From Bacteroidota bacterium (lineage in GTDB: Bacteria; Bacteroidota; Ignavibacteria; Ignavibacteriales; Melioribacteraceae), in contig JAHJUE010000022.1 of NCBI GenBank assembly GCA_018829205.1, positions 434,001 through 498,000 of the forward strand: a stretch of DNA of 64,000 bases, read 5' to 3'. Made by a program: the position numbers and the translations under genes. Shown piece after piece: positions 1 through 64,000 of this stretch (positions are counted from its first letter, which is position 1; the number at the start of each line of letters is the position of its first letter). The notes below the pieces were generated by a model. That model was not told where the DNA came from, did no database searches, and saw only the letters and a program-made list of their open reading frames with translations.

Positions 1-2145
1 TGAAAATGTTTCTTTGGACATCAAAGGTAAATTTCTTTCCTTGGCGATTCCAATAATTCTATTCGTTATTTTTAGTTTTAAGAACAAATTTACTATCGGA
101 GAAAAACCTGAAATAAAAGAATTTATTTTGGGCAGATACGCGATAAGTCTTGTACGCAGCGGGATTCCGTTTGAATCATAGTAATGCTGAAGAAATTCGC
201 TTTTCAGTTTGGCCATATCAAGGCCCGACGGGCATTCGGATTTACATGCTTTGCAGGAAAGGCATAAATCCATAACTTCGTAAATTTCTTTGTTGTCGAA
301 AGGATTTGCCTTTTGCGACTTGGTAAGCATTTCTCTTAATGTATTCGCTCTTGCGCGTGTTGTATTTTTTTCGTCTCTTGTCGCTCTGTAGCTGGGGCAC
401 ATAGTGCCGCCGATAATATCAATTTTCCGGCAGTCGCCCGAACCGTTACATTTTTCCGCCGCTCTTAATATTCCGCGTGTGTTCGAAAAATCATAAACAG
501 TTTCAATATTTTTTACACCTTTATCAACTTCGTATCTTAAACTTGTATTCATTCGCGGAGTATCAACAATTTTTCCAGGATTAAAAATATTTTTCGGGTC
601 CCACGTTTTTTTAATTTCTTTACAAAGTTCATAATTATGCTGACCGATAACAATTGGAATAAATTCGCCGCGCAGACGGCCGTCGCCGTGTTCACCGCTT
701 AACGAACCGTTATATTTTTTAACAAGATGAGCAATTTCTTTTGTTATCGTATAAAATAATTTTACGTCAAATGAATCTTTAAGATTAAGCATGGGCCTAA
801 GGTGAAGTTCGCCCGAACCAATATGAGCGTAATAAACGCAGTCAAGTTTTTTCTCTTTTAATATTTCCTGAAATTCCCTCATATATTCGGGCAGATCGAC
901 CGGGCGCACGCAAGTATCTTCAATAAACGGTTCTGCCCTTTTATCTCCCGGTATATTGGAAAGAAGTCCGAGTCCGGCTTTTCTTAACGACCATACCTTG
1001 TTAACATCTTCATTAAACAGAAGCGGGTAATGGTAGCCGTAACCCTCGGCGCGCATATCGGATTCCATATTTTCAGCAATTAGTTTTATTTCTTCTTCAG
1101 TATCACGGGCAAATTCAACAACAAGCAGAGCGGCCGGGTCTCCTTTTATAAAAAAACGGTTTTTCTTCTGACCAATATTAACCTTTGTACATTGAAGAAT
1201 TTTATCGTCAATTAATTCAACGGCGCCGGGATTATATTTAAGCGCGATTAAATTAGCTTTGAATGTCTCTTCAAGTGAATTCATATGAATAGGAATAACA
1301 CCTACAATTTTAGGAGGAAGCGGAATAAGGTTTAATTTAAGCTCCGTTGTAAATGCAAGCGTACCTTCGGAACCGGCAAGCAACTTACAAATGTTAAAGT
1401 CTTCTTCTCCTAAATCGAATGTATTGCATTTCAGCAGCTGATCAATGGCGTATCCGTTGTTTCGTCTATTAATTTCCTGATGCGGATATTCATTTATAAT
1501 TTCTTTTCTGTTAAAAGGATCGGATAAAATATCGAACAACTTTTTATAAATTTTGCTTTCTAATGAGTTGCCTCTGCATTTTTCCTCTATTTCATTTTTC
1601 TTTAAAGGTTTGAATACAACCTGTGAGCCGTCGCTTAATATTACGTTTGCTTCAATTACATGATCGCGTGTGGAGCCGTATAAAATTGAATGAGAACCGC
1701 ATGAATTATTTCCAAACATTCCGCCTATCATACATCTTGTGCTTGAAGCAGTTTCGGGTCCGAAAAACAATCCGTATTTATGAAGATAAATATTCAATTC
1801 ATCCAAATTTACTCCTGGCTGAATTCTTACCCATCTTTCATCCGGATTTACTTCAATAATCTTATTCATGTATTTCGATATGTCTACGACAATACCCGTA
1901 CCTACGACCTGCCCTGCCAACGAAGTCCCCGCGGCGCGAGGTATTATAGGAATATTATTATCGTCGGCGTATTTGATTATTGTTATAATATCTTCAACTG
2001 ATTTAGGCAGCACTACCGAATATGGTTTTTCCCTATAAGCGGAAGCATCCGTAGCATAAATGATTTTTGATAATTCATCGGTGAGAATATCGCCTTGAAA
2101 ATCTTTTTTTAATTTTTTCAGACTATCGGTATCAAGCGGTTTCAT
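1..2145 (-). CDS. FAD-linked oxidase with C-terminal Fe-S domain (YdiJ/GlcD-like), partial
   Basis: This gene starts at an ATG at 2145 and stays open to base 1, so only its first 715 codons are visible and the 3' end lies outside. The N-terminal 250 residues read as an FAD_binding_4 (PCMH/VAO) domain, with a PRAAGTSLAGQ loop and an FGNNSCGSHS segment. An FAD-oxidase C-terminal domain follows, with SGEHGDGRLRGEF near residue 480. Then come a CNGSGDCRK motif and a 4Fe-4S motif CLSCKACKSECP. This order matches the roughly 1000-residue YdiJ/D-2-hydroxyacid dehydrogenase group, which oxidises D-lactate or D-2-hydroxyglutarate at the membrane. The substrate here is unknown. It is the last visible gene of the 4608-to-1 operon, 11 bases after the DUF4922 gene. 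Confidence 0.85.
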   Translation of the reverse strand, partial: MKPLDTDSLKKLKKDFQGDILTDELSKIIYATDASAYREKPYSVVLPKSVEDIITIIKYADDNNIPIIPRAAGTSLAGQVVGTGIVVDISKYMNKIIEVNPDERWVRIQPGVNLDELNIYLHKYGLFFGPETASSTRCMIGGMFGNNSCGSHSILYGSTRDHVIEANVILSDGSQVVFKPLKKNEIEEKCRGNSLESKIYKKLFDILSDPFNRKEIINEYPHQEINRRNNGYAIDQLLKCNTFDLGEEDFNICKLLAGSEGTLAFTTELKLNLIPLPPKIVGVIPIHMNSLEETFKANLIALKYNPGAVELIDDKILQCTKVNIGQKKNRFFIKGDPAALLVVEFARDTEEEIKLIAENMESDMRAEGYGYHYPLLFNEDVNKVWSLRKAGLGLLSNIPGDKRAEPFIEDTCVRPVDLPEYMREFQEILKEKKLDCVYYAHIGSGELHLRPMLNLKDSFDVKLFYTITKEIAHLVKKYNGSLSGEHGDGRLRGEFIPIVIGQHNYELCKEIKKTWDPKNIFNPGKIVDTPRMNTSLRYEVDKGVKNIETVYDFSNTRGILRAAEKCNGSGDCRKIDIIGGTMCPSYRATRDEKNTTRARANTLREMLTKSQKANPFDNKEIYEVMDLCLSCKACKSECPSGLDMAKLKSEFLQHYYDSNGIPLRTRLIAYLPKINSFISGFSPIVNLFLKLKITNRIIGIAKERNLPLMSKETFS

Positions 2146-2156
2146 AAGTGAAGTTT

Positions 2157-3164
2157 TTAACTCCCAATAATATCTTTAAATTCGTTTGCAATATATCTTA
2201 TTTTTTCATCATTTATAGTTACTTGTTTATAAATATCAACAATCAAATCTTTGTTTACTCTTTCGAAATCTTCTTCGCGGGGGAAAATACAAACTCCTCC
2301 AAGATCAACAGCGGCGGGGCTAATAAGAATTTTATCTTTCCCTTCTTCAAAAAAGTATGAAGGTCTGTGTTTGATTCTAGGAAAAATAATTACTCTCCAA
2401 TTATTTTCATAACCGCAAATAATATTCATCATCGGTTCATCAACTTCCCCGTTTTTAGAAAGAAGTTTATAAATAATTTTAAAACTACTAACGAGGGATT
2501 TCAGGTTATTCGATTCCATTGAAATAAAGTTTCTTAAATATCCAGTAACAGAAAATATTCTTAAGTCATTTTTTTCATAAACAATTTTCCCATAAACTTC
2601 TACAATTTTATCGTACTCATCATCAATTTTCATAAAGCCTTGGTTCCCGGCTTGGAAATGCATATGATCAGGAGCGGAGGCGCCGCATTTTGGACCGTTA
2701 TAAAAAAGTGTAAATTCATTACCCATGTTTTTTGAAAGCAGAAGCATGTTTTCAAATTCATCATAAATTAATTGCGGCACATGATTAATAGAAGGAATTG
2801 TAAAATGTTTCGGGAAAATAGGAAAAGGATTTACAAGTATGATATAATTTCCGTTTGCCTTTACCGCTTTCTGCTCAAGCGGAAGATTTTTAACGCATAA
2901 AAAACAAGGTCGTTCTCCTATCGACTTGCTGTCTACCTTTGCAGATGAGGATATTATGCGTCCCGGGTTAAAATGAGCTTCTACCTCAAAGTTATCGAAT
3001 TCAAATTTTTTAATTTGTACGGAACTTAAACTCTTATAGCCTGCGGAAGCTAATTCCCAATTGTTAATCTGACTTTTAAATAATCTATCGGCCTTATCGC
3101 TTAATTTTGTTATGCTAAAATCATCTTCCAATAAAAGATTGTTTTCTTTAAACTCAATTCTCAT
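2157..3164 (-). CDS. DUF4922 HIT-like nucleotidyltransferase/phosphorylase
   Basis: This 335-residue cytoplasmic protein carries the histidine-triad-like motif DHMHFQ (H167, H169, Q171 from the chosen start), with a CxxC (CFLC) near residue 87. That resembles the GalT/ATP-adenylyltransferase/GDP-galactose phosphorylase branch of the HIT superfamily, and I read it as the DUF4922 family. The known family chemistry is nucleotidyl transfer or nucleotide-sugar phosphorolysis; its own substrate is unknown. A longer reading to 3197 exists, but the ATG at 3164 has GGAAAA about 10 bases upstream and overlaps the preceding glycosyltransferase stop by only 11 bases. That overlap suggests translational coupling and a shared sugar-nucleotide pathway. 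Confidence 0.75.
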
Positions 3165-4608
3165 TTTTGTTTTTCCATTGTCGTGCAAGCACCTCAATAG
3201 TTCTTATTCTGTCTTTATAAAGGTTGTATGTATTCTGTTTATCTATTTCAAGCGCGGCATCTGAATTTCCTTCCCATCTTCTGCACATATAAATAGGGTT
3301 ATAAATTCTGCCTATCTGGTAATCTCTTGAAATCATTAATCCTAAAGCATAATCTTCGCCGTAACTAACATTTGGAATTTTATACTCGCGGATTATGGGC
3401 GTGTAAAAAGCGCGAGGAGCGCCTAGGCCGTTTATTCTTAACGCGTTATTGCGGCCGTTATCGGGTGTCCATTCTTTATGATCTATAATTCCCGGGGGAA
3501 TTTCTTCCAGTTTAAAATTTGTCATCCGGTAGGAACCAATAACCATTGCGCATTTTTCTTTTTTGAATGTGTCAACAATTGTCTGGAGAGTATTTTCATC
3601 AGAGTAAATATCATCGCTGTCGAGCTGAGCTGCAAATTTTCCGCACATATCGTTATGCACCGCTTCGTTCCAGCATCCTCCAATTCCCAAATCTTTTCTT
3701 TCGGGAATAACATGAATTATTCTTGGGTCTTTGTCTGCGTAAGATTTAATTTTTTCGGTCGTGCCGTCATTTGAATAATTATCAACAATTATTAGATTAA
3801 ACTTAAAATCCGTTTTCTGCGAAACAACTGATTCTATTGCGTCTCCGATAGTATTGACTCGATTTTTTACAGGTATAACAACGGAGGCCTCATATTCAAA
3901 AGTTTTTTCATTAATATTAATTTCTTTAAAAGAAGGTTTTAGAAACGCATTAATTTTCTTTAAATGTTCGGTAACGGCTTTTTCCATTTCGATTTGCACT
4001 TCCCTGTTTTTAGGATTAACATAATCGAATTGTTTTGTGCCGCTTTTACGTGTATCAGTTTCAATAGTTGTATATAAAAATTCGGGTATCCTTAATATTT
4101 CACCGTTTCTAGACGCGTGCAGTCTTAAATTATAAATACCCGCAAAGGTATATTCATTTTCATTTTTATAAGATTTCAAAATTTTCGAATTAAAGAACAA
4201 AACTGAACCGAAATCAAAATCATCTCTCAGACTTCCGATTTGATAATCAATTACAGGATGAGGGCTTAATGTTCCTTCTTTAATCGCGTTATAATTGCTG
4301 TAAACCAACGCTGCTCCGGTCGAGGCAATCACCTTGTCAAATCGTTCCAAGGCAAATTGGCTGAATTCATATTTATTATCCTTTGTAAATAATAATATGT
4401 TTTCGGAGACCGACTTTTCAATTATTAAATTAATTGTTTTAGTGCTTGTCAGATCTTCAACTTTCAAAAACTCGCATCCGTCAATCTTATCGATATTATC
4501 ATCTGTCACCAACAAATAAGTTTTTGAAACTACATTGCTTTTCTTTAATAAATCAATTGTGTTTTTAGTGTAATCGGAGCCACCATAAGGTAAAAAAGCG
4601 GTAATCAT
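3154..4608 (-). CDS. Two-domain family 2 glycosyltransferase
   Basis: The protein has 484 residues. Residues 240-470 form a GT-A domain of family GT2. It opens with [10 protein letters not shown], continues through a VDNYSNDGT nucleotide-binding loop, and has the metal-binding DSD of QLDSDD at 330-332 plus a GEDYALGL acceptor-site motif. Residues 1-235 also look like a GT-A fold ([10 protein letters not shown] start, SNYN near 105) but lack a clear DxD, so this half is probably a degenerate or regulatory copy. It is cytoplasmic, with no signal peptide or membrane segment. It is first in the operon with the DUF4922 protein and the FAD oxidase. The acceptor and donor sugars cannot be told from sequence. 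Confidence 0.85.
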
Positions 4609-4683
4609 AATTTATTGTTTCCTATATCTGATGTAAAAAATTAGTTAATCATTTTACATAATAAAATATTATCATTATAAAAG

Positions 4684-4715
4684 ATTCCCCTTCCAAAAAT
4701 AATTGAAAGGGGAAT
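4684..4715 (-). terminator. Hairpin terminator after the T9SS propeller gene
   Basis: ATTCCCCTT at 4684 pairs with AAGGGGAAT at 4707 around a short A/T loop. Read on the minus strand the stem is followed by CTTTTATAAT. It lies just past the stop of the 4749-6032 gene and before the glycosyltransferase operon. Confidence 0.6.
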
Positions 4716-4748
4716 TTACATAACCACATAACGAGGAGTTAAGAGGAA

Positions 4749-6032
4749 TTATTTCATTAAAATCATTTTTTTAGAAATATTTACGCTTCCCGAAGTAAGT
4801 GTATAAACATACATTCCGCTTGCTAAATTTGAAGCGTTAAAATCAACCTGGTATGTACCAGAGCTTTTTACTTCGTTGATTAATGTAGCGACTTCCTGAC
4901 CAAGAGTATTAAAAACTTTTAAGCTTACAAATCCGTTTTCAGGAATTGAAAACTTAATGTTTGTAGTCGGGTTAAAAGGATTAGGATAATTTTGAGAAAG
5001 TGAATAACCTGTCGGCAATTCCGCTAATTCTTCAACGCCTACTGAGCCTTTTGTAAATTTATAAAGACGGTTATATTTTGTTCCGAATAATCCAACATAA
5101 GCAGTATTTCCGTCGGCGCTAAATGCTAAACCTCTCGGCAATTCATCCGAAGGAGTAGGATGAGGGCTCGGTAATGTAAAACTATCAACAATAGCTTTTG
5201 TTGTAACGTCAACGCCGTACCATGTTAAATGAGTATATGGTCCGGTACCTCTTGAGTCGTTTGATACCCATAACAAACCAGTTGCTGGATTCCATGCACT
5301 ACTTTCAATTGACATACCTGTAAGCATTGAATCGGTCATAGCAAAATCCGAAAATTCATCAGGTCTTGTATAAATACGAACTGTTTGATCGCCTGTAAAT
5401 GGTGTCCAGTAAATTGCGTTGCCGTCCGGAGCTACTTCCATTGTTCTCGCGATATTAGGAGGCCCGAGAACCGCGTTTCCAAGATAGTTTAATTCAGGAT
5501 CATACATTGTAATAGCAGATGTTCCGCCGCCTACAACTGGACCAAGAAAGATGGTTCCGTCATTTGCAACTGATGGCGCGGTTGGAGAAGAACCTGTTTC
5601 CGTAACAGCATGCATTCCCATACCTTCATATGTCTGATAGTTTATTTTGATCATTTTGCTTGGTCCGCCAGAAGTAAAAAGAATATTCCCGTCGGGGTCT
5701 TTTCCAATACCGCGTGTACCGGAAGTACTTCCGCCTTTACCAAGTGTATCAATAGATGTACCGGAATTAATAATAGCTATTGTGTCAACATGAGAACCGT
5801 CGGCACTAAATATAAGAATTGGAGAAACTGATAATGTATCACCGCTTGGAGATACCCAGTTTTGTTTATAATAACTGGCAGTCCATATCTTTCCGTCAGG
5901 TGTTACTTCAATGCCGTGAGTTCCGCCTTTATAATTTGTATCAGGCCAGGCGCCTTCATATGTCCACTGAGCTTTGCTGGTGCCAGCAAGCAGCAGTAAA
6001 AAAACAAACATTGTAGATATTTTTTTTAACAT
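4749..6032 (-). CDS. Secreted beta-propeller protein with T9SS sorting domain
   Basis: This 427-residue protein opens with a signal peptide (residues 1-21, ending SKA). About 310 residues of NHL/SMP-30-like repeats follow, with recurring phrases such as GIGKDPDGN, EVAPDGNA and AFSADGNTAYVG, consistent with a six- or seven-bladed propeller. Residues 340-427 are a type IX secretion sorting domain beginning QNYPNPFNPT and ending with the KKMILMK tail. It is therefore expected to be exported across the outer membrane and anchored or released at the surface. No catalytic motif is visible. It lies downstream of the IPT-domain propeller lipoprotein, which has a related propeller, and may share its ligand. 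Confidence 0.8.
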   Translation of the reverse strand: MLKKISTMFVFLLLLAGTSKAQWTYEGAWPDTNYKGGTHGIEVTPDGKIWTASYYKQNWVSPSGDTLSVSPILIFSADGSHVDTIAIINSGTSIDTLGKGGSTSGTRGIGKDPDGNILFTSGGPSKMIKINYQTYEGMGMHAVTETGSSPTAPSVANDGTIFLGPVVGGGTSAITMYDPELNYLGNAVLGPPNIARTMEVAPDGNAIYWTPFTGDQTVRIYTRPDEFSDFAMTDSMLTGMSIESSAWNPATGLLWVSNDSRGTGPYTHLTWYGVDVTTKAIVDSFTLPSPHPTPSDELPRGLAFSADGNTAYVGLFGTKYNRLYKFTKGSVGVEELAELPTGYSLSQNYPNPFNPTTNIKFSIPENGFVSLKVFNTLGQEVATLINEVKSSGTYQVDFNASNLASGMYVYTLTSGSVNISKKMILMK

Positions 6033-6098
6033 AGTTACTCCATTATTTGTTAGTGATTCTGGTGATTAAAGATTTATTTACTAATTGAAATCCCAAAA

Positions 6099-7295
6099 TT
6101 ATTTGCCGTAATAAGGCGCGCCGGATTTCTGCATATCAACGCGTATAATTGTCTGAGTAAAATCTCCTTTAGCTTCTCTTGTATAAAAAAGATTATTATT
6201 GTTTCCCCATGTAAAAGCGTAAACCGAAGGGAATACTACGCCGGGGTAAAGATTTTCATATGATTTATCGGCATGAACAACAATTATAGGATCTTCCTGA
6301 TCCGTACCAAGATATAAATCGCCGTCGTTTGAAAATGTGATTGCGTTTACGGCTACGGCAGCTAATCCAAAAGCTCCGGCTATATCAAAATATTTTTCTT
6401 CGGCGCCAAGTTCATTTGCCGATACAATGTTGTATCTCCATACGGCTTCTTCTGTATCATTGGTACCCGCGGCGTACAAATATCCGTTAAATACTCTAAG
6501 TGCATTTACTGTATAATTGACCGGGAAACTTTTTACATTTTTATTTATATCGGCGCTGAAAATATTATTGCCTTTTCCCGCCGCCCAAATATTATCGTTC
6601 TGATCAATATCCAATTCCGTTATAACCGTTCCGGTAGGAAAGGTTACAAATACAGCTGGATTTTTTCCTTCTTCAATCGCAAAAATAGCTCTTGCATTTC
6701 TGGCGCCGTAAATGATATTATTTTTTCCCATCTTAAGATCATTATAAAATGTTTCGCCGCCTTTTGGAGCAAAATTAGTTACAGTGCCGTCAGGCGCAAG
6801 TTTCATTACGCCCTGTCCTATATTGCTTGAAACAAGGGAGAAGAAAATGTTATTGTTATTATCAATTGTAAGCGCGTAAGGAGTTTCAAAATCCATAAAT
6901 CCATAATACTCCCCTGAAGCTTCAAGCAGGTTGTAAGATATTTTATTGCTGAAGTTTTCCGAGCCTTGAACCGCAATTTTTAACTCAACATTTTCCTGAA
7001 TTAAAACAGGCGCTTTTACTACCAGAAGGTTAGTACTAGCGGAAATTACGGTCGCTTTTGCAGTGCCGAAAAAAACAAAATTATGTTCAGGCACATTGGA
7101 GAAATTAGAACCGCTTATTGATACTTCGGTCACTCCTGCAAGCGCCGCGTCGGCGGGAACAATCCCTGAAATTACAGGCGCAGTCCCGGCGGGTTCATCT
7201 TCATAAAGACTTGGCGAACCTTCCTGATTGCAGCCGTAACAGAATAAAGAAAAAATAATTATTGACAGGGTTATAATTGATTTAAATTTTTTCAT
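6099..7295 (-). CDS. IPT/TIG-domain propeller lipoprotein
   Basis: The 398-residue protein begins with a lipoprotein-type signal (IIIFSLFCYGC, acylated Cys at about 22). An IPT/TIG immunoglobulin-like domain follows at about 38-120 (PVISGIVPADAALAG, ISGSNFS). The rest is NHL-type propeller repeats with the phrases LTIDNNNNIFFS, LDIDQNDNIWAAG and ITFSNDGDLYLG. In Bacteroidetes, IPT plus NHL lipoproteins often act as surface glycan-binding partners of SusCD-type systems, and here it follows the TonB receptor and PorV-like genes. The binding ligand is unknown. The 119-base gap upstream holds three stacked hairpins. Confidence 0.75.
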   Translation of the reverse strand: MKKFKSIITLSIIIFSLFCYGCNQEGSPSLYEDEPAGTAPVISGIVPADAALAGVTEVSISGSNFSNVPEHNFVFFGTAKATVISASTNLLVVKAPVLIQENVELKIAVQGSENFSNKISYNLLEASGEYYGFMDFETPYALTIDNNNNIFFSLVSSNIGQGVMKLAPDGTVTNFAPKGGETFYNDLKMGKNNIIYGARNARAIFAIEEGKNPAVFVTFPTGTVITELDIDQNDNIWAAGKGNNIFSADINKNVKSFPVNYTVNALRVFNGYLYAAGTNDTEEAVWRYNIVSANELGAEEKYFDIAGAFGLAAVAVNAITFSNDGDLYLGTDQEDPIIVVHADKSYENLYPGVVFPSVYAFTWGNNNNLFYTREAKGDFTQTIIRVDMQKSGAPYYGK

Positions 7296-7335
7296 ATGTC
7301 GCTACCAAATAATTTTAACTTTTTCAATTAAGTTT

Positions 7336-7399
7336 ATCCTCAATTTAATTGAGGATTACTTCCCAATTATAATGGGAACAAATTCCCGTTTATCCGGGA
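7336..7399. other. Three consecutive small hairpins
   Basis: Three perfect or near-perfect inverted repeats follow one another in the gap between the PorV-like gene and the lipoprotein. They are ATCCTCAAT/ATTGAGGAT at 7336-7356, TTCCCA/TGGGAA at 7360-7378, and TCCCG/CGGGA at 7384-7399. They could attenuate transcription or stabilise the mRNA end between a highly expressed upstream part and the lipoprotein genes. Neither role is proven by sequence. Confidence 0.6.
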
Positions 7400-7414
7400 G
7401 TGAATCAGTACTGA

Positions 7415-8422
7415 CTAGAACGAAAAATTAAATGAGAATCTATGCACATCATCAAAAATACCGAAAGGCTGATATGCATAATCAATACCTAGATTCATTC
7501 CAACAAAACCTCGTTTAATACCAAACCCGGCTGTAAAATCCTGTTCATCGGACGGAGATACAAATCCAGCTCTTATTGAAAATGTATTTACAAATGTATA
7601 TTCGCCGCCGACAAAAATTTGTTCGCTATAATCGCGCGGGTGTGAAGCGTCGACAGAAACAACCAGCGAATGGGTGTTTTTATCAACATCCAGCAAATCA
7701 AGAGCATTCATTGAAAGCCCGATTCTGAATGTTAATGGAAGCTGAAAACTTTCTTCTTTATATTTCAGTTCAGTTGAAAAATTTCGTACGCTCATTCCAA
7801 AGTTCAAACTTTTAAATCCGGTTCTATAAAAAATACCGAAATCAAAAGCCATGGCTCCAAGTGAATTATCTTCACTTATATAATTTCCATCTTCGGCTTG
7901 ATCAATAACGCTGCTTCCAAGATCCTGTTTTACATATTTAATATTGCCGCCGACCGCGAATTTTTCAGATAATTCTTTCGCGTATCCTAAACCGATTGAA
8001 TAAGCTTTCGGCGAGTAATTCCCGACATCAATAAAGCCTTGATCGTTATTCGCGACAACTGTCCCCTGGAATTCGCCGTAATCAACCGATAGGAAAGATA
8101 ATCCGAATACTCCGTAATCTCCTTCGAACGGCGCGAAAGCTATAGCCCCGTGAATATAATTTATATCGGCTATCCATCCTACATTTCCGACCGTTAAAGA
8201 AGTGAAATTTTCAATGGACGCCATTGTTGAAGGGTTATAAAACATTGCAGAAGCTGTTGAAAGATCAACTGCGGTTACCGCTTCTGAAAATCCGGTTGTT
8301 CTTGCATCAGTTGAAACACTTAGGAATTTCATGCCTGTCTGGGCAAGTTTTTTATCCTGCGCGTTCAGTTTCAAGGATATAAAACTTATAATTAGAACGA
8401 TAATAATTGTATAATTTCTCAT
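7415..8422 (-). CDS. PorV/PorQ-family outer membrane beta-barrel protein
   Basis: From the ATG at 8422 this is a 335-residue protein with a signal peptide ending LKLNA. It then has the family-typical start GMKFLSVSTDARTTGF and AMFYNPSTMA, followed by alternating amphipathic strands and a terminal FSFNFSF strand, an outer-membrane barrel ending. It resembles the PorV/PorQ group: PorV is the T9SS shuttle that carries cargo to the attachment complex, but Ignavibacteria hold many paralogues of unknown job. A longer reading to 8458 would use TTG; the ATG at 8422 has an AGG-type site and the signal peptide directly after it. It follows the PNPF-motif protein by 19 bases. Confidence 0.8.
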   Translation of the reverse strand: MRNYTIIIVLIISFISLKLNAQDKKLAQTGMKFLSVSTDARTTGFSEAVTAVDLSTASAMFYNPSTMASIENFTSLTVGNVGWIADINYIHGAIAFAPFEGDYGVFGLSFLSVDYGEFQGTVVANNDQGFIDVGNYSPKAYSIGLGYAKELSEKFAVGGNIKYVKQDLGSSVIDQAEDGNYISEDNSLGAMAFDFGIFYRTGFKSLNFGMSVRNFSTELKYKEESFQLPLTFRIGLSMNALDLLDVDKNTHSLVVSVDASHPRDYSEQIFVGGEYTFVNTFSIRAGFVSPSDEQDFTAGFGIKRGFVGMNLGIDYAYQPFGIFDDVHRFSFNFSF

Positions 8423-8441
8423 TTGTTTACCTAATTTTATA

Positions 8442-10562
8442 TTATCGGATAATAGCAAATTTGGCTATATGGTTTTCACCGGTAATTTTATCTGTAATTA
8501 CAGCTATGTAAATACCGCTTACAATAATCTGGTTTGACGAAGTTACCTGGAACCAGAACTCATCGCCGCTTCCGTTTGTATGTTCGATTGTTTTAATTAA
8601 CTCTCCGAGTTCGGAATAAATTCTAATAGTACATTGACCCGGTATATTGTAAAAAGCAATTTTATCCTCATCGTCAATTCCGGGGAAACGAATTGTTCCT
8701 TTAGCCGAAGCGTTAAAAGGATTCGGAACAATTCTAATATCGCTTAGTTTTTCTCCGGCTTGTCTCTGCAGGTTCGCGGGATCATAAGTTTGTGTATAAT
8801 ATCTTCCGCTTTCTAAACTTCCGGCCGGTGTTGCGGGTCCGGCTGATCTAGGAGCGCTGAAAGCTGTCATATAGTAATAATAGCTGAAGCCTCTGACCAA
8901 ATCCTGATCGTCATAACTTCTTTCAGATGCGTTTGATGTTTCATAGATTAATTTATAACTGCTGTCAATATTTCCAAGCGCGCGGTATATTCTGAAACCC
9001 GCAGGAGGATTAGGGTCGGAAGGATCTACATCCCATTTTAATGTAATTCTATCTCCCCCTGAAAGTACTTCAAAAGTTGTTGGAGGCATTGGAGGCTGAG
9101 GAATATTCCAGCCTGCTTCAAAATTTTCTTTTATTCTTGCGAATGTTTGGAATAAAGAATCTCTTCCTTCGAATACAACCGTATTTTTTTGAGTATCTGA
9201 TATTTGACCGTTTTTATACTGTCTGCCTACCTGTATTTGCCGTTCCCTATTAATTCCGTTGGCAGCCTCGGCCATAACAATTCTTACGCTTTCACCCGGT
9301 CCGATTGTGTAAGGACCGTAACCATTGTTAAAAGAGATACCGCCTGACGCGTTGTTAATATTCGGAGCGTTTCTTTGATTAATAAAATCACCGCTGGGCT
9401 CAACCGCGTCGGCATGCCGCGGAGTTTTGTGTCCAACGCTCATTAACGCATATTCCTGAGACATTCTATCTTTGTTAAATGAATTTGCGCCGGCCAAAAG
9501 AAGCGGGTGATCAGAATTCAGATAATCAGTTGTTACGGGCTGAGAAACGTCATCATTATCGAAAGCATCGTTTCCAGCTAATGTTCTGGCTTGTTTATCG
9601 GCGTATACTGTAAGCAAGCCTAAAAATTGAGTTGCGGCTAATCTTCCTACTGTATCTGCAGGATCGTTATAAACAGCAGCGTTTGCATTTAAAGCCCAAA
9701 TAGGAGCGCCTATATTATCATAAGCGACATCTTTCCCGGGATAATATCCGTGCCATGAAAATTGAGCTCTGAACTGTTCACCCACAGGATCGGGTTTTAC
9801 ACCGTCGCCGCGGGCGTCATTCATTGTATTTATTCCCCAGCCTGTTGCATTTCCAATAACATATCTAGCAGATTGATTTATAGAATTTCTATAAGTCCAC
9901 CAGAAATAAACATCGTTTAATATATTATTAGGAAGTTCAATTTCGCTGTCGGAATCTGTGTTCCCGGTATTGGTGAAAGTATATTCATAAACAATATAGT
10001 TGTCGTTGTACTGCTGGGAAAACTGGAATATTTTTCTCTGCATTGTAATACCCAGTTCGGAATTAACAACGTTATCAATCAGCCTGTCGTATGGAATTGA
10101 ATTATCAATATCATCCAAATCGACATTTTTTTGGAACGACAAATTCCCGTCCACATAAACAACGGTTGGTTCAAACTTAGATTTTAATTCAAATTTAACC
10201 GGGAAGAAAGGATAATTAAGAGGATTTCTTGGTCCAACCGTTACAACTTTAAAAGGAAAATTTTCGCCGCTGGGACTTGTAAAATCTTTAGCGCCAATCC
10301 ACATTCCCCTTGCAGCCTGCATATCCTGATAATTGTAAATTGCCGGCCACTGCAGTCCAAACTGTTGGCGTTTCTGAAATCCAGCTTCTTCAAGTTCGGA
10401 ACCAATTTCCGAATACCAGCTATGTAAAGAACCTGCGGACATCCAGACATTTTTAAATTGAGCAAAAGTTTCGTTTTGAATTCCCATAAACAATATTATA
10501 AGAACCGGCAAGAAACTTTTATATCGCCACTGGCGGATAAGTCGGTAAAAAACTGAGTTCAT
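8442..10562 (-). CDS. Large secreted FnIII/PNPF-motif surface protein
   Basis: This protein of about 706 residues has a signal peptide ending ETFAQ and a long region with no family I recognise. A fibronectin type III domain follows near 500-590 (ITLKWDVDPSDPN, GFRIYRA). The C-terminal domain starts DIRIVPNPFN and ends AKFAIIR; it is shaped like a T9SS sorting domain but divergent from the KKM type. The start at 10562 is preferred because GAGGGAATA precedes it, although an in-frame ATG also exists at 10583. It sits directly after the TonB receptor, where a SusD would be in a SusCD pair, and shares its overall plan with the protein at 58441-61698. It may be the receptor's extracellular partner. 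Confidence 0.7.
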   Translation of the reverse strand: MNSVFYRLIRQWRYKSFLPVLIILFMGIQNETFAQFKNVWMSAGSLHSWYSEIGSELEEAGFQKRQQFGLQWPAIYNYQDMQAARGMWIGAKDFTSPSGENFPFKVVTVGPRNPLNYPFFPVKFELKSKFEPTVVYVDGNLSFQKNVDLDDIDNSIPYDRLIDNVVNSELGITMQRKIFQFSQQYNDNYIVYEYTFTNTGNTDSDSEIELPNNILNDVYFWWTYRNSINQSARYVIGNATGWGINTMNDARGDGVKPDPVGEQFRAQFSWHGYYPGKDVAYDNIGAPIWALNANAAVYNDPADTVGRLAATQFLGLLTVYADKQARTLAGNDAFDNDDVSQPVTTDYLNSDHPLLLAGANSFNKDRMSQEYALMSVGHKTPRHADAVEPSGDFINQRNAPNINNASGGISFNNGYGPYTIGPGESVRIVMAEAANGINRERQIQVGRQYKNGQISDTQKNTVVFEGRDSLFQTFARIKENFEAGWNIPQPPMPPTTFEVLSGGDRITLKWDVDPSDPNPPAGFRIYRALGNIDSSYKLIYETSNASERSYDDQDLVRGFSYYYYMTAFSAPRSAGPATPAGSLESGRYYTQTYDPANLQRQAGEKLSDIRIVPNPFNASAKGTIRFPGIDDEDKIAFYNIPGQCTIRIYSELGELIKTIEHTNGSGDEFWFQVTSSNQIIVSGIYIAVITDKITGENHIAKFAIIR

Positions 10563-10590
10563 TATTCCCTCAAACTTTTTCATATATTTT

Positions 10591-13500
10591 TTAATTTAAA
10601 TCGTAATTAAACTTTATTCCCCAATAAATGGCTCTAGGGTTTAAGAATGCTGTATATTCAAGATTCGGCATATCTATATAAGATTTGTTTTTGCGCCATT
10701 CTTCTTTTTGAGATTCGCTAGCGTTATCATCCCAAGGAATATAAGGACCGGTTCTATAATCGCCGGGTGTATCATCGCCCGCAATAAAATTATAATTATT
10801 ACCAAACTGTTTATATTCTTCGGGTAGATGTAGAGATCTCATATAATCATCAAAATCGTTTAAGTCTCTAAATCCGCCTCTATAATCCATATATTTATTA
10901 TTAAATACATTTAATACATCGGCGAAGAATTCTAAATTTAATGGACCTAAATCAAAAGATTTTGAAATTCTTAAATCAACGTTAAAGTTATCAGCCCATT
11001 GAATGTTATTATCAAATCCCGGACTGGTACCGCCAGGTCCCGTCCATGAGAAATACTGTCCGGCTCTCCATGTGGCTAAAATATTAAGACGTAAATCTTC
11101 CAATAATTTGATACCGGCAAATTCAGGGCCCCAATCAAGCGGAGTAAAAATATCTATATTCGCTCGTGCGTATGGTCTGGGTGTTGGTTTATTCTGTTCA
11201 AAGAAATCTTTGTTCTTTAAATTTTCTCTTTGTATTGCAGGATTTTCAGAATTATCTCTCAATCCGAAATTTCCGGTTGAAGAGACTTGATAAGTATAAT
11301 TAATAAATCCTCTTATCCAGTTTCCCCTGTTTTTTGTAGCGGTTATTTCAAATCCCCTGATATCTTCGTAGCTGTCCGGTTCAGGAATCTGATAATTAAC
11401 CGAATTATCTCTACTTGTATATCTTACTAATCTAGGCTGTTCGCTGACGTCTTTATAATAACCGGCGACTCTTAATAAATATTCATCAAATAAATTATGT
11501 TCGTATCCAAGTTCATAAGCAATAGTTTTTGGAAGCGGATTATTCGGGTTTGCCAATCTTGTAATAGCTTGAGTAACCTGACTTCTTCTTAACAAATACA
11601 AATCTTCAGGAATAGGCATTGATCTAAAATGCCCGTAGTTGAAGAATAATTTGCTGTCGACTGAAATAGGAAACGCGATTCCGATACGGGGACTAACATC
11701 AATAACTGCTTTTGTAGGTTCTTTAGCTAAAAGACTATCAATACCCTGAGATAACGCTCCGGATAATGCCGCGTCGTATGGATTATTAATTTCATACCAT
11801 TCTCCGTTTGCGTCGCTGTAATCAACACGCAGACCTATATTGGCAATCATTCCCTCAAATTCCAATTTATCCTGCAGGTAAACAGCACCTCTAATCGGGA
11901 AGGTTGCCCATGACGATTGAGTATTATTGCTTGGGAGAGAAGGTTCAACTAACGCGTAATTAACTCTATTATCGGTATAAATTAATTCAAATCCGGCTTT
12001 TACATTGTTAAATTTATCCAGCTGACTGACCAAATCAAATCTTGAAGACCATGTGCTTATTTTACTACTGTCTCTTGAATTACTAAATCCAAGACCCATA
12101 TTCATTGAGGAACCAATTCCGCTGCTTGTGCCGCTGAAATTGCCGAAAGGAGATTCGTCAAAAAGCACACCGCCGAAGTCATAAATTCTATCTGTATTTC
12201 TAGCGTCACCCGGATTTGTATCGTAACGTGTACCGAATTGATTAATTGTAAAATCGTAATAAGTTGTAGGATTTATTACATGTGTAAATTTCAGACCGAA
12301 ACCGTTTATGAATTTTTGAGAAGGTGCCCAATAGTCGGTAGCGTAAATTCTGGAGTCAAGAAAACTTGCTCCGGATCTGAAATCCAGATCATCGGCAATA
12401 GAACCGGGCGATCTAAAAATTCCCGCAGTACCGCTTCTTGAACTTGTTGTTCCCCATTGTTTACCGAAAATTCCTTCAACGGATAATTTCATTCCCTTGC
12501 TTACATCGGATGTAAGTTTAAATTGAAAGTTGTAATCCTGATATGAGTCTTCGGACAAAGGAATTAAATACATTTCTCTTGTTGTTCTATAAGAAGTTAA
12601 AAATGTAAGTCCGCCTAATTTATCCCCAATAAAAGGAACCGGACCGCTTATGGATAAATCTATATCATAATCGGGTTCTGTAATATCCATTTGTTTTCTG
12701 TGCTGCCACAAGAACAATCTTTGCGCCGCTTCGGGAGATAAATCGTTTGTCGGGTCATTGTCGCTTAAAAGCTGTTCCGAAACAGTGTTCCAGCCTCTGA
12801 AAGGTTCATATTGTCTTTGTGTATAATCATCCCATTGACCGTTATCAGTACCTGTCCATGCAACTGCATCGTCAATATAAGGCCTTATCCAGTATGAGTC
12901 TGGCGAGTTTGCGGCATTACCGAAACTTTTTCTTGAGGCAGGTCTGTATCTTCCCAAAAAAGAAACTGTATATTTTTGTTTATCGCCTTCCTTGGTAACT
13001 ACATTAACAAGTCCCGAACGTATATTACCGAATTCAGCATTAAACCCGCCTGTCTGTACCTGAATCTCTTTTACGGAAGTAAAACTGATGCCTGTATACG
13101 GAGTATTATCCCTTTCATCTCTAAGGGTCATGCCGTTTACTACAAACGCAGTTTGATCGGCTCCACCGCCTCTTACAAGCGGACCGTTTGTTCCCGATAA
13201 AACGCCTGCCTGAAGAGATAAAACACTCTGCACGTTTGCTACCGGCAGGTTTTCAATTTCTTCAACATTCAAATTTACACGGCTTGAGGCAACATCTTTC
13301 TGCACAATTGGCTGCTGGGCTACAACAACTATTTCCATTGTCTGTATTGATTGATCACTTAATGAAATATCCACAATTGTTGTCTGATCAATATTAACTC
13401 TTACATTTGTCACAGTACCGGGTGAGTAACCGATATATGACGCCTTAATTGAATATGTCCCTGGAGGAACATTTAATATCGCGTAATAACCGTCAACATC

Positions 13501-13665
13501 GGTTGATGCGCCTTGAGTAGTACCTTCTAGAATAACGTTAACGCCAATAAGAGGATCATTTGTTCTGGCGTCTGTAATTGTTCCGGAAATTTTTCCAGTA
13601 GTGGCAGCATTAAGCTGTATAAAAGCAAATATTGTAAGAATGGTGAGAAGTAAAAATTTTCTCAT
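10591..13665 (-). CDS. TonB-dependent receptor with carboxypeptidase-regulatory-like N-domain
   Basis: The 1024-residue protein has a signal peptide (about 1-20). A CarboxypepD_reg-like beta-sandwich follows at about 23-105 (GKISGTITDARTNDPLIGVNV). Next is a plug domain near 120-230 (VEEIENLPVANVQSVLSLQAGV, FNAEFGNIRSGLVNVVTK) and a long outer-membrane barrel. Such receptors import oligomers with energy from TonB. There is no SusD-like gene beside it. Instead, genes for a PNPF-motif surface protein (gap 7-28 bases), a PorV-like barrel and lipoproteins follow in the same direction. The substrate is unknown; the neighbouring peptidoglycan locus makes a cell-wall fragment possible, but none of that locus's operator sites lies upstream. 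Confidence 0.88.
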   Translation of the reverse strand: MRKFLLLTILTIFAFIQLNAATTGKISGTITDARTNDPLIGVNVILEGTTQGASTDVDGYYAILNVPPGTYSIKASYIGYSPGTVTNVRVNIDQTTIVDISLSDQSIQTMEIVVVAQQPIVQKDVASSRVNLNVEEIENLPVANVQSVLSLQAGVLSGTNGPLVRGGGADQTAFVVNGMTLRDERDNTPYTGISFTSVKEIQVQTGGFNAEFGNIRSGLVNVVTKEGDKQKYTVSFLGRYRPASRKSFGNAANSPDSYWIRPYIDDAVAWTGTDNGQWDDYTQRQYEPFRGWNTVSEQLLSDNDPTNDLSPEAAQRLFLWQHRKQMDITEPDYDIDLSISGPVPFIGDKLGGLTFLTSYRTTREMYLIPLSEDSYQDYNFQFKLTSDVSKGMKLSVEGIFGKQWGTTSSRSGTAGIFRSPGSIADDLDFRSGASFLDSRIYATDYWAPSQKFINGFGLKFTHVINPTTYYDFTINQFGTRYDTNPGDARNTDRIYDFGGVLFDESPFGNFSGTSSGIGSSMNMGLGFSNSRDSSKISTWSSRFDLVSQLDKFNNVKAGFELIYTDNRVNYALVEPSLPSNNTQSSWATFPIRGAVYLQDKLEFEGMIANIGLRVDYSDANGEWYEINNPYDAALSGALSQGIDSLLAKEPTKAVIDVSPRIGIAFPISVDSKLFFNYGHFRSMPIPEDLYLLRRSQVTQAITRLANPNNPLPKTIAYELGYEHNLFDEYLLRVAGYYKDVSEQPRLVRYTSRDNSVNYQIPEPDSYEDIRGFEITATKNRGNWIRGFINYTYQVSSTGNFGLRDNSENPAIQRENLKNKDFFEQNKPTPRPYARANIDIFTPLDWGPEFAGIKLLEDLRLNILATWRAGQYFSWTGPGGTSPGFDNNIQWADNFNVDLRISKSFDLGPLNLEFFADVLNVFNNKYMDYRGGFRDLNDFDDYMRSLHLPEEYKQFGNNYNFIAGDDTPGDYRTGPYIPWDDNASESQKEEWRKNKSYIDMPNLEYTAFLNPRAIYWGIKFNYDLN

Positions 13666-13794
13666 ATTCGAAATCTCCTAAAATTTCGGAAATGTAGACA
13701 CTTTTGTTTAATAATTTTGAGCAGATAAATTTCCTGCTTCATAAATCTAAATTCACTTCTAAAGAAAAGAACGTTGCTGACTGTGTAACTGCTA

Positions 13795-16176
13795 TTATTT
13801 TATTAACATCATTTTTTTGCTAAACAGTTGAGAACCTGACTGAAGAACATAAACATACATTCCGCTTGGTAAATTTCCCGCGTTAAATTCAACAGAATAA
13901 TTTCCTGGATTTAGGTTTTTGTTAACTAATTCTTTCACCTGCTGTCCTAAAATATTAAACACACGTAAAACGGTAAATCCGCTTTCAGGAAGAGCAAAAG
14001 TAATTGTTGTAGAAGGATTAAATGGATTAGGATAATTTTGTTCCAATGCGTAATTAATCGGAATTGAATTATCAGTAGTTTCTATATCTGTCGTAGTTTG
14101 AGTTTTAAATTTAAATACATCGGCTAAACCGCTGAATCCGAATTCGTTTATTGCTCCGACAGACCATGTATAAATTTTATTAACATTTAGTTCATGTGTT
14201 ATAAACGTTGTATCAGAAATAATTGTATCAATAATAATAATTTCAGGTTCAATTGAAAGTCCCTCTGCGACCTGAACTCTGTATTGATCCGCAAATTCAG
14301 TAGTATTCCAAACTAATTGAGGAGTTAATTCTACATCTAATTTTTTATCAATAGGCGATATAAGGATTGGCGCAATCGGGAAACCGGTTGTAAAACTTCT
14401 TACCTCGGAATAATCACTTTCACCCGCTAAATTAGAAGCTGTTACTCTCCAATAATATGTTGAAAGACCTTTAAAACCTGTTACTGATTTAAAAGTATCA
14501 ACAATTGAATTTTGATTAACTAATAAATTAGAAAAATTTTCGTCAGAAGCAATTTGCAGTCTGTTAAAATTTGAATGAGGTGTATCTTCCCATGTAAAGA
14601 CGATTGTATCTTTTTGATTTAAAGCAAAATTAACCGGGGAAAATATTACAGGTACTGCAGGAGTTTGAACCTGCACCTGAACAACTTGACTCATACTGCT
14701 TTCATTATAATTTCTATCCAATGCCGTAACCGCGAAATATGATTGCCCGGTTGTTAAATCTTCTCCCGCTTTTAAGGCGCTATAATTAGTGCCTACTATA
14801 TTATTAAGATTACTCGAGTTTTCTAAATCTGATTGCTGAACGGAAGGAAAATCAAATTTGTACACCGCGTACATTGAAGCTGAATCGCCGTCTGCCGCCG
14901 ATGCCGGAACGTCCCACAACAGTCCGTCGCCTCTAATATCGGCAAGTTTACCGTATTTTAAATTCGTTACCGGATTTGGACTAACTTGATCTTTCCAATC
15001 CATTACCGGAATAAGAGCCGGGTTTTTATAAAAATCATTTTTTAATGAATCGGCAAAACCTTTTGGATTATCTAAAATACCCACACGTGCCCGGAAAAAT
15101 ACGCTCCCCAAAGTTTTAGGATTTTTTCTATTCGCTCTTATTTGTCTTTGCGCTTCGCTATCTGCCCAATTAGGAATTCTATAAGCCGCTTGACCGGGAT
15201 AAAAATGTCTGTCATGCGCATAAATCGAATCGGCCCACCACGGCATTAATTTTCCGTAATCTTGTCCGCCGCCGTGGGGCCAGTAAAGCTGAGGAGTCAT
15301 ATAATCAATTGACTGATGCTGAAGCCATGCCATAGGATCGGCATAAAGTTCTTTATAAGCATCAAGTCCCGAAATTCCGGTTGGATAATTTGGTTTCCAG
15401 ATTCCAAAAGGACTAATTCCAAACTTTACCCACGGTTTCTCCAATTGAATACTGCCGTAAACTTGATTTATAAAAATATTTACATTGTCCCTTCTCCAGT
15501 CGCCGAGATTTGTAAAACCTCTCGAAAATTCCGAATAAGTTGACGCGTCCTGGTTGGTAATTTGATTAGGCGGATAAGGATAAAAATAATCGTCAAAATG
15601 AATACCGTCAATATCATAACGTCTTACAACGTCCATTATAATTTCAGTATTATAATCGCGTACGTCGGGTAATCCGGGATTTAATATTTTTAGATTCCCG
15701 AAAGTTAATACCCATTCGGGATGTTTTTCAGTTACATGATTTGAAGAAATTTGATATGAACCTACATTATATACTGCGCGGTAAGGATTAAACCATGCAT
15801 GCAATTCCATACCCCTTTTATGCGCTTCTTCAACTGCGAATTCAAGCGGATCGTAATAAGGATTAGGAGCGGCGCCCTGATTGCCTGTTAACCAGTATGA
15901 CCATGGTTCAAAAGGTGAATTATAAAGAGCGTCGCATTCAGGTCTAACCTGAAAGATGATTACATTAAATCCGGTTTCTTTAAGATCGTCAAAAAGTTCT
16001 ATTAACTGAGTCTTTTGTGCTTCTGTTGAAAGGTAAGGAGAAGTAGGCCAATCTAAATTAGTAACCGAAGCAACCCAAACGCCTCTGAATTCTCTTTTGG
16101 GATTCTGAGCCTGAGTTGAAATAGTTATCGAATTAACAATAAAAAGAGTAATAACTAGATGAACTATTTTTCTCAT
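13795..16176 (-). CDS. GHL10 (DUF187-type) glycosidase with FnIII and T9SS domains
   Basis: The 793-residue protein has a signal peptide to about residue 23. Residues 28-370 are a GHL10/family-10-like glycosidase domain, with REFRGVWVASVTNLDWP, IFQVRPECDALY, ELHAWFNPYRA and DIDGIHFDDYFYPYP. The last motif carries the clustered acidic residues typical of the active site. FnIII-like modules span about 430-690, and a T9SS sorting domain (QNYPNPFNPS to KKMMLIK) ends the protein, so it should be exported to the surface. Relatives such as YngK are assumed to cleave cell-wall-type glycans, though activity is poorly known. It is a paralogue of the 20529 gene, and its promoter gap carries operator copy A. 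Confidence 0.85.
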   Translation of the reverse strand: MRKIVHLVITLFIVNSITISTQAQNPKREFRGVWVASVTNLDWPTSPYLSTEAQKTQLIELFDDLKETGFNVIIFQVRPECDALYNSPFEPWSYWLTGNQGAAPNPYYDPLEFAVEEAHKRGMELHAWFNPYRAVYNVGSYQISSNHVTEKHPEWVLTFGNLKILNPGLPDVRDYNTEIIMDVVRRYDIDGIHFDDYFYPYPPNQITNQDASTYSEFSRGFTNLGDWRRDNVNIFINQVYGSIQLEKPWVKFGISPFGIWKPNYPTGISGLDAYKELYADPMAWLQHQSIDYMTPQLYWPHGGGQDYGKLMPWWADSIYAHDRHFYPGQAAYRIPNWADSEAQRQIRANRKNPKTLGSVFFRARVGILDNPKGFADSLKNDFYKNPALIPVMDWKDQVSPNPVTNLKYGKLADIRGDGLLWDVPASAADGDSASMYAVYKFDFPSVQQSDLENSSNLNNIVGTNYSALKAGEDLTTGQSYFAVTALDRNYNESSMSQVVQVQVQTPAVPVIFSPVNFALNQKDTIVFTWEDTPHSNFNRLQIASDENFSNLLVNQNSIVDTFKSVTGFKGLSTYYWRVTASNLAGESDYSEVRSFTTGFPIAPILISPIDKKLDVELTPQLVWNTTEFADQYRVQVAEGLSIEPEIIIIDTIISDTTFITHELNVNKIYTWSVGAINEFGFSGLADVFKFKTQTTTDIETTDNSIPINYALEQNYPNPFNPSTTITFALPESGFTVLRVFNILGQQVKELVNKNLNPGNYSVEFNAGNLPSGMYVYVLQSGSQLFSKKMMLIK

Positions 16177-16250
16177 ATAATTACCTGGAATTTAGATTCA
16201 ATTGAAATTTTAACCCTAAAAACAATTTGTAAACTAAGGGGGGGATTTAC

Positions 16251-16268
16251 ACTACACCAATGTGTAGT
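16251..16268. promoter_or_regulatory. Operator copy A (ACTAC-N8-GTAGT) before GHL10-1
   Basis: ACTACACCAATGTGTAGT is a perfect palindrome with seven-base arms, 75 bases upstream of the GHL10 start at 16176. It aligns with copies B, C and D at 17043, 20345 and 40042. Palindromes with GTA/TAC-type half sites are common targets of NarL/FixJ regulators, and the adjacent regulator is of that class. Binding is inferred. Confidence 0.7.
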
Positions 16269-16359
16269 TTTCTAAAAATTATTGCACTATACGAATAAAT
16301 ATTAAATAATTTTGAATCAAAAAACGAAAACAATGTATGAGAAACGGCAAAATATATTT

Positions 16360-16998
16360 CTACAATTTTGATAGAATTCTTAACTTTTGACCCTTGTTAA
16401 CTGCCTCTGCCCTGCTGTGAACATGAAGTTTTTCATAAATACTTCTAATATGATATTTAACGCCGTCGACTGAAAGAAAAATTTCATCTGCTATTTTTTT
16501 ATATGATTTCCCTTCTGCCAAATAATTTAAAATGGTTACTTCTTTTTCAGTAAGTTTATCGTGGTCATGACTAGGATTAAACTTATGAAAAGATTTTAAT
16601 ACTTTTCTCGCAATTTGCGGAGTCATAGGAGAACCGCCTTTTATTGCAAGTCTTATTGCTTCGATCAATTCTTCGGGAGAAACTGATTTATGAAGATAAC
16701 CCATGGCTCCGGACTGCAGTGAACCGAAAATACTTTTATCGTCGTCCTGAATTGTAATCATTATTATTTGGGCATTTTGATTTATTCCGCTTAAAATTTC
16801 AGCTCCTTTAATTCCTGAAATTCCAGGCAAACCGATATCGAGTAAAATTACATCACTTTTTTTTATTGATTCTGATACAATAGCATCCTCGCATGAGCTG
16901 AATGATTCAAGGACAACAAAATCTTCTTCAGAATTCAGCGCGGTTTCCCATGCGGTCCTGGCGAAAACATTATCTTCTATAATTGATATAGTAACCAT
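16360..16998 (-). CDS. NarL/FixJ-type response regulator
   Basis: This 212-residue cytoplasmic protein has a receiver domain at 1-120. The acidic pair is E8-D9, the phospho-acceptor D54 is in LLDIGLPG, and T82 and K104 (YLHKS) are in their usual places. A LuxR-type helix-turn-helix occupies about 148-200 (LTEKEVTILNYLAEGKSYKKIA, VDGVKYHIRSIYEKL). It is encoded 64 bases downstream of the propeller histidine kinase, its evident partner, and the gap holds operator copy B, suggesting autoregulation. In Bacteroidetes polysaccharide loci the same parts are usually fused into one hybrid protein. Here sensor and regulator are separate, and the output domain is LuxR rather than AraC. Confidence 0.93.
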   Translation of the reverse strand: MVTISIIEDNVFARTAWETALNSEEDFVVLESFSSCEDAIVSESIKKSDVILLDIGLPGISGIKGAEILSGINQNAQIIMITIQDDDKSIFGSLQSGAMGYLHKSVSPEELIEAIRLAIKGGSPMTPQIARKVLKSFHKFNPSHDHDKLTEKEVTILNYLAEGKSYKKIADEIFLSVDGVKYHIRSIYEKLHVHSRAEAVNKGQKLRILSKL

Positions 16999-17042
16999 AA
17001 TTGCTCTTTTTACCGAAAATGAAAATTTTACAATTGATAAAC

Positions 17043-17060
17043 ACTACCCGTAAAGGTAGA
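17043..17060. promoter_or_regulatory. Operator copy B (ACTAC-N8-GTAGA) before the response regulator
   Basis: ACTAC-CCGTAAAG-GTAGA lies in the 64-base gap between the kinase stop and the regulator start at 16998. On the minus strand it reads TCTAC-CTTTACGG-GTAGT and shares the CGGGTAGT half with copy C. One arm base is mismatched. Its place suggests a second, autoregulated promoter for the regulator. Confidence 0.6.
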
Positions 17061-17062
17061 AA

Positions 17063-20000
17063 TTAAATTTTTATAGAAAAGTACCATTCGGTACCATTGT
17101 TTAAAGAAGTCTTTAATGAATAATCGGCTTTTAACAATTCTGACCTGTTTTTAATATTCACAATTCCGTTGCTGAAACTTTTCTGAGCGGAATCGAATCC
17201 AACACCATCGTCTGAAATATAAAAATCTAATTTACTGCCGTTAAAAATAACCTTAATATCAACATTTTTACATTGCGAATGACGCACAATATTTGTTAAT
17301 GTTTCTTTACAAATACACCATAAATGCTGCCTTTTTTCCATAGGAATTGATTTTGAAACAATGCCTGAAGGCAGATTGATATTATAATTTATTTCTTTGG
17401 AATCAAGCAAATCGGAAGCGTATCTATTAAACTTAATTAAGAATTTACCCAGTCCGTCTTCTTCCGGGTTAACTGTCCATATTAAATCTTTAATTTTTTC
17501 CTGGGCATCGGCAGAACTTTCCATAATAAGTTTTAAATACTTTGAACTTCCGTTAAGACTATTTCCCAATAATTCCTTTTCAATTGCTCTAACAAAATAC
17601 TGTATACTTGAAAGCGAACCACCTACTTCATCATGAAGATTACGTGCGATTCTTGTGCGTGTGCGCTCAATTTCAACAAGTCTCTGCAGCCTCATTTCAT
17701 AGAATAAAAATATTATAAACAAAAAACTTAAGATCGCTATTCCGCGGAACCACCATGTTTCCCAAAAAGGCGGAGTGATAATAATTGTTATTGATCTTTC
17801 TGTCTGACTCCAGATACCGTCATTATTAGAAGCCATAACTTTAAGAACATATTTACCGGGATTAAGGTTTGTAAATTTTGCCGATCTTTGATTCGCGTCA
17901 ACAAATACCCAATCATCTAAAAATCCTTCAAGTTTATACGCGTATTTATTTTTTGAAGGAATGGCGAAATGAAGCGCGGCAAATTCAAAATTTATAATTT
18001 TATCCTTATAGGAGAAAACAACTTCATCAAGTTCGTTTAACGGCTTTTCCAACGGAGAATTTTCACCTATCTTAATTTCCTGATCCATTATTACCAATTT
18101 TGTGAATACTACTTCAGGCTTATAAGGGTTATCAATTATTTCATCCGGATAAAAAGAAATTAAGCCGTTGGAAAAACCGAAAAACATTTTACCGTCTTTA
18201 TTTTTAAAATAGATATTTCCGTTTAACTCCATTCCCGGCAGACCGTCTTTAACATTATAATTGTTGAATATTTTTCTAACAGGATCAAACTTGCTAATAC
18301 CGTCATTAGTTCTAATCCACAAATTACCTATTTCATCTTCCTGAATACTGTAAACCGTATTATCAGCCATACCTTGTTGGGTTGTAAACTGTTCAAAATT
18401 ATCTTCGGCTCTGTTATATCTGTTAAGTCCCTGATAGGTCCCGATCCAAAGCTCTCCTGCTTTAGATTCATAAATATTATAAATACGGTCGTTAGAAATA
18501 CATGTACTGTCGTTCGGAATTACCCTGTAGTGTTTAAATGTTTCGTCATTTTCATTAAAGACATCAAGTCCGCCGTATGTTCCAACCCACAGTATGTTTT
18601 TACTGTCTTCAAAAATTGTCATTACTCTTGAATCACTTATCGACTCTTTATCTTCTTCAAAATGGATATATTTTTTCAGTTCATTTTTTTGGGGATTAAA
18701 ATAACTAAGTCCGCCTGCCATAGTTCCGGCCCAAAAATGATTTGATTTATCAATGTAAAACCATTTAACAAAATTATTGCCGAGCGCGGGAGTGCCGTCG
18801 TCAGCATATTGAACATTTACAAATTCATTTATTACGGGGTCATAAAAATGTATCCCGTTATAACTTCCTACCCACAGTACTCCATCTTCGTCTATATATG
18901 AACTGGAATAAAAAGTACCTGGCGATCTTTCGGAGAAATCATCGTCGCTGAAAAATCTTATTTTTCTATTCCCGTTATAATAATATTTTGATTTAACGCC
19001 GCTTGCCCAAAATATTTTTTCAGTAATATATTTAGAAGGAAGAGTTTTAACGTTATGATTAATTGATTTATAATTATCCGTAAAACTTATCTGCTGAAAC
19101 TTCTTTTTCATCGTATCATGTTTATTTACGCCTGCAATTGTACCAACCCAAAGAACGCCGGTTCTGTCTTTAAATACAGATCTGATTTTATTGTTGTTGA
19201 TAGATTTAGGATCATTAGGGCTGTAATAAATATCTGTTTTTTGAAAGTTGACTTTATCAAATCTGAATAAGCCGCTGTAAGTGCCTACCCAAATATAATT
19301 TTCGTCTTCTAATAACTGTCTTACATTTAAATGATCCGGTTTTACGGGGAAATTTTTATCATTATTTATATTATGAAAAATATTTTTTTTACGGTCGAAT
19401 AAATTTACGCCTCCGCCGAAGGTTGCAATCCAGAATCTACCGTAATCATCTTCGAGGAATTGCATAACCTGATTGTGACTTAAGGAAAAAATATCGGCGG
19501 CATCATGTTTAAAATGGATAAACTTGTTTTCATCTTCATTAAACAAATTAATTCCGCCGTCAAAGGTGCCTATCCATAAATTATTATTTTTATCCTCATA
19601 TACTGCGCTGGCCATATTACTGCTAATTGAGTTTGTATCCCCCGCAATATGCCTGTAGTTAATAAACGTTTCATTTTTAGGGTCAAATAAATTTAGTCCC
19701 CCGCCTAAGGTTGAAATCCATATTCTATTCTTTGAATCGCGGAATAGTTTATAGACAATGTCGCTGCTTAGGGAGCTTTGATTTTTTATATCATGCTGAT
19801 ATCTTTTGAAAATCCCGGTCTTGGTATTAAATTTATTAAGTCCTCCGCCTAATGTTCCAACCCAGATAATTCCGTTGCTGTCTTCAAGCAGTGTAAAAAC
19901 ATGGTTAAAGCTCAAACTATTGGAATCATTTAACTCATTTTTAAAATAAAGAAAATTATAACCGTCAAATCTGCATAAACCGTTTTCGGTTGCCATCCAA

Positions 20001-20188
20001 ATAAAACCAATACTGTCCTGAATAATATCATTCACATTACCCGGTATTAAACCCTGTTCTCTGGCAAGACGGTCGAAAGTAATTTTCTGATTTTGAGCAT
20101 TGACCTGATTACTGCAGAAGAATGAGGCGGTAAATATAAATAGGAGGAGCGCTTTATTATTTATTGTGAACGTACTTTTCATAAACAA
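17063..20188 (-). CDS. Reg_prop/Y_Y_Y beta-propeller sensor histidine kinase
   Basis: The protein has 1041 residues. A signal peptide (about 1-31, ending VNAQ) leads into roughly 700 residues of two-component regulator propeller repeats, recognisable by recurring DSxGxIWVGTxGGGLNxF and FEDSKNILWVGTYGG. A Y_Y_Y domain spans about 735-805 and one membrane helix about 812-832. The HisKA_3 dimerisation domain carries the phosphorylated H852 (RNLHDEVGG), and the HATPase_c domain has N966 and DDGVGF near 993. The fold is that of Bacteroidetes glycan sensors, where the twin propellers bind an oligosaccharide in the periplasm. It lacks the fused receiver and AraC parts of those proteins. The signal is unknown; the locus suggests a muropeptide or glycan-strand fragment. 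It is divergent from GHL10-2, with operator copy C between them. Confidence 0.92.
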   Translation of the reverse strand: MFMKSTFTINNKALLLFIFTASFFCSNQVNAQNQKITFDRLAREQGLIPGNVNDIIQDSIGFIWMATENGLCRFDGYNFLYFKNELNDSNSLSFNHVFTLLEDSNGIIWVGTLGGGLNKFNTKTGIFKRYQHDIKNQSSLSSDIVYKLFRDSKNRIWISTLGGGLNLFDPKNETFINYRHIAGDTNSISSNMASAVYEDKNNNLWIGTFDGGINLFNEDENKFIHFKHDAADIFSLSHNQVMQFLEDDYGRFWIATFGGGVNLFDRKKNIFHNINNDKNFPVKPDHLNVRQLLEDENYIWVGTYSGLFRFDKVNFQKTDIYYSPNDPKSINNNKIRSVFKDRTGVLWVGTIAGVNKHDTMKKKFQQISFTDNYKSINHNVKTLPSKYITEKIFWASGVKSKYYYNGNRKIRFFSDDDFSERSPGTFYSSSYIDEDGVLWVGSYNGIHFYDPVINEFVNVQYADDGTPALGNNFVKWFYIDKSNHFWAGTMAGGLSYFNPQKNELKKYIHFEEDKESISDSRVMTIFEDSKNILWVGTYGGLDVFNENDETFKHYRVIPNDSTCISNDRIYNIYESKAGELWIGTYQGLNRYNRAEDNFEQFTTQQGMADNTVYSIQEDEIGNLWIRTNDGISKFDPVRKIFNNYNVKDGLPGMELNGNIYFKNKDGKMFFGFSNGLISFYPDEIIDNPYKPEVVFTKLVIMDQEIKIGENSPLEKPLNELDEVVFSYKDKIINFEFAALHFAIPSKNKYAYKLEGFLDDWVFVDANQRSAKFTNLNPGKYVLKVMASNNDGIWSQTERSITIIITPPFWETWWFRGIAILSFLFIIFLFYEMRLQRLVEIERTRTRIARNLHDEVGGSLSSIQYFVRAIEKELLGNSLNGSSKYLKLIMESSADAQEKIKDLIWTVNPEEDGLGKFLIKFNRYASDLLDSKEINYNINLPSGIVSKSIPMEKRQHLWCICKETLTNIVRHSQCKNVDIKVIFNGSKLDFYISDDGVGFDSAQKSFSNGIVNIKNRSELLKADYSLKTSLNNGTEWYFSIKI

Positions 20189-20344
20189 ACAACATAATTA
20201 AGTTCATAATGCATATAAATATTAAAAAAATGACCGATACTTCAAAGGGGTTTTATTTACTACAGTATCATGAATTTTTCAAATAAAATTAATCAGAGAA
20301 TAAATTCTTTTTCGATAAACAAATATAAATACATTGAACTTAAA

Positions 20345-20362
20345 ACTACCCGATTATGTAGT
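20345..20362. promoter_or_regulatory. Operator copy C in the kinase/GHL10-2 divergent promoter
   Basis: AACTAC-CCGATTAT-GTAGTT is a palindrome with perfect six-base arms (20344-20363 including flanks). On the minus strand it reads AACTAC-ATAATCGG-GTAGTT and matches copy D at 18 of 20 positions. It is followed on that strand, 16 bases on, by a TATATTTG -7 box facing the kinase. That spacing puts the palindrome where the -33 box would be, as expected for an activator site. Confidence 0.75.
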
Positions 20363-20440
20363 TAAAATAAAATTGCATTTTTTATTTTCATAAAGAAACG
20401 ATTAAAATATTCCCAAAATATCAGCAAAAGTAGATTATAG

Positions 20441-20499
20441 TTTTTATGCATTTTTAAACATTGCATAAAAAATTATCAGTAATATTTAACAAATATTAC
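20441..20499. promoter_or_regulatory. Two inverted repeats upstream of GHL10-2
   Basis: TTTTTATGCA/TGCATAAAAA (20441-20471) is followed by GTAATATT-TAACA-AATATTAC (20479-20499), ending 30 bases before the GHL10-2 ATG. Either could be an operator or form a leader hairpin. A similar palindrome, GAATATTA-TTAAC-TAATATTC, sits at 46757 upstream of the TPR kinase. In AT-rich DNA these could be chance. Confidence 0.4.
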
Positions 20500-20528
20500 C
20501 ATAAAACAAAAATAATAACGGGAAAATT

Positions 20529-22070
20529 ATGGCTATTAATAGATATGTGAAATTTGTTTTCCTTTTTATTTTAATTTCAGTTCAGGTATTTCCTCAGCAT
20601 GAAGAATTAAATTTAATTGAGGAAAAACTTCCCGAAGCTCAAAGAGAATTTAGAGCAGCGTGGATCGCTACAGTAGCAAATATTAATTGGCCCAGCAGAA
20701 ATGACCTTACAACTGAAGAGCAGAAAGGTGAAGCAATAAAACTCCTAGATCTGCTTAAGAACAATAATTTTAACGCTGTCGTGTTTCAGGCCAGACCTCA
20801 ATGCGACGCTTTATATAAAAGCGATCTTGAACCTTGGTCATTTTATTTAACAGGCAGTCAGGGTAAGGAACCAGATCCATATTATGACCCTTTGGAGTTC
20901 TGGGTTGATGAAGCGCATAAACGAGGAATGGAACTTCATGTTTGGTTAAATCCTTACAGAGCTCATCATATTGAAGGCGGCGAAGTAAGCGAATTTTCCG
21001 TTGTAAAAGAACATCCCGATTGGGTAGTAAAATTAAAATCCGGTTATTGGTGGCTTGATCCCAGTTTAGAAGAAACTCAAAATTACTCGTTAAGCGTGGT
21101 AATGGATATTACTAATAGATATGATATTGACGGTATTCATTTTGACGATTATTTTTATCCTTATCCATCTTATAACGATGATGAAGATTTCCCGGACGAA
21201 AACAGCTGGCAAGCATATCTGCAGAACAACGGCAAATTAAAAAGAGACGATTGGCGACGTGACAATATTAATAAATTTATTCAAAGGGTCTATAAAGGAA
21301 TTAAAGATGTTAAACCAAACGTAAAGTTTGGTTTAAGCCCTTTCGGAGTTTGGAAACCAGGTTATCCGGCTTCTATTGAAGGATTTGACCAGTATGATAA
21401 ATTATATGCAGACGCGAAATTATGGATTAACGAGGGATGGGTTGATTACTGGTCGCCTCAGCTGTACTGGAAAATCAGCAGCATCGGTCAAAGTTATCCG
21501 GTGCTTTTAGGTTGGTGGAAAAGTGAAAATAAAATGAACAGACATTTTTGGCCTGGAATAAATATCGTAAGGGACAATAATGAATTAAATACTATCGAAG
21601 TAATAAACCAGATAATGGTCACAAGAGGAATGCTCCCAGAATCACCCGGAAATGTTCACTGGAGTATTGCCCCCTTAATCAGCTATTCTGAACTTACAGG
21701 TGCAATTTTAAAAGGGCCATATAAAAAACAGGCATTAATTCCATCGACACCGTGGTTTAAAGGAGAAAAACCCGAAGCTCCTAAAATATCAACAGAAATA
21801 AATGCCGACAGCGTTTTAATTAAGTGGGAACACCCGGACTGTAAAAATATTTTCAATTGGGTCGTGTATTATAAATACGGCAAAAGATGGGATTACAAAA
21901 TTTTAACAGCCGAAACCATATCATTTAAAGTTCCGCTTAATTCCGAATATTCATTCATTAATGAAAGCGGCAATTTAACTGAAAGAAAATTCGATTTATC
22001 GCATATTGCCGTTTCGGCGGTTGATAGAATAAGCAATGAAAGCAGACCGACTTTAATTGAAATAAAATAA
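20529..22070 (+). CDS. GHL10 (DUF187-type) glycosidase, short form
   Basis: The 513-residue protein has a signal peptide (to about residue 22) and a GHL10 glycosidase domain. Signature stretches are REFRAAWIATVANINWPS, VFQARPQCDALY, ELHVWLNPYRAHH and DIDGIHFDDYFYPYPS. A short C-terminal FnIII-like module ends the protein, and there is no T9SS sorting domain, unlike its paralogue at 13795. It is therefore likely periplasmic rather than surface-exposed. It is the first gene of the plus-strand operon that continues with the sugar kinase, AmpG, NlpC/P60 and the dipeptide epimerase, and it sits under operator copy C. The substrate is inferred to be peptidoglycan or a fragment of it; no biochemistry of the exact subfamily is assumed. 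Confidence 0.87.
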   Translation: MAINRYVKFVFLFILISVQVFPQHEELNLIEEKLPEAQREFRAAWIATVANINWPSRNDLTTEEQKGEAIKLLDLLKNNNFNAVVFQARPQCDALYKSDLEPWSFYLTGSQGKEPDPYYDPLEFWVDEAHKRGMELHVWLNPYRAHHIEGGEVSEFSVVKEHPDWVVKLKSGYWWLDPSLEETQNYSLSVVMDITNRYDIDGIHFDDYFYPYPSYNDDEDFPDENSWQAYLQNNGKLKRDDWRRDNINKFIQRVYKGIKDVKPNVKFGLSPFGVWKPGYPASIEGFDQYDKLYADAKLWINEGWVDYWSPQLYWKISSIGQSYPVLLGWWKSENKMNRHFWPGINIVRDNNELNTIEVINQIMVTRGMLPESPGNVHWSIAPLISYSELTGAILKGPYKKQALIPSTPWFKGEKPEAPKISTEINADSVLIKWEHPDCKNIFNWVVYYKYGKRWDYKILTAETISFKVPLNSEYSFINESGNLTERKFDLSHIAVSAVDRISNESRPTLIEIK

Positions 22071-22199
22071 TTATCTTGCTGAATATTTTATTAAAATACA
22101 GAGAATAATTAAATACCGGTATTTGTTCAAACTAAGCTAAATCATTGTTTAATTACTACAGCATATTTTGAAATTATTTTGTTTTAAATCAGAGGTACT

Positions 22200-23129
22200 G
22201 TGAAGCAGAAATATTTTATAGGATTTGACGGCGGAGGGACAAAAACAAAATGTATTATCACGGATTATCAGCTGAATCCTTTATTTGAATGTCAAGGCGG
22301 TCCTTCTAATTTCCTTATAATCGGGACACAAATTGTATCGCAGACAATTCTTGATTTAATATCTCAGACTGTAAACTCACTTAATATTTCATACGATCAA
22401 ATTGAATCAATGCTAATCGGCACCACAGGCGCGGGCAGACCCGATGACGCGCAGAAATTAAAGAATGACTTTATAAGTTACGCAGAATCAAAAGGGCATA
22501 AATTCAAATCGTTTAATGTAGAAAGCGATGCCCGTATTGCGCTTGAAGGCGCATTTTCAGGCAAACCCGGCAGTCTATTAATTGCCGGTACCGGATCGAT
22601 GATAATAGGAAAGGACAGGAACAACAACTTTTATAGAGCAGGCGGTTTCGGTAAATTTATTGGTGATGAAGGAAGCGGAAATGCTTTAGGCAGAAAAGGT
22701 CTTATTCAAATCGCAAAAGATTTTGACGGAAGAGGCGGAAGTACGGAATTAACTAAATTGCTTGAAAGAGATTTCGGGATAAATAATTCATCACAGCTTA
22801 TTACCGAAGTATACAGAAATAATTTTAATCTGGCTTCATTCGCTCCCAAAGTTATTGAAGCTGCTGAGAACGGTGATAAGTCAGCTCTTAAGATTCTTGA
22901 TGAAGAATCAGATGAATTAGTTCTGCACGTTAAATCAATGTTTAAAATGATAAATGAAGAAAATATGAAGTTATGTTTAGTAGGCGGAACAATTGCTACG
23001 GAAAATTATTATTCGGATTTATTCAAATCAAAAATTAAAAATCTTATTCCCGAAGTCAGTATTGTTAAAGCTGAAAACTCGCCCGCAATGGGTGCCGCAT
23101 ATATGGCTAAAAGTATTTCGCTAAAATAA
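22200..23129 (+). CDS. murK: BadF/BcrAD-family amino-sugar kinase (MurNAc/GlcNAc kinase)
   Basis: The 309-residue cytoplasmic ATPase of the ASKHA fold starts at GTG (22200) behind AGAGGTACT. It has the phosphate-1 loop GFDGGGTKTK, the GTTGAGRPDD segment, the adenosine-side AGTGSM loop and the family signature GGFGKFIGDEGSGNALGRKG. This BadF/BadG/BcrA family includes GlcNAc kinases and the dual MurNAc/GlcNAc kinase MurK of Clostridium acetobutylicum. With murQ, ampG and nagB in the same locus, phosphorylation of MurNAc and GlcNAc to their 6-phosphates is the most likely role. Which of the two sugars it prefers cannot be read from sequence. Confidence 0.82.
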   Translation: MKQKYFIGFDGGGTKTKCIITDYQLNPLFECQGGPSNFLIIGTQIVSQTILDLISQTVNSLNISYDQIESMLIGTTGAGRPDDAQKLKNDFISYAESKGHKFKSFNVESDARIALEGAFSGKPGSLLIAGTGSMIIGKDRNNNFYRAGGFGKFIGDEGSGNALGRKGLIQIAKDFDGRGGSTELTKLLERDFGINNSSQLITEVYRNNFNLASFAPKVIEAAENGDKSALKILDEESDELVLHVKSMFKMINEENMKLCLVGGTIATENYYSDLFKSKIKNLIPEVSIVKAENSPAMGAAYMAKSISLK

Positions 23130-23193
23130 ATATTCAAACGCATATTTATGCTAAGACATTACCATTGGAAAATTCCCTGGAGTATATAGTCTT

Positions 23194-24480
23194 ATGACCA
23201 ATCAGAAAAAAACATCACGCAACCCTTGGGCCTGGGTTTCTACACTTTATTTTGCCGAAGGACTGCCGTATGTAATTGTAATGTCGGTTTCCGTTATTAT
23301 GTATAAACGTATGGGAGTATCCAACACTGATATAGCTTTGTATACAAGCTGGCTTTATCTGCCTTACACAATAAAACCGTTATGGAGCCCTATTGTTGAC
23401 TTGTTAAGAACAAAAAGATTATGGATTATTCTAATGCAGCTGCTTATTGGAGCCTCTCTTGCCGGTATAGCGCTTACTATTCCCGCCCCGAATTATTTTC
23501 AGTATACAATGGCTTTTTTCTGGCTTATGGCATTCAGCTCAGCCACACATGATATTGCCGCCGACGGATTTTACATGTTGGGATTAAATAAACGTGATCA
23601 GGCATTCTTTATTGGCATTAGGAGTACATTTTACAGAATCGCGATGATTACAGGACAAGGACTTCTGATAATAGCGGCCGGTTATTTTGAAAACTCAACA
23701 GGCGGTAATATTCAGTTGGCCTGGACAATAATATTTTCAATATTGGCCGCCTTGTTCTTATTGTTTTTTATCTATCATAAAATTATTCTCCCTTTCCCCG
23801 TAACCGATAAGCCTGCAGTTACTCAAAGCGGCTCAAATATTTTTTCCGAATTTATTAAAACGTTTGTTCTGTTTTTTAAGAAGAAAAACATTCTTATTTT
23901 TATAAGTTTTCTGCTTATATACCGACTTGGCGAATCTCAGCTTGTAAAACTTGCTTCCCCGTTTCTGCTCGACTCAAAAGCATCGGGAGGATTGGGATTA
24001 ACAACCAGTGAAGTAGGAATAGTTTACGGTACCGTTGGTATGGCGTCATTAGTGGCAGGAGGAATTCTGGGCGGATTTCTTGCGTCGCGGGACGGATTAA
24101 AATACTGGCTGTGGTGGATGGTTGCGGCTATCAATATACCCAACAGTGTTTATATTATTTTATCTCTTACACAAACAACTTCATTCCTTCTTATAAATAT
24201 TTGCGTGGGCATTGAACAATTCGGGTACGGATTCGGGTTCACGGCATATATGCTTTATATGATTTATATTTCGGACGGTCAGCATAAAACCGCGCACTTT
24301 GCAATTGCAACGGCATTTATGGCGCTTGGAATGATGATTCCGGGAATGGCAAGCGGATGGATTCAGGAAATGATAGGCTATCAATACTTTTTTATATGGG
24401 CTCTGTTAGCTACTATTCCCGCATTTCTGATTACTAAATTTATTCCGCTTGATCCTGAATTCGGACGTAAAACAGATTAA
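23194..24480 (+). CDS. ampG: AmpG-type MFS muropeptide permease
   Basis: This 428-residue membrane protein has about twelve hydrophobic segments. Its N-terminus is the AmpG/SLC33-like NPWAWVSTLYFAEGLPYVIV, and it has TIKPLWSPIVDLL after the second helix and the HDIAADGFYM motif. AmpG imports anhydro-muropeptides or GlcNAc-anhMurNAc across the inner membrane by proton symport. Its place between the amino-sugar kinase and the NlpC/P60 peptidase supports a cell-wall fragment as cargo. The ATG at 23194 follows GGAG at a rather long spacing. Confidence 0.88.
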   Translation: MTNQKKTSRNPWAWVSTLYFAEGLPYVIVMSVSVIMYKRMGVSNTDIALYTSWLYLPYTIKPLWSPIVDLLRTKRLWIILMQLLIGASLAGIALTIPAPNYFQYTMAFFWLMAFSSATHDIAADGFYMLGLNKRDQAFFIGIRSTFYRIAMITGQGLLIIAAGYFENSTGGNIQLAWTIIFSILAALFLLFFIYHKIILPFPVTDKPAVTQSGSNIFSEFIKTFVLFFKKKNILIFISFLLIYRLGESQLVKLASPFLLDSKASGGLGLTTSEVGIVYGTVGMASLVAGGILGGFLASRDGLKYWLWWMVAAINIPNSVYIILSLTQTTSFLLINICVGIEQFGYGFGFTAYMLYMIYISDGQHKTAHFAIATAFMALGMMIPGMASGWIQEMIGYQYFFIWALLATIPAFLITKFIPLDPEFGRKTD

Positions 24481-24508
24481 TTATTTTTTTAAGAATATAG
24501 AGTCTATT

Positions 24509-25705
24509 ATGATAAAATCAATTACTACCTTATTTATATTATTTTTAACTTTTTTAAACTTACCTGCGCAGGAAAATAATATGCAAGAGATTATAAATAT
24601 TATCGAAGAAATAAAATCCGGTTTTGCGCCCGATAAAAGAACCGCTCTATTTGACGTAAGTATATCAGGCGGAAACGATTTAATTGTTCTTTCCGGCGAA
24701 ACAAATTTAATCGAAGCGGAAAATGAATTAATTGCCAGACTTAAAGAAAAAAGTATAATGTTTGAAAACAATATACGCCTGCTCCCCTCCGAAGAATTGG
24801 GTGGTAAGGTATATGGGATTATAAATCTTTCGGTCGCAAATATTAGATCAAAACATTCGCATAGCGCCGAACTAACTACTCAAGCCCTGCTCGGCACGCC
24901 GGTTAAAGTTCTTAAAAAAGACGACGGATTCTGCCTTGTACAAACTCCCGATAAATATATTTCATGGGTAGATAACAGCGGTGTTAAATTAGTTAACAAG
25001 GAAGAACTTGAGAAATGGATTAATGCCGATAAAATTATTTTTAATTCCGAATACGGATTCTCATTCGCTGAAGCTGATATAAATTCAGACCGCGTTTCGG
25101 ATCTTGTCGCCGGTGATATTCTGATTAATTTGGGAAAAGAAAATAATTTTTATAATGTAGAATATCCCGACGGAAGAACAGCATTTATTGAAGCGGATAA
25201 ATGCCTGGGATTAAATAATTGGTTTTCCGAAGCGTACCCGACCGAAGAAAATATTATTTCGACTGCCAAAAAATTTATGGGCATCCCTTATTTATGGGGC
25301 GGCACATCAACCAAAGGAATGGACTGCAGCGGATTCACCAAAACTGTTTATTTCTTAAACGGGGTTGTTCTTCAAAGAGACGCTTCACAACAGGTTAATA
25401 CGGGAATTTTAGTAGATACAGAAAAAGGGCTGGATAATCTTAAACCGGGCGACTTATTATTTTTCGGGTTTAAACAAACAGAAGAAAAGAAAGAAAGAAT
25501 TACGCATGTAGGTATTTATATCGGCAACAACGAATTTATTCATGCTTCAGGAAAGGTAATGATTAATAGTCTAAACCCGGATGCCGCGAATTTCAGCGAG
25601 TACAGACTGAAACAATTTATTCGAGCAAAAAGAATTATAAATTCCGTTGACGATAACGGTATTACCTCCATAAAAAATAATAAATTTTATTCGGGAGAAT
25701 TTTAA
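24509..25705 (+). CDS. Secreted NlpC/P60 endopeptidase with SH3-like domains (YkfC-like)
   Basis: From the ATG at 24509 this is a 398-residue protein with a signal peptide ending LPAQ. The longer reading from 24449 would overlap ampG and bury the signal peptide. About 230 residues with SH3b-like segments precede the NlpC/P60 domain. That domain has the catalytic C273 in MDCSGF, H333 in THVGIYIG and a third polar residue H345. This plan matches YkfC-type gamma-D-glutamyl-L-diamino-acid endopeptidases, which release L-Ala-D-Glu from stem peptides. The next gene, an L-Ala-D/L-Glu epimerase whose ATG overlaps this stop by one base, is exactly the enzyme for that product. Confidence 0.9.
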   Translation: MIKSITTLFILFLTFLNLPAQENNMQEIINIIEEIKSGFAPDKRTALFDVSISGGNDLIVLSGETNLIEAENELIARLKEKSIMFENNIRLLPSEELGGKVYGIINLSVANIRSKHSHSAELTTQALLGTPVKVLKKDDGFCLVQTPDKYISWVDNSGVKLVNKEELEKWINADKIIFNSEYGFSFAEADINSDRVSDLVAGDILINLGKENNFYNVEYPDGRTAFIEADKCLGLNNWFSEAYPTEENIISTAKKFMGIPYLWGGTSTKGMDCSGFTKTVYFLNGVVLQRDASQQVNTGILVDTEKGLDNLKPGDLLFFGFKQTEEKKERITHVGIYIGNNEFIHASGKVMINSLNPDAANFSEYRLKQFIRAKRIINSVDDNGITSIKNNKFYSGEF

Positions 25706-26850
25706 TGAAACATAACAGGCGGCAATTTTTAACAAGATCCGGAATTATTGGCGGAACTGCTTTAACACTCGGATTAAATACTAATTTATATTCAAAAAAT
25801 TTTAACATAACAAAGAAGAATGCAAATATGAAATTATCATTCAAACCCTACACGCTGGAATTAAAACACGTATTTACAATAGCTACAAGTTCAAGAAGCA
25901 CAACCCCGGTAATGCTTACACAGATTGAGTATGACGGAGTAATTGGTTACGGAGAAGCTTCAATGCCTCCGTATCTGGGTGAATCGCAGGAATCTGCGTC
26001 GGCGTTTCTTTCCAAAGTAAATCTTTCACAATTCAAAGACCCATTTGAGATTGAAAGCATTCTTGAATACGTTGACGGAATAGCCGAAAAGAATACAGCC
26101 GCCAAAGCAGCCGTAGATATTGCACTCCATGATCTAATCGGAAAATTGCTGGGTAAACCGTGGTACAAAATTTGGGGATTTAAAAAAGATACAACTCCTT
26201 CAACTTCCTTTACGATAGGCATTGATACCGATGAAGTTGTAAAACAGAAAGTTAAAGAAGCCGAAGTGTATAATATTTTAAAAGTTAAACTTGGACGCGA
26301 AAACGATAAGGATATGATTAATACAATAAGATCGGTTACGGACAAACCAATAATTGTAGATGTAAATCAGGGGTGGAAAGAAAAAGAATTCGCGCTTGAA
26401 ATGATTAATTGGCTAAACGAAAGAAACGTAAAACTTATTGAACAGCCAATGCCGAAAGAACAGATAGACGATATGGCATGGCTTACCGAACATAGCCCGC
26501 TCCCCACTTTCGCGGATGAATCGCTGCAGAGATTACCGGATGTAATAAAAGCTCACGGAGTTTATACGGGCATAAATATTAAATTGATGAAATGTACGGG
26601 TCTTCGCGAAGCGCATAAAATGCTAACTTTGGCAAAATCGCTGGGCATGCAGATAATGCTCGGCTGTATGACCGAAACATCATGCGCTATTTCGGCGGCA
26701 TCACAGCTTGCCCCGGAAGTTGAATGGGCTGATCTTGACGGAAATTTATTAATTAGCAATGATCCGTTTGAAGGCACAAAAATAATTAACGGGAAAATTG
26801 AATTAACTGAAGATCCGGGAATCGGGTTATCAAAAGCCGCTTCGTATTAA
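25705..26850 (+). CDS. Tat-exported L-Ala-D/L-Glu (dipeptide) epimerase
   Basis: The 381-residue enolase-superfamily protein (muconate-lactonizing subgroup) has catalytic lysines K193/K195 (LKVKLG) and K293 (NIKLMK). The metal ligands are D219 (VDVNQGW), E246 (LIEQPM) and D271 (TFADESL). The dipeptide-binding DxD, D343-x-D345 (WADLDG), identifies an L-Ala-D/L-Glu-type epimerase. It converts L-Ala-D-Glu to L-Ala-L-Glu for peptide catabolism. Unusually, it starts with a twin-arginine signal (NRRQFLTRSGIIGG), so the folded, Mg-loaded enzyme should be exported. E. coli and Bacillus enzymes are cytoplasmic. It is last in the plus operon and ends at a strong bidirectional terminator. Confidence 0.93.
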   Translation: MKHNRRQFLTRSGIIGGTALTLGLNTNLYSKNFNITKKNANMKLSFKPYTLELKHVFTIATSSRSTTPVMLTQIEYDGVIGYGEASMPPYLGESQESASAFLSKVNLSQFKDPFEIESILEYVDGIAEKNTAAKAAVDIALHDLIGKLLGKPWYKIWGFKKDTTPSTSFTIGIDTDEVVKQKVKEAEVYNILKVKLGRENDKDMINTIRSVTDKPIIVDVNQGWKEKEFALEMINWLNERNVKLIEQPMPKEQIDDMAWLTEHSPLPTFADESLQRLPDVIKAHGVYTGINIKLMKCTGLREAHKMLTLAKSLGMQIMLGCMTETSCAISAASQLAPEVEWADLDGNLLISNDPFEGTKIINGKIELTEDPGIGLSKAASY

Positions 26851-26856
26851 GTTTAT

Positions 26857-26888
26857 AAACCTTCGAGATTAATTAATCTCGAAGGTTT
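26857..26888. terminator. Bidirectional rho-independent terminator
   Basis: A perfect 14-base stem (AAACCTTCGAGATT with its complement) encloses a four-base AATT loop. A-rich sequence flanks one side and ATTTTTTT the other. It lies between the convergent epimerase and transglutaminase-like genes and should stop both operons. Confidence 0.93.
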
Positions 26889-26897
26889 ATTTTTTTA

Positions 26898-28316
26898 TCA
26901 ATTCAAATATTCAACATCCATATGGTAATCCCATTTATCGAAATAAAGATTACCTCCCTTCCATTCAACTTCGCCGCGTTGGAAATCGACGGTTTCACTT
27001 CTGGGATAAATTTTAGCGGGATACAAATCTGATGAGTAATCATCATTAACAATAAAATGATATGCGTCCAATCCGCCAAGGAAAAACCATCTTACATCTT
27101 CGTCATCAGAATCCGTTAATCCGAACGATTGATCAACGGGAACCCATCCGTAGCCTTCAAGATACATTTCCGCCCAATCATGCAGATTTAAACTACCGGG
27201 ATGAAGCATCCACCCACTCTGCCATTTGGTCGGGATTCCGTTATATCTTGCTAAAGTCATAAATGTTAATGTTTTAATTCCGCAGTCGCCGTGACCGTTT
27301 GTAATGCAGTAGTCCGAAATATTATCAATTGTTGAATATTCTCTTGCGCCTGCCCATGGAATATTGTCATTTATCCATTTGTATATTTTTTTTGCAATTG
27401 CAAATTTATTTGTTTCGTCACCTGCAATTTCCTTCGACAAATCTTTGATTTTATTAGTGAATACTATATGAGGCGCTCTTTCAGCAGTAAATTCTTTATA
27501 TAAATCCGAATCAGTTTTATATGGTTTAACACTATCAACTTGAATTCCTGTCCATTCATTCAAGCCGGTAAATTCTAATGAATATTCAAAAACAGTCGGC
27601 TCACCCTTAACGGATTCTTTTTCCAAATAAATAGTGCGCTGCATAATGCTGTTCGGTGCTATTATATAATTACCTGAATTAACCGAAATCAATTTTATAT
27701 CGGTCTGTCTCTTATAACCTTTTCTGGGGAAAGGCAGCCAGCATCTTATTATTTCCCCTTCCGGCACTGCATCCGCATCAACGGTTAACTTATAATTGAT
27801 TTTCATTTTCTGCGGTTTCACCAAAGAGACATTTTTATTTTTTGCTTCGTTTATAACTTCGGGCAGATAAGCTTCCAGAAATTCATCAAGTTTGTCTTTC
27901 TTGTCCCCTTCAATTTCAATTTTTCTTTTCTTGGCTTCTTTATTAATCCTGAATAAGTTTGTATGCGACCTGTTGAAATAATATTTTTCGCCGTCGATAA
28001 CCTTATACTCAAGACTTCCGTCTTCTTCCCATTTTTTAATATCAGTTCCGGAAATATCAGGATAATAATTTTTTATATATTCGATTATATCTTTTTCGGT
28101 TTTTCTGAAATCTTTGCGGATTCTATCCATTTTCTCTTTTTCAAAATTTAGATTATATAATTCGGTTTCGCTTAAATTTCCGTTAAGAATTATTTCATCA
28201 ATTAATTTTGAAGCTTTAGTAAAATCACCGTTTGAAATTTTCTCGTTTATATCCTGATATTTTGTCTGGGCTGAAATAATTGTCATAAAGCAAATTACCA
28301 TAATTAATGTTTTCAT
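26898..28316 (-). CDS. Exported transglutaminase-like cysteine protein
   Basis: The 472-residue protein has a signal peptide ending ISAQ and a helical, charged region to about 170. A beta-rich domain follows at about 170-280 (INYKLTVDADAVPEGEI), then a transglutaminase core. The triad is C345 (GHGDCGIKTL), H379 (NLHDWAEMY) and D395 (VPVDQSFG). In bacteria such proteins usually act as cysteine peptidases or amidases, not crosslinkers. Its place at the end of the peptidoglycan operon suggests it works on stem peptides in the periplasm, but the substrate is inferred. It terminates at the shared hairpin at 26857. Confidence 0.85.
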   Translation of the reverse strand: MKTLIMVICFMTIISAQTKYQDINEKISNGDFTKASKLIDEIILNGNLSETELYNLNFEKEKMDRIRKDFRKTEKDIIEYIKNYYPDISGTDIKKWEEDGSLEYKVIDGEKYYFNRSHTNLFRINKEAKKRKIEIEGDKKDKLDEFLEAYLPEVINEAKNKNVSLVKPQKMKINYKLTVDADAVPEGEIIRCWLPFPRKGYKRQTDIKLISVNSGNYIIAPNSIMQRTIYLEKESVKGEPTVFEYSLEFTGLNEWTGIQVDSVKPYKTDSDLYKEFTAERAPHIVFTNKIKDLSKEIAGDETNKFAIAKKIYKWINDNIPWAGAREYSTIDNISDYCITNGHGDCGIKTLTFMTLARYNGIPTKWQSGWMLHPGSLNLHDWAEMYLEGYGWVPVDQSFGLTDSDDEDVRWFFLGGLDAYHFIVNDDYSSDLYPAKIYPRSETVDFQRGEVEWKGGNLYFDKWDYHMDVEYLN

Positions 28317-28372
28317 TTATATACCTTTATTAAATACCTTTAATTTTTCCCGGCAATAGTAACTCGGACTTT

Positions 28373-29488
28373 TTATAATTTTATGAAAATTTGTTTTCTA
28401 TATAAAAGCCAGATCAAGAACAGCCACAATAAAATATATGATACTGCAAACAACAGAGAAGCGTTTATTGGACTGGCAATCGGCAGATAAACATTATTAA
28501 ATATAAATGTTTTTAAAGCGATTTCTTCACCGTTACTGCCTGTAATTTTTATTATGCCCATCAATTTTGCCATTAAACCCGAAAGAGCAAATACCGTTAT
28601 TGCGTTTGTTCCGTATATATGAAAAGGTTTTGTCCACCATTTGTATCCTTTAACATCAATAAGCCAATAACAAACTGCTAAAAATACTAATGCCATTCCT
28701 CCGGTATAAACTACATAAGAACTTGTCCATAAACTTTTATTAATTGGAAACCAAAAATCCCAAATATATCCGAGAGTCATTAATATATTTCCGTAAAAAA
28801 ACATATATAATGTTTTTAAGGTTTTATCATCTCCGCTTTTTAACAAATAGCCTGTAAGTACTCCTAAAAGCGCCGTGCCTATTGCGGGAATTGTTCCTAG
28901 AATTCCTTCGGGATCCCAGGTTTTAGAGTAACTCCATAAATGCCCGTTTAATAATAATCTGTCAATCCAGGCGCCCAGGTTTGCAGAAGGTTCAAGGCTG
29001 GGAGAGCCGACACCGGGAACCGGAATTAAAGTCATCATCCCCCAATATGAAAGGAGCAATGCAGAAATTACATAAACGATATTTTGTTTTTTCACATTTA
29101 GGAAAATAATAGAGGTAAAAAAATAAACAACAGCGATACGCTGAAGCACGCCGGGAATTCTAATTGTACTTAAATTAAAAAACGGGAAGCCCGCCAAAAA
29201 CATACCTACTAGGAAAATACTTAAGCTTCTTCGAATCAGTCTTTTATAAACTTCTATATTGTTTCCGTTATCCCTGTATTTGGAAAGAGAAATTGTTGTT
29301 GTAACGCCTACAATAAATAAAAAGAACGGAAATATAAGATCGGTGGGTGTGCAGCCGTTCCACTCGGCGTGTCGCAGCGGCGGATAAATATCTGACCACG
29401 AACCGGGATTGTTTACCAGAATCATTCCTAAAATTGTAATTCCCCGGAACACGTCAAGCGATAAAAGTCTCTCTGTTTTCTTTTCCAT
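28373..29488 (-). CDS. NagX/HGSNAT-like multispanning membrane protein (possible MurNAc transporter or acyltransferase)
   Basis: This 371-residue protein with about ten hydrophobic helices begins RLLSLDVFRGITILGMILVNNPG and has HAEWNGCTPTDLIFPFFLF. Both are typical of the heparan-alpha-glucosaminide N-acetyltransferase/NagX (DUF5009, YeiB-related) group. In that group a loop histidine passes acetyl groups across the membrane onto a glucosamine. In other Bacteroidota a membrane protein encoded beside murQ and murK has been assigned as the MurNAc transporter MurT, and I believe it belongs near this group. Either transport of MurNAc/GlcNAc or sugar N-acetylation would fit this locus. The sequence does not decide. 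Confidence 0.8.
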   Translation of the reverse strand: MEKKTERLLSLDVFRGITILGMILVNNPGSWSDIYPPLRHAEWNGCTPTDLIFPFFLFIVGVTTTISLSKYRDNGNNIEVYKRLIRRSLSIFLVGMFLAGFPFFNLSTIRIPGVLQRIAVVYFFTSIIFLNVKKQNIVYVISALLLSYWGMMTLIPVPGVGSPSLEPSANLGAWIDRLLLNGHLWSYSKTWDPEGILGTIPAIGTALLGVLTGYLLKSGDDKTLKTLYMFFYGNILMTLGYIWDFWFPINKSLWTSSYVVYTGGMALVFLAVCYWLIDVKGYKWWTKPFHIYGTNAITVFALSGLMAKLMGIIKITGSNGEEIALKTFIFNNVYLPIASPINASLLFAVSYILLWLFLIWLLYRKQIFIKL

Positions 29489-29539
29489 GGATACTCTGAT
29501 TAAATTAATGAACCAGTTGACTAATTTGTAAGAATTTTT

Positions 29540-30886
29540 CTATTCGTAAAGTTTTTTAATCTCGGCATTAGTGAAATAATGAAGCAGTATTTTATCATAA
29601 GGGAATCCCTTTTCACCCATTACTGCGGCGCCTATTTGACATAAACCTACTCCGTGTCCCCATCCCGCTCCGATAAGTATAAATTTACCCGGTATATTGT
29701 TTTTAATATCATGTTTTTCAATTATAAACGCGGAGCTGTACAAATGTGATTGCGAAAGAGTTTTTCTTATTATTAATTCCTTCCCGATTGTTAATGATTT
29801 TTTAGTTCCTATAATTTTTAATTCTATCAGTCTCCCTGATACTCCTCTTTTTATGGGTAATAAGTCCAGTATGCTTCCAAAATCAATTCCCAAATTTTTA
29901 TTAATCAAGGATGATATTTCTTTTTGGGAATATTCAATTTTCCACCGGTAAAAATCTTTTGTGCTTTGATCAAAATCAACAAGTATCTGCGATAATACTT
30001 TTTCATCAACAGTATTGCAGAAAGCGGGAGGATTTCCTTTAATCCATTTAACGGCTTCAATTTCATTTGTCAAATCCAAACCGCTGTTTTTTTCCGCGGG
30101 AATATTATCAACAACTTTTTTCAGGTAAGGATGTTCTACGGGTTCCCACACATTTTCGAAATTTTCGGATATCCCCCCGCATGATTTCGAATATCTCGCG
30201 TCGCAGATTTTATTGTTATACATTAGAAGCATGCCGCGCGTAAACTCAATAGCTTTCTTCGATTTCTCATCATAAATTTTTGTTATACCCTGGTAGCGCT
30301 GGCAATGGTCGTCGGCGCATACATCATATAAATCATGATCTTCTCTATCGAACCATTTAATAAGTTTCTCGTCATTTTCAATAAAACCCGGTGGTGTATT
30401 TCCCGATTCCTTTAACTCTCTGCTTTTTTCAATCTGCGCTATCAGCCAGCTTCTTGAAATAATAGAGTGCGCTTTTAATAATTCTTCGGAGCTTGTAGCG
30501 CTCATTTCCGAAGAGATAACGCTTGTTAAATATTCCTCAACCGGGATAATATTAACGGCGGTTAATTTATTATTTTCTTTTATAATTTTCAGCGAACCTT
30601 TGAATTTCTGATCTTCCTTTTTCTGCCAATGAAATTTTATTCCTATTACAACATCTTTTATTAAAAATGAATCCGCGTTAAAATCAGCAGGTTTAAATAC
30701 AGATCCGTCGGGGATAATTAGTACGGAGCCGGAATAAATTAATTTGATCAATCCGTCTTCATGTATTACTCTTAATACGCCTGTAATTTCTTTATCGATT
30801 TCCTTGCAGTTAAAATTTCCGTCTAATTCAAATACTATTTCATTTTCATTAAGAATTGCAACGCTAACTTCCGGTTCTTTCATCAT
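29540..30886 (-). CDS. SpoIID/LytB-domain protein
   Basis: The 448-residue protein has a SpoIID core with TSVISSEMSATSSEELLKAHSIISRSW, a CDARYSKSCGGISE segment and the closing GWGHGVGLCQIGAAVMGEKG. SpoIID proteins of sporulating bacteria are lytic transglycosylases acting on strands stripped of peptides, and the LytB branch enhances amidases. Either would suit a locus with two amidases. About 110 N-terminal residues form a separate domain, and cysteines cluster near CADDHCQRYQG. No signal peptide is visible in this reading, which begins MMKEPEVSVAIL, so its location is uncertain. It follows the lipoprotein amidase by 43 bases in the same operon. Confidence 0.87.
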   Translation of the reverse strand: MMKEPEVSVAILNENEIVFELDGNFNCKEIDKEITGVLRVIHEDGLIKLIYSGSVLIIPDGSVFKPADFNADSFLIKDVVIGIKFHWQKKEDQKFKGSLKIIKENNKLTAVNIIPVEEYLTSVISSEMSATSSEELLKAHSIISRSWLIAQIEKSRELKESGNTPPGFIENDEKLIKWFDREDHDLYDVCADDHCQRYQGITKIYDEKSKKAIEFTRGMLLMYNNKICDARYSKSCGGISENFENVWEPVEHPYLKKVVDNIPAEKNSGLDLTNEIEAVKWIKGNPPAFCNTVDEKVLSQILVDFDQSTKDFYRWKIEYSQKEISSLINKNLGIDFGSILDLLPIKRGVSGRLIELKIIGTKKSLTIGKELIIRKTLSQSHLYSSAFIIEKHDIKNNIPGKFILIGAGWGHGVGLCQIGAAVMGEKGFPYDKILLHYFTNAEIKKLYE

Positions 30887-30929
30887 AATTCTTTACTCAT
30901 TAAATATTTTATTAAAACATTTATTAAAA

Positions 30930-33926
30930 TTATTTATTCATCATAAAGTTTAGTACAAATTTCATTACTTCTTTCTGTTTATCATAACCTAAGATTGTCT
31001 CAAAAGGAAAGCCGAATGCTACCACTCCGTAATTCCCTTTATAAGCGGTTGCAGCGCTTATTTGGTTTTCGGAATATCTAAGTATTGTTTTACTTCCTAA
31101 AGTTTCACCCAGCGCATCCGGAGCTTCAACCGCGTATATTGAATCATTCAGATCGGTATTAAATTCCAAATTAAAATCTTTTGGAAAAACCAATTCATTG
31201 TTGGAATATAATTTCCCAGTTTTAACCGCATGATCGGTTGCGAGTCTGAACTTTAAATAATTTTTTCCGAATTCGGCATCTTTATGATTATTAGGTTTGT
31301 TTCTGAATAAATCGGTGCCAATATAAGCACCCGAGACAAATAAGCTGCCTCCGTTATTAAGGTAATCGGATATTTTAGATTTAAGCGGATCGGGGAAAGT
31401 TTCGAATTGCATGCCGTATTTGGTATCCGAGTATTCGGCCGGCCACTGAGTTGTTTTTTCTTCGCCCATAATTAAATCGACAAAACGGTAGCCGTTTAAA
31501 TTAATCTGTCCGTCCCAAACCGCTTCATCGCTTGCGGATACAAATGCATAACCGTTTGCGGCTATTGCTTTTCCGTGAACATAGGGATAATCAAAAGTAT
31601 TGCCGGCTATAATTTTGGTTTCATAATCGGCGTAACTTGCGCCGTGTCCCGGCATATCGTCCGATGTCCAATCAAGCGAAGGATTAAAATTATGCTGAAG
31701 TCCGGTAAAACATAAATCATATTTATCCGGCACGCCTGCGTCAATATTATTTAAGTAACCGGTAAAGAATTCACTTTTAATATTTGCCGGACCCGATACT
31801 CTGTCAAATCCGTTAATAATCAGAACAGGTTTTATATCCTTTCCCAAACTGCAGACGGATAAAATTTCAGAAGGGAAACTTTCTCCTCCGTCATTAATTG
31901 CGGTGACCTTAAAACCGTAGATTACATTTTCTTTTGTATCCGTAAATGTAAAAGTAGTATCATTAACAAGAGTGCCGTTATCAAACCCGGAATTACCAAT
32001 CCTTCTATACACAATATATTTATCCGCCTCAGCGGTAGGTTCAATTTCATCAGATTGAGGTTTCCACGATAATTTTACAAAGCCGTTTTTATTAAGCTCT
32101 GTGTAAAAATTTGTAACCGGCAGGGGCTGTATTACGTAATTAAGATTATTCTGCCCCGCGATAAATTTAACCGCGGATTTGTAAATCGAGCGTGCGATAT
32201 CAAATCTATACCTTGGATCAAGCTGAAATTTGCTGTCATAAAAATTTTGATGCGAAAGCAATTCAAGCAGCACAGATGGGACATTTAATCTTGTAGCCTC
32301 ACTGTATCTTGCGTCCCGCAATGATCTTCTCGTCCATAACGAATCGTACTTAATTCTAATATCGTCAACAATCTGCGTCTGCAGAATATCGGCTAAATCT
32401 CTATTAGCCATTCTTGAAATTCCGTCGGGGAAGAATTGTGATGAATCAATATCGGTTGTACTATAGATTGATAGTGTGCCGATTGCTGAATCATTACGAG
32501 TAATTCCGGCGTCGGTGTGAAATGCGAGCGACAAATCAACAGGAATTCCCAAACCTTTAACTTCACGGTTTTTATTTGGACCGTAAGGCGCGCCGACAAG
32601 ATAATTTACCCACTCGCCTCTTGATTGATAGTCGTCATTATAATCAAGCGTATCGCCGTTAATATTATAAATTAGAGTATCGGGCATACCTGAATACTGA
32701 AGGAAATATCTCGCGCCTTCCATAAATTTGGGGAATCCGCTTGTTCTGCCGCCGCGTTCAATAACTCCCATTCCCCCGCCGAAACGCACCGCGTCTGCCG
32801 ATACAAATTTTCCTATTTCCGCGCTTTTGTTATCAAGAACAACTTTACCGGTATTTGGATTTGAACCTTTGGCAAATTTAAATTCACCCAAATAAATCCA
32901 TGTATTTCCGCCGATCTGCTGATTGACTTCAAATTCCGTAATGCCGCCTGTATGAAATACAGTATAATGAGCGTCAGTTACATTATTACCGGATGAGTTA
33001 TAACTTATATAAACGGAGTATTCTCCTTCTTCAGGAATATCAGGGATATAACTTACTGAAGCCCCGGCTTCTAATTCAGAGTTTGTTATTAAATGTGTAC
33101 CGTAATTAAATGGATTGTAATTCCCGGGATACGGCTGACTGCCCAAAGCAAAAGCGTTCCCGCTTCCTTTAATCCATCTATTATATTGACCGTTTACGAA
33201 AACAAAACCGTTGTTTTCAGAATCGTTATCAACAACAACTTCATTTGTCTGAGTATCTCTTTCACGGGGAAGAAAAACATTTGCCCCGGCATTTTCAAGC
33301 ATCGGAACAAGATAAGGATTTGTAAAAGCCAAAGGACCCAAATCCTCAATCATCTGAAATAATCGGGCTCTCTGCCACATCCATCTATCAAGTTTGGAAT
33401 TATAATATCGTCCGTGACTAGGCCAAAGTGCAATATTTCTTCCGCTTAGTCCGAGGGAAGGAATAAATGTTCTGCTTATGTTTCTAACAACGCTTTGGGG
33501 TCTGTTTATAGATTGAGTACCCAACCGGGAAGTATCTTTTTTTATTTTATCTCTGTAAAAGTTAGGGATTAATTCTTCAACCGGGACTCCGAGCGATAGT
33601 ATCTGCAAATCGTAATTTGAAAATTTTTCGCCTAAATAATTTTTAATACCGGAATAGATTTTTTCAACTGAATCTTCCCTGTAATATTGATTTGAAAATT
33701 CTTTATTCGAGGTGATTATAATTTTTGAAGAAATGCTGTCGATACTAAAATCTGTAAACCTTGTTCCGGGGGGCACTTTGAAACTGAAATTATTTTCTTT
33801 AATTAAATATTGCAGATCGGTAAGCAGCTCCGGCAGGTCTTTATCTAATCCGGGTTTTTGAACTTCAACCACACCTGTACACGATACCATAAAAAGAACG
33901 AGTAAAACTTTTAAGATATTTTTCAT
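30930..33926 (-). CDS. Lipoprotein N-acetylmuramoyl-L-alanine amidase with golvesin/xanthan-lyase-type binding domain
   Basis: The 998-residue lipoprotein has lipobox LFMVSC with the acylated C16. The amidase_3 domain is split around an inserted module. Zinc-binding parts include LWPSHGRYY near 170 and LAFHTDAG near 480, with the acidic VPSVLLELLSHQN near 560. The insert at about 240-390 (GSGNAF, VSYIPDIPEEGEYSVYISY, YHTVF-like DAHYTVFHTGG) matches the golvesin C-terminal/xanthan-lyase CBD-like domain seen in Bacteroidetes proteins often misnamed xanthan lyase. FnIII and a jelly-roll or Rossmann-like C-terminus follow. It should cut peptides from MurNAc at the outer membrane. The gap upstream holds a palindromic repeat and may contain a second promoter. 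Confidence 0.85.
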   Translation of the reverse strand: MKNILKVLLVLFMVSCTGVVEVQKPGLDKDLPELLTDLQYLIKENNFSFKVPPGTRFTDFSIDSISSKIIITSNKEFSNQYYREDSVEKIYSGIKNYLGEKFSNYDLQILSLGVPVEELIPNFYRDKIKKDTSRLGTQSINRPQSVVRNISRTFIPSLGLSGRNIALWPSHGRYYNSKLDRWMWQRARLFQMIEDLGPLAFTNPYLVPMLENAGANVFLPRERDTQTNEVVVDNDSENNGFVFVNGQYNRWIKGSGNAFALGSQPYPGNYNPFNYGTHLITNSELEAGASVSYIPDIPEEGEYSVYISYNSSGNNVTDAHYTVFHTGGITEFEVNQQIGGNTWIYLGEFKFAKGSNPNTGKVVLDNKSAEIGKFVSADAVRFGGGMGVIERGGRTSGFPKFMEGARYFLQYSGMPDTLIYNINGDTLDYNDDYQSRGEWVNYLVGAPYGPNKNREVKGLGIPVDLSLAFHTDAGITRNDSAIGTLSIYSTTDIDSSQFFPDGISRMANRDLADILQTQIVDDIRIKYDSLWTRRSLRDARYSEATRLNVPSVLLELLSHQNFYDSKFQLDPRYRFDIARSIYKSAVKFIAGQNNLNYVIQPLPVTNFYTELNKNGFVKLSWKPQSDEIEPTAEADKYIVYRRIGNSGFDNGTLVNDTTFTFTDTKENVIYGFKVTAINDGGESFPSEILSVCSLGKDIKPVLIINGFDRVSGPANIKSEFFTGYLNNIDAGVPDKYDLCFTGLQHNFNPSLDWTSDDMPGHGASYADYETKIIAGNTFDYPYVHGKAIAANGYAFVSASDEAVWDGQINLNGYRFVDLIMGEEKTTQWPAEYSDTKYGMQFETFPDPLKSKISDYLNNGGSLFVSGAYIGTDLFRNKPNNHKDAEFGKNYLKFRLATDHAVKTGKLYSNNELVFPKDFNLEFNTDLNDSIYAVEAPDALGETLGSKTILRYSENQISAATAYKGNYGVVAFGFPFETILGYDKQKEVMKFVLNFMMNK

Positions 33927-33972
33927 ATTCGCACTTAAATTTTGAGACAGCTCCGGTAAGTGTTTTTTCTAA

Positions 33973-34029
33973 GTGCCTTAGCGGTTTTAATACATCTCTA
34001 AATTAAAATAAACCTTTCCGCCAAGGCAC
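33973..34029. repeat. Palindromic intergenic repeat (GTGCCTTAGCGG type)
   Basis: GTGCCTTAGCGG at 33973-33984 faces CCGCCAAGGCAC at 34018-34029, with one mismatch and a 33-base AT-rich loop. The arm sequence resembles the CTTWGTGCCTTAGTGGT-style intergenic repeats I recall from many Bacteroidota-group genomes. It lies in the 168-base gap between the NagB-PIG-L and lipoprotein amidase genes, which otherwise holds nothing I can identify. Confidence 0.65.
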
Positions 34030-34094
34030 AAATAATTAAGGGGACTACTCAATTAAGAAAATAGTTTTTTAAGAACAACCTTGAAAAAAAGATT

Positions 34095-36476
34095 CTATTC
34101 GGTAATCTTTTTTAAATCTCTTGTATGTTTATAAAACTCCTCAAGGCTTAATTCGCGAAGGAAACAGATTCCTTTAGCCGCTCTTATTCTCGGATGTTCA
34201 TGTTTAAGGAAAAAATCTTTGCCAAGACTTTCTCTTAATATATTATACTGTTCAACATTTATTTTCTGAACGAGTCTGTTAAATGGTCCGTCGTATTCCC
34301 AGCTCGGGAAACTGGCGTCTTTCTGCGAACCGAAACTTTTCATAAAAGTGTTTTCCAATATAGCGAATGAGTTTAAACTAACCGGCACATAAATATTCGC
34401 TTCGGCGGGATGAAAACGGTACCAGACATTCCTATAACCCCAGACTTTAATATTGCTGTTTCCCGAATGTTTCTCATAAAGTTTTAATGCTTCAGAAATT
34501 GCCTGCATAACTTTATAATGCGTATCCGGTCCGCTGCCTTCGGGGTCGAATGCGACCGATACTATAGTAGGATTAATTTTTTTAAGAAGCTCAAATACCG
34601 GGAGAACGTCTCTATCCATTTCAGGCTGCTCGGTAAAGATTTCACCCTGATAAAATCCAAGTCGAAGGTGAGAAACATCCTCAACGCTGAAACCGTAATA
34701 TCCCCAGAAAATTTCGCTTTCAAATTCGCGCTGCATGCCTTTTAACTTTTGTACATGCGCTATATCTTTCTTGCCGGGGTATTGAGTTTTAAAATAGTTA
34801 ATTAATTCGTTTACCCTGTCTTTAAGATACACTTGATTATCTTCGTCATAAATTTCGACAATATTTCTTAAAAGCCTTCTCGATATAGCTTCATTCTGCA
34901 ACGTTCTGCTGTGCGCGGCAACGCCGTCGAGATACTGCATTACGTCCCGGTTTTTTCCTTCAATATTCATTTTATCAAAATATTTTTCCTTGAATCTTTT
35001 ATCGAAAATTCCCGCGTTTAAAAACGACGCTAAATTTTCCATCAGTCCAAGCATAAAAGAGTTTGTAACCGCCGTAAAGCCGCTTGTTAAATATGTAAAG
35101 TGATGCTGGTTTAAAGGAGTTCTAACCAGATGAGTTATATAAGGAAGATACGCCAGTTCAATATCATCGTGATGCGGAGCTGTATGCAGAATAACCTGGT
35201 TTTCAACAACCTTACGCCCCATGTCAAGCCGTTTAATTAAATTATCTTCAATCTCTTTTGTAATCTGCGCCGGTGTTTGTTTAAGCGTGTTAAGCACAAA
35301 ATTAGTGATTTTGCTCTCTTTAAAATCCTCTTTTGTTAAATCCGATAAACATTTATTCTTTTCTATGGCAAGATTTATAACGCTTCTTTCAATTGAAGCC
35401 TGCGATAACGGAGATTCGAGAGTAGCGTCAATATATCTTCTTTCAGCTAATCTTAAAGCTGCGCCGTGCGTTAGATAGAATCTCGCGTTTTTTAATTTCT
35501 GCAGTGCGGTAGCCGGATATTTATTTGAAACGGAATTCTGAATAGAATCTCTTACTATATTCGCTTTAGCTTCACCGGCGGCAATTATTATTGCAGTTGC
35601 CTCTTTATTGTAGCAGATAGTCTCAAGACCGATTGTAATCACCAGCCTGTTTTTCGCGATTTCGACACCGCCTAAATCCGTTGCCGCGGCAGCTTGTGTT
35701 TCATAATTCGTTTCAATTAATCTCGTTGTTGAAAAGTGATCGCTGCCTTGAACATTAAAACCAATGTGCCCGTCCGGACCAATACCTCCAAGAAAGAAAC
35801 CAATACCTCCCAGAGAGCGTATCTTGCGTTCGTAGTTTGAACAGTATTCATCAACATTTTCAATAGTTTCTTTCTGCAGTCTTTCAATTCTTGTGCTTGC
35901 CCATCTTGTTCTAAGTGAAAGATCAACTTTTTTCTCGGGGAATATGTCATTCAAGTGCAAATTCTCTGGAGTCGGGATTTCATTTATATTCAGCAGTAAA
36001 GCTTTTTTAGGATTTAATCCCCACAAACGGAAATAATAGTTTTGAATATAGTAGTAAAAACTGTTGTGCTGATTTACGTCGATAGGATAAAACTCGTCAA
36101 TTTGAACAAAATGAAGATTTTCCAAACTTGGTTTATTTGATGAATTAATGCCTGCTTCTTTTAAGATATTTTGAATGTCTTTTTTGTCCCATTCTTTTAA
36201 TATTTTAGCTACCCATTTAATAAAATGTTCGGGGGTTTTACCCGTAGGAAGCGACATTACGCCTTCGGGATTTTCAATCACCCATTCAATAAATCTTAAC
36301 GCCGTTAGTTTTCCTAGTTCGGGGAAACTGCCGACCTGAATTACCGGAATTTTTTCCGTAGGTTTATACTGCAGTTCTTTACCCGAAGCGTTTAAGTAAA
36401 ACTGTTCAACATTGGAGTACAGTTTTTGTCCCTTAATATCATTCTCTTTTTTTTGTTTGGCTGGAGGCATTTTCAT
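34095..36476 (-). CDS. nagB: Glucosamine-6-phosphate deaminase fused to a PIG-L deacetylase-like domain
   Basis: The 793-residue cytoplasmic fusion has a NagB-like isomerase domain at 40-350. It contains LPTGKTPE, D127/E128 (HFVQIDEFY) and D235-x-H237 (GIGPDGHIGFN). The glutamate that normally follows in NagB (FNEP) is replaced here (FNVQ). Residues 425-790 are a PIG-L/LmbE domain with zinc and base residues H435-x-D437-D438 (APHHDDIE) and a likely third ligand H653 (GPDTHYKV). NagB turns GlcN-6P into fructose-6P plus ammonia. PIG-L enzymes deacetylate GlcNAc groups, so the fusion could take GlcNAc-6P through both steps. This fusion recurs in Bacteroidota. It lies between the two amidase genes in the minus operon. 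Confidence 0.9.
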   Translation of the reverse strand: MKMPPAKQKKENDIKGQKLYSNVEQFYLNASGKELQYKPTEKIPVIQVGSFPELGKLTALRFIEWVIENPEGVMSLPTGKTPEHFIKWVAKILKEWDKKDIQNILKEAGINSSNKPSLENLHFVQIDEFYPIDVNQHNSFYYYIQNYYFRLWGLNPKKALLLNINEIPTPENLHLNDIFPEKKVDLSLRTRWASTRIERLQKETIENVDEYCSNYERKIRSLGGIGFFLGGIGPDGHIGFNVQGSDHFSTTRLIETNYETQAAAATDLGGVEIAKNRLVITIGLETICYNKEATAIIIAAGEAKANIVRDSIQNSVSNKYPATALQKLKNARFYLTHGAALRLAERRYIDATLESPLSQASIERSVINLAIEKNKCLSDLTKEDFKESKITNFVLNTLKQTPAQITKEIEDNLIKRLDMGRKVVENQVILHTAPHHDDIELAYLPYITHLVRTPLNQHHFTYLTSGFTAVTNSFMLGLMENLASFLNAGIFDKRFKEKYFDKMNIEGKNRDVMQYLDGVAAHSRTLQNEAISRRLLRNIVEIYDEDNQVYLKDRVNELINYFKTQYPGKKDIAHVQKLKGMQREFESEIFWGYYGFSVEDVSHLRLGFYQGEIFTEQPEMDRDVLPVFELLKKINPTIVSVAFDPEGSGPDTHYKVMQAISEALKLYEKHSGNSNIKVWGYRNVWYRFHPAEANIYVPVSLNSFAILENTFMKSFGSQKDASFPSWEYDGPFNRLVQKINVEQYNILRESLGKDFFLKHEHPRIRAAKGICFLRELSLEEFYKHTRDLKKITE

Positions 36477-36526
36477 ATCCCGCTTTATAATTATTTATAC
36501 AATATTTTTATTTTTATGATAATATT

Positions 36527-38923
36527 CTACTTCAGCAGCAGCATTTTTTTGGTTCTTACAAAATTTCCCGCGCTTATTTTATAAAAATATATTCCGCTTG
36601 AAAGATTACCTGCATTAAAATTTATTTCATAAGTGCCGGGACTTTTCTGCTCATTCAACAGTTCGGCTACTTCCTGACCGATTGTATTATATACTTTAAT
36701 CTGAACAAATTCTTCACTGGGTATCGAAAATCTAATAATAGTCGACGGATTAAACGGATTGGGATAATTCTGATCAACCGCAAACTCGGAAGGCAGTTTA
36801 TCGTCAATCTCTTTAACATCGGTTACAATATCTGCTTCGGAAATTACATCGTCAAAATATAAAAGTCCGGATGAATCCCCCGAATTATTCTGCCTTACTG
36901 CAATACCGGTAAACTGAACTGCGCCGCTGCCGGATAAAACATTTAAATTAATTTCTTTAAAGTCCCAGCCGGTCCAATCAATAGTATCAACAAAAGAAAT
37001 TTCTGAATTTGATGATCTGGAAAACCAATACTCTAAAACATTACGGCTGTTATCTCCGAATACCCAGATGCCGAAAGTTTTGTCTGTATTTTCACCAAGA
37101 TCAATATTATTTGAAAGTCCTAATTCCAGCAGACCTCCTGAGCCAGAAAATTCATAATCAAGTCTTCCGCATGAAACTCCCGAATATTTTCTTTTTGTTG
37201 ATATTGAAAATTTTGTATTGGTTAAATTAATTCCGGTTGAATTCGGCGCTGAGACCGGGTCAATCCACACACCCGTATTTTCAAATCCTTCAAGGAAATT
37301 ACCGCTTACTTCTTTGCCAAGCGCGGTCTTAAATTCTATTGTATAACTTTCTTTTAGGAGGACATTCTCAATATCACCGATTCCCTCTTTAATATTAATT
37401 CTGTAAACGGAATTAATCTGTAAAGGAATTTTAGGCTCAAAACCGATAATGCCTTCGCTGTACCTGCTCTGATCAACGGTTACGCCCAAAGCATTATCAT
37501 TAATATCAGTTAAAGAAATTTTTCCGGCCAGCGTATTTGCTTTTACTCCCTCGTCAAAAATTAATTTTATAAACACTGTAGTAGCGATATCAACAGTCCC
37601 TGAATCAGGATAAGTAGAAAGCAGAATTAATCTTTCCCTGGTCGTAAATTTAAATGTTTTACCTTCGGCAAGATTTACGTCAAAGTGCGATTTTGCATCG
37701 GCAGTAACAGAAACAGTATATTCCGTACCGGCATTATAACTATCGGAAGGCGTAAAAATTAATCTTTTATTTAAGTTCTCCCAGCTGAATGTACCGGATA
37801 CTGCCGGTGAAATTGAGAAAACATTCTGCACGGATTCGGTATTCATTCTAATATCAAATTCAATTATGATATTCGATATATTGCTTGCGCCTAGGGTGCC
37901 GTCAGCCGGTGAAATATTTACTACATTAGGCGGATTATAATTCGGAATCAATCCTAATTTTTTATCAGCGAACTTAGACTGATTGGCGGTCACGGTTACA
38001 ATTGAGGAATCAAGAGCGTAATTTTCTGCTTCAAAAAATAGTTTATAATCACCCGGCTGAACATTTTCAAAAGAATAAAACCCGTTGTTATAATCATCGC
38101 CGTTATAAATTTCCCCGCCCGGTTGAAGAGTTACCTTAATCTGGTTTAATGGTTTGTAATTATCCCCCTTGCTGACAATTGGCAGATATGAAGGATCAAC
38201 TCCCTCAAAGTTGCTTCTTACCAATCCCGCGATAATTCCAGTTTGAAATTCGCCCGCGTTAAAATACTTTAAGAAACTTCTTGCTATCGCCCATGCTTCG
38301 TGATGCAGGTATGAAGTATTTTTTAATCTGAAACTTTCGGGTACATAATCGTGGAATGATCCTTCGGATAATGTGCCGGGCATGTTTAATCCTTTAAACA
38401 CTCCGAGATAGGGCTGGCCTGTGCCATAAAAATCGAAATCGCCTCTAACCGTTTTGTAAGTAGTTCTGTTGGATTTGAAAATTTCATCGGCAAGATAATT
38501 ACCCATTGTAAGAGACCCTGGATATGTAGGCGCATTATCTCTTCCCTGGAAAAGAATTAATGTATAGTTTGCGTTTCTGGTACCGCCAGACGCATTGCTG
38601 TGTATTGATTGGAAATAGTCAACATTCTGCGCATTTGCGATCGCAACAATTTGAGATAAAGGGAGATCATCCGATGTTTTATTTTCAGTCCTGGTCATCA
38701 CTACAGTTGCGCCCAGGCTTTCTAATATTTCTCTAAGTTTAAGACCTTTGCCCAGGTTGCCGTCCGACTCCCAGAATCCGGTTTCGGAAATAAATCTGTC
38801 GTTTGAATCATGACCGCCGTGCCCCGGATTAACACAAATTTTTACGCCTGCCAGCGACTGCGCGTTTATATTTAAAAATGATAATAAAAGTATACTTACA
38901 AAAGAAAGTAATATTTTTTTCAT
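36527..38923 (-). CDS. T9SS-exported N-acetylmuramoyl-L-alanine amidase
   Basis: The 798-residue protein has a signal peptide ending INAQS. The amidase_3 domain (25-225) has zinc ligands H35 (NPGHGGH), E52 (ETGFWESDG) and H108 (SIHSNASGG) and catalytic E187 (GTLSEGSF). A CarboxypepD_reg-like module follows at about 228-325 (IAGLVRSNFEG), then two Ig-like Big_5 repeats (VNISPADGTLGASN, LLSTYPDSGTVD) and a beta-sandwich. The C-terminal domain (QNYPNPFNPS to KKMLLLK) is a T9SS sorting signal. It should act at or outside the cell surface, on the cell's own shed wall or that of other bacteria. A surface amidase supports wall scavenging rather than only internal recycling. Confidence 0.93.
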   Translation of the reverse strand: MKKILLSFVSILLLSFLNINAQSLAGVKICVNPGHGGHDSNDRFISETGFWESDGNLGKGLKLREILESLGATVVMTRTENKTSDDLPLSQIVAIANAQNVDYFQSIHSNASGGTRNANYTLILFQGRDNAPTYPGSLTMGNYLADEIFKSNRTTYKTVRGDFDFYGTGQPYLGVFKGLNMPGTLSEGSFHDYVPESFRLKNTSYLHHEAWAIARSFLKYFNAGEFQTGIIAGLVRSNFEGVDPSYLPIVSKGDNYKPLNQIKVTLQPGGEIYNGDDYNNGFYSFENVQPGDYKLFFEAENYALDSSIVTVTANQSKFADKKLGLIPNYNPPNVVNISPADGTLGASNISNIIIEFDIRMNTESVQNVFSISPAVSGTFSWENLNKRLIFTPSDSYNAGTEYTVSVTADAKSHFDVNLAEGKTFKFTTRERLILLSTYPDSGTVDIATTVFIKLIFDEGVKANTLAGKISLTDINDNALGVTVDQSRYSEGIIGFEPKIPLQINSVYRINIKEGIGDIENVLLKESYTIEFKTALGKEVSGNFLEGFENTGVWIDPVSAPNSTGINLTNTKFSISTKRKYSGVSCGRLDYEFSGSGGLLELGLSNNIDLGENTDKTFGIWVFGDNSRNVLEYWFSRSSNSEISFVDTIDWTGWDFKEINLNVLSGSGAVQFTGIAVRQNNSGDSSGLLYFDDVISEADIVTDVKEIDDKLPSEFAVDQNYPNPFNPSTIIRFSIPSEEFVQIKVYNTIGQEVAELLNEQKSPGTYEINFNAGNLSSGIYFYKISAGNFVRTKKMLLLK

Positions 38924-38935
38924 GATTGTTTTCTT

Positions 38936-39856
38936 TTATTCATATTTAAGATTTAGTTTTCTTACCTGTCCGCTCGAAGTATTATAATAAATTTCGTTTC
39001 TTGTATTTCCCCATTTGGGATATATGGAAATATTTTTATCGTTTTCAGTTAAGGTATATCTTTCACTTCCGTCAAATTTTACAATTCCTATAGTAGAAGT
39101 AGTTAATACCCTGCCGTCGTCCTTGTCGTCCATAAAAACAATCCAACTGCCGTCGGGCGACCACGAAGGATAATTTGCTCTTCCCAGCTCTGCAATAATT
39201 TTCCCGTTTAAATCGGAAACATAGGTTCCTTTGCCGGCAAATGTAAACAACAGTTTTGTACCGTCGGGAGAAATTGAAGGCCAAATATAATTTCCTTTCC
39301 CCAGCGGCTGTATATTAGTCTTGCTTCCGTTTTTATATAAAACAATATTCGAATTTTCAATAAACACAGATAATAATGACGCTTGTTTCTTATTAAGAGA
39401 ACTGATTCCGGGAATAGGTTTTACGGTATTCTCTTTCATATAAAGGTAGCATTTCCACCTGGTTGTCCGTGAAAGTTTCAGATCACGAACGTCATTCTCA
39501 ATTTTAGTTTCTTTACCTGTTAACAGATTATGAGATACAAGAGAAGACATTCTTCTTCCCGAAACAAATTTATCGCTTCTATAGAATATTTCACTTCCGT
39601 TATCGCTGAATCCGGCGTCGTAACCCGCTCCAGCAGCGTCTGTAATTTTTTCTAATTTCCCCGTTTTAATATTCTTAAGCCATAATCCTTTTTGATTCTG
39701 CTCAGAAAAAAGAATGGCTGAACCGTCGGGACTGACTGTAGGATAAAAGAAACTGCCTTCGCTTTCAGTGGTAACTGCAATGTTTTCCGCGACAGAAACT
39801 TTTTGCGCTAATAAGGGGATTGAAAAAAAATAAATAATAAGTAGTAATGTTTTCAT
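38936..39856 (-). CDS. Periplasmic TolB-like PD40 beta-propeller protein
   Basis: The 306-residue protein has a signal peptide ending PLLAQ, then WD40-like PD40 repeats: YPTVSPDGSAILFSE, YDAGFSDNGSEIFYRS, IWPSISPDGTKLLFTF and YPSWSPDGSWIVFMDD. This gives a four- to six-bladed propeller like the C-terminal part of TolB, without the TolB N-domain. No catalytic residues are apparent, so it may bind a protein or glycan. It is the first gene of the minus-strand operon running to 26898, 12 bases ahead of the T9SS amidase, and is divergent from the GNAT-murQ-nagZ operon. Operator copy D lies between them. Confidence 0.82.
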   Translation of the reverse strand: MKTLLLIIYFFSIPLLAQKVSVAENIAVTTESEGSFFYPTVSPDGSAILFSEQNQKGLWLKNIKTGKLEKITDAAGAGYDAGFSDNGSEIFYRSDKFVSGRRMSSLVSHNLLTGKETKIENDVRDLKLSRTTRWKCYLYMKENTVKPIPGISSLNKKQASLLSVFIENSNIVLYKNGSKTNIQPLGKGNYIWPSISPDGTKLLFTFAGKGTYVSDLNGKIIAELGRANYPSWSPDGSWIVFMDDKDDGRVLTTSTIGIVKFDGSERYTLTENDKNISIYPKWGNTRNEIYYNTSSGQVRKLNLKYE

Positions 39857-40041
39857 AAATTCTCCAAAAACATTTTCTCTTTCAGAAACTTAAATAAACA
39901 AAAAATAATTTATTCTATTCTCAAAAGATCAATTAAAATGGTATTGTTCAGGTAATATAAAATTGCCAGCAGCAACTTCAACAAAACTTAAAATTTTTTA
40001 TCTAATTTGCTTTTAAAATCTATCAATATAATCGAATTTTT

Positions 40042-40061
40042 AACTACACAATCGGGTGGTT
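40042..40061. promoter_or_regulatory. Operator copy D in the right-hand divergent promoter
   Basis: AACTAC-ACAATCGG-GTGGTT matches copy C (minus strand) at 18 of 20 bases, with one arm mismatch. It lies between the PD40/amidase operon (start 39856) and the GNAT/murQ operon (start 40186), 50-60 bases upstream of a plus-strand -7 box at 40104. It could serve either promoter or both. Confidence 0.72.
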
Positions 40062-40083
40062 ATAATTATATTGAAATTGATAA

Positions 40084-40111
40084 TTTGCTCAATAAAATAC
40101 TATTATATTTG
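40084..40111 (+). promoter_or_regulatory. Bacteroidota-type promoter for the GNAT-murQ-nagZ operon
   Basis: TTTG (40084-40087) and TATATTTG (40104-40111) match the -33 TTTG and -7 TAnnTTTG elements known for Bacteroidetes. The spacer is 16 bases, shorter than the usual 19-21, which would suit activator dependence. The predicted start lies about 70 bases before the GTG at 40186. Confidence 0.5.
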
Positions 40112-40185
40112 CGGAATAAATTATAATAGATGAAATAAAATTGCAATAAATTGAATAAAACCAAATTTACAATAGTGATATAAAA

Positions 40186-40791
40186 GTGGAATTTAAAATT
40201 AGAAATTATAAGTCCTCCGATCTCGATAAACTTTATGAAATATGTCTTAAAACCGGGGACAGCGGCAAGGACGCAAGCATGATCTATAAGGATCCGTTTC
40301 TGTTAGGGCATTATTACGCCGCGCCTTATGCTGTAATTCATCCCGAACTGACATTTATATTAACAAAAAATGAAATGCCGATCGGATATATATTAGGAAC
40401 GGATAAGTCGGAATCATTTTATCATAAATGTGAAGAATTTTGGTTCCCGAAATTAAGAGACAAGTATCCGCTGCCCGAACATAATGACGACAGTCCGGAT
40501 TCAAGAATAATAAAATTAATTTATAACGGTATTCTGCCTAAACTGCCTAAAAATATGCTTGACGAATATCCCGCTCATCTTCATATTGATATACTGCCCG
40601 AAGGACAGGGACAAGGAATGGGGAAAAAACTGATATTTACATTTATTGATAAGCTGAAAGAATTAAACGTTCCGGCCCTTCATCTTGAAGTAGGAAAAAG
40701 AAATAAGGACGCAATAAAGTTTTATGAAAAAATCGGCTTTAAACAAATTAAAGATTATGAATTTTCGATTGTTTACGGAATGAAATTTTAA
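40186..40791 (+). CDS. GNAT acetyltransferase of the OGA-C-terminal-like type
   Basis: The 201-residue cytoplasmic protein starts at GTG 40186, the first possible start before the conserved FKIRNYKSSDLDKLYEICLKTG. The acetyl-CoA loop is LPEGQGQGMGKKLI, and HLEVGKRNKDAIKFYEKIGF is the GNAT motif B region. The opening and the DPFLLGHYYAAPYAVIHPE stretch resemble the acetyltransferase-like C-terminus of O-GlcNAcase-type proteins. The acceptor is unknown. Its operon with murQ and nagZ suggests an amino sugar or muropeptide amine, but this is inference. The gap to murQ is 40 bases. Confidence 0.85.
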   Translation: MEFKIRNYKSSDLDKLYEICLKTGDSGKDASMIYKDPFLLGHYYAAPYAVIHPELTFILTKNEMPIGYILGTDKSESFYHKCEEFWFPKLRDKYPLPEHNDDSPDSRIIKLIYNGILPKLPKNMLDEYPAHLHIDILPEGQGQGMGKKLIFTFIDKLKELNVPALHLEVGKRNKDAIKFYEKIGFKQIKDYEFSIVYGMKF

Positions 40792-40831
40792 TTATCATTA
40801 TTTCACAAATTCAACAGGGAATTATTGATTA

Positions 40832-41752
40832 ATGGAAAATGACAAAAAAAAGTTTTTTGATGAAATAAGTGCTTTATCTACCGAACAGCGGAACCCGAAT
40901 TCTATGAATATTGATTCGTTATCCACAGCCGGAATTTTAAAAATAATTAATGAAGAAGATAAAACAATTCCATACGCGGTGGAAAAAGAATTAGAATATA
41001 TTGAAGAAGCCGTTGAAACAATTGTTGCCGCAATTAAGAACGGGGGCAGACTTTTATATTTCGGCGCCGGCACAAGCGGAAGACTTGGAGTGGTGGATGC
41101 TTCGGAGTGCCCGCCTACATTTGGAACTCCTTTCGGATTAATTGAAGGTTTTATTGCCGGGGGAAAAGAAGCAATGTTCCGCGCGCAGGAAGGCGCAGAA
41201 GATAAAGAAGAAAACGGAGCAAACGATGTTATAAAAGCCGGCGTAAATAACAAGGATGTTGTATGCGGAATTGCCGCGAGCAGAAGAACTCCTTATGTTG
41301 TTGGAGCAATCGGTAAAGCAAAAGAACTGGGTGCCAAGACTTTATATATTACATGCACACCCAGGGAATCATTTAACATTTCTAATGTAGATACCGCGAT
41401 TTGCGTTAATGTCGGACCCGAAGTTATTATGGGATCGACAAGAATGAAAAGCGGAACAGCTCAGAAACTTGTACTGAATATGCTTACAACCGCTTCAATG
41501 ATTAGATTGGGAAAAGTATATGAAAATATGATGATTGACCTGCAGATGACCAATAAAAAACTCGTTGAACGTTCTAAAAAAATTGTAATAACAATTACAG
41601 GCGTTTCTTACGAGGAAGCCGAAGAATATTTAATGAAAGCGGACGGGCATGTAAAAACGGCTCTTGTAATGATAATCGCAAAAGTTGACGCCGAAGAAGC
41701 GCGCAGAAGATTGGAAAAAGCGGAAGGCTTTGTAAGAAAAGCTTTGTATTAA
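40832..41752 (+). CDS. murQ: N-acetylmuramic acid 6-phosphate etherase
   Basis: The 306-residue cytoplasmic SIS-fold enzyme opens with TEQRNPNSMNIDSLSTAGIL. It has FGAGTSGRLGVVDASECPPTFG with catalytic E92, GAEDKEENG with a second acidic residue near E123, and GPEVIMGSTRMKSGTAQKLVLN, all MurQ signatures at full family length. It removes D-lactate from MurNAc-6P to give GlcNAc-6P. Its substrate would come from the kinase at 22200 and its product goes to the NagB-PIG-L fusion. The released D-lactate could feed a D-hydroxyacid oxidase such as the FAD protein at the left edge. A hairpin terminator-like sequence follows at 41836. Confidence 0.97.
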   Translation: MENDKKKFFDEISALSTEQRNPNSMNIDSLSTAGILKIINEEDKTIPYAVEKELEYIEEAVETIVAAIKNGGRLLYFGAGTSGRLGVVDASECPPTFGTPFGLIEGFIAGGKEAMFRAQEGAEDKEENGANDVIKAGVNNKDVVCGIAASRRTPYVVGAIGKAKELGAKTLYITCTPRESFNISNVDTAICVNVGPEVIMGSTRMKSGTAQKLVLNMLTTASMIRLGKVYENMMIDLQMTNKKLVERSKKIVITITGVSYEEAEEYLMKADGHVKTALVMIIAKVDAEEARRRLEKAEGFVRKALY

Positions 41753-41835
41753 TTGTTCAGCTTTATATTTATATACTTAAAAAAGAGTCTAACACGGAAA
41801 GTATAAATTTATAGAATTGATGTACCAGCAACCGT

Positions 41836-41852
41836 CATCTTAGGTTAAGATG
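41836..41852 (+). terminator. Hairpin with T-rich tail after murQ
   Basis: CATCTTA-GGT-TAAGATG forms a seven-base stem followed by TTTCTTATTTTT. It may stop or partly attenuate transcription between murQ and the GH3 gene in the 197-base gap. Confidence 0.6.
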
Positions 41853-41923
41853 TTTCTTATTTTTCATAGTTGATTAAAGTATTATTCTTACCATTAATTA
41901 GTTTAGCTTATTTTCATGAAGTT

Positions 41924-41951
41924 ACGGATTACCTAATACGGATTACCTAAT
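41924..41951 (+). repeat. Tandem 14-bp duplication at the GH3 start codon
   Basis: ACGGATTACCTAAT occurs twice in a row, and the second copy supplies the first two bases of the GH3 ATG (41950). No purine-rich ribosome site lies between. The duplication moves the start codon relative to upstream signals and could affect translation. Confidence 0.8.
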
Positions 41952-43323
41952 GGCTTACATTTATCCAAAGATCAAATTTTCTTTCCTTATAATTTATTAC
42001 TTAATTAGCTTAACAATTTATTCGCAGGACCAGATTGACGGTAAGATAGCGCAGATGCTGATGGTCGGGTTTGTGCCTAACACGGTTTTTGAAGATACGT
42101 TATATTATGATATTCAATATAGAAATCTGGGCGGGGTTATAAACTTTGCGTATAATATTACAAGTCCTTCGCAGATAAAGAACCAGTCGAACCATATGCA
42201 GAATATAGCGCCGGTTCCTCTTCTAATCGCAACAGATCAGGAAGGAGGAATAGTAGCAAGGCTTGACGAACAGAACGGTTTCGCAAAAACTTATACCGCG
42301 TTTGATCTAGGAACAAAATATAATAATGAAGCAACTACAAGAACTCAATCCGCACTTATGGCCGGATGGATGATTGAGAGCGGTTTAAATACAAATTTCG
42401 GACCGGTGGCAGATGTTAATGTTAATCCTACAAGTCCCGCTATAGGAAAATACGGAAGAAGTTTTTCTTCGGATCCTAATACCGTTTATCTTCATTCAAA
42501 ATGGTTTGCGGATGAATTTAAAAATAAAAATATTAATACCGCGTTAAAACATTTTCCAGGTCACGGAAGCGCGAAATCCGATTCGCACAACGGTTTTACC
42601 GATATTACAAATACATGGACGGATGCGGAATTAATTCCTTATAAAAACTTAATTGAAAACGGTTATAATAATTTTATAATGACGGGGCACCTGTTTAACG
42701 CAAATCTTGATCCAGATTATCCCGCTTCTCTTTCAAGAAGAATTATTACTCATTTGCTGAGGGACAGTTTAAATTTTAAAGGACTTGTAATAAGCGATGA
42801 AATGTTTATGAACGCAATCAGCGATAATTACGGATTTGATGAATCAATAGAACTGGCAATTAATGCCGGTACCGACATACTGCTCTTCAAAAAAAATGAA
42901 TACAATAATATTTCACTGGTCAAATATGTAGTTGAACTTGTTAAGCGGAAAATAACGGAAGGCAAAATTCCACAAAGCAGAATTGATGAATCGTATGAAA
43001 GAATTCAGAATCTGAAAAACAGTATAACAAGTATTAAAAATACTCAGTCGGACATTATCCCGGAATTTTTAACATTATCTTCTTATCCTAATCCTTTTAA
43101 TAATTCAGCAAATATTATTTTTACGTTAAAGCAGGGTTCCGGAGTTAAATTAAAAATTTACGATATTACTGGACAGGCAGTTTATAAAAAATATTATGAA
43201 TCTTTAACCGCGGGAGAACATAGAATAACATTTAACGCGGCAGGACTTTCATCCGGCACATATATCGCGGTAATTGAAACACCGGGTCATTTTAAATCGG
43301 TTAAATTAACCTTAATAAAATAG
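41950..43323 (+). CDS. nagZ: GH3 beta-N-acetylhexosaminidase (NagZ-like) with T9SS domain
   Basis: The 457-residue protein has a signal peptide ending TIYSQ. The GH3 barrel has ATDQEGGIVARL, GKYGRSFSSDP and the NagZ signature KHFPGHGSAKSDSH (K200-H213), which carries the general-acid Asp-His pair. The nucleophile is D283 in LVISDEMFM. Residues 370-457 form a T9SS-type sorting domain (SSYPNPFNNS start, VKLTLIK end). NagZ in E. coli is cytoplasmic; here cleavage of GlcNAc from MurNAc should happen at the cell surface. It is followed within 20 bases by a serine hydrolase. NagZ and beta-lactamase-like domains are often linked in Bacteroidota. Confidence 0.9.
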   Translation: MAYIYPKIKFSFLIIYYLISLTIYSQDQIDGKIAQMLMVGFVPNTVFEDTLYYDIQYRNLGGVINFAYNITSPSQIKNQSNHMQNIAPVPLLIATDQEGGIVARLDEQNGFAKTYTAFDLGTKYNNEATTRTQSALMAGWMIESGLNTNFGPVADVNVNPTSPAIGKYGRSFSSDPNTVYLHSKWFADEFKNKNINTALKHFPGHGSAKSDSHNGFTDITNTWTDAELIPYKNLIENGYNNFIMTGHLFNANLDPDYPASLSRRIITHLLRDSLNFKGLVISDEMFMNAISDNYGFDESIELAINAGTDILLFKKNEYNNISLVKYVVELVKRKITEGKIPQSRIDESYERIQNLKNSITSIKNTQSDIIPEFLTLSSYPNPFNNSANIIFTLKQGSGVKLKIYDITGQAVYKKYYESLTAGEHRITFNAAGLSSGTYIAVIETPGHFKSVKLTLIK

Positions 43324-43343
43324 ATTTTAGAAAAAGGAATTTT

Positions 43344-44579
43344 ATGAAAAAGTATTTTTTACTCTTAATAATATCATTAATAATTCCGGCATTACAATTA
43401 AAAGCTCAGGATAATTTTATTAAAGATTTGCTGGAAAAAAATTCAGATTTATTCGGAGAAGTTCTAAGCAAATTGGACAGTTTCGAAGTTCAGATTATCT
43501 ATACGCAAATTGACAGGGACCGGGATAATTTCCCCACATTTACAACCTACAGTTTAAATAATACCCCGGAATTTTATTTTTATCCCGCCAGTACGGCTAA
43601 GTTTCCGGTAGCTTTAACCGCGCTTGAAAAAATTAATAGACTTAATATACCGGGTTTAGATAAATACACTTCATTTAAAATTGACAGCGTCCGCGCGCCG
43701 CAGTCGACTGTTTTAATTGACAAGTCGTCGCCAAACGGACTCCCTTCAATAGCCCAGTATATTAAAAAGATTTTTCTTGTAAGCGATAACGACGCATACA
43801 ACAGGCTGTATGAGTTCGTTGGGCAAAAAGAAATAAACAAAACGCTTCATGAAAAAGGTTTTAAAGATCTTAAAATTGTTCACAGATTCGCAGCGGGTTT
43901 TTCGGCTGAAGAAAACCGTTATACAAATCCAATTACATTCTATGAAGGCGATAGAATTATTTACGAACAGCCTGCTCAATTTAATGAAGAGAATTACAGC
44001 TTCGAATTAAAAAATTTAATTAAGGGCAAAGGCTATTTGGACGCCGCGGATAGTCTCATAAACGAACCATTTGATTTTACGAATAAAAATTACATCTCCT
44101 TGGAATCGTTAAATGAAATATTAAAGACAGTAATATTCCCTGAATCGCAGCCCGAATCAAAACGATTTAATTTAACCGGCGATGATTACAAATTTTTGTA
44201 TAAATATATGTCCATGTTGCCACATGAAAGCAATAATCCTTCGTATGATTCAACATATATTGACAGCTTCGTAAAATTTTTCATGTTTAACGAAAATGAT
44301 TGTTCAAAAAAAAATATCCGGATTTTTAATAAGGTAGGATTGGCGTACGGTTTCTTAACTGATATTGCTTATATTGTTGATTTTGAGAACGGTGTCGAAT
44401 TTATGCTTTCCGCCGTAATACATGTAAATAAAAACGGGATTTATAACGACAACATTTATGAATACAATACAATCGGACTCCCCTTCTTTTCAAATTTAGG
44501 CAAGGTTATTTATAATTATGAATTAACAAGAGAAAGAGAAATAAAACCGGATTTAAATAAATTTGTTATAAAATATTAG
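43344..44579 (+). CDS. Exported class A beta-lactamase-like serine hydrolase
   Basis: The 411-residue protein has a signal peptide ending QLKAQ. The serine penicillin-recognising fold has S83-x-x-K86 (PASTAKF), S147-D148-N149 (VSDNDAYN) and K330-V-G (NKVGLAYG), which stands for the KTG box. No clear ExxLN glutamate of true class A beta-lactamases is seen, so D,D-peptidase or esterase action on stem peptides is at least as likely as antibiotic hydrolysis. It is the last gene of the operon with the GH3 enzyme. A convergent palindrome at 44598 separates it from the TPR kinase. Confidence 0.82.
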   Translation: MKKYFLLLIISLIIPALQLKAQDNFIKDLLEKNSDLFGEVLSKLDSFEVQIIYTQIDRDRDNFPTFTTYSLNNTPEFYFYPASTAKFPVALTALEKINRLNIPGLDKYTSFKIDSVRAPQSTVLIDKSSPNGLPSIAQYIKKIFLVSDNDAYNRLYEFVGQKEINKTLHEKGFKDLKIVHRFAAGFSAEENRYTNPITFYEGDRIIYEQPAQFNEENYSFELKNLIKGKGYLDAADSLINEPFDFTNKNYISLESLNEILKTVIFPESQPESKRFNLTGDDYKFLYKYMSMLPHESNNPSYDSTYIDSFVKFFMFNENDCSKKNIRIFNKVGLAYGFLTDIAYIVDFENGVEFMLSAVIHVNKNGIYNDNIYEYNTIGLPFFSNLGKVIYNYELTREREIKPDLNKFVIKY

Positions 44580-44597
44580 ATAGGAATTTAACGGAAT

Positions 44598-44630
44598 CGC
44601 TGTAGTAATTACTGCCGCAGTAAATTTTTT
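44598..44630. terminator. Probable terminator between convergent genes
   Basis: An imperfect 21-base palindrome centred on AGTAATTACT (44598-44618) overlaps ACTG-CCG-CAGT and is followed by TAAATTTTTTG. It lies in the 58 bases between the serine hydrolase and TPR kinase stops. Confidence 0.5.
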
Positions 44631-44637
44631 GTTAACA

Positions 44638-46710
44638 TTAATTATTTACAGCTTTTGCGTTCATCAATGTAAAATAAAATGTTGAGCCTTTCCCTACTTC
44701 GCTTTCAACCCAGATTTTACCGTTTTGAATTTCAATATATTCTTTACATAAAACCAAACCAAGACCAGTACTTTTTTCTCCTCCGCTCCCCTTTCTTGAA
44801 ATATTTTGGCCGACTTTAAATAACAAAGGAATTGTCTCCGGCGGGATGCCTATACCCGAATCTTTAATACTTATTTCTGAATACTCTCCTTTGTCGATAC
44901 AATTTAACTCAATGGTTCCGTTATTTTTATTAAACTTAACGGCGTTTGAAATTAGGTTTCTTATTATAGTGTTTAACATGTTTGCATCCGAATAAAGGTT
45001 AATTTCCCCGGGAATATTATTTATAAATTTTATTCCTTTATTCTTAGCGTATGTTTCATGGTATTTTACGGAGTTAACCGCCAGCTCATAAATATTAACC
45101 GGACCCGGTTCATATGTTATTCTATTTCTTTGAAGGTTTGCCCATTCAAGCAGGTTTTCCAGAAGTTTGTATATCCCGTCAACGGAGCTTTTAAGTAAAG
45201 CGACATTTTCACCAACCTGCTTATTTCCCAATTCTTTAATATCCTCATAAACAATTTGAATTAATCCCATTAGTCCTAAAAAAGGGCTTTTCAGATCGTG
45301 CGCAATTATTGAGAAGAATTTATCCTTTGTCGCTACCGCTTCTTTAAGTTTTTCATTTATATCTTTAAGTTCTTCGGCCTGTTTTGTAATCTGATAATTA
45401 CGGTCTTTAAGCGCCGCGTTTAAATTTCTTTTAGATTTATAGGCAAATACTATAAATACAACAAACACAAGGAGTAATGAAATAATTATAAGTAATGAGT
45501 TTCTTAAATATTTCTGAATCGTATTTTCTTTTTGGAGAAGAAGAATCTCTTTATTTCTTCTTTCAGCTTGAAACTCTTCTTCTATTTTGGCAATAGCGGT
45601 ATTTTTCTGTTCATTTAAAAGCGAATCGCTTAAATCTTTAGCCATTTTAAAGCTTTCAAGCGCACTCTTATAATCTTTCATTGCGGAATATGTATCGGCC
45701 ATCAAGTTTAATGATGATACCATACTCCGTTTATAGTCGAGATCCTTTCTGATCTCATAAGCTTGTTTAGTATAAAAAAGGCTATTCGAATAATTACCCA
45801 TCAGGTAAAATGTTTTTCCTAGTCCCGAAAGCGATGCAGCTTCACCGCCCCTATGTTTAATTAATCTTTGTATTTCCAATGCTTTATTATAACTGTCAAT
45901 TACTTTATTATATTCTTTAGTATTTCTGTGTATTATAGCAAGATTTCCGAACGCGCCGGCCTGACCTAATAAATCATTATGTTTCTTTCTCAGCATTAAA
46001 CAATTTTGTACGTGGAAAAGAGCTTTTTCGAATTCTTTGGTTGTTATATATATAATTCCAAGGTGTTCGTGCGATAACGCGGTGGTAAGATCATCATTAA
46101 CAGAATTAGAAAAGCTCAGCGCTTCAAGAGAATATTCTTCGGCTTTTTGAATATCATTTAAGATATAATATAAAATTCCCCTTGCATTATACGCGGCGGC
46201 AAGCGCAATTTTATCATCTTCGTTTTCAAGTATAGTAATTGAACGGAGTGTGCAGTCAAGCGCCTTATCATACTCCCCGAGATGGTTATATAAAAGTCCC
46301 ATCCTTGTAAGACATTTTCCTATTCCGACCGGGTAGTTAATTTTTACATAAATATCATGAGCCTGCATTGCGTATTCCAATGCCAGCTGATATTTGCTCT
46401 GCGAATGATAAGAGAGTCCGAGCGAATATAAAATATCCGCTCTGTCTTTTTCGGAATTGTTTTTTAAGTTATAGTTTAACGCTTCATTTGAAAGTTCAAT
46501 TGCTTTTTCCGCGTCAACCCGGCTATAATAGTTTATTAGTTCCAGGTAGATATCAATTTTTTCATCAGGTTTGGCGCTGTTTAAAATTTTATATAATGAA
46601 TCCGGTTTATCCTGTAATCCGGCTGCAGTAATCTTTATAGTCAATAGAAATACAATTATTACTATTAAAAATTCAGCGGGGAATTTTATTTGTTTTATCT
46701 GCATTTTCAT
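44638..46710 (-). CDS. TPR-repeat sensor histidine kinase
   Basis: The 690-residue protein has a signal or first helix at about 10-30. At least seven tetratricopeptide repeats occupy 50-370 (ADILYSLGLSYHSQSKYQLALEYAMQAH and similar), with a coiled stretch and a membrane helix near 405-425. The HisKA domain has its phospho-histidine in FFSIIAHDLKSPF, and the HATPase has NAVKFNKNNG, DSGIGI and GLGLVLCKEY. This is the common Bacteroidota TPR-kinase plan. No response regulator is nearby, so it is an orphan. It lies beside, but convergent to, the peptidoglycan locus, and none of the ACTAC operator copies precedes it. Confidence 0.92.
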   Translation of the reverse strand: MKMQIKQIKFPAEFLIVIIVFLLTIKITAAGLQDKPDSLYKILNSAKPDEKIDIYLELINYYSRVDAEKAIELSNEALNYNLKNNSEKDRADILYSLGLSYHSQSKYQLALEYAMQAHDIYVKINYPVGIGKCLTRMGLLYNHLGEYDKALDCTLRSITILENEDDKIALAAAYNARGILYYILNDIQKAEEYSLEALSFSNSVNDDLTTALSHEHLGIIYITTKEFEKALFHVQNCLMLRKKHNDLLGQAGAFGNLAIIHRNTKEYNKVIDSYNKALEIQRLIKHRGGEAASLSGLGKTFYLMGNYSNSLFYTKQAYEIRKDLDYKRSMVSSLNLMADTYSAMKDYKSALESFKMAKDLSDSLLNEQKNTAIAKIEEEFQAERRNKEILLLQKENTIQKYLRNSLLIIISLLLVFVVFIVFAYKSKRNLNAALKDRNYQITKQAEELKDINEKLKEAVATKDKFFSIIAHDLKSPFLGLMGLIQIVYEDIKELGNKQVGENVALLKSSVDGIYKLLENLLEWANLQRNRITYEPGPVNIYELAVNSVKYHETYAKNKGIKFINNIPGEINLYSDANMLNTIIRNLISNAVKFNKNNGTIELNCIDKGEYSEISIKDSGIGIPPETIPLLFKVGQNISRKGSGGEKSTGLGLVLCKEYIEIQNGKIWVESEVGKGSTFYFTLMNAKAVNN

Positions 46711-47161
46711 AAATAAACAAGACTTTTGACACTATTAATTTTATACACGTTATTTGGAATATTATTAACTAATATTCGTAATTATTTAAGAAAAGTTAAA
46801 CAATTCGGGACTAAAACTGCAGTAATATTTGCAATAGTTTGGATTAAGTAAAACTTATATAATCAGAAACGATTTTTTGTTTTTTACATGAACGTTATCA
46901 ATTTATTTAACCTGAACAAAATAATTATAGCTGAAGTGAGAATAGTTTTGATGCACGTTCGTTTAGCTTCCGCGGATTTTAATCAAGTAGGTTGAATTTA
47001 ACTTTTTTCATACACTAAATTATAGAACAACTTATCATGCAATTTCATTTCTGATTGTCAAACCGCATAATCTAATAATTCGATAAACAGGTTTGGCCGT
47101 TTCTGAATTACGCCTAAGTTCTTTACCGGAAATCTTTACTTGAAAAAAATGTTAAGTATAA
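46711..47161. other. Gene-free stretch upstream of the TPR kinase
   Basis: About 450 AT-rich bases without a supportable gene. The one structured element is GAATATTA-TTAAC-TAATATTC at 46757-46777, a palindrome about 50 bases upstream of the kinase ATG. Nothing else recognisable was found. Confidence 0.5.
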
Positions 47162-47575
47162 TTATTTCTGTAATATAGGATTATACTTTTCATCATAATA
47201 AATTTTATAACATTTTTTCCAATCCAAAAATCCAAACCACCCGAAAAGAAATAATAATGGAATTAGGATTATTATAATTGAATAATAAAATTCCGAATTA
47301 TCTAGAATTATAAAAATAATTATCGATGAAATAGGCACACCTAAAAAAAGACTGAATTTTATAATATGCATATATTTACCTGGTATGCCGCTTTTCCATT
47401 TTTTAATTCTTTTAATTCTGCTCGATTCAATAAATTCAAAGATCAGAATTATACCTATTATTAGCGCGACAACACCAATCCATGCATAATTCATTACATG
47501 ATACCTTGGTTCTTTAAATATTATTATTATTAAAATCACTAGGATAAATGGAAGATAACTTTTAAACCTTTTCAT
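47162..47575 (-). CDS. Hypothetical small membrane protein
   Basis: The 137-residue protein has four hydrophobic helices, at about 9-20, 30-48, 75-92 and 98-117, separated by short basic loops (SSRIKRIKKWKSG). I do not recognise the family. A GGGAGAATTAA ribosome site precedes the ATG. It follows the DUF2975-like gene by 10 bases, so the two are likely co-transcribed and may form a membrane pair. Confidence 0.6.
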   Translation of the reverse strand: MKRFKSYLPFILVILIIIIFKEPRYHVMNYAWIGVVALIIGIILIFEFIESSRIKRIKKWKSGIPGKYMHIIKFSLFLGVPISSIIIFIILDNSEFYYSIIIILIPLLFLFGWFGFLDWKKCYKIYYDEKYNPILQK

Positions 47576-47585
47576 TTAATTCTCC

Positions 47586-47879
47586 CTAATAATTTGTAAT
47601 TACTATAGTCCGCAGAGCTTTTCCGGACGCTTGCAAGAATATCTTATTTTGTCTTGAATATCCCAATACTTTTAATGCTTGATAGAGCGCCACAAAAAAC
47701 GGAATGGACGCTATATACGCATACGCAAGAAATTGATCATTAAAGTAAATCTCAAAGAGTGTGGAATGTACATTCCTCCCCTCGATGTGAGGTTCCAAAA
47801 GCATAAAGGCAAGAGCACCTAAGCCGATTAGCACGATAACTACTTGAAGAAATATTGAACTTCCTTTCAAAAGCGGCAT
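47586..47879 (-). CDS. Short DUF2975-like membrane protein
   Basis: The 97-residue protein begins LLKGSSIFLQVVIVLIGLGALA and later has YAYIASIPFFVALYQALKVLGYSRQNKIF. These match the first half of DUF2975 proteins, which are usually about 160 residues and sit beside a small HTH regulator. Here the frame stops after KALRTIVITNY, so the last two helices are missing, and no HTH gene follows. A strong GGAAAGGAATCTTA site precedes the ATG. It is either a natural short form or a truncated remnant. Confidence 0.6.
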   Translation of the reverse strand: MPLLKGSSIFLQVVIVLIGLGALAFMLLEPHIEGRNVHSTLFEIYFNDQFLAYAYIASIPFFVALYQALKVLGYSRQNKIFLQASGKALRTIVITNY

Positions 47880-48251
47880 TAAGATTCCTTTCCTTCCTCT
47901 TAGCCAGATTTCGTTTTTGCGATATCTCCTTCTTGCAAATATAAGGACGTCAACAACTAAAATAATATTTTTTTAAAAAATATGTTTAGAACTACAGCCT
48001 TATTTATACGCCGCGGCGGATTCGAACAAGTCGGGCGGAGCTTAAGGACGTGATACTAACAAATAAATTATATTATATTAATCTAAGTCATATCACACAT
48101 ACTAATTTCTGTAACATAACCTATTTTATGGTGCAACTTTCATAAAAAACAAAACTTAAGAATTTTCCTGCCGAAACCTTTGACTCGTTAAGGCTGCACT
48201 TAATCCTCTTAAATATCCCCGGCATATTATGCCGCTCGTTGTGCAAAGTTT
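47880..48251. other. Gene-free stretch with a GC-rich patch
   Basis: About 370 bases lack a gene. The patch around 48010-48045 (CGCCGCGGCGG and GGGCGGAGC) is markedly richer in G+C than its surroundings. AAGGACGT occurs near 47940 and again near 48040. CGGCATATTATGCCG at about 48220 is a palindrome downstream of the 48252 gene and may help end its transcript. The origin is unknown. Confidence 0.4.
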
Positions 48252-48710
48252 TTATTTTATAAATATAGTTGTATCTGCAATTGTATAAAATACATCTGAA
48301 GCATACGCGTTATAATTAAATTTTATTTTTATTTCTTTCCCTTCATTTACGGTAAATTTAAATTCTTCTTTATGCGGACAAATACATCTTGAGCCGTCAT
48401 GATTTGTATCTTCTAAAAAGATATCAATCTTATTAGCTTCTATTACCAAACTATCCTTCATTTCTGCAGAACAATGTGTAGTAAATTTTATATAGACTTC
48501 TAATATCCCATTGTCATAATATGTTTCAATATCTGCATCATCCGTTATTCTATCCAAATCACCAATTTTGGAAGTTGATACACATCCATTAGTTTTATAA
48601 GAGATAAACTCAATTGAATTTGAATCAGTAGTATTCACTCCACTTTTACAAGAATTGATTATTAAAATAGATATAAGAATGGCTGCAAAGTAAATTGGTA
48701 TATTTTTCAT
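48252..48710 (-). CDS. Hypothetical lipoprotein
   Basis: The 152-residue protein has a clear lipoprotein signal (LISILIINSC, acylated C21). A beta-rich domain of about 125 residues follows, with three further cysteines, two of them close together (HDGSRCICPHKEEF). No family is recognised. It is encoded alone, and no partner gene is evident. Confidence 0.6.
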   Translation of the reverse strand: MKNIPIYFAAILISILIINSCKSGVNTTDSNSIEFISYKTNGCVSTSKIGDLDRITDDADIETYYDNGILEVYIKFTTHCSAEMKDSLVIEANKIDIFLEDTNHDGSRCICPHKEEFKFTVNEGKEIKIKFNYNAYASDVFYTIADTTIFIK

Positions 48711-49021
48711 TTTTCACCCCCAATATAAATTATAGTAATAATCACCAAACTTATTAATTATCTAGAATCAGAATTTATATTAAATCTACCGTGAGTTATA
48801 TTGCGGGAATAAAAAGAAATGCTGTAAGAGGAATTATTCATCTGCTCTATCCAATTTGCGGTTTTAATGTACCGTAACAATTAAAACAATTCAAGTCATT
48901 TATTATAACCCAATAAAATTATTTTATAAATGTCTATCTCGTTTTGATACTATATCTGAATTGATGCCGTGAATTACAATTAAGGTTACATCTTCAGCCA
49001 ATTTTTATTTTGAAGATGTTA
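48711..49021. other. Gene-free stretch with a 3' hairpin after the carbonic anhydrase gene
   Basis: No gene is seen in these 310 bases. ACATCTTCA (48988-48996) and TGAAGATGT (49011-49019) form a nine-base stem next to the carbonic anhydrase stop. It has no good T-run on the minus strand, so terminator function is uncertain. Confidence 0.5.
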
Positions 49022-49702
49022 TTAGTCAACAAATAATAATTCTCCTTTTGTTAATGTATAGAATAGGCCTACTATTTTTATCTCTCCGTTATCTTCCATT
49101 TCCTTTAAGATCGGGCTTTTTGACCTGATTGTTGATATTGCATGTCTTACATTATTTTCAGATACAAGCTTAACAAATTCTTCATTCTTGGAACTTATAT
49201 TACCCTTGTAGTTTTGGCTCATTTTTATAGCTGGTTTTATCTTTGAAAGTGTTGTAGTCAGGTTTCCTAATTTAACATCGTCAATTGCGCCAATAACCGC
49301 ACCGCAATGTTGGTGACCCATTATTATAATTAATTTTGCTCCTGCAACTTTACAAGCAAACTCCAAACTACCTAATAAGTCTTCGTTCACAAAATTGCCA
49401 GCGATGCGGCCGACAAAAATGTCTCCAATACCTTGATCAAAAACGTCTTCAACAGGCACACGACTATCGAGACAACTAATTACAACTGCTTTAGGATATT
49501 GACCAAAGGCAGATTTACGTATTTGTTCAGAGTGATCTCGATGAGTCAGATTATTATTTCTAAACCGCTCATTGCCATTGAGAAAATCCTGTAATATCTG
49601 ATCTGGGGTTAATTTATCCCTCTCCTCAGCACTAATTATTGTTTTCACTATTTTATCAGGGGTATTATTTTCGTTATTTAATTTGTTCATGTTAAATTCC
49701 AT
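49022..49702 (-). CDS. Beta-class carbonic anhydrase
   Basis: The 226-residue cytoplasmic enzyme has zinc ligands C77 (ISCLDSR), H130 and C133 (GHQHCGAV) and the D79-R81 catalytic dyad of beta carbonic anhydrases. It interconverts CO2 and bicarbonate. It is encoded 54 bases after a SulP transporter, a pairing that suggests bicarbonate uptake and conversion. A second in-frame ATG at codon 5 has GGAATTTAAC before it and could be the true start. Confidence 0.95.
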   Translation of the reverse strand: MEFNMNKLNNENNTPDKIVKTIISAEERDKLTPDQILQDFLNGNERFRNNNLTHRDHSEQIRKSAFGQYPKAVVISCLDSRVPVEDVFDQGIGDIFVGRIAGNFVNEDLLGSLEFACKVAGAKLIIIMGHQHCGAVIGAIDDVKLGNLTTTLSKIKPAIKMSQNYKGNISSKNEEFVKLVSENNVRHAISTIRSKSPILKEMEDNGEIKIVGLFYTLTKGELLFVD

Positions 49703-49756
49703 AATTTATTATTCTAAATTTTTGTAATTAAATTTTAATTTCGAAATAAACTGCAA

Positions 49757-51427
49757 TTATTGCTTATCCCGGTCTTTAGTTAGTTCTTTTTTTAACCACA
49801 AAAAAACATTATCCATATTTTCGAAAAGCAGTTTTTCAGGAATCAGATTTGGAATTATTTCAATTGACCGAAACATATCTTCAGGTTGACTTTGTAATCC
49901 AATAAAAATTACTTTAATACCCTTTTTATTTAGATCAAAAAGAGTTTCCTCCATCGCATACAAACCCGTTTGATCGATAAATGGAACACGGTCCATACGA
50001 ATAATCAAGATTTTAATTTTATCATCCATATTTTTGAACAGCTTCATAAAATGTGAGGTAAAACCAAAAAACAAAGGCCCATAAAGATGCTTAATATATA
50101 TACTGTCTTTGAATTCTTCGAACAAGATTTGTTCATCATCCCATGGTTGTTCCCCTTTTAAATCAGCAAGGGTGAAACCCGAAGTGCCTTTTTCTGCAAT
50201 ATCGCCAGAACGTTTCATAAAAAGCACAGAAGCTAAAATTACTCCAATAGCAACTGCGTAAATAAGGCTGCCAAAAGTTGTAATTAGTAAAACAATAACC
50301 AAAACAATCGCGTCTGCTCTTGGAACATGCCGTAAATGTTTAAATCCTTTAATATCAACAATATTGAAGCCAACAGGAATTAGTATTCCTGCCAATACAG
50401 GTATAGGAATAAAAGCTGCTAATTTTCCGGCTCCAAGTAAAACTACAAGTAAAAACAAGCCGTGAATTACCCCTGAAAGACGAGTTTTTCCACCTGAATT
50501 AATATTTACAACAGTTCCCTTAGTAGCGCCTGCTCCAGGTATTCCTCCGATCAAACCAGCTACCGCATTTCCGATGCCCTGGCCAATCAATTCACGATTA
50601 CTATTGTGTTTGGTTTTTGTAATATTATCTGCAATTACGGATGTAAGTAAAGAATCTATTGATCCCAATACCGCTAATATGAGCGCGTATTCTAAAATTA
50701 TAATATAAGCTTCGGCATCAATATTAAATAGTCCATCTATTTTAAGAGAAGGTAATCCAGAAGGTATATCACCAATAAGTAGAACATCTAATTTTAAAAA
50801 GTAAGCAATTAGAGATACTGTTACGAGCGCAACAAGCGCACTAGGAACCGTCTTAGTAATCTTAGGAAATAAATAGAAAATTAATACTGTTAAACCTCCA
50901 ATTCCAATAGCAGCTATATTAAATTCTGAAAATAAACGTGAGATGTCTTTTATAACGCCAATAGTGGATGTTGGCGATGAAAGTCCGGCAAAAGGATAAA
51001 TTTGTAATAAAATAATAATAAATCCTACGCCGCTCATAAAACCGGAGATTACGGGATATGGGAAATACTTAATGTAGCTCCCGATATTTATTATTCCAAA
51101 AAAGATTTGAAATAAACCGCCTAATAAAAATGTTGCAACGATTATTCCCATAGCATTTTCAAGACTACCTGTCAAACTAATTGCAATTGCAATAAATGTG
51201 GCTGAAACTACTGTCATTGGACCCGTAGGGCCACTGGCCTGTGTTTCGGTACCACCAAATGCAGCGGCTAAAATACCAACAGCTATTGCTCCATAAAGTC
51301 CCGCAATAGCACCCATCCCGGATTGGACCCCAAATGCAAGCGCCAAAGGTAAAGCAACTATTCCGGCAACAATGCCACCGGAAATATCCCCCTTAAGATT
51401 TTTAAGATCATATAATTTTGTCGTCAT
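49757..51427 (-). CDS. SulP-family anion transporter with STAS domain
   Basis: This 556-residue membrane protein has the SulP transport domain with about 11-14 helices. Examples are LKGDISGGIVAGIVALPLALAFGV, GPTGPMTVVSATF and IGQGIGNAVAGLIGGIPGAGATKGT. A cytoplasmic STAS domain spans about 435-550 (IRMDRVPFIDQTGLYAMEE). SulP proteins move sulfate or bicarbonate. The downstream beta-carbonic anhydrase makes bicarbonate (BicA- or DauA-like) the more likely cargo. The two form a two-gene operon. Confidence 0.92.
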   Translation of the reverse strand: MTTKLYDLKNLKGDISGGIVAGIVALPLALAFGVQSGMGAIAGLYGAIAVGILAAAFGGTETQASGPTGPMTVVSATFIAIAISLTGSLENAMGIIVATFLLGGLFQIFFGIINIGSYIKYFPYPVISGFMSGVGFIIILLQIYPFAGLSSPTSTIGVIKDISRLFSEFNIAAIGIGGLTVLIFYLFPKITKTVPSALVALVTVSLIAYFLKLDVLLIGDIPSGLPSLKIDGLFNIDAEAYIIILEYALILAVLGSIDSLLTSVIADNITKTKHNSNRELIGQGIGNAVAGLIGGIPGAGATKGTVVNINSGGKTRLSGVIHGLFLLVVLLGAGKLAAFIPIPVLAGILIPVGFNIVDIKGFKHLRHVPRADAIVLVIVLLITTFGSLIYAVAIGVILASVLFMKRSGDIAEKGTSGFTLADLKGEQPWDDEQILFEEFKDSIYIKHLYGPLFFGFTSHFMKLFKNMDDKIKILIIRMDRVPFIDQTGLYAMEETLFDLNKKGIKVIFIGLQSQPEDMFRSIEIIPNLIPEKLLFENMDNVFLWLKKELTKDRDKQ

Positions 51428-51628
51428 ATCTCTAGTAAATTTTTGCAGAGTATTTGTTTATTAAATTATATAAACAAATTTTTTATTTAAAAGTTCAATT
51501 CAATTTTCTTTTATGCAATTTTTTCAAAAATTGTGTATCGGATTTATAAAAATCACTTTGAATTATTTTATAGTGAACTATTTTTCAACAATTTATTTTT
51601 GTCTTCTTTTGGGGGATATAATATAGTG

Positions 51629-51683
51629 CTTGTAGATACCTTGCAGATTCCTTGTAGATACCTTGTTGATTCCTTGTAGTTTA
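51629..51683 (+). repeat. Five tandem 11-bp repeats (CTTGTAGATAC)
   Basis: Units read CTTGTAGATAC, CTTGCAGATTC, CTTGTAGATAC, CTTGTTGATTC and CTTGTAGTTTAC-like, in exact 11-base register. They lie in the 404-base gap between the NYN gene's end and the SulP gene's start, 200-260 bases before the SulP ATG. The period is near one helical turn, so iteron-like protein binding is possible. Confidence 0.8.
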
Positions 51684-51756
51684 CATATTGTTTACTTATA
51701 AGGCGCTTATATGCTTCTCGTTAAATACTTGGAACTGCTTAGAGATTTTCACTTGG

Positions 51757-51801
51757 CCGTCACAGCTTGTCCCGAACACTCGGGAAACCACTTCGTGACG
51801 G
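51757..51801. other. Nested inverted repeat (CCGTCAC...GTGACGG)
   Basis: CCGTCAC (51757) pairs with GTGACGG (51795), and inside it TCCCGA (51770) pairs with TCGGGA (51780). AAATTTTTC follows. It ends 30 bases past the NYN gene stop. It may be a terminator read rightward or part of a small repeat family, since GTGACGGG also occurs near 53574. Confidence 0.6.
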
Positions 51802-51831
51802 AAATTTTTCTAAAATGTTTTGTCCTGTAAT

Positions 51832-52290
51832 TTATTTTTTACTGAACATATCTAAAAAAATATTTTTCTCATTTTCGAGTTGTTTTACTTTTTCTGATTC
51901 CTCATTCCCCTTTTCAGAGTTTAGGATTTCTTTGTAGAACTGCTCGGATTTAATTACTGACGCGCTGTTGACGCGCGCGTAATTCATCAGACTTTGATCA
52001 GATGTTATAAGAGTTATAAGTTTAGGATTTTTAGAACGGTCAATCTCATCTCTTATTTTATTATCCGCGCTTTCGTTTTCCGAATAAATTATTCTCCCTT
52101 TTGAAAGATGCAGAACTGAATTTATATGACCGTCGAGATGTAGTGTTAATTTTATTTTTTTACCGGCAAAATAACGGTTGAGAATATTTACAAGTCCCTC
52201 CCTGCTTGCCTGTTTTTCTTTATTCTGCAAGACATGCAGAGATTTTATTTTACCGATTAAATTGTTGCCGTCAATAATGTAATGTATCAT
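51832..52290 (-). CDS. NYN/YacP-like ribonuclease-fold protein
   Basis: The 152-residue protein of the NYN (PIN-like) superfamily starts MIHYIIDGNNLIGK. It has further acidic positions in LHLDGHINSV, NKIRDEIDRSK and LITSDQSLM, the pattern of YacP/Rae1 nucleases. These cut RNA, sometimes on the ribosome. The C-terminus is a charged helical tail. Its first 109 bases and upstream DNA are present a second time at 53132-53315, to the far side of an inserted MNT/HEPN pair. Confidence 0.82.
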   Translation of the reverse strand: MIHYIIDGNNLIGKIKSLHVLQNKEKQASREGLVNILNRYFAGKKIKLTLHLDGHINSVLHLSKGRIIYSENESADNKIRDEIDRSKNPKLITLITSDQSLMNYARVNSASVIKSEQFYKEILNSEKGNEESEKVKQLENEKNIFLDMFSKK

Positions 52291-52369
52291 ACGTGTAAAT
52301 TAGTGAATTATTTGGGAAGATATTACCCGGGGAAATAATGATTGGAGAATTTTTTGTGATAATGCAAGT
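52182..52369 (-). repeat. Direct repeat, left copy (NYN 5' end and promoter)
   Basis: The sequence from GAATATTTACAAGTCCC to GATAATGCAAGT contains the first 36 codons of the intact NYN gene and about 80 upstream bases. It matches 53132-53315 almost base for base, apart from a few substitutions and a four-base indel. Confidence 0.93.
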
Positions 52370-52408
52370 GTGCTGTAAAGGAGTGGTTTGTGACAGCGGG
52401 GCTAATAG

Positions 52409-52825
52409 TTATAAGAATTTATTTATATCTTTTTTAAAATGCGTATAGAGTATTTGAGAGTTCTCAACCAACGGTTCCATTTTGTGAGGATATAAATCAA
52501 GTGCATACGCATGACTAAAGAAATGTCTGAACGCCAAATATTGACCTAAATTATTTTTACATTCTTCCGATATTATTTTCTTTTCAGTCGAAATTTCAAT
52601 TAAATCTTTATGCCATGACTGTCCGCCCGGCAATTCTATATTCTGTGAAATTAATATTTGCTTTAATATATTTTCTATTCCGTTGTATAAATTATGCAAC
52701 AACGCCGCAACTCCGGCTAATTCTAAAGTTGACAGTTTTGAAAGCTCCGAATGCAATGGCAGAATATTAAATACTTCTTCAATATTTTCCAATTCTGCGC
52801 GAATTTTCTGAGACAGGTCAGCCAT
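52409..52825 (-). CDS. hepT: HEPN-domain toxin (HepT-like)
   Basis: The 138-residue helical protein carries the HepT signature RX4HXY exactly: R100-HFFS-H105-A-Y107. It is encoded directly after, and overlapping by 8 bases, an MNT nucleotidyltransferase. In known MntA/HepT modules HepT is an RNase toxin and MntA silences it by attaching AMP to the tyrosine of this motif. The order here, antitoxin first, fits. The pair lies between two copies of the NYN 5' repeat, so it appears to be an insertion. Confidence 0.9.
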   Translation of the reverse strand: MADLSQKIRAELENIEEVFNILPLHSELSKLSTLELAGVAALLHNLYNGIENILKQILISQNIELPGGQSWHKDLIEISTEKKIISEECKNNLGQYLAFRHFFSHAYALDLYPHKMEPLVENSQILYTHFKKDINKFL

Positions 52826-53087
52826 AAAGAAGAATACCTTCAGACTTAACTATTTCGCTCAACAAGTTTTGTTTCTTGAGATCAATTAAATCAACAGGTT
52901 TGGAAAGGGAAAATATCAATTCGCCGTAAAATTTAAAAAACTGTGAATCAGGAATTCCTTCAACTGCTAAATCAATATCATTTGACTCGTTATCCTGGTC
53001 AAGGTTGGAACCAAAAAGATATATTCGTGATACGTCATATTTTTTGGCAATTTCAACTAAACGATATTTATCTTCGTATGAGATCAT
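52818..53087 (-). CDS. mntA: MNT-domain nucleotidyltransferase antitoxin (MntA-like)
   Basis: The 89-residue minimal nucleotidyltransferase has G26-S27 (YLFGSNL), then D37-x-D39 (NDIDLAVEG) after nine residues, and a third acidic position near D66/D69 (PVDLIDL). These are the metal- and ATP-binding residues of MntA antitoxins that AMPylate HepT. A plausible -7 box (TATGTTTG on the minus strand, 53119-53126) and the palindrome ATATTC-TT-GAATAT (53124-53137) sit about 35 bases upstream, at the edge of the right-hand repeat. They could give the module its own, self-controlled promoter. Confidence 0.9.
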   Translation of the reverse strand: MISYEDKYRLVEIAKKYDVSRIYLFGSNLDQDNESNDIDLAVEGIPDSQFFKFYGELIFSLSKPVDLIDLKKQNLLSEIVKSEGILLYG

Positions 53088-53131
53088 ATGTAAATTTAAT
53101 TTTTAGATACTCTTATTGCAAACATATTCTT

Positions 53132-53236
53132 GAATATTTACAAGTCCCTCCCTGCCTGCTTTTCTTTATTCTGCAAAGTATGCAGAGATTTTATTTTACC
53201 GATTAAATTGTTGCCGTCAATAATGTAATGTATCAT
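53132..53236 (-). pseudogene. Truncated NYN gene 5' fragment
   Basis: Starting at the ATG at 53236 it reads MIHYIIDGNNLIGKIKSLHT and continues LQNKEKQAGRDL before a stop. A four-base deletion relative to the intact gene breaks the frame, and the rest of the gene is missing. It is a by-product of the duplication that placed the MNT/HEPN pair here. Confidence 0.88.
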
Positions 53237-53315
53237 ACGTGTAAATTAGTGAATTATTTGGGAAGATATTACACGGGGAAATAATGATTGGAGATTTTTT
53301 TGTGATAATGCAAGT
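53132..53315 (-). repeat. Direct repeat, right copy
   Basis: The second copy of 52182-52369, offset by 946 bases at its upstream end. It retains the upstream DNA and start region of the NYN gene. Differences include CATACTTTGC for CATGTCTTGC and loss of four bases in the coding part. The two copies bracket the MNT/HEPN pair. Confidence 0.93.
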
Positions 53316-53415
53316 TTGATTTTACGCTGTAGTTGTGTTTACATGAAAATATTGAATTGTTTTGTAATTGACTTGCGAGTTCTTTTGGGACGCTTCTCTT
53401 TTTCATGGAGACAAT

Positions 53416-53559
53416 GCTGTCAATTTAACTTTGTTAATGGAACGCAGATTTTTATGATTTATTAAGATCGATTAAGATTATCATAAAAAATCATAAGCAA
53501 TCATAACGATCTGCGTTCTATTCTTTTAATGTCCTTTCCTAATCAACTAAGTTGACAGC
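53416..53559. repeat. 144-bp nested palindromic repeat
   Basis: The outer ends GCTGTCAA (53416) and TTGACAGC (53552) are exact inverses. Inside, GAACGCAGAT (53440) pairs with ATCTGCGTTC (53509), and ATGATTT/AATCAT-type A/T-rich arms fill the centre. It has no coding capacity. The layout resembles a small non-autonomous palindromic element or intergenic repeat unit. Together with the repeat at 53132-53315 it fills the gap of about 515 bases (53088-53603), where no gene is seen. Confidence 0.7.
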
Positions 53560-53603
53560 GGGAAATGCCCTGCGTGACGGGGGTTTGGGAGGGATTCGCA
53601 ACT

Positions 53604-54605
53604 TTAAAAAGAAACTATCCTTCCCCAAATTACATCTGCTACAAAAACACCGTCGCGTAAATTCTGTTCGCGTGTTTTTAAGGTGCGTTCTCCGGGATAA
53701 TAAATTTCTTCACCTTCATTAATCGGTTCAGCTTTTTTTACAGAATTAATAATATTATCGGCAATATCATTAATACTTTCAGCGCTGTTAAATTTTTGGG
53801 GATCAAACGCAATAAATACTTGCGACATTGCGGAATCGTGTTTACCAAGACCTAATTCAAATGTTGATTTGCCCCCGGATAAAAGTACCGCGATTAAATC
53901 GAACAATATTGCCAGTCCAGATCCTTTCCAATAACCAATGGGAAGCGGTCTGTGTGTAGCCGATATTTCCGCGGGATTTGTAGTAAGGTTTCCATCACTA
54001 TCGTAGCCTCCGGCAAAAGGAAGTTCTTTGCCTTCATGTTTATATGTGGATAATTTCCCGAATGAAAAAAGGGATAAGGCCATATCCAATACAACATGCC
54101 CGTTAATTCTTGGAACGGCCAGCACAAAAGGGTTATTTCCGACCGCCGGTTCTTTTGCGCCCCATGGCGGCATAATCGGGATTGTATTAGTCCAGCTTAT
54201 TAAAATTACTCCTTCTTCGGCGGCGCGCCATCCGTATGTTCCGCCTCGCATCCAGTGATTTGTATTTTTTAACGAGACGCATCCCATACCGTTTTCTTTT
54301 GCAAGTTCAATAACTCTCCCGGTTACGTTCCACGCGTTAACGGGACCGGGACCCAGATTACCGTCCCACTGTTCCCATGATCCGAAAGAATTAACGAGCG
54401 ACGTTTTAGCGTTGGGATTTATATAACCTTCGTTTACTAATTTCAGAAATGAAACAAATCGGTTTGTACCATGCGAAGCGACACCCGCGAAAGTATTTTC
54501 CGTAAATATTTGCGCGCAAAGTTGGGCCGGTTCTTCTTTAAAATTATTATTAAGTAATTTTTCTTTTAATATGAAAAACAGTTCGTCATATTTTAATATT
54601 GCCAT
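53604..54605 (-). CDS. Ldh2/YiaK-family NAD(P)-dependent oxidoreductase
   Basis: This 333-residue cytoplasmic enzyme belongs to the malate/L-lactate dehydrogenase 2 family. Markers are ASHGTNRFVSF, the nucleotide-binding NTNHWMRGGTYGWRAAEEG and PWGAKEPAVGNNPF. The match in length and motifs is best to YiaK, the 2,3-diketo-L-gulonate reductase, so a sugar-acid or 2-keto-acid substrate is likely. It is encoded alone, 212 bases beyond the ABC ATPase. The gap holds only an AT-rich hairpin, TTATAATT-TAG-AATTATAA (54732-54750). Confidence 0.88.
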   Translation of the reverse strand: MAILKYDELFFILKEKLLNNNFKEEPAQLCAQIFTENTFAGVASHGTNRFVSFLKLVNEGYINPNAKTSLVNSFGSWEQWDGNLGPGPVNAWNVTGRVIELAKENGMGCVSLKNTNHWMRGGTYGWRAAEEGVILISWTNTIPIMPPWGAKEPAVGNNPFVLAVPRINGHVVLDMALSLFSFGKLSTYKHEGKELPFAGGYDSDGNLTTNPAEISATHRPLPIGYWKGSGLAILFDLIAVLLSGGKSTFELGLGKHDSAMSQVFIAFDPQKFNSAESINDIADNIINSVKKAEPINEGEEIYYPGERTLKTREQNLRDGVFVADVIWGRIVSF

Positions 54606-54817
54606 TTATTGCCTATAAATTAAACAGGTCAAATTTAACAACTTTTTTATAATATATTTAATGAAGTAATAAAAGAATCTAATTTTAATTTTGTGATAGT
54701 TGATGAGGAAAGGAAATATTAAAATAAATAATTATAATTTAGAATTATAACTTGCTAACTTGAATTGGACTTAGAGTATATTTTTTTTAGGTAAGAATAA
54801 TTGTTAATCTGCAAATT

Positions 54818-55918
54818 CTAAAATACAATTCGGTGCCCTTTTTCATCAAAAAAATAGAGTTTATTAACATCCAGGTATAATCGAACTTTATCATCAGCTT
54901 TTACCGTTGAGGCGGAATCTACCCTGGCGATAAACTGTTCGTTCGAAATTGTAAAATACAGAAAGGTTTCATTCCCCAACGGCTCTACAACTTCAACAGT
55001 TGTTTCGATAAAGTTTTTATCGGTATCAATTGTCCTGGCATTAATAGAGAAGTCCTCAGGTCTAATTCCCAAAGTTACTTTCTGTCCTTGATACATTTTT
55101 AATTCATTAATTTTTTCTTGGGGAAGAATAATAGAAACATTTTCATTAACCGTAAAAGCAATATTATCTTTTCCAGTAATGTTGCCATCAACAAAGTTCA
55201 TTGATGGACTCCCTATAAAACCGGCTACAAATTTATTAACGGGGTTATTATACAAATCCAGCGGCGGGCCAATCTGCTGAATTTCTCCGTCCTTCATAAG
55301 CACAATTTTACTGCCCATTGTCATTGCTTCTATTTGATCATGAGTTACGTAAATAATAGTCGCGTTTAATTTATTATGAAGTTTAGATATTTCAGTTCTC
55401 ATTTGAACTCTAAGTTTAGCGTCAAGGTTACTCAGCGGCTCGTCGAACAAAAATACTTTCGGTTTCCTAACTATTGCCCGGCCTACCGCAACCCTTTGTC
55501 TTTGTCCGCCTGATAATGCTTTTGGCTTCCTGTTCAGATACTGTTCAAGATCCAATATTCTTGCAGCTTCATTAACTCTACTGTTTATTTCTTCTTTGGG
55601 ATATTTTCTAAGTTTTAATCCGAATGCCATATTTTCAAAAACCGTCATATGCGGATACAACGCGTAATTCTGAAATACCATAGCGATATCCCTATCCTTC
55701 GGCTCAACATTATTAACAACAACTCCGTCAATTAGAATTTCCCCTTCGGTAACTTCCTCCAAACCAGCAACCATTCTAAGAGTTGTAGATTTACCGCAGC
55801 CTGAAGGTCCGACAAGCACTACAAATTCATGATCGTTTACTTCTATATTCACATTCTTTACAACCCTTGTTTTGCCGCTGTAAACTTTTGATACATTTTT
55901 TAATTCAACGTGAGCCAT
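54818..55918 (-). CDS. MalK/UgpC-type sugar ABC transporter ATPase
   Basis: The 366-residue protein has Walker A GPSGCGKSTT, signature LSGGQRQRVAVGRA, Walker B VFLFDEPLSNLD and the switch histidine VTHDQ. A C-terminal TOBE/OB regulatory domain (about 240-366, LGIRPEDFSI) marks the CUT1 sugar family (MalK, UgpC, MsmK). No permease or binding protein is in view, so it may serve several transporters, as MsmK does. It ends the operon with the two glycosidases, 10 bases after one of them. Confidence 0.93.
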   Translation of the reverse strand: MAHVELKNVSKVYSGKTRVVKNVNIEVNDHEFVVLVGPSGCGKSTTLRMVAGLEEVTEGEILIDGVVVNNVEPKDRDIAMVFQNYALYPHMTVFENMAFGLKLRKYPKEEINSRVNEAARILDLEQYLNRKPKALSGGQRQRVAVGRAIVRKPKVFLFDEPLSNLDAKLRVQMRTEISKLHNKLNATIIYVTHDQIEAMTMGSKIVLMKDGEIQQIGPPLDLYNNPVNKFVAGFIGSPSMNFVDGNITGKDNIAFTVNENVSIILPQEKINELKMYQGQKVTLGIRPEDFSINARTIDTDKNFIETTVEVVEPLGNETFLYFTISNEQFIARVDSASTVKADDKVRLYLDVNKLYFFDEKGHRIVF

Positions 55919-55928
55919 GATTTACCCG

Positions 55929-58430
55929 CTAGTCATTTTTAAATTTTATTTTTACGTGATTTACATTTAAATCCTGCACCGATTCAAATGATATTCTATA
56001 AATATTTTCATCTATCTTTTGGGAATAATAATTTATTATACTTTTACCGCCAGCCAAAATGCTTTTAATATTAAACGGACTTTCAATTTCATACAATAAT
56101 GTATTACCCCTAAAAGATTCCGTATCAAAACTAAGTTCATTTAATTCTTTTGAATAATTAGGATTAAGCACATTCCCATTTACGTTAATGATGCGAGGTA
56201 TAGGAAGTGACCCCAATTCAATTTTTATATTTTCAGGCTTATCATAATCTGAAGGTACAATAAGCGAAGGAAGTTCTTTACCGTTATATTTTATTGATGA
56301 TACATATTCCCCGGTTCCTGAAATACTTACAGGAATTATTCTACCCTTTATGGTAATATTCATCTCAATATTATTCAATTCTTCAGGAATATATGGCGCG
56401 AAAGAAATATTCCATTGATTTTCTTTTACTCCGAATAAATTATAAAGTGAATACTGATACCACCCGGCAGCCCATAAAAATTGTGGTTTATCAATTTTTC
56501 CATAAACGGCCGGATTAAATTTATCACTTATTCTATATTCGTACATTGCCGGCTGACCGTTTGGGCTATTAATAATACCGTTCATTGTCATAATATTATT
56601 TATAAACGAATACGCTTCATTATTTTGTCCGTTACTTATTAGTCCAAGTGTATACCATGCGTTTCCGTGCTGCCATACTCCTCCGTTTGCATAATAAAAC
56701 GGAGGGCCGACTTCGTTGCCTTGAAATTTCATAAAATCTTTAAGTAAATGAAAATCCATAGGATAAACATTATAAATACCCAGATTGTTATCCAACAAAT
56801 TTTCTCCGGCCGAATTAATAAGTTTTTTGCTTTTATCAGAATCTAATAACCGGAAATGAGAAGCGAGAAGCGACCCGATATAATAATGTTTATCCTGACT
56901 TCCGTCTTCGTAATAATTAATCAGATAATTTAATTCGTCGCTCCAAAGTTTAGCAATAAGCTGATCGTTCATTTCCCTTGTAAGCTGTTCATAAAAATTC
57001 ATTTTATCTAAATTCTTTTGAAGCGTACTTGATATATAAACGTATTCTTTAAAAGCTTGAATAGCCATAATGGTCATAAACGAACGCGCGCCGTAACTGG
57101 TGCCTATATCCCATCCGTCGGGTCTAGCCGCCCACATCAGATTATCCGGCTGCTTTTTATTTAATGTTATCTTTATACTTTCATTAATTATCGGATAAAG
57201 AATTTCCAGAGTTTGTAAATCATCCGAGTGGCGTAAATATTTACCGCAAAGAATTAAAAACCAAAGATGATTCCAGCTGTCCTTTTCGGAGAATTCCGTA
57301 ACGTATGCCGAGTCTTTCCAATAATACGCATGCGGCAGAACATTATCGGTACTTTTATGTTTCTCCAAAAACAACAGATCATTTTTTACTCTATTCAAAT
57401 CATAAAATACTGCTGCTAAATCTGTTACAAGCACGTCATGCGTAAAAAAGAAATTATATTCTGCCGGACAAGGCATTGGAACAAGGTAGTTATCAATATA
57501 ATGTTTATTGCTTGAAATTACGGCTTTGGCCCAATGCGCAGTAAAATCTATATTTTTATTTCCTGTTGTAAATAAACTAGTTTTAAAACTTTCTGTTAAT
57601 ACCTCCGATTCATACTCTTTTATTTCTCTTTCGTAATTTTCGATAAGATAATTTGTAACAGATTCAAATTCCTTTTTAGTTGTGCAGCCGATAATTTGTT
57701 CAACAATAAAACTTTCTCCGGGATTTAAAGTTTTTTCATAATTAAATTCCGCTTTATTCGGATCCGGCTTATTATAATTAATATTTTTAACAGGTTTTTC
57801 ACCAGCATTTATAATAAATAACTGTGCAAATTTTGTTTCAATATTATTAAAAGAATATTTATACGAACTATTGTCATTAAATATGGAGGTAGAATCGGCG
57901 TTAATCGTATTATATGTATGACAAGTTTTTAATACAGTTGTTAATTCCGTAACTAGATTAAAAGTTGTTAACTTATCGGAAATATTCAGTATGGAATACT
58001 TTATTAAAAATGCCGGAGAGTTTTTACAAAATTCATAGCTTATTTCAATTCTCTTATACTGATCTTCTTTGTAAAAATTTACTCTGTAAGGTGTCAGATT
58101 ATATTCCCAAATTTCATTACCTAATTCTTCAAACCTGCCTTCATTCATTTTTAATTTTATATTAAGAATATTGGTCGTATCTCTTTTCCAATAATCCGTG
58201 CTATTGTCAATGCTGTTGGCAGCGGGATAATAAAAACTAATTCTTTGCAGACGCGGCGAGGAATGATGAAATTCCAAACCGGCATATGGACCGCCGACTT
58301 CAATTTGTGAATCACCTTTATAATTAACTGTAAGTCGTTCTCTCAGCTCATTTATTTCCGCATCATTAAGAATTTGGCCATAAGAAATAGCGGAAAGAAT
58401 AAGGATTAATATGAATGATATTTTTTTCAT
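55929..58430 (-). CDS. Exported alpha/alpha-barrel glycosidase (amylo-1,6-glucosidase/GH94-like clan)
   Basis: The 833-residue protein has a signal peptide ending ISYGQ and an N-terminal beta-sandwich (about 30-270). An (alpha/alpha)6 catalytic barrel follows, with NFFFTHDVLVTDLA, LPHAYYWKDS, ARPDGWDIGTSYG, YNVYPMDFH and GGVWQHGNAWY. A C-terminal beta domain starts near 690. The pattern belongs to the glucoamylase/GH63/GH94-like clan, but I cannot name the exact family. The acidic residues in the DGWD and VYPMDFH stretches are candidate catalytic groups. It is a paralogue of the protein at 61702-64000. Its neighbours are a PNPF-motif surface protein and a sugar ABC ATPase. Confidence 0.75.
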   Translation of the reverse strand: MKKISFILILILSAISYGQILNDAEINELRERLTVNYKGDSQIEVGGPYAGLEFHHSSPRLQRISFYYPAANSIDNSTDYWKRDTTNILNIKLKMNEGRFEELGNEIWEYNLTPYRVNFYKEDQYKRIEISYEFCKNSPAFLIKYSILNISDKLTTFNLVTELTTVLKTCHTYNTINADSTSIFNDNSSYKYSFNNIETKFAQLFIINAGEKPVKNINYNKPDPNKAEFNYEKTLNPGESFIVEQIIGCTTKKEFESVTNYLIENYEREIKEYESEVLTESFKTSLFTTGNKNIDFTAHWAKAVISSNKHYIDNYLVPMPCPAEYNFFFTHDVLVTDLAAVFYDLNRVKNDLLFLEKHKSTDNVLPHAYYWKDSAYVTEFSEKDSWNHLWFLILCGKYLRHSDDLQTLEILYPIINESIKITLNKKQPDNLMWAARPDGWDIGTSYGARSFMTIMAIQAFKEYVYISSTLQKNLDKMNFYEQLTREMNDQLIAKLWSDELNYLINYYEDGSQDKHYYIGSLLASHFRLLDSDKSKKLINSAGENLLDNNLGIYNVYPMDFHLLKDFMKFQGNEVGPPFYYANGGVWQHGNAWYTLGLISNGQNNEAYSFINNIMTMNGIINSPNGQPAMYEYRISDKFNPAVYGKIDKPQFLWAAGWYQYSLYNLFGVKENQWNISFAPYIPEELNNIEMNITIKGRIIPVSISGTGEYVSSIKYNGKELPSLIVPSDYDKPENIKIELGSLPIPRIINVNGNVLNPNYSKELNELSFDTESFRGNTLLYEIESPFNIKSILAGGKSIINYYSQKIDENIYRISFESVQDLNVNHVKIKFKND

Positions 58431-58440
58431 TAATTATATG

Positions 58441-61400
58441 TCATTTTATTACCGCAAATTTTCCAATTTTCTCTCCGATTCCCGGGGCATCAATATGATA
58501 AATATAAACTCCGAATGATATATCCATTCCGTCCTTAGAAATCAAATCCCATGATTCGGAACCGTCTGTAATACCGGAGGAATGTTCTATTGTCTTAACA
58601 TGTTTACCGACCATGGTGTAAATTCTAATTGAACATAAATTAGGCAGATGCATAAAATAAATTCTTCTTTCACCTCTGCCGACTTCAACTTTATCCGGTT
58701 CCCATGAAACCGCACCGACGTAAGGATTTGGCACTACATATATATCATCTAATTTTGATTTTAGATTTTCGTCCGCCAATGTTTGCCCTACAGTTATAAA
58801 TTCAAAATACTCGTTATTTCTAAATGGTTTCTTAGTTATGATTTTATAAACATCTCCAAATTGAGGAGCTTCTTGCATTTCTTCAGAAATAGTTGTGTCT
58901 TTAACCAATGTCATTGACCAGCCGGCATGCAGGCTGCTAAAATTATCAGCTCTTTTCCCAAGAGAATCGCCTGCAACTAAAAATATTGCGTCGCCGTCGT
59001 CAAAAATTTCATTCTTGTTTTCATCACGGAATATGAATTGAAAATTTTCGATACCCTCGGTAATATTTTTCACAATAATGTTTGATTTAACCGGCTGGCT
59101 AAAACTGCTTTGCGGAAACGACAAATCTCCTTGTCCGGGTTCTGTTAAATGAATTTCAAAATCAGCAGGATAGTTTACTCTTCTTCCTTTATATGCGGCG
59201 CTAAATCGTGAATCGAATCCCAGCTGAACTATATAATTGCTGCTGCCGTTTACCCAACCCGATTTTTCAAAATCAATTGCCGCGGCTGTATCAGCTTCAA
59301 TGTTTATCGATAACCCGTCAAATATTTTAGTTTGCTGAGTAGTGTTTATTATTTTTGAATTATATATAAGGGTATCGTTTTCAGAATAATCGATTAAATT
59401 ATAAGAAGGAAACCCTGAGTTTTGATACTGAGAATTATTAGTAAACTCCATTCTATAAATATGATTGTCTTTAATAGAGTCAGGGTCAAGTACTTCAATT
59501 TCAATATTCCCGGTGCCAGGTCCGCTATTAATCTGATTCTCAATTTCGGGGGCCTTATATCCCAATGACGGCGCTTGCGGCGTTGCCACAGCCGTATTTA
59601 TATCTGTTGTTATATTCCCGTTTATATCCAATTTTATTATGCTTGAAGTTTCAGCCGGCGAAATGCCTTCGGCTTCTCCTTTTACATTTATGGATTGAAA
59701 TCCTTTATCGTAGGCGACTACAGAATAATAGTAAGTCTGTCCGTTCTGAACATCCGTATCGATAAAAGAATGTTTCAATCCGGAATCGTTTCCCAAATAA
59801 AACAATGCGCCGTTAACGTCAAGCGGATGAAGTCCTTTTACGCCGTCTATTAAATCAAATTGTGCTATTGGACTTATATATGTCGGATTACCGTAAGCAT
59901 CGGTAATAATTTTATTTTCCAGGAAATTAGATTCGGTAGACCGGTAGACTTTATATCCTTCAAAATTATAGGCTTGATAAAACGGGTCATAAGTTTTTTC
60001 CGCCCGGTCGTCCCAGATTAGCGTAACTTTTTTATCACCTGCAATAGCCTTCATTATGGGTTTATCCGGCGGTTTGGCGAAATGATAATGCGCGTTATAA
60101 ATTTTTTGAACCGTTTTTTTGCGCCTGAATAATTCGGCAGTATTTGATGCAAATATTAAAGCCATTGAAAATCTTTCAGTCTCTCCTGTCTCCTGACCTT
60201 CTCCTGTCTGCAATGAATAAGTTTTTCTTCCATTCATATGAAACAAATAGCTTGAAAAACTATTGGCAAGATTTACCCCGGTTAAAACCTGTCCATGCGG
60301 AAGCGGAAGAGAAGATAATACTTTCCAGTTCTGTTCGTCGTTACGGAGTTCATAATCATGAACGGCGTAAATTAAAAATCCGGTTAATCCCAATTGGTCC
60401 GATTCATCTTTATCCAAGATTCCAAAATTCGGCTCGCCTTGATCAGGTTTGCCGTTACCTTCGGTACCGTCATCGTCCGGACCATTATATCCGGCGTCGA
60501 AATCTCCGATTCCGTCTGTTCCCACATCATCTAACAGCGCTTCTCCAATATCATATTTACCGTTTTCATTAAAATCAAAATAAGAACGCCAGTTGGCGTT
60601 TTCATCTGCGTCCCAATGAGGCTGCCACGAATAGCCGTAAAATTCTCTAAACTTAGTTGTATCAACAAAAGCATTTTTTAAGAAAGAATCGTTCTCGGGA
60701 TTAGTAATATACAAGTTTGGTTCGTTATCACGTTTTTCATCAGTTAATCCGTCGCTATCGTTATCTCTTCTGTCATCCGAAATACCGGGGCTTTCAAGAA
60801 AAGCATAACCGGCTAAACCAACAGGCCCCCAATTACCGGGAGAACCCAACGGCTGAATAGACCAAGCATAAGATATATCTAGCAGTTCATTATAGTCACC
60901 GCTGTTATCGTTGCCTCCCCCTATTCCCCAGTCCACATATTGAGCGAATAAAGTTTTATCATAATCATAAGTTCCCATATTAGTAATTTCGTAGTACCAA
61001 AAAATTACATCCGAAGCCAATATATGCGACCATTGAAAACCGCGGGCTTTAACCTGCATGCCAAGTCCGCCTCTTTCAATATCATCTTCATCCGGATAAA
61101 ATCCATGTTTGTTTATATACTCTCTATCTTCATTATCATCAAAAACAAAATATGTTTCCAGGTCGGCATTCTTAACACCTTTGCCGAAAAAACCATTCCA
61201 ATAACCGTCCCAATCGGAAGGCCTATCCGGCCAATGCGCCGGCCAGGTTCTTTGACTGGTAAATTCATCATCACTTCTTGCGGGACTCGAATTAAAAGGA
61301 TTCGCATAATTTGGCAAAGGCCACCATCCGTATGTTATACCTGTAGTCGGATTGTATCTTGTGAATTCATAATAATTTGTTTCAAGAGGATGTATTTTTT

Positions 61401-61698
61401 CTCCATTCTTATTTTTAGCTTCAGCTTGTACAATAATAGCAACTCCGTCAAGATAAGTATGTACGGTACCTTTAGGCCATACCCCGCTTCTGTTTTTTTC
61501 ATTAAGGTAGTCGCCGACTTCGCCAAAATTATAATATACAGTACCAACCAAATTACCATCCATGTATCCTTTTTTGGTGTAATTATGGTTTCCTTTAGTT
61601 TTATCAACAACTGTTTGCGAGAAAATATTTGTAACCATAAAAGAAAAAAATAAAAGCATTAATATTTTCTTATAAAATTGAACATTAATAATCTTCAA
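58441..61698 (-). CDS. Large secreted PNPY-motif surface protein with calcium-type repeats
   Basis: The 1085-residue protein has a signal peptide ending NIFSQ and a region of unknown fold. Asp-rich thrombospondin-3/EF-hand-like stretches lie near 315-420 (DNDSDGLTDEKRDN, DFNENGKYDIGEA, DGTEGNGKPDQGEP). An FnIII domain follows near 550-660 (KVTLIWDDRAEKT, YKVYRST). The C-terminal domain DIYVVPNPYVG to GKFAVIK is the same divergent sorting-type ending as in the protein at 8442-10562, and the overall plan is shared. It lies between two glycosidase genes with gaps of 10 and 3 bases, so it probably binds or presents their substrate at the surface. Confidence 0.72.
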   Translation of the reverse strand: MKIINVQFYKKILMLLFFSFMVTNIFSQTVVDKTKGNHNYTKKGYMDGNLVGTVYYNFGEVGDYLNEKNRSGVWPKGTVHTYLDGVAIIVQAEAKNKNGEKIHPLETNYYEFTRYNPTTGITYGWWPLPNYANPFNSSPARSDDEFTSQRTWPAHWPDRPSDWDGYWNGFFGKGVKNADLETYFVFDDNEDREYINKHGFYPDEDDIERGGLGMQVKARGFQWSHILASDVIFWYYEITNMGTYDYDKTLFAQYVDWGIGGGNDNSGDYNELLDISYAWSIQPLGSPGNWGPVGLAGYAFLESPGISDDRRDNDSDGLTDEKRDNEPNLYITNPENDSFLKNAFVDTTKFREFYGYSWQPHWDADENANWRSYFDFNENGKYDIGEALLDDVGTDGIGDFDAGYNGPDDDGTEGNGKPDQGEPNFGILDKDESDQLGLTGFLIYAVHDYELRNDEQNWKVLSSLPLPHGQVLTGVNLANSFSSYLFHMNGRKTYSLQTGEGQETGETERFSMALIFASNTAELFRRKKTVQKIYNAHYHFAKPPDKPIMKAIAGDKKVTLIWDDRAEKTYDPFYQAYNFEGYKVYRSTESNFLENKIITDAYGNPTYISPIAQFDLIDGVKGLHPLDVNGALFYLGNDSGLKHSFIDTDVQNGQTYYYSVVAYDKGFQSINVKGEAEGISPAETSSIIKLDINGNITTDINTAVATPQAPSLGYKAPEIENQINSGPGTGNIEIEVLDPDSIKDNHIYRMEFTNNSQYQNSGFPSYNLIDYSENDTLIYNSKIINTTQQTKIFDGLSINIEADTAAAIDFEKSGWVNGSSNYIVQLGFDSRFSAAYKGRRVNYPADFEIHLTEPGQGDLSFPQSSFSQPVKSNIIVKNITEGIENFQFIFRDENKNEIFDDGDAIFLVAGDSLGKRADNFSSLHAGWSMTLVKDTTISEEMQEAPQFGDVYKIITKKPFRNNEYFEFITVGQTLADENLKSKLDDIYVVPNPYVGAVSWEPDKVEVGRGERRIYFMHLPNLCSIRIYTMVGKHVKTIEHSSGITDGSESWDLISKDGMDISFGVYIYHIDAPGIGEKIGKFAVIK

Positions 61699-61701
61699 AT
61701 T

Positions 61702-64000
61702 CTACCTTTTAAAATTGATTTTAATTTCTTCTTCCAAAGTTGAATTATGTTTAAATGCGACATGTATTTTGAATGTTCCGCCGTTATTTTCTACCGATGT
61801 AAATTTATCGGCTGCCACATTATTTATAATTATACTTTCCGGTTCCCATGGAGAATAAATTATTGAACTATTTTTATGTCCGGGAAATGCAGATAAATTA
61901 ATTGTTAATTCATTATTCAAGAATTCAACAGAATTAAGTATTGAGTTTGTTGATGAAAGAAACGGGGAATCCGTAGTCCCTAACTTAATATCAACTTTTT
62001 CCAAATCTTTTAACTCTGTAGGTAAAACCAGCGAAGGATATTTAATACCGTTATAATATATTTCGCTTACGTTTTTACCATTACCCGTTATGTTTACATC
62101 CGTTTCATTTCCGGCGGCATTTAATTTAAAATTAATATTTTCGGCAGCTGCCGGAAGATATGGATCAAATGTAATATTCCATCCATTACTATTAATAATG
62201 AACAAATTATAAAGGCAATTAAGATACCAGGCGCCGGCCCACATAAATTGAGGTTTGTCAACCTTGCCATATTCTTTGGGATTATTTTTATTTCCGTTTC
62301 TTACTTCATACATAGTCGGCTGTCCGTTTGGACCATTCATAATTCCGTCAATAGTCATAACATTTTTAATAAAATTTAACGCTTCATCTTTCTGACCGTT
62401 TTGAATTAAGGCTAAAGCATACCAGGCATTTCCCTGCGGCCAAATTCCGCCGTTAAAATAGTAATACACAGCACCCGCTTCGTTGCCTACAAAATTTAGA
62501 TAATCGCCAAGTTCGTGAAAGTCCATAGGGTACGCGTTATATATTCCTACTTTTTCATCCAGTAATTTTTCCTTTGCTGTTTGAAGAAGTTCTGCAGTTT
62601 TATTATTATCGAGCATTCCCATAAATGCAGGGAGCAGAGATCCTATATAATAATGCGGATCTAATTTTCCAGGCTCATAATAGTTCAGCAAATATTTTTG
62701 TTCTTCGCTCCATAATTTTTTAACTAAATTTTCTTTTAATTTTTCAGCCAGTCTTTCATACCCAGCAAGCTTTTCTATATTTCTGCCTAATTTTAACGAT
62801 ACAAAAATATATTCTTCAATTGTTTTTGCGGCAAGAGTAGTCATATAAGTTTTTGAGCCGTAAATTTTTCCGATATCCCACCAATCCGGTCTGAACGACC
62901 ACATTAGAGAATCTTCGCCTAATGTGTGTAAGGCAGTTTCAACACTTCTGGTTAAATATGGATAGAGTTTTTCAAGAAAGTTAATATCATTTGAGTGCCT
63001 TAAATAAGAAGCGGCAACTAGGTTTATCCAGAAATTATTCCAGTTATCATGATCTGCGAATTCGGTTTTATATTCACTATCCTTCCAATAATAAGCATGA
63101 GGAATTATATATTTATCATTTGAAAGAGATATAATAAATTCTAAATCTTTCTTTACTCTATTAAGATCATAATTAACAACTGCCAAATCAGTTACAAGAA
63201 CATCATGTGTAAAATAGAAATTATATTGAGCCTGCGCAGGCATCGGAACAATTGAGCCGTCGATGTAATGGTTATTTGCAGCCAAAATTGCTTTAGCCCA
63301 TTCCGCAGAAAAATCCAATATATCATCACCTGTACTAATTCCCCTTTTGGCCACAGCTTCATTTAATACAAAGTTTTTATACTCCTCCGTTTCATTTTTA
63401 TAATTCTTTAAAAGGTAGTCAGCCAGTTCTTTACTTTCGCCGATTTTTGATGTTTGAACTATTTGAATGATTTCTAAACTCTCACCGGGTTTCAGTGATT
63501 TGTTATAAATAAACGCTGCCGCCGGTCTTCCATTTTCATCAATAGATAACAAATCATTCCGCAACTGCCCTTGATTTTTAAGCCACATTGTATCCAACGA
63601 TTTACTTTCGTAATCGGACAACGATTTGGTTGTAAAACTTCCGGGTTGAAGCCCCGCATTTATTATTGATAAACTTGTATTACCTGCCTCAATATTATTA
63701 TAATCAAAATTGATTGAAAAGTTATTTTCATCATAACTGCTGATTGCTTTATCAATCGTATTATACGTATGCGAGGTTTTAAGTATTGTTTCAAGTCTTG
63801 AATAAACTTCATACACTTTTTCGGTATCTGATTTATTCGAAATTATATATGAAATAACCATCGCAGGTTTGTTTTTACAGAACTCATATTTAATTTCGAT
63901 CCCGCTTTCAAATTTATCTTTACTGAATGAAACAGAGTAAGGGGTTTGAACAGTATGATAAACTTCTTTTTCCAAAAGATGTTTTGGCAAATCACCTACT
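61702..64000 (-). CDS. Alpha/alpha-barrel glycosidase paralogue, partial at right edge
   Basis: The frame is open through base 64000; the apparent TTG start at 63990 is internal, because the paralogue at 55929 has about 100 more residues before the matching segment. The visible 766 codons share its plan: NFYFTHDVLVTDLA, IPHAYYWKDS, FRPDWWDIGKIYG, YNAYPMDFHE and GGIWPQGNAWY, then a C-terminal beta domain. The two proteins are clear tandem paralogues separated by the PNPY-motif surface protein. They probably act on related oligosaccharides with different linkage or length preference; the family within the glucoamylase-like clan is not certain. Confidence 0.78.
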   Translation of the reverse strand, partial: VGDLPKHLLEKEVYHTVQTPYSVSFSKDKFESGIEIKYEFCKNKPAMVISYIISNKSDTEKVYEVYSRLETILKTSHTYNTIDKAISSYDENNFSINFDYNNIEAGNTSLSIINAGLQPGSFTTKSLSDYESKSLDTMWLKNQGQLRNDLLSIDENGRPAAAFIYNKSLKPGESLEIIQIVQTSKIGESKELADYLLKNYKNETEEYKNFVLNEAVAKRGISTGDDILDFSAEWAKAILAANNHYIDGSIVPMPAQAQYNFYFTHDVLVTDLAVVNYDLNRVKKDLEFIISLSNDKYIIPHAYYWKDSEYKTEFADHDNWNNFWINLVAASYLRHSNDINFLEKLYPYLTRSVETALHTLGEDSLMWSFRPDWWDIGKIYGSKTYMTTLAAKTIEEYIFVSLKLGRNIEKLAGYERLAEKLKENLVKKLWSEEQKYLLNYYEPGKLDPHYYIGSLLPAFMGMLDNNKTAELLQTAKEKLLDEKVGIYNAYPMDFHELGDYLNFVGNEAGAVYYYFNGGIWPQGNAWYALALIQNGQKDEALNFIKNVMTIDGIMNGPNGQPTMYEVRNGNKNNPKEYGKVDKPQFMWAGAWYLNCLYNLFIINSNGWNITFDPYLPAAAENINFKLNAAGNETDVNITGNGKNVSEIYYNGIKYPSLVLPTELKDLEKVDIKLGTTDSPFLSSTNSILNSVEFLNNELTINLSAFPGHKNSSIIYSPWEPESIIINNVAADKFTSVENNGGTFKIHVAFKHNSTLEEEIKINFKR

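Follow-up and report, generated by a model that had tools for sequence, protein, structure and literature searches.

Little is understood of how small toxin–antitoxin pairs move when no phage, plasmid or transposase carries them, and the locus described here raises the question of how such a pair came to stand between two copies of the start of a neighbouring gene. The locus lies in a stretch of 64,000 nucleotides, referred to here as the window, on a 520-kb contig. The genome comprises 4.59 Mb in 39 contigs and is rated 99.95% complete.

Organization of the locus

The features of the locus are listed in Table 1. On the minus strand, they follow in the order of transcription as an NYN-start remnant, mntA, hepT, a 36-nt spacer, and the NYN segment (52372–51832). 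The left and right copies of the direct repeat, 191 and 187 nt in length, were 94.2% identical in a local alignment with one 4-nt gap. The alignment score was 328, compared with a maximum of 31 from 200 shuffles of the right-hand sequence. A preliminary description of this DNA had placed a direct repeat on both sides of the MntA and HepT genes, and the repeat was recovered there, with the earlier ends (52369 and 53315) lying 3 nt short. The divergence of the copies reported at that time was also found and amounted to seven substitutions besides the gap. The initial 21 aligned positions were free of them, the next 84 had four, and the 82 upstream had three. The four substitutions in the 84-position part were coding, and three were adjacent (52231–52233).

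Table 1. Features of the MNT/HEPN locus, with positions in the window.
Feature	Position	Strand	Description
YacP-like NYN-domain gene, intact, 152 aa	51832..52290	-	PF05991, 64.5 bits (cut-off 24.6), E 1.5e-17
Left repeat copy	52182..52372	-	First 109 nt of the NYN gene and 82 nt upstream
Spacer between hepT and left repeat copy, 36 nt	52373..52408		Sequence to the right of the right copy does not align with it
hepT-like toxin gene, 138 aa	52409..52825	-	HepT-like_2 PF20797, 79.1 bits (cut-off 27)
mntA-like antitoxin gene, 89 aa	52818..53087	-	Polbeta/MNT PF18765, 41.8 bits (cut-off 26.9)
mntA leader, 44 nt	53088..53131	-	TTTGCAA box and AT-rich stretch; candidate module promoter
Right repeat copy	53132..53318	-	Truncated NYN-start remnant with its upstream DNA
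Dispersed hairpin element	53417..53559		Related copies in the genome; adjoins the remnant, outside the repeat and the insertion

The left copy was part of an intact NYN gene, as originally proposed, with both the Pfam match and the open frame of 152 residues in agreement, and the gene was thus left whole. The right copy began with the same start codon as the left copy and then ran into a frameshift and stop codons, which bears out its description as a frame-shifted leftover of the NYN start. No sizeable frame besides mntA and hepT was present between the copies, in accordance with the reported lack of a recombinase.

In a whole-genome search with a 301-base query that included the right copy, the window repeat was found in two places, and no third copy was detected by this query. 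Since the repeat was found at one locus, no known dispersed element accounts for it, and a dispersed repeat or insertion sequence was rejected as its origin. The hairpin element next to the remnant had a predicted fold of −43.6 kcal/mol (53405–53565), and its other copies, whole or partial, were 76–94% identical. An 11-nt unit, CTTGTAGATAC, was repeated in tandem in 4.6 copies (51629–51679) upstream of a sulfate permease family gene.

The distance from the repeat to the last aligned hepT codon was about 40 nt, and that from the repeat to the mntA start was about 45 nt. When the upstream regions of five orthologues were compared by eye, the likeness of the leader to that of one orthologue (G022) stopped about where the repeat starts, and a TTTG box with an AT-rich leader stood directly upstream of mntA in four of the five. 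On the basis of this shared leader, the module is likely to have a promoter of its own. An integron cassette was considered for the window and was unsupported, with no integrase among the six locus genes scanned and a gap of 36 nt between hepT and the repeat.

The toxin–antitoxin pair

The mntA and hepT frames were open throughout and overlapped by 8 nt. The toxin contained the motif RHFFSHAY, corresponding to RX4HXY, at residue 100, and residues Arg100, His105, and Tyr107 were invariant in all five aligned orthologues. The antitoxin contained the motif GSX9DXD at residue 26, and residues Gly26, Ser27, Asp37, and Asp39 were likewise invariant in the five orthologues. The antitoxin also matched the PADLOC candidate families PDC-S09, with a best score of 33 bits, and its profile matched a solved Mnt-family antitoxin (PDB code 5yep) with an E value of 0.00015. 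The structure search with the toxin profile gave no match to a HepT structure.

The type VII system HepT/MntA of Shewanella oneidensis, as presented in PMC7641770, shares the gene pair and the toxin motif RX4HXY with the window. The antitoxin motif reported there is GSX10DXD, whereas that of the window is one residue shorter, and the Class I HepT toxins described there belong to PF01934 or PF08780, whereas the window toxin belongs to PF20797. Both proteins missed the NCBIfam equivalog cut-off of 60 bits, with 18 bits for HepT and 36.8 bits for MntA. On these scores, the pair was classed as MNT/HEPN-type (PF18765/PF20797) rather than as canonical type VII, a type in which the toxin is an RNase that adenylylation inactivates.

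Distribution of the NYN gene and the pair

In a protein search of 58 genomes, with the genome of the window counted, NYN matches were present in 49 and HepT matches in 8. Seven genomes besides that of the window had a HepT match, and in each of them it was located on another contig than the NYN match. Because NYN is common, the toxin is patchy, and the toxin is not on the NYN contig in those seven genomes, the pair was probably a late arrival.

The NYN gene without the pair occurs in relatives, with a protein identity of at most 64% among those found. Three named relatives from this search were metagenome bins of Ignavibacteria, Ignavibacteriales, and Melioribacteraceae, and the NYN gene contexts differed from that of the window in the three relatives viewed. 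The protein search of the 58 genomes showed no second NYN start in relatives, and the sole other second NYN match, in G024, was weak and lay inside a 403-residue frame. An empty NYN site of near sequence was not found among the relatives or in the genus, of which the genomes searched included this one only, and no genome with the module joined to NYN without the remnant was found among the relatives searched. The preliminary description had named two arrangements as counterevidence to insertion, the repeat without the pair in relatives and the pair in place without the repeat. Neither was encountered: the protein search revealed no relative in which the NYN start was doubled, and elsewhere the pair was never found beside NYN.

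Direct repeats around orthologous pairs

The 700 nt to either side of each orthologous pair were compared for a direct repeat shared by the two flanks, with a minimum length of 50 nt and a minimum identity of 75%. The first set contained the window and nine close orthologous pairs (59–79% identity per protein), and the second set contained five further orthologues found afterwards. With this criterion, which was set after the first repeats had been seen, 8 of 15 pairs were bracketed (7 of 10 in the first set and 1 of 5 in the second), or 7 of 14 when the window was not counted. Locus L084 of the first set ended about 250 nt away from its pair and locus L136 of the second about 330 nt away, and both were scored as misses. 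A genome with a HepT fragment only (G015, locus L052) was excluded from the bracket counts. The fragment, at 5021–5113 of that locus, stood alone with 31 codons and was apparently a decayed pair.

Bracketing was rare in the controls. Eight of 1069 sliding 680-nt windows were bracketed in 20 stretches from the ten genomes of the first set; these windows overlap, which makes p-values computed from them too small, and the stretches were picked by the author, one being too short to give any window at the 700-nt distance. None of 240 windows elsewhere in the 64-kb window was bracketed, and 2 of 100 gene-anchored stretches were. One of the gene-anchored hits (L107 of G007, 229–1814) was a gene without a Pfam match, bracketed by a 72-nt repeat of 89% identity. 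This gene is taken to be a nucleotidyltransferase-like sequence, and its neighbour presumably represents a VapBC pair. Among distant HepT homologues, 1 of 11 was bracketed within 700 nt and 2 of 11 within 1200 nt, so that the claim of bracketing is limited to the close orthologues. In these, the bracketing of half of the pairs suggests that such pairs settle by imprecise recombination, without an enzyme of their own.

The repeats that were tested for copy number are local. The copy search scored at most 40 candidates per genome with E values up to 1e-5 (0.001 for G732), so that copies could be missed. It gave at least two matches in G027, G562, G040, G732, and the distant G598, at least three in G022, and at least five in G007, four of which were inside the locus.

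Identity of the repeats

In three of the eight bracketed loci, those of the window, G562, and G732, the repeat corresponded to the end of a gene, one of the copies being truncated. In G562, 58 of 60 repeat nucleotides belonged to the mutL 3′ end. The repeat of G732 contained the 3′ end of a Big_5-domain gene that extends to the contig start. In both genomes, the pair separated the gene end from a truncated in-frame tail. The order in G562 was mutL, the pair, a segment A, the mutL tail, a SacI-like restriction enzyme with a D12 methyltransferase, and the repeated segment A′. Judged by this order, the locus looks like two versions with different inserts joined end to end. The hepT gene of this locus (L086, 2482–7907) has an in-frame TAG, and a second repeat pair is present at 5300–5515 and 7722–7907. 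For G562, no mutL site without the insert was found across 20 genomes, G562 included; at the mutL loci of 11 relatives, the DNA right of the mutL tail was unmatched beyond about the tail itself.

In G007 and G022, the pair was located within arrays of toxin–antitoxin-like genes spaced by related repeats. Locus L049 of G007 (1–4800) contained four toxin–antitoxin-like units in both orientations with related repeats between them, and these repeats are presumed to be REP-like. The pair of G455 (L085, 1021–7700) was located near a tyrosine integrase gene and several related repeats. The integrase is assumed to be of the integron type and the repeats attC-like, and an integron cassette is a possible reading of the pair in this genome. 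The repeat of G040 was weak (62 nt, 79%), and that of G027 was left unclassified. In the distant G598, the repeat was a stretch near the end of a gene, and this gene adjoined a ParA-type ATPase gene.

Possible routes of entry of the pair

Entry of the module by one-sided recombination, homologous at one end and illegitimate at the other, is the preferred reading and is given about an even chance of being correct. A self-contained module, extending from 52409 to about 53131 and consisting of a probable short promoter of its own, mntA, and hepT, would have arrived upstream of NYN in DNA of the form module, NYN upstream region, and NYN. One end of the incoming DNA would have recombined by homology within the NYN gene, and the other end would have joined illegitimately in the first third of the resident NYN gene, just upstream of mntA. 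The product would be a truncated resident NYN start as the right copy, the module, and a complete NYN gene as the left copy. Such a route would be homology-facilitated illegitimate recombination, and the arrangement that it yields is the one known as insertion with long target duplication. Addiction to the toxin could then shield the unstable duplication from deletion by recombination between the copies.

The nature of the codon changes bears on this reading. Among the codons changed between copies, 8 of 18 were synonymous over three loci, compared with about 19% expected at random (binomial p 0.012); the distant G598, which was aligned with its copies out of frame, was left out of this count, and the window contributed one synonymous and one non-synonymous change. 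This excess suggests that the divergence of the copies was in part that of genes, as between two alleles, and one-sided recombination is preferred on that account. The gene order of G562, resembling two joined versions of a locus, is counted in its favour as well. The earlier suggestion that the incoming piece had brought its own version fits the data best, and the codon counts argue for it weakly, 8 of 18 being a pooled figure and the window giving one of two. Counting against one-sided recombination, neither its donor form nor a near empty site was found among the genomes searched, only three of the eight bracketed loci were clear gene-end duplications, and the second set gave a single bracketed pair in five.

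The structure is suited equally well by an insertion with a long target duplication, in which a replicative step perhaps copied about 60–190 bp of target and the right copy later decayed. Direct repeats of local target DNA around the module, as such an insertion would leave them, were present in the window. Restriction–modification systems inserted with long, variable target duplications of about 100 bp have the same structure; they are described in PMC3874152, PMC3031569, and PMC1643837, which cite the original reports of Nobusato et al. 2000 and Furuta et al. 2010. A restriction–modification system also adjoins the pair of G562. The partly coding-like differences between the copies speak weakly against a duplication of this kind, and the A/A′ repeat of G562 would require a second event. 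A long target duplication is regarded as unlikely, though as a serious candidate.

A Campbell-type single crossover of a circle containing the module and an NYN start would yield exactly the order repeat, module, and repeat, with differing copies if the circle came from a foreign strain. Reasoning from the structure, recombination between the copies would free the circle again. However, such a circle must already carry the gene end, and only the pair sits between the copies. Moreover, 72,556 plasmid records gave a single match to the toxin, with 27.8% identity, and no viral contig with HepT was detected in a pattern scan that reaches close relatives only. This makes the circle decidedly improbable.

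The chance is also slim that the NYN start was first duplicated in tandem and that the module was inserted between the copies or brought there by a later deletion. This order of events is simple, fits the structure, and needs no foreign NYN allele, but it leaves unexplained why the pair is frequently bracketed while other DNA rarely is, and the NYN search gave no relative with the duplication but without the pair.

The preliminary description had likened the insertion to integrating elements that rebuild their target, and this likeness was not upheld. The whole target gene would be expected of a site-specific element that uses gene ends and has lost its recombinase. However, orthologous modules stood in unrelated places, beside unrelated sequences and different genes, with unrelated repeats, and opposite gene ends were used, the 5′ end in the window and 3′ ends in two genomes. 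The loci differ in target, repeat length, and gene end, which makes a single recombinase with one attachment site unlikely, and with no recombinase-sized frame besides the pair between the copies, such an element is given very little credence. An assembly artefact merging strain variants, which a genome in 39 contigs might invite, is just as hard to credit given copies that differ by seven substitutions and a 4-nt gap, the length of the contig, the completeness of the genome, and the similar structures in other genomes.

The observation of the preliminary description is right, its insertion reading is right in outline, and the recurrence of bracketing merits a properly controlled survey. A broader proposal, held tentatively and with more doubt than confidence, is that the MNT/HEPN modules of this lineage are recombinase-free mobile units whose entry duplicates a gene end and whose toxin punishes deletants, so that an unstable duplication is kept. 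If this were true, bracketing gene-end duplications would be a lasting footprint of addiction-module mobility, common to restriction–modification systems, and would link toxin–antitoxin pairs to the route described for restriction–modification genes. A recurring footprint would let moves be counted and donors and recipients be found, and would allow a test of whether addiction preserves duplications that are otherwise prone to collapse.

Comparison with known systems

Compared with the restriction–modification systems inserted with long target duplications, the window shares a small addictive module, the lack of a transposase of its own, and direct repeats of target DNA of about 100 bp. The window differs in containing an MNT/HEPN pair and in the divergence of its copies. 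The open-access literature gave no report of long target duplications of MNT/HEPN modules and none of homology-facilitated illegitimate recombination tied to toxin–antitoxin pairs; as the search covered open-access texts only, this is weak evidence of absence.

Homology-facilitated illegitimate recombination, a one-ended capture of DNA, was demonstrated experimentally in bacteria according to PMC3240628. One homologous and one illegitimate end leave a truncated resident and a complete copy, which is the arrangement found here. The recombination in that study was seen in experiments, whereas that of the window is read from one assembled genome and its analogues.

The displacement arrays of effector–immunity modules of the type VI secretion system (T6SS) in Vibrio cholerae provide another parallel. 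The proposal in PMC5361080 is that incoming toxin–immunity modules use homology at one end as their anchor and leave pieces of older genes behind, as is suggested for the window. The displaced pieces described there are effector ends and immunity genes, whereas the piece in the window is the start of an unrelated gene.
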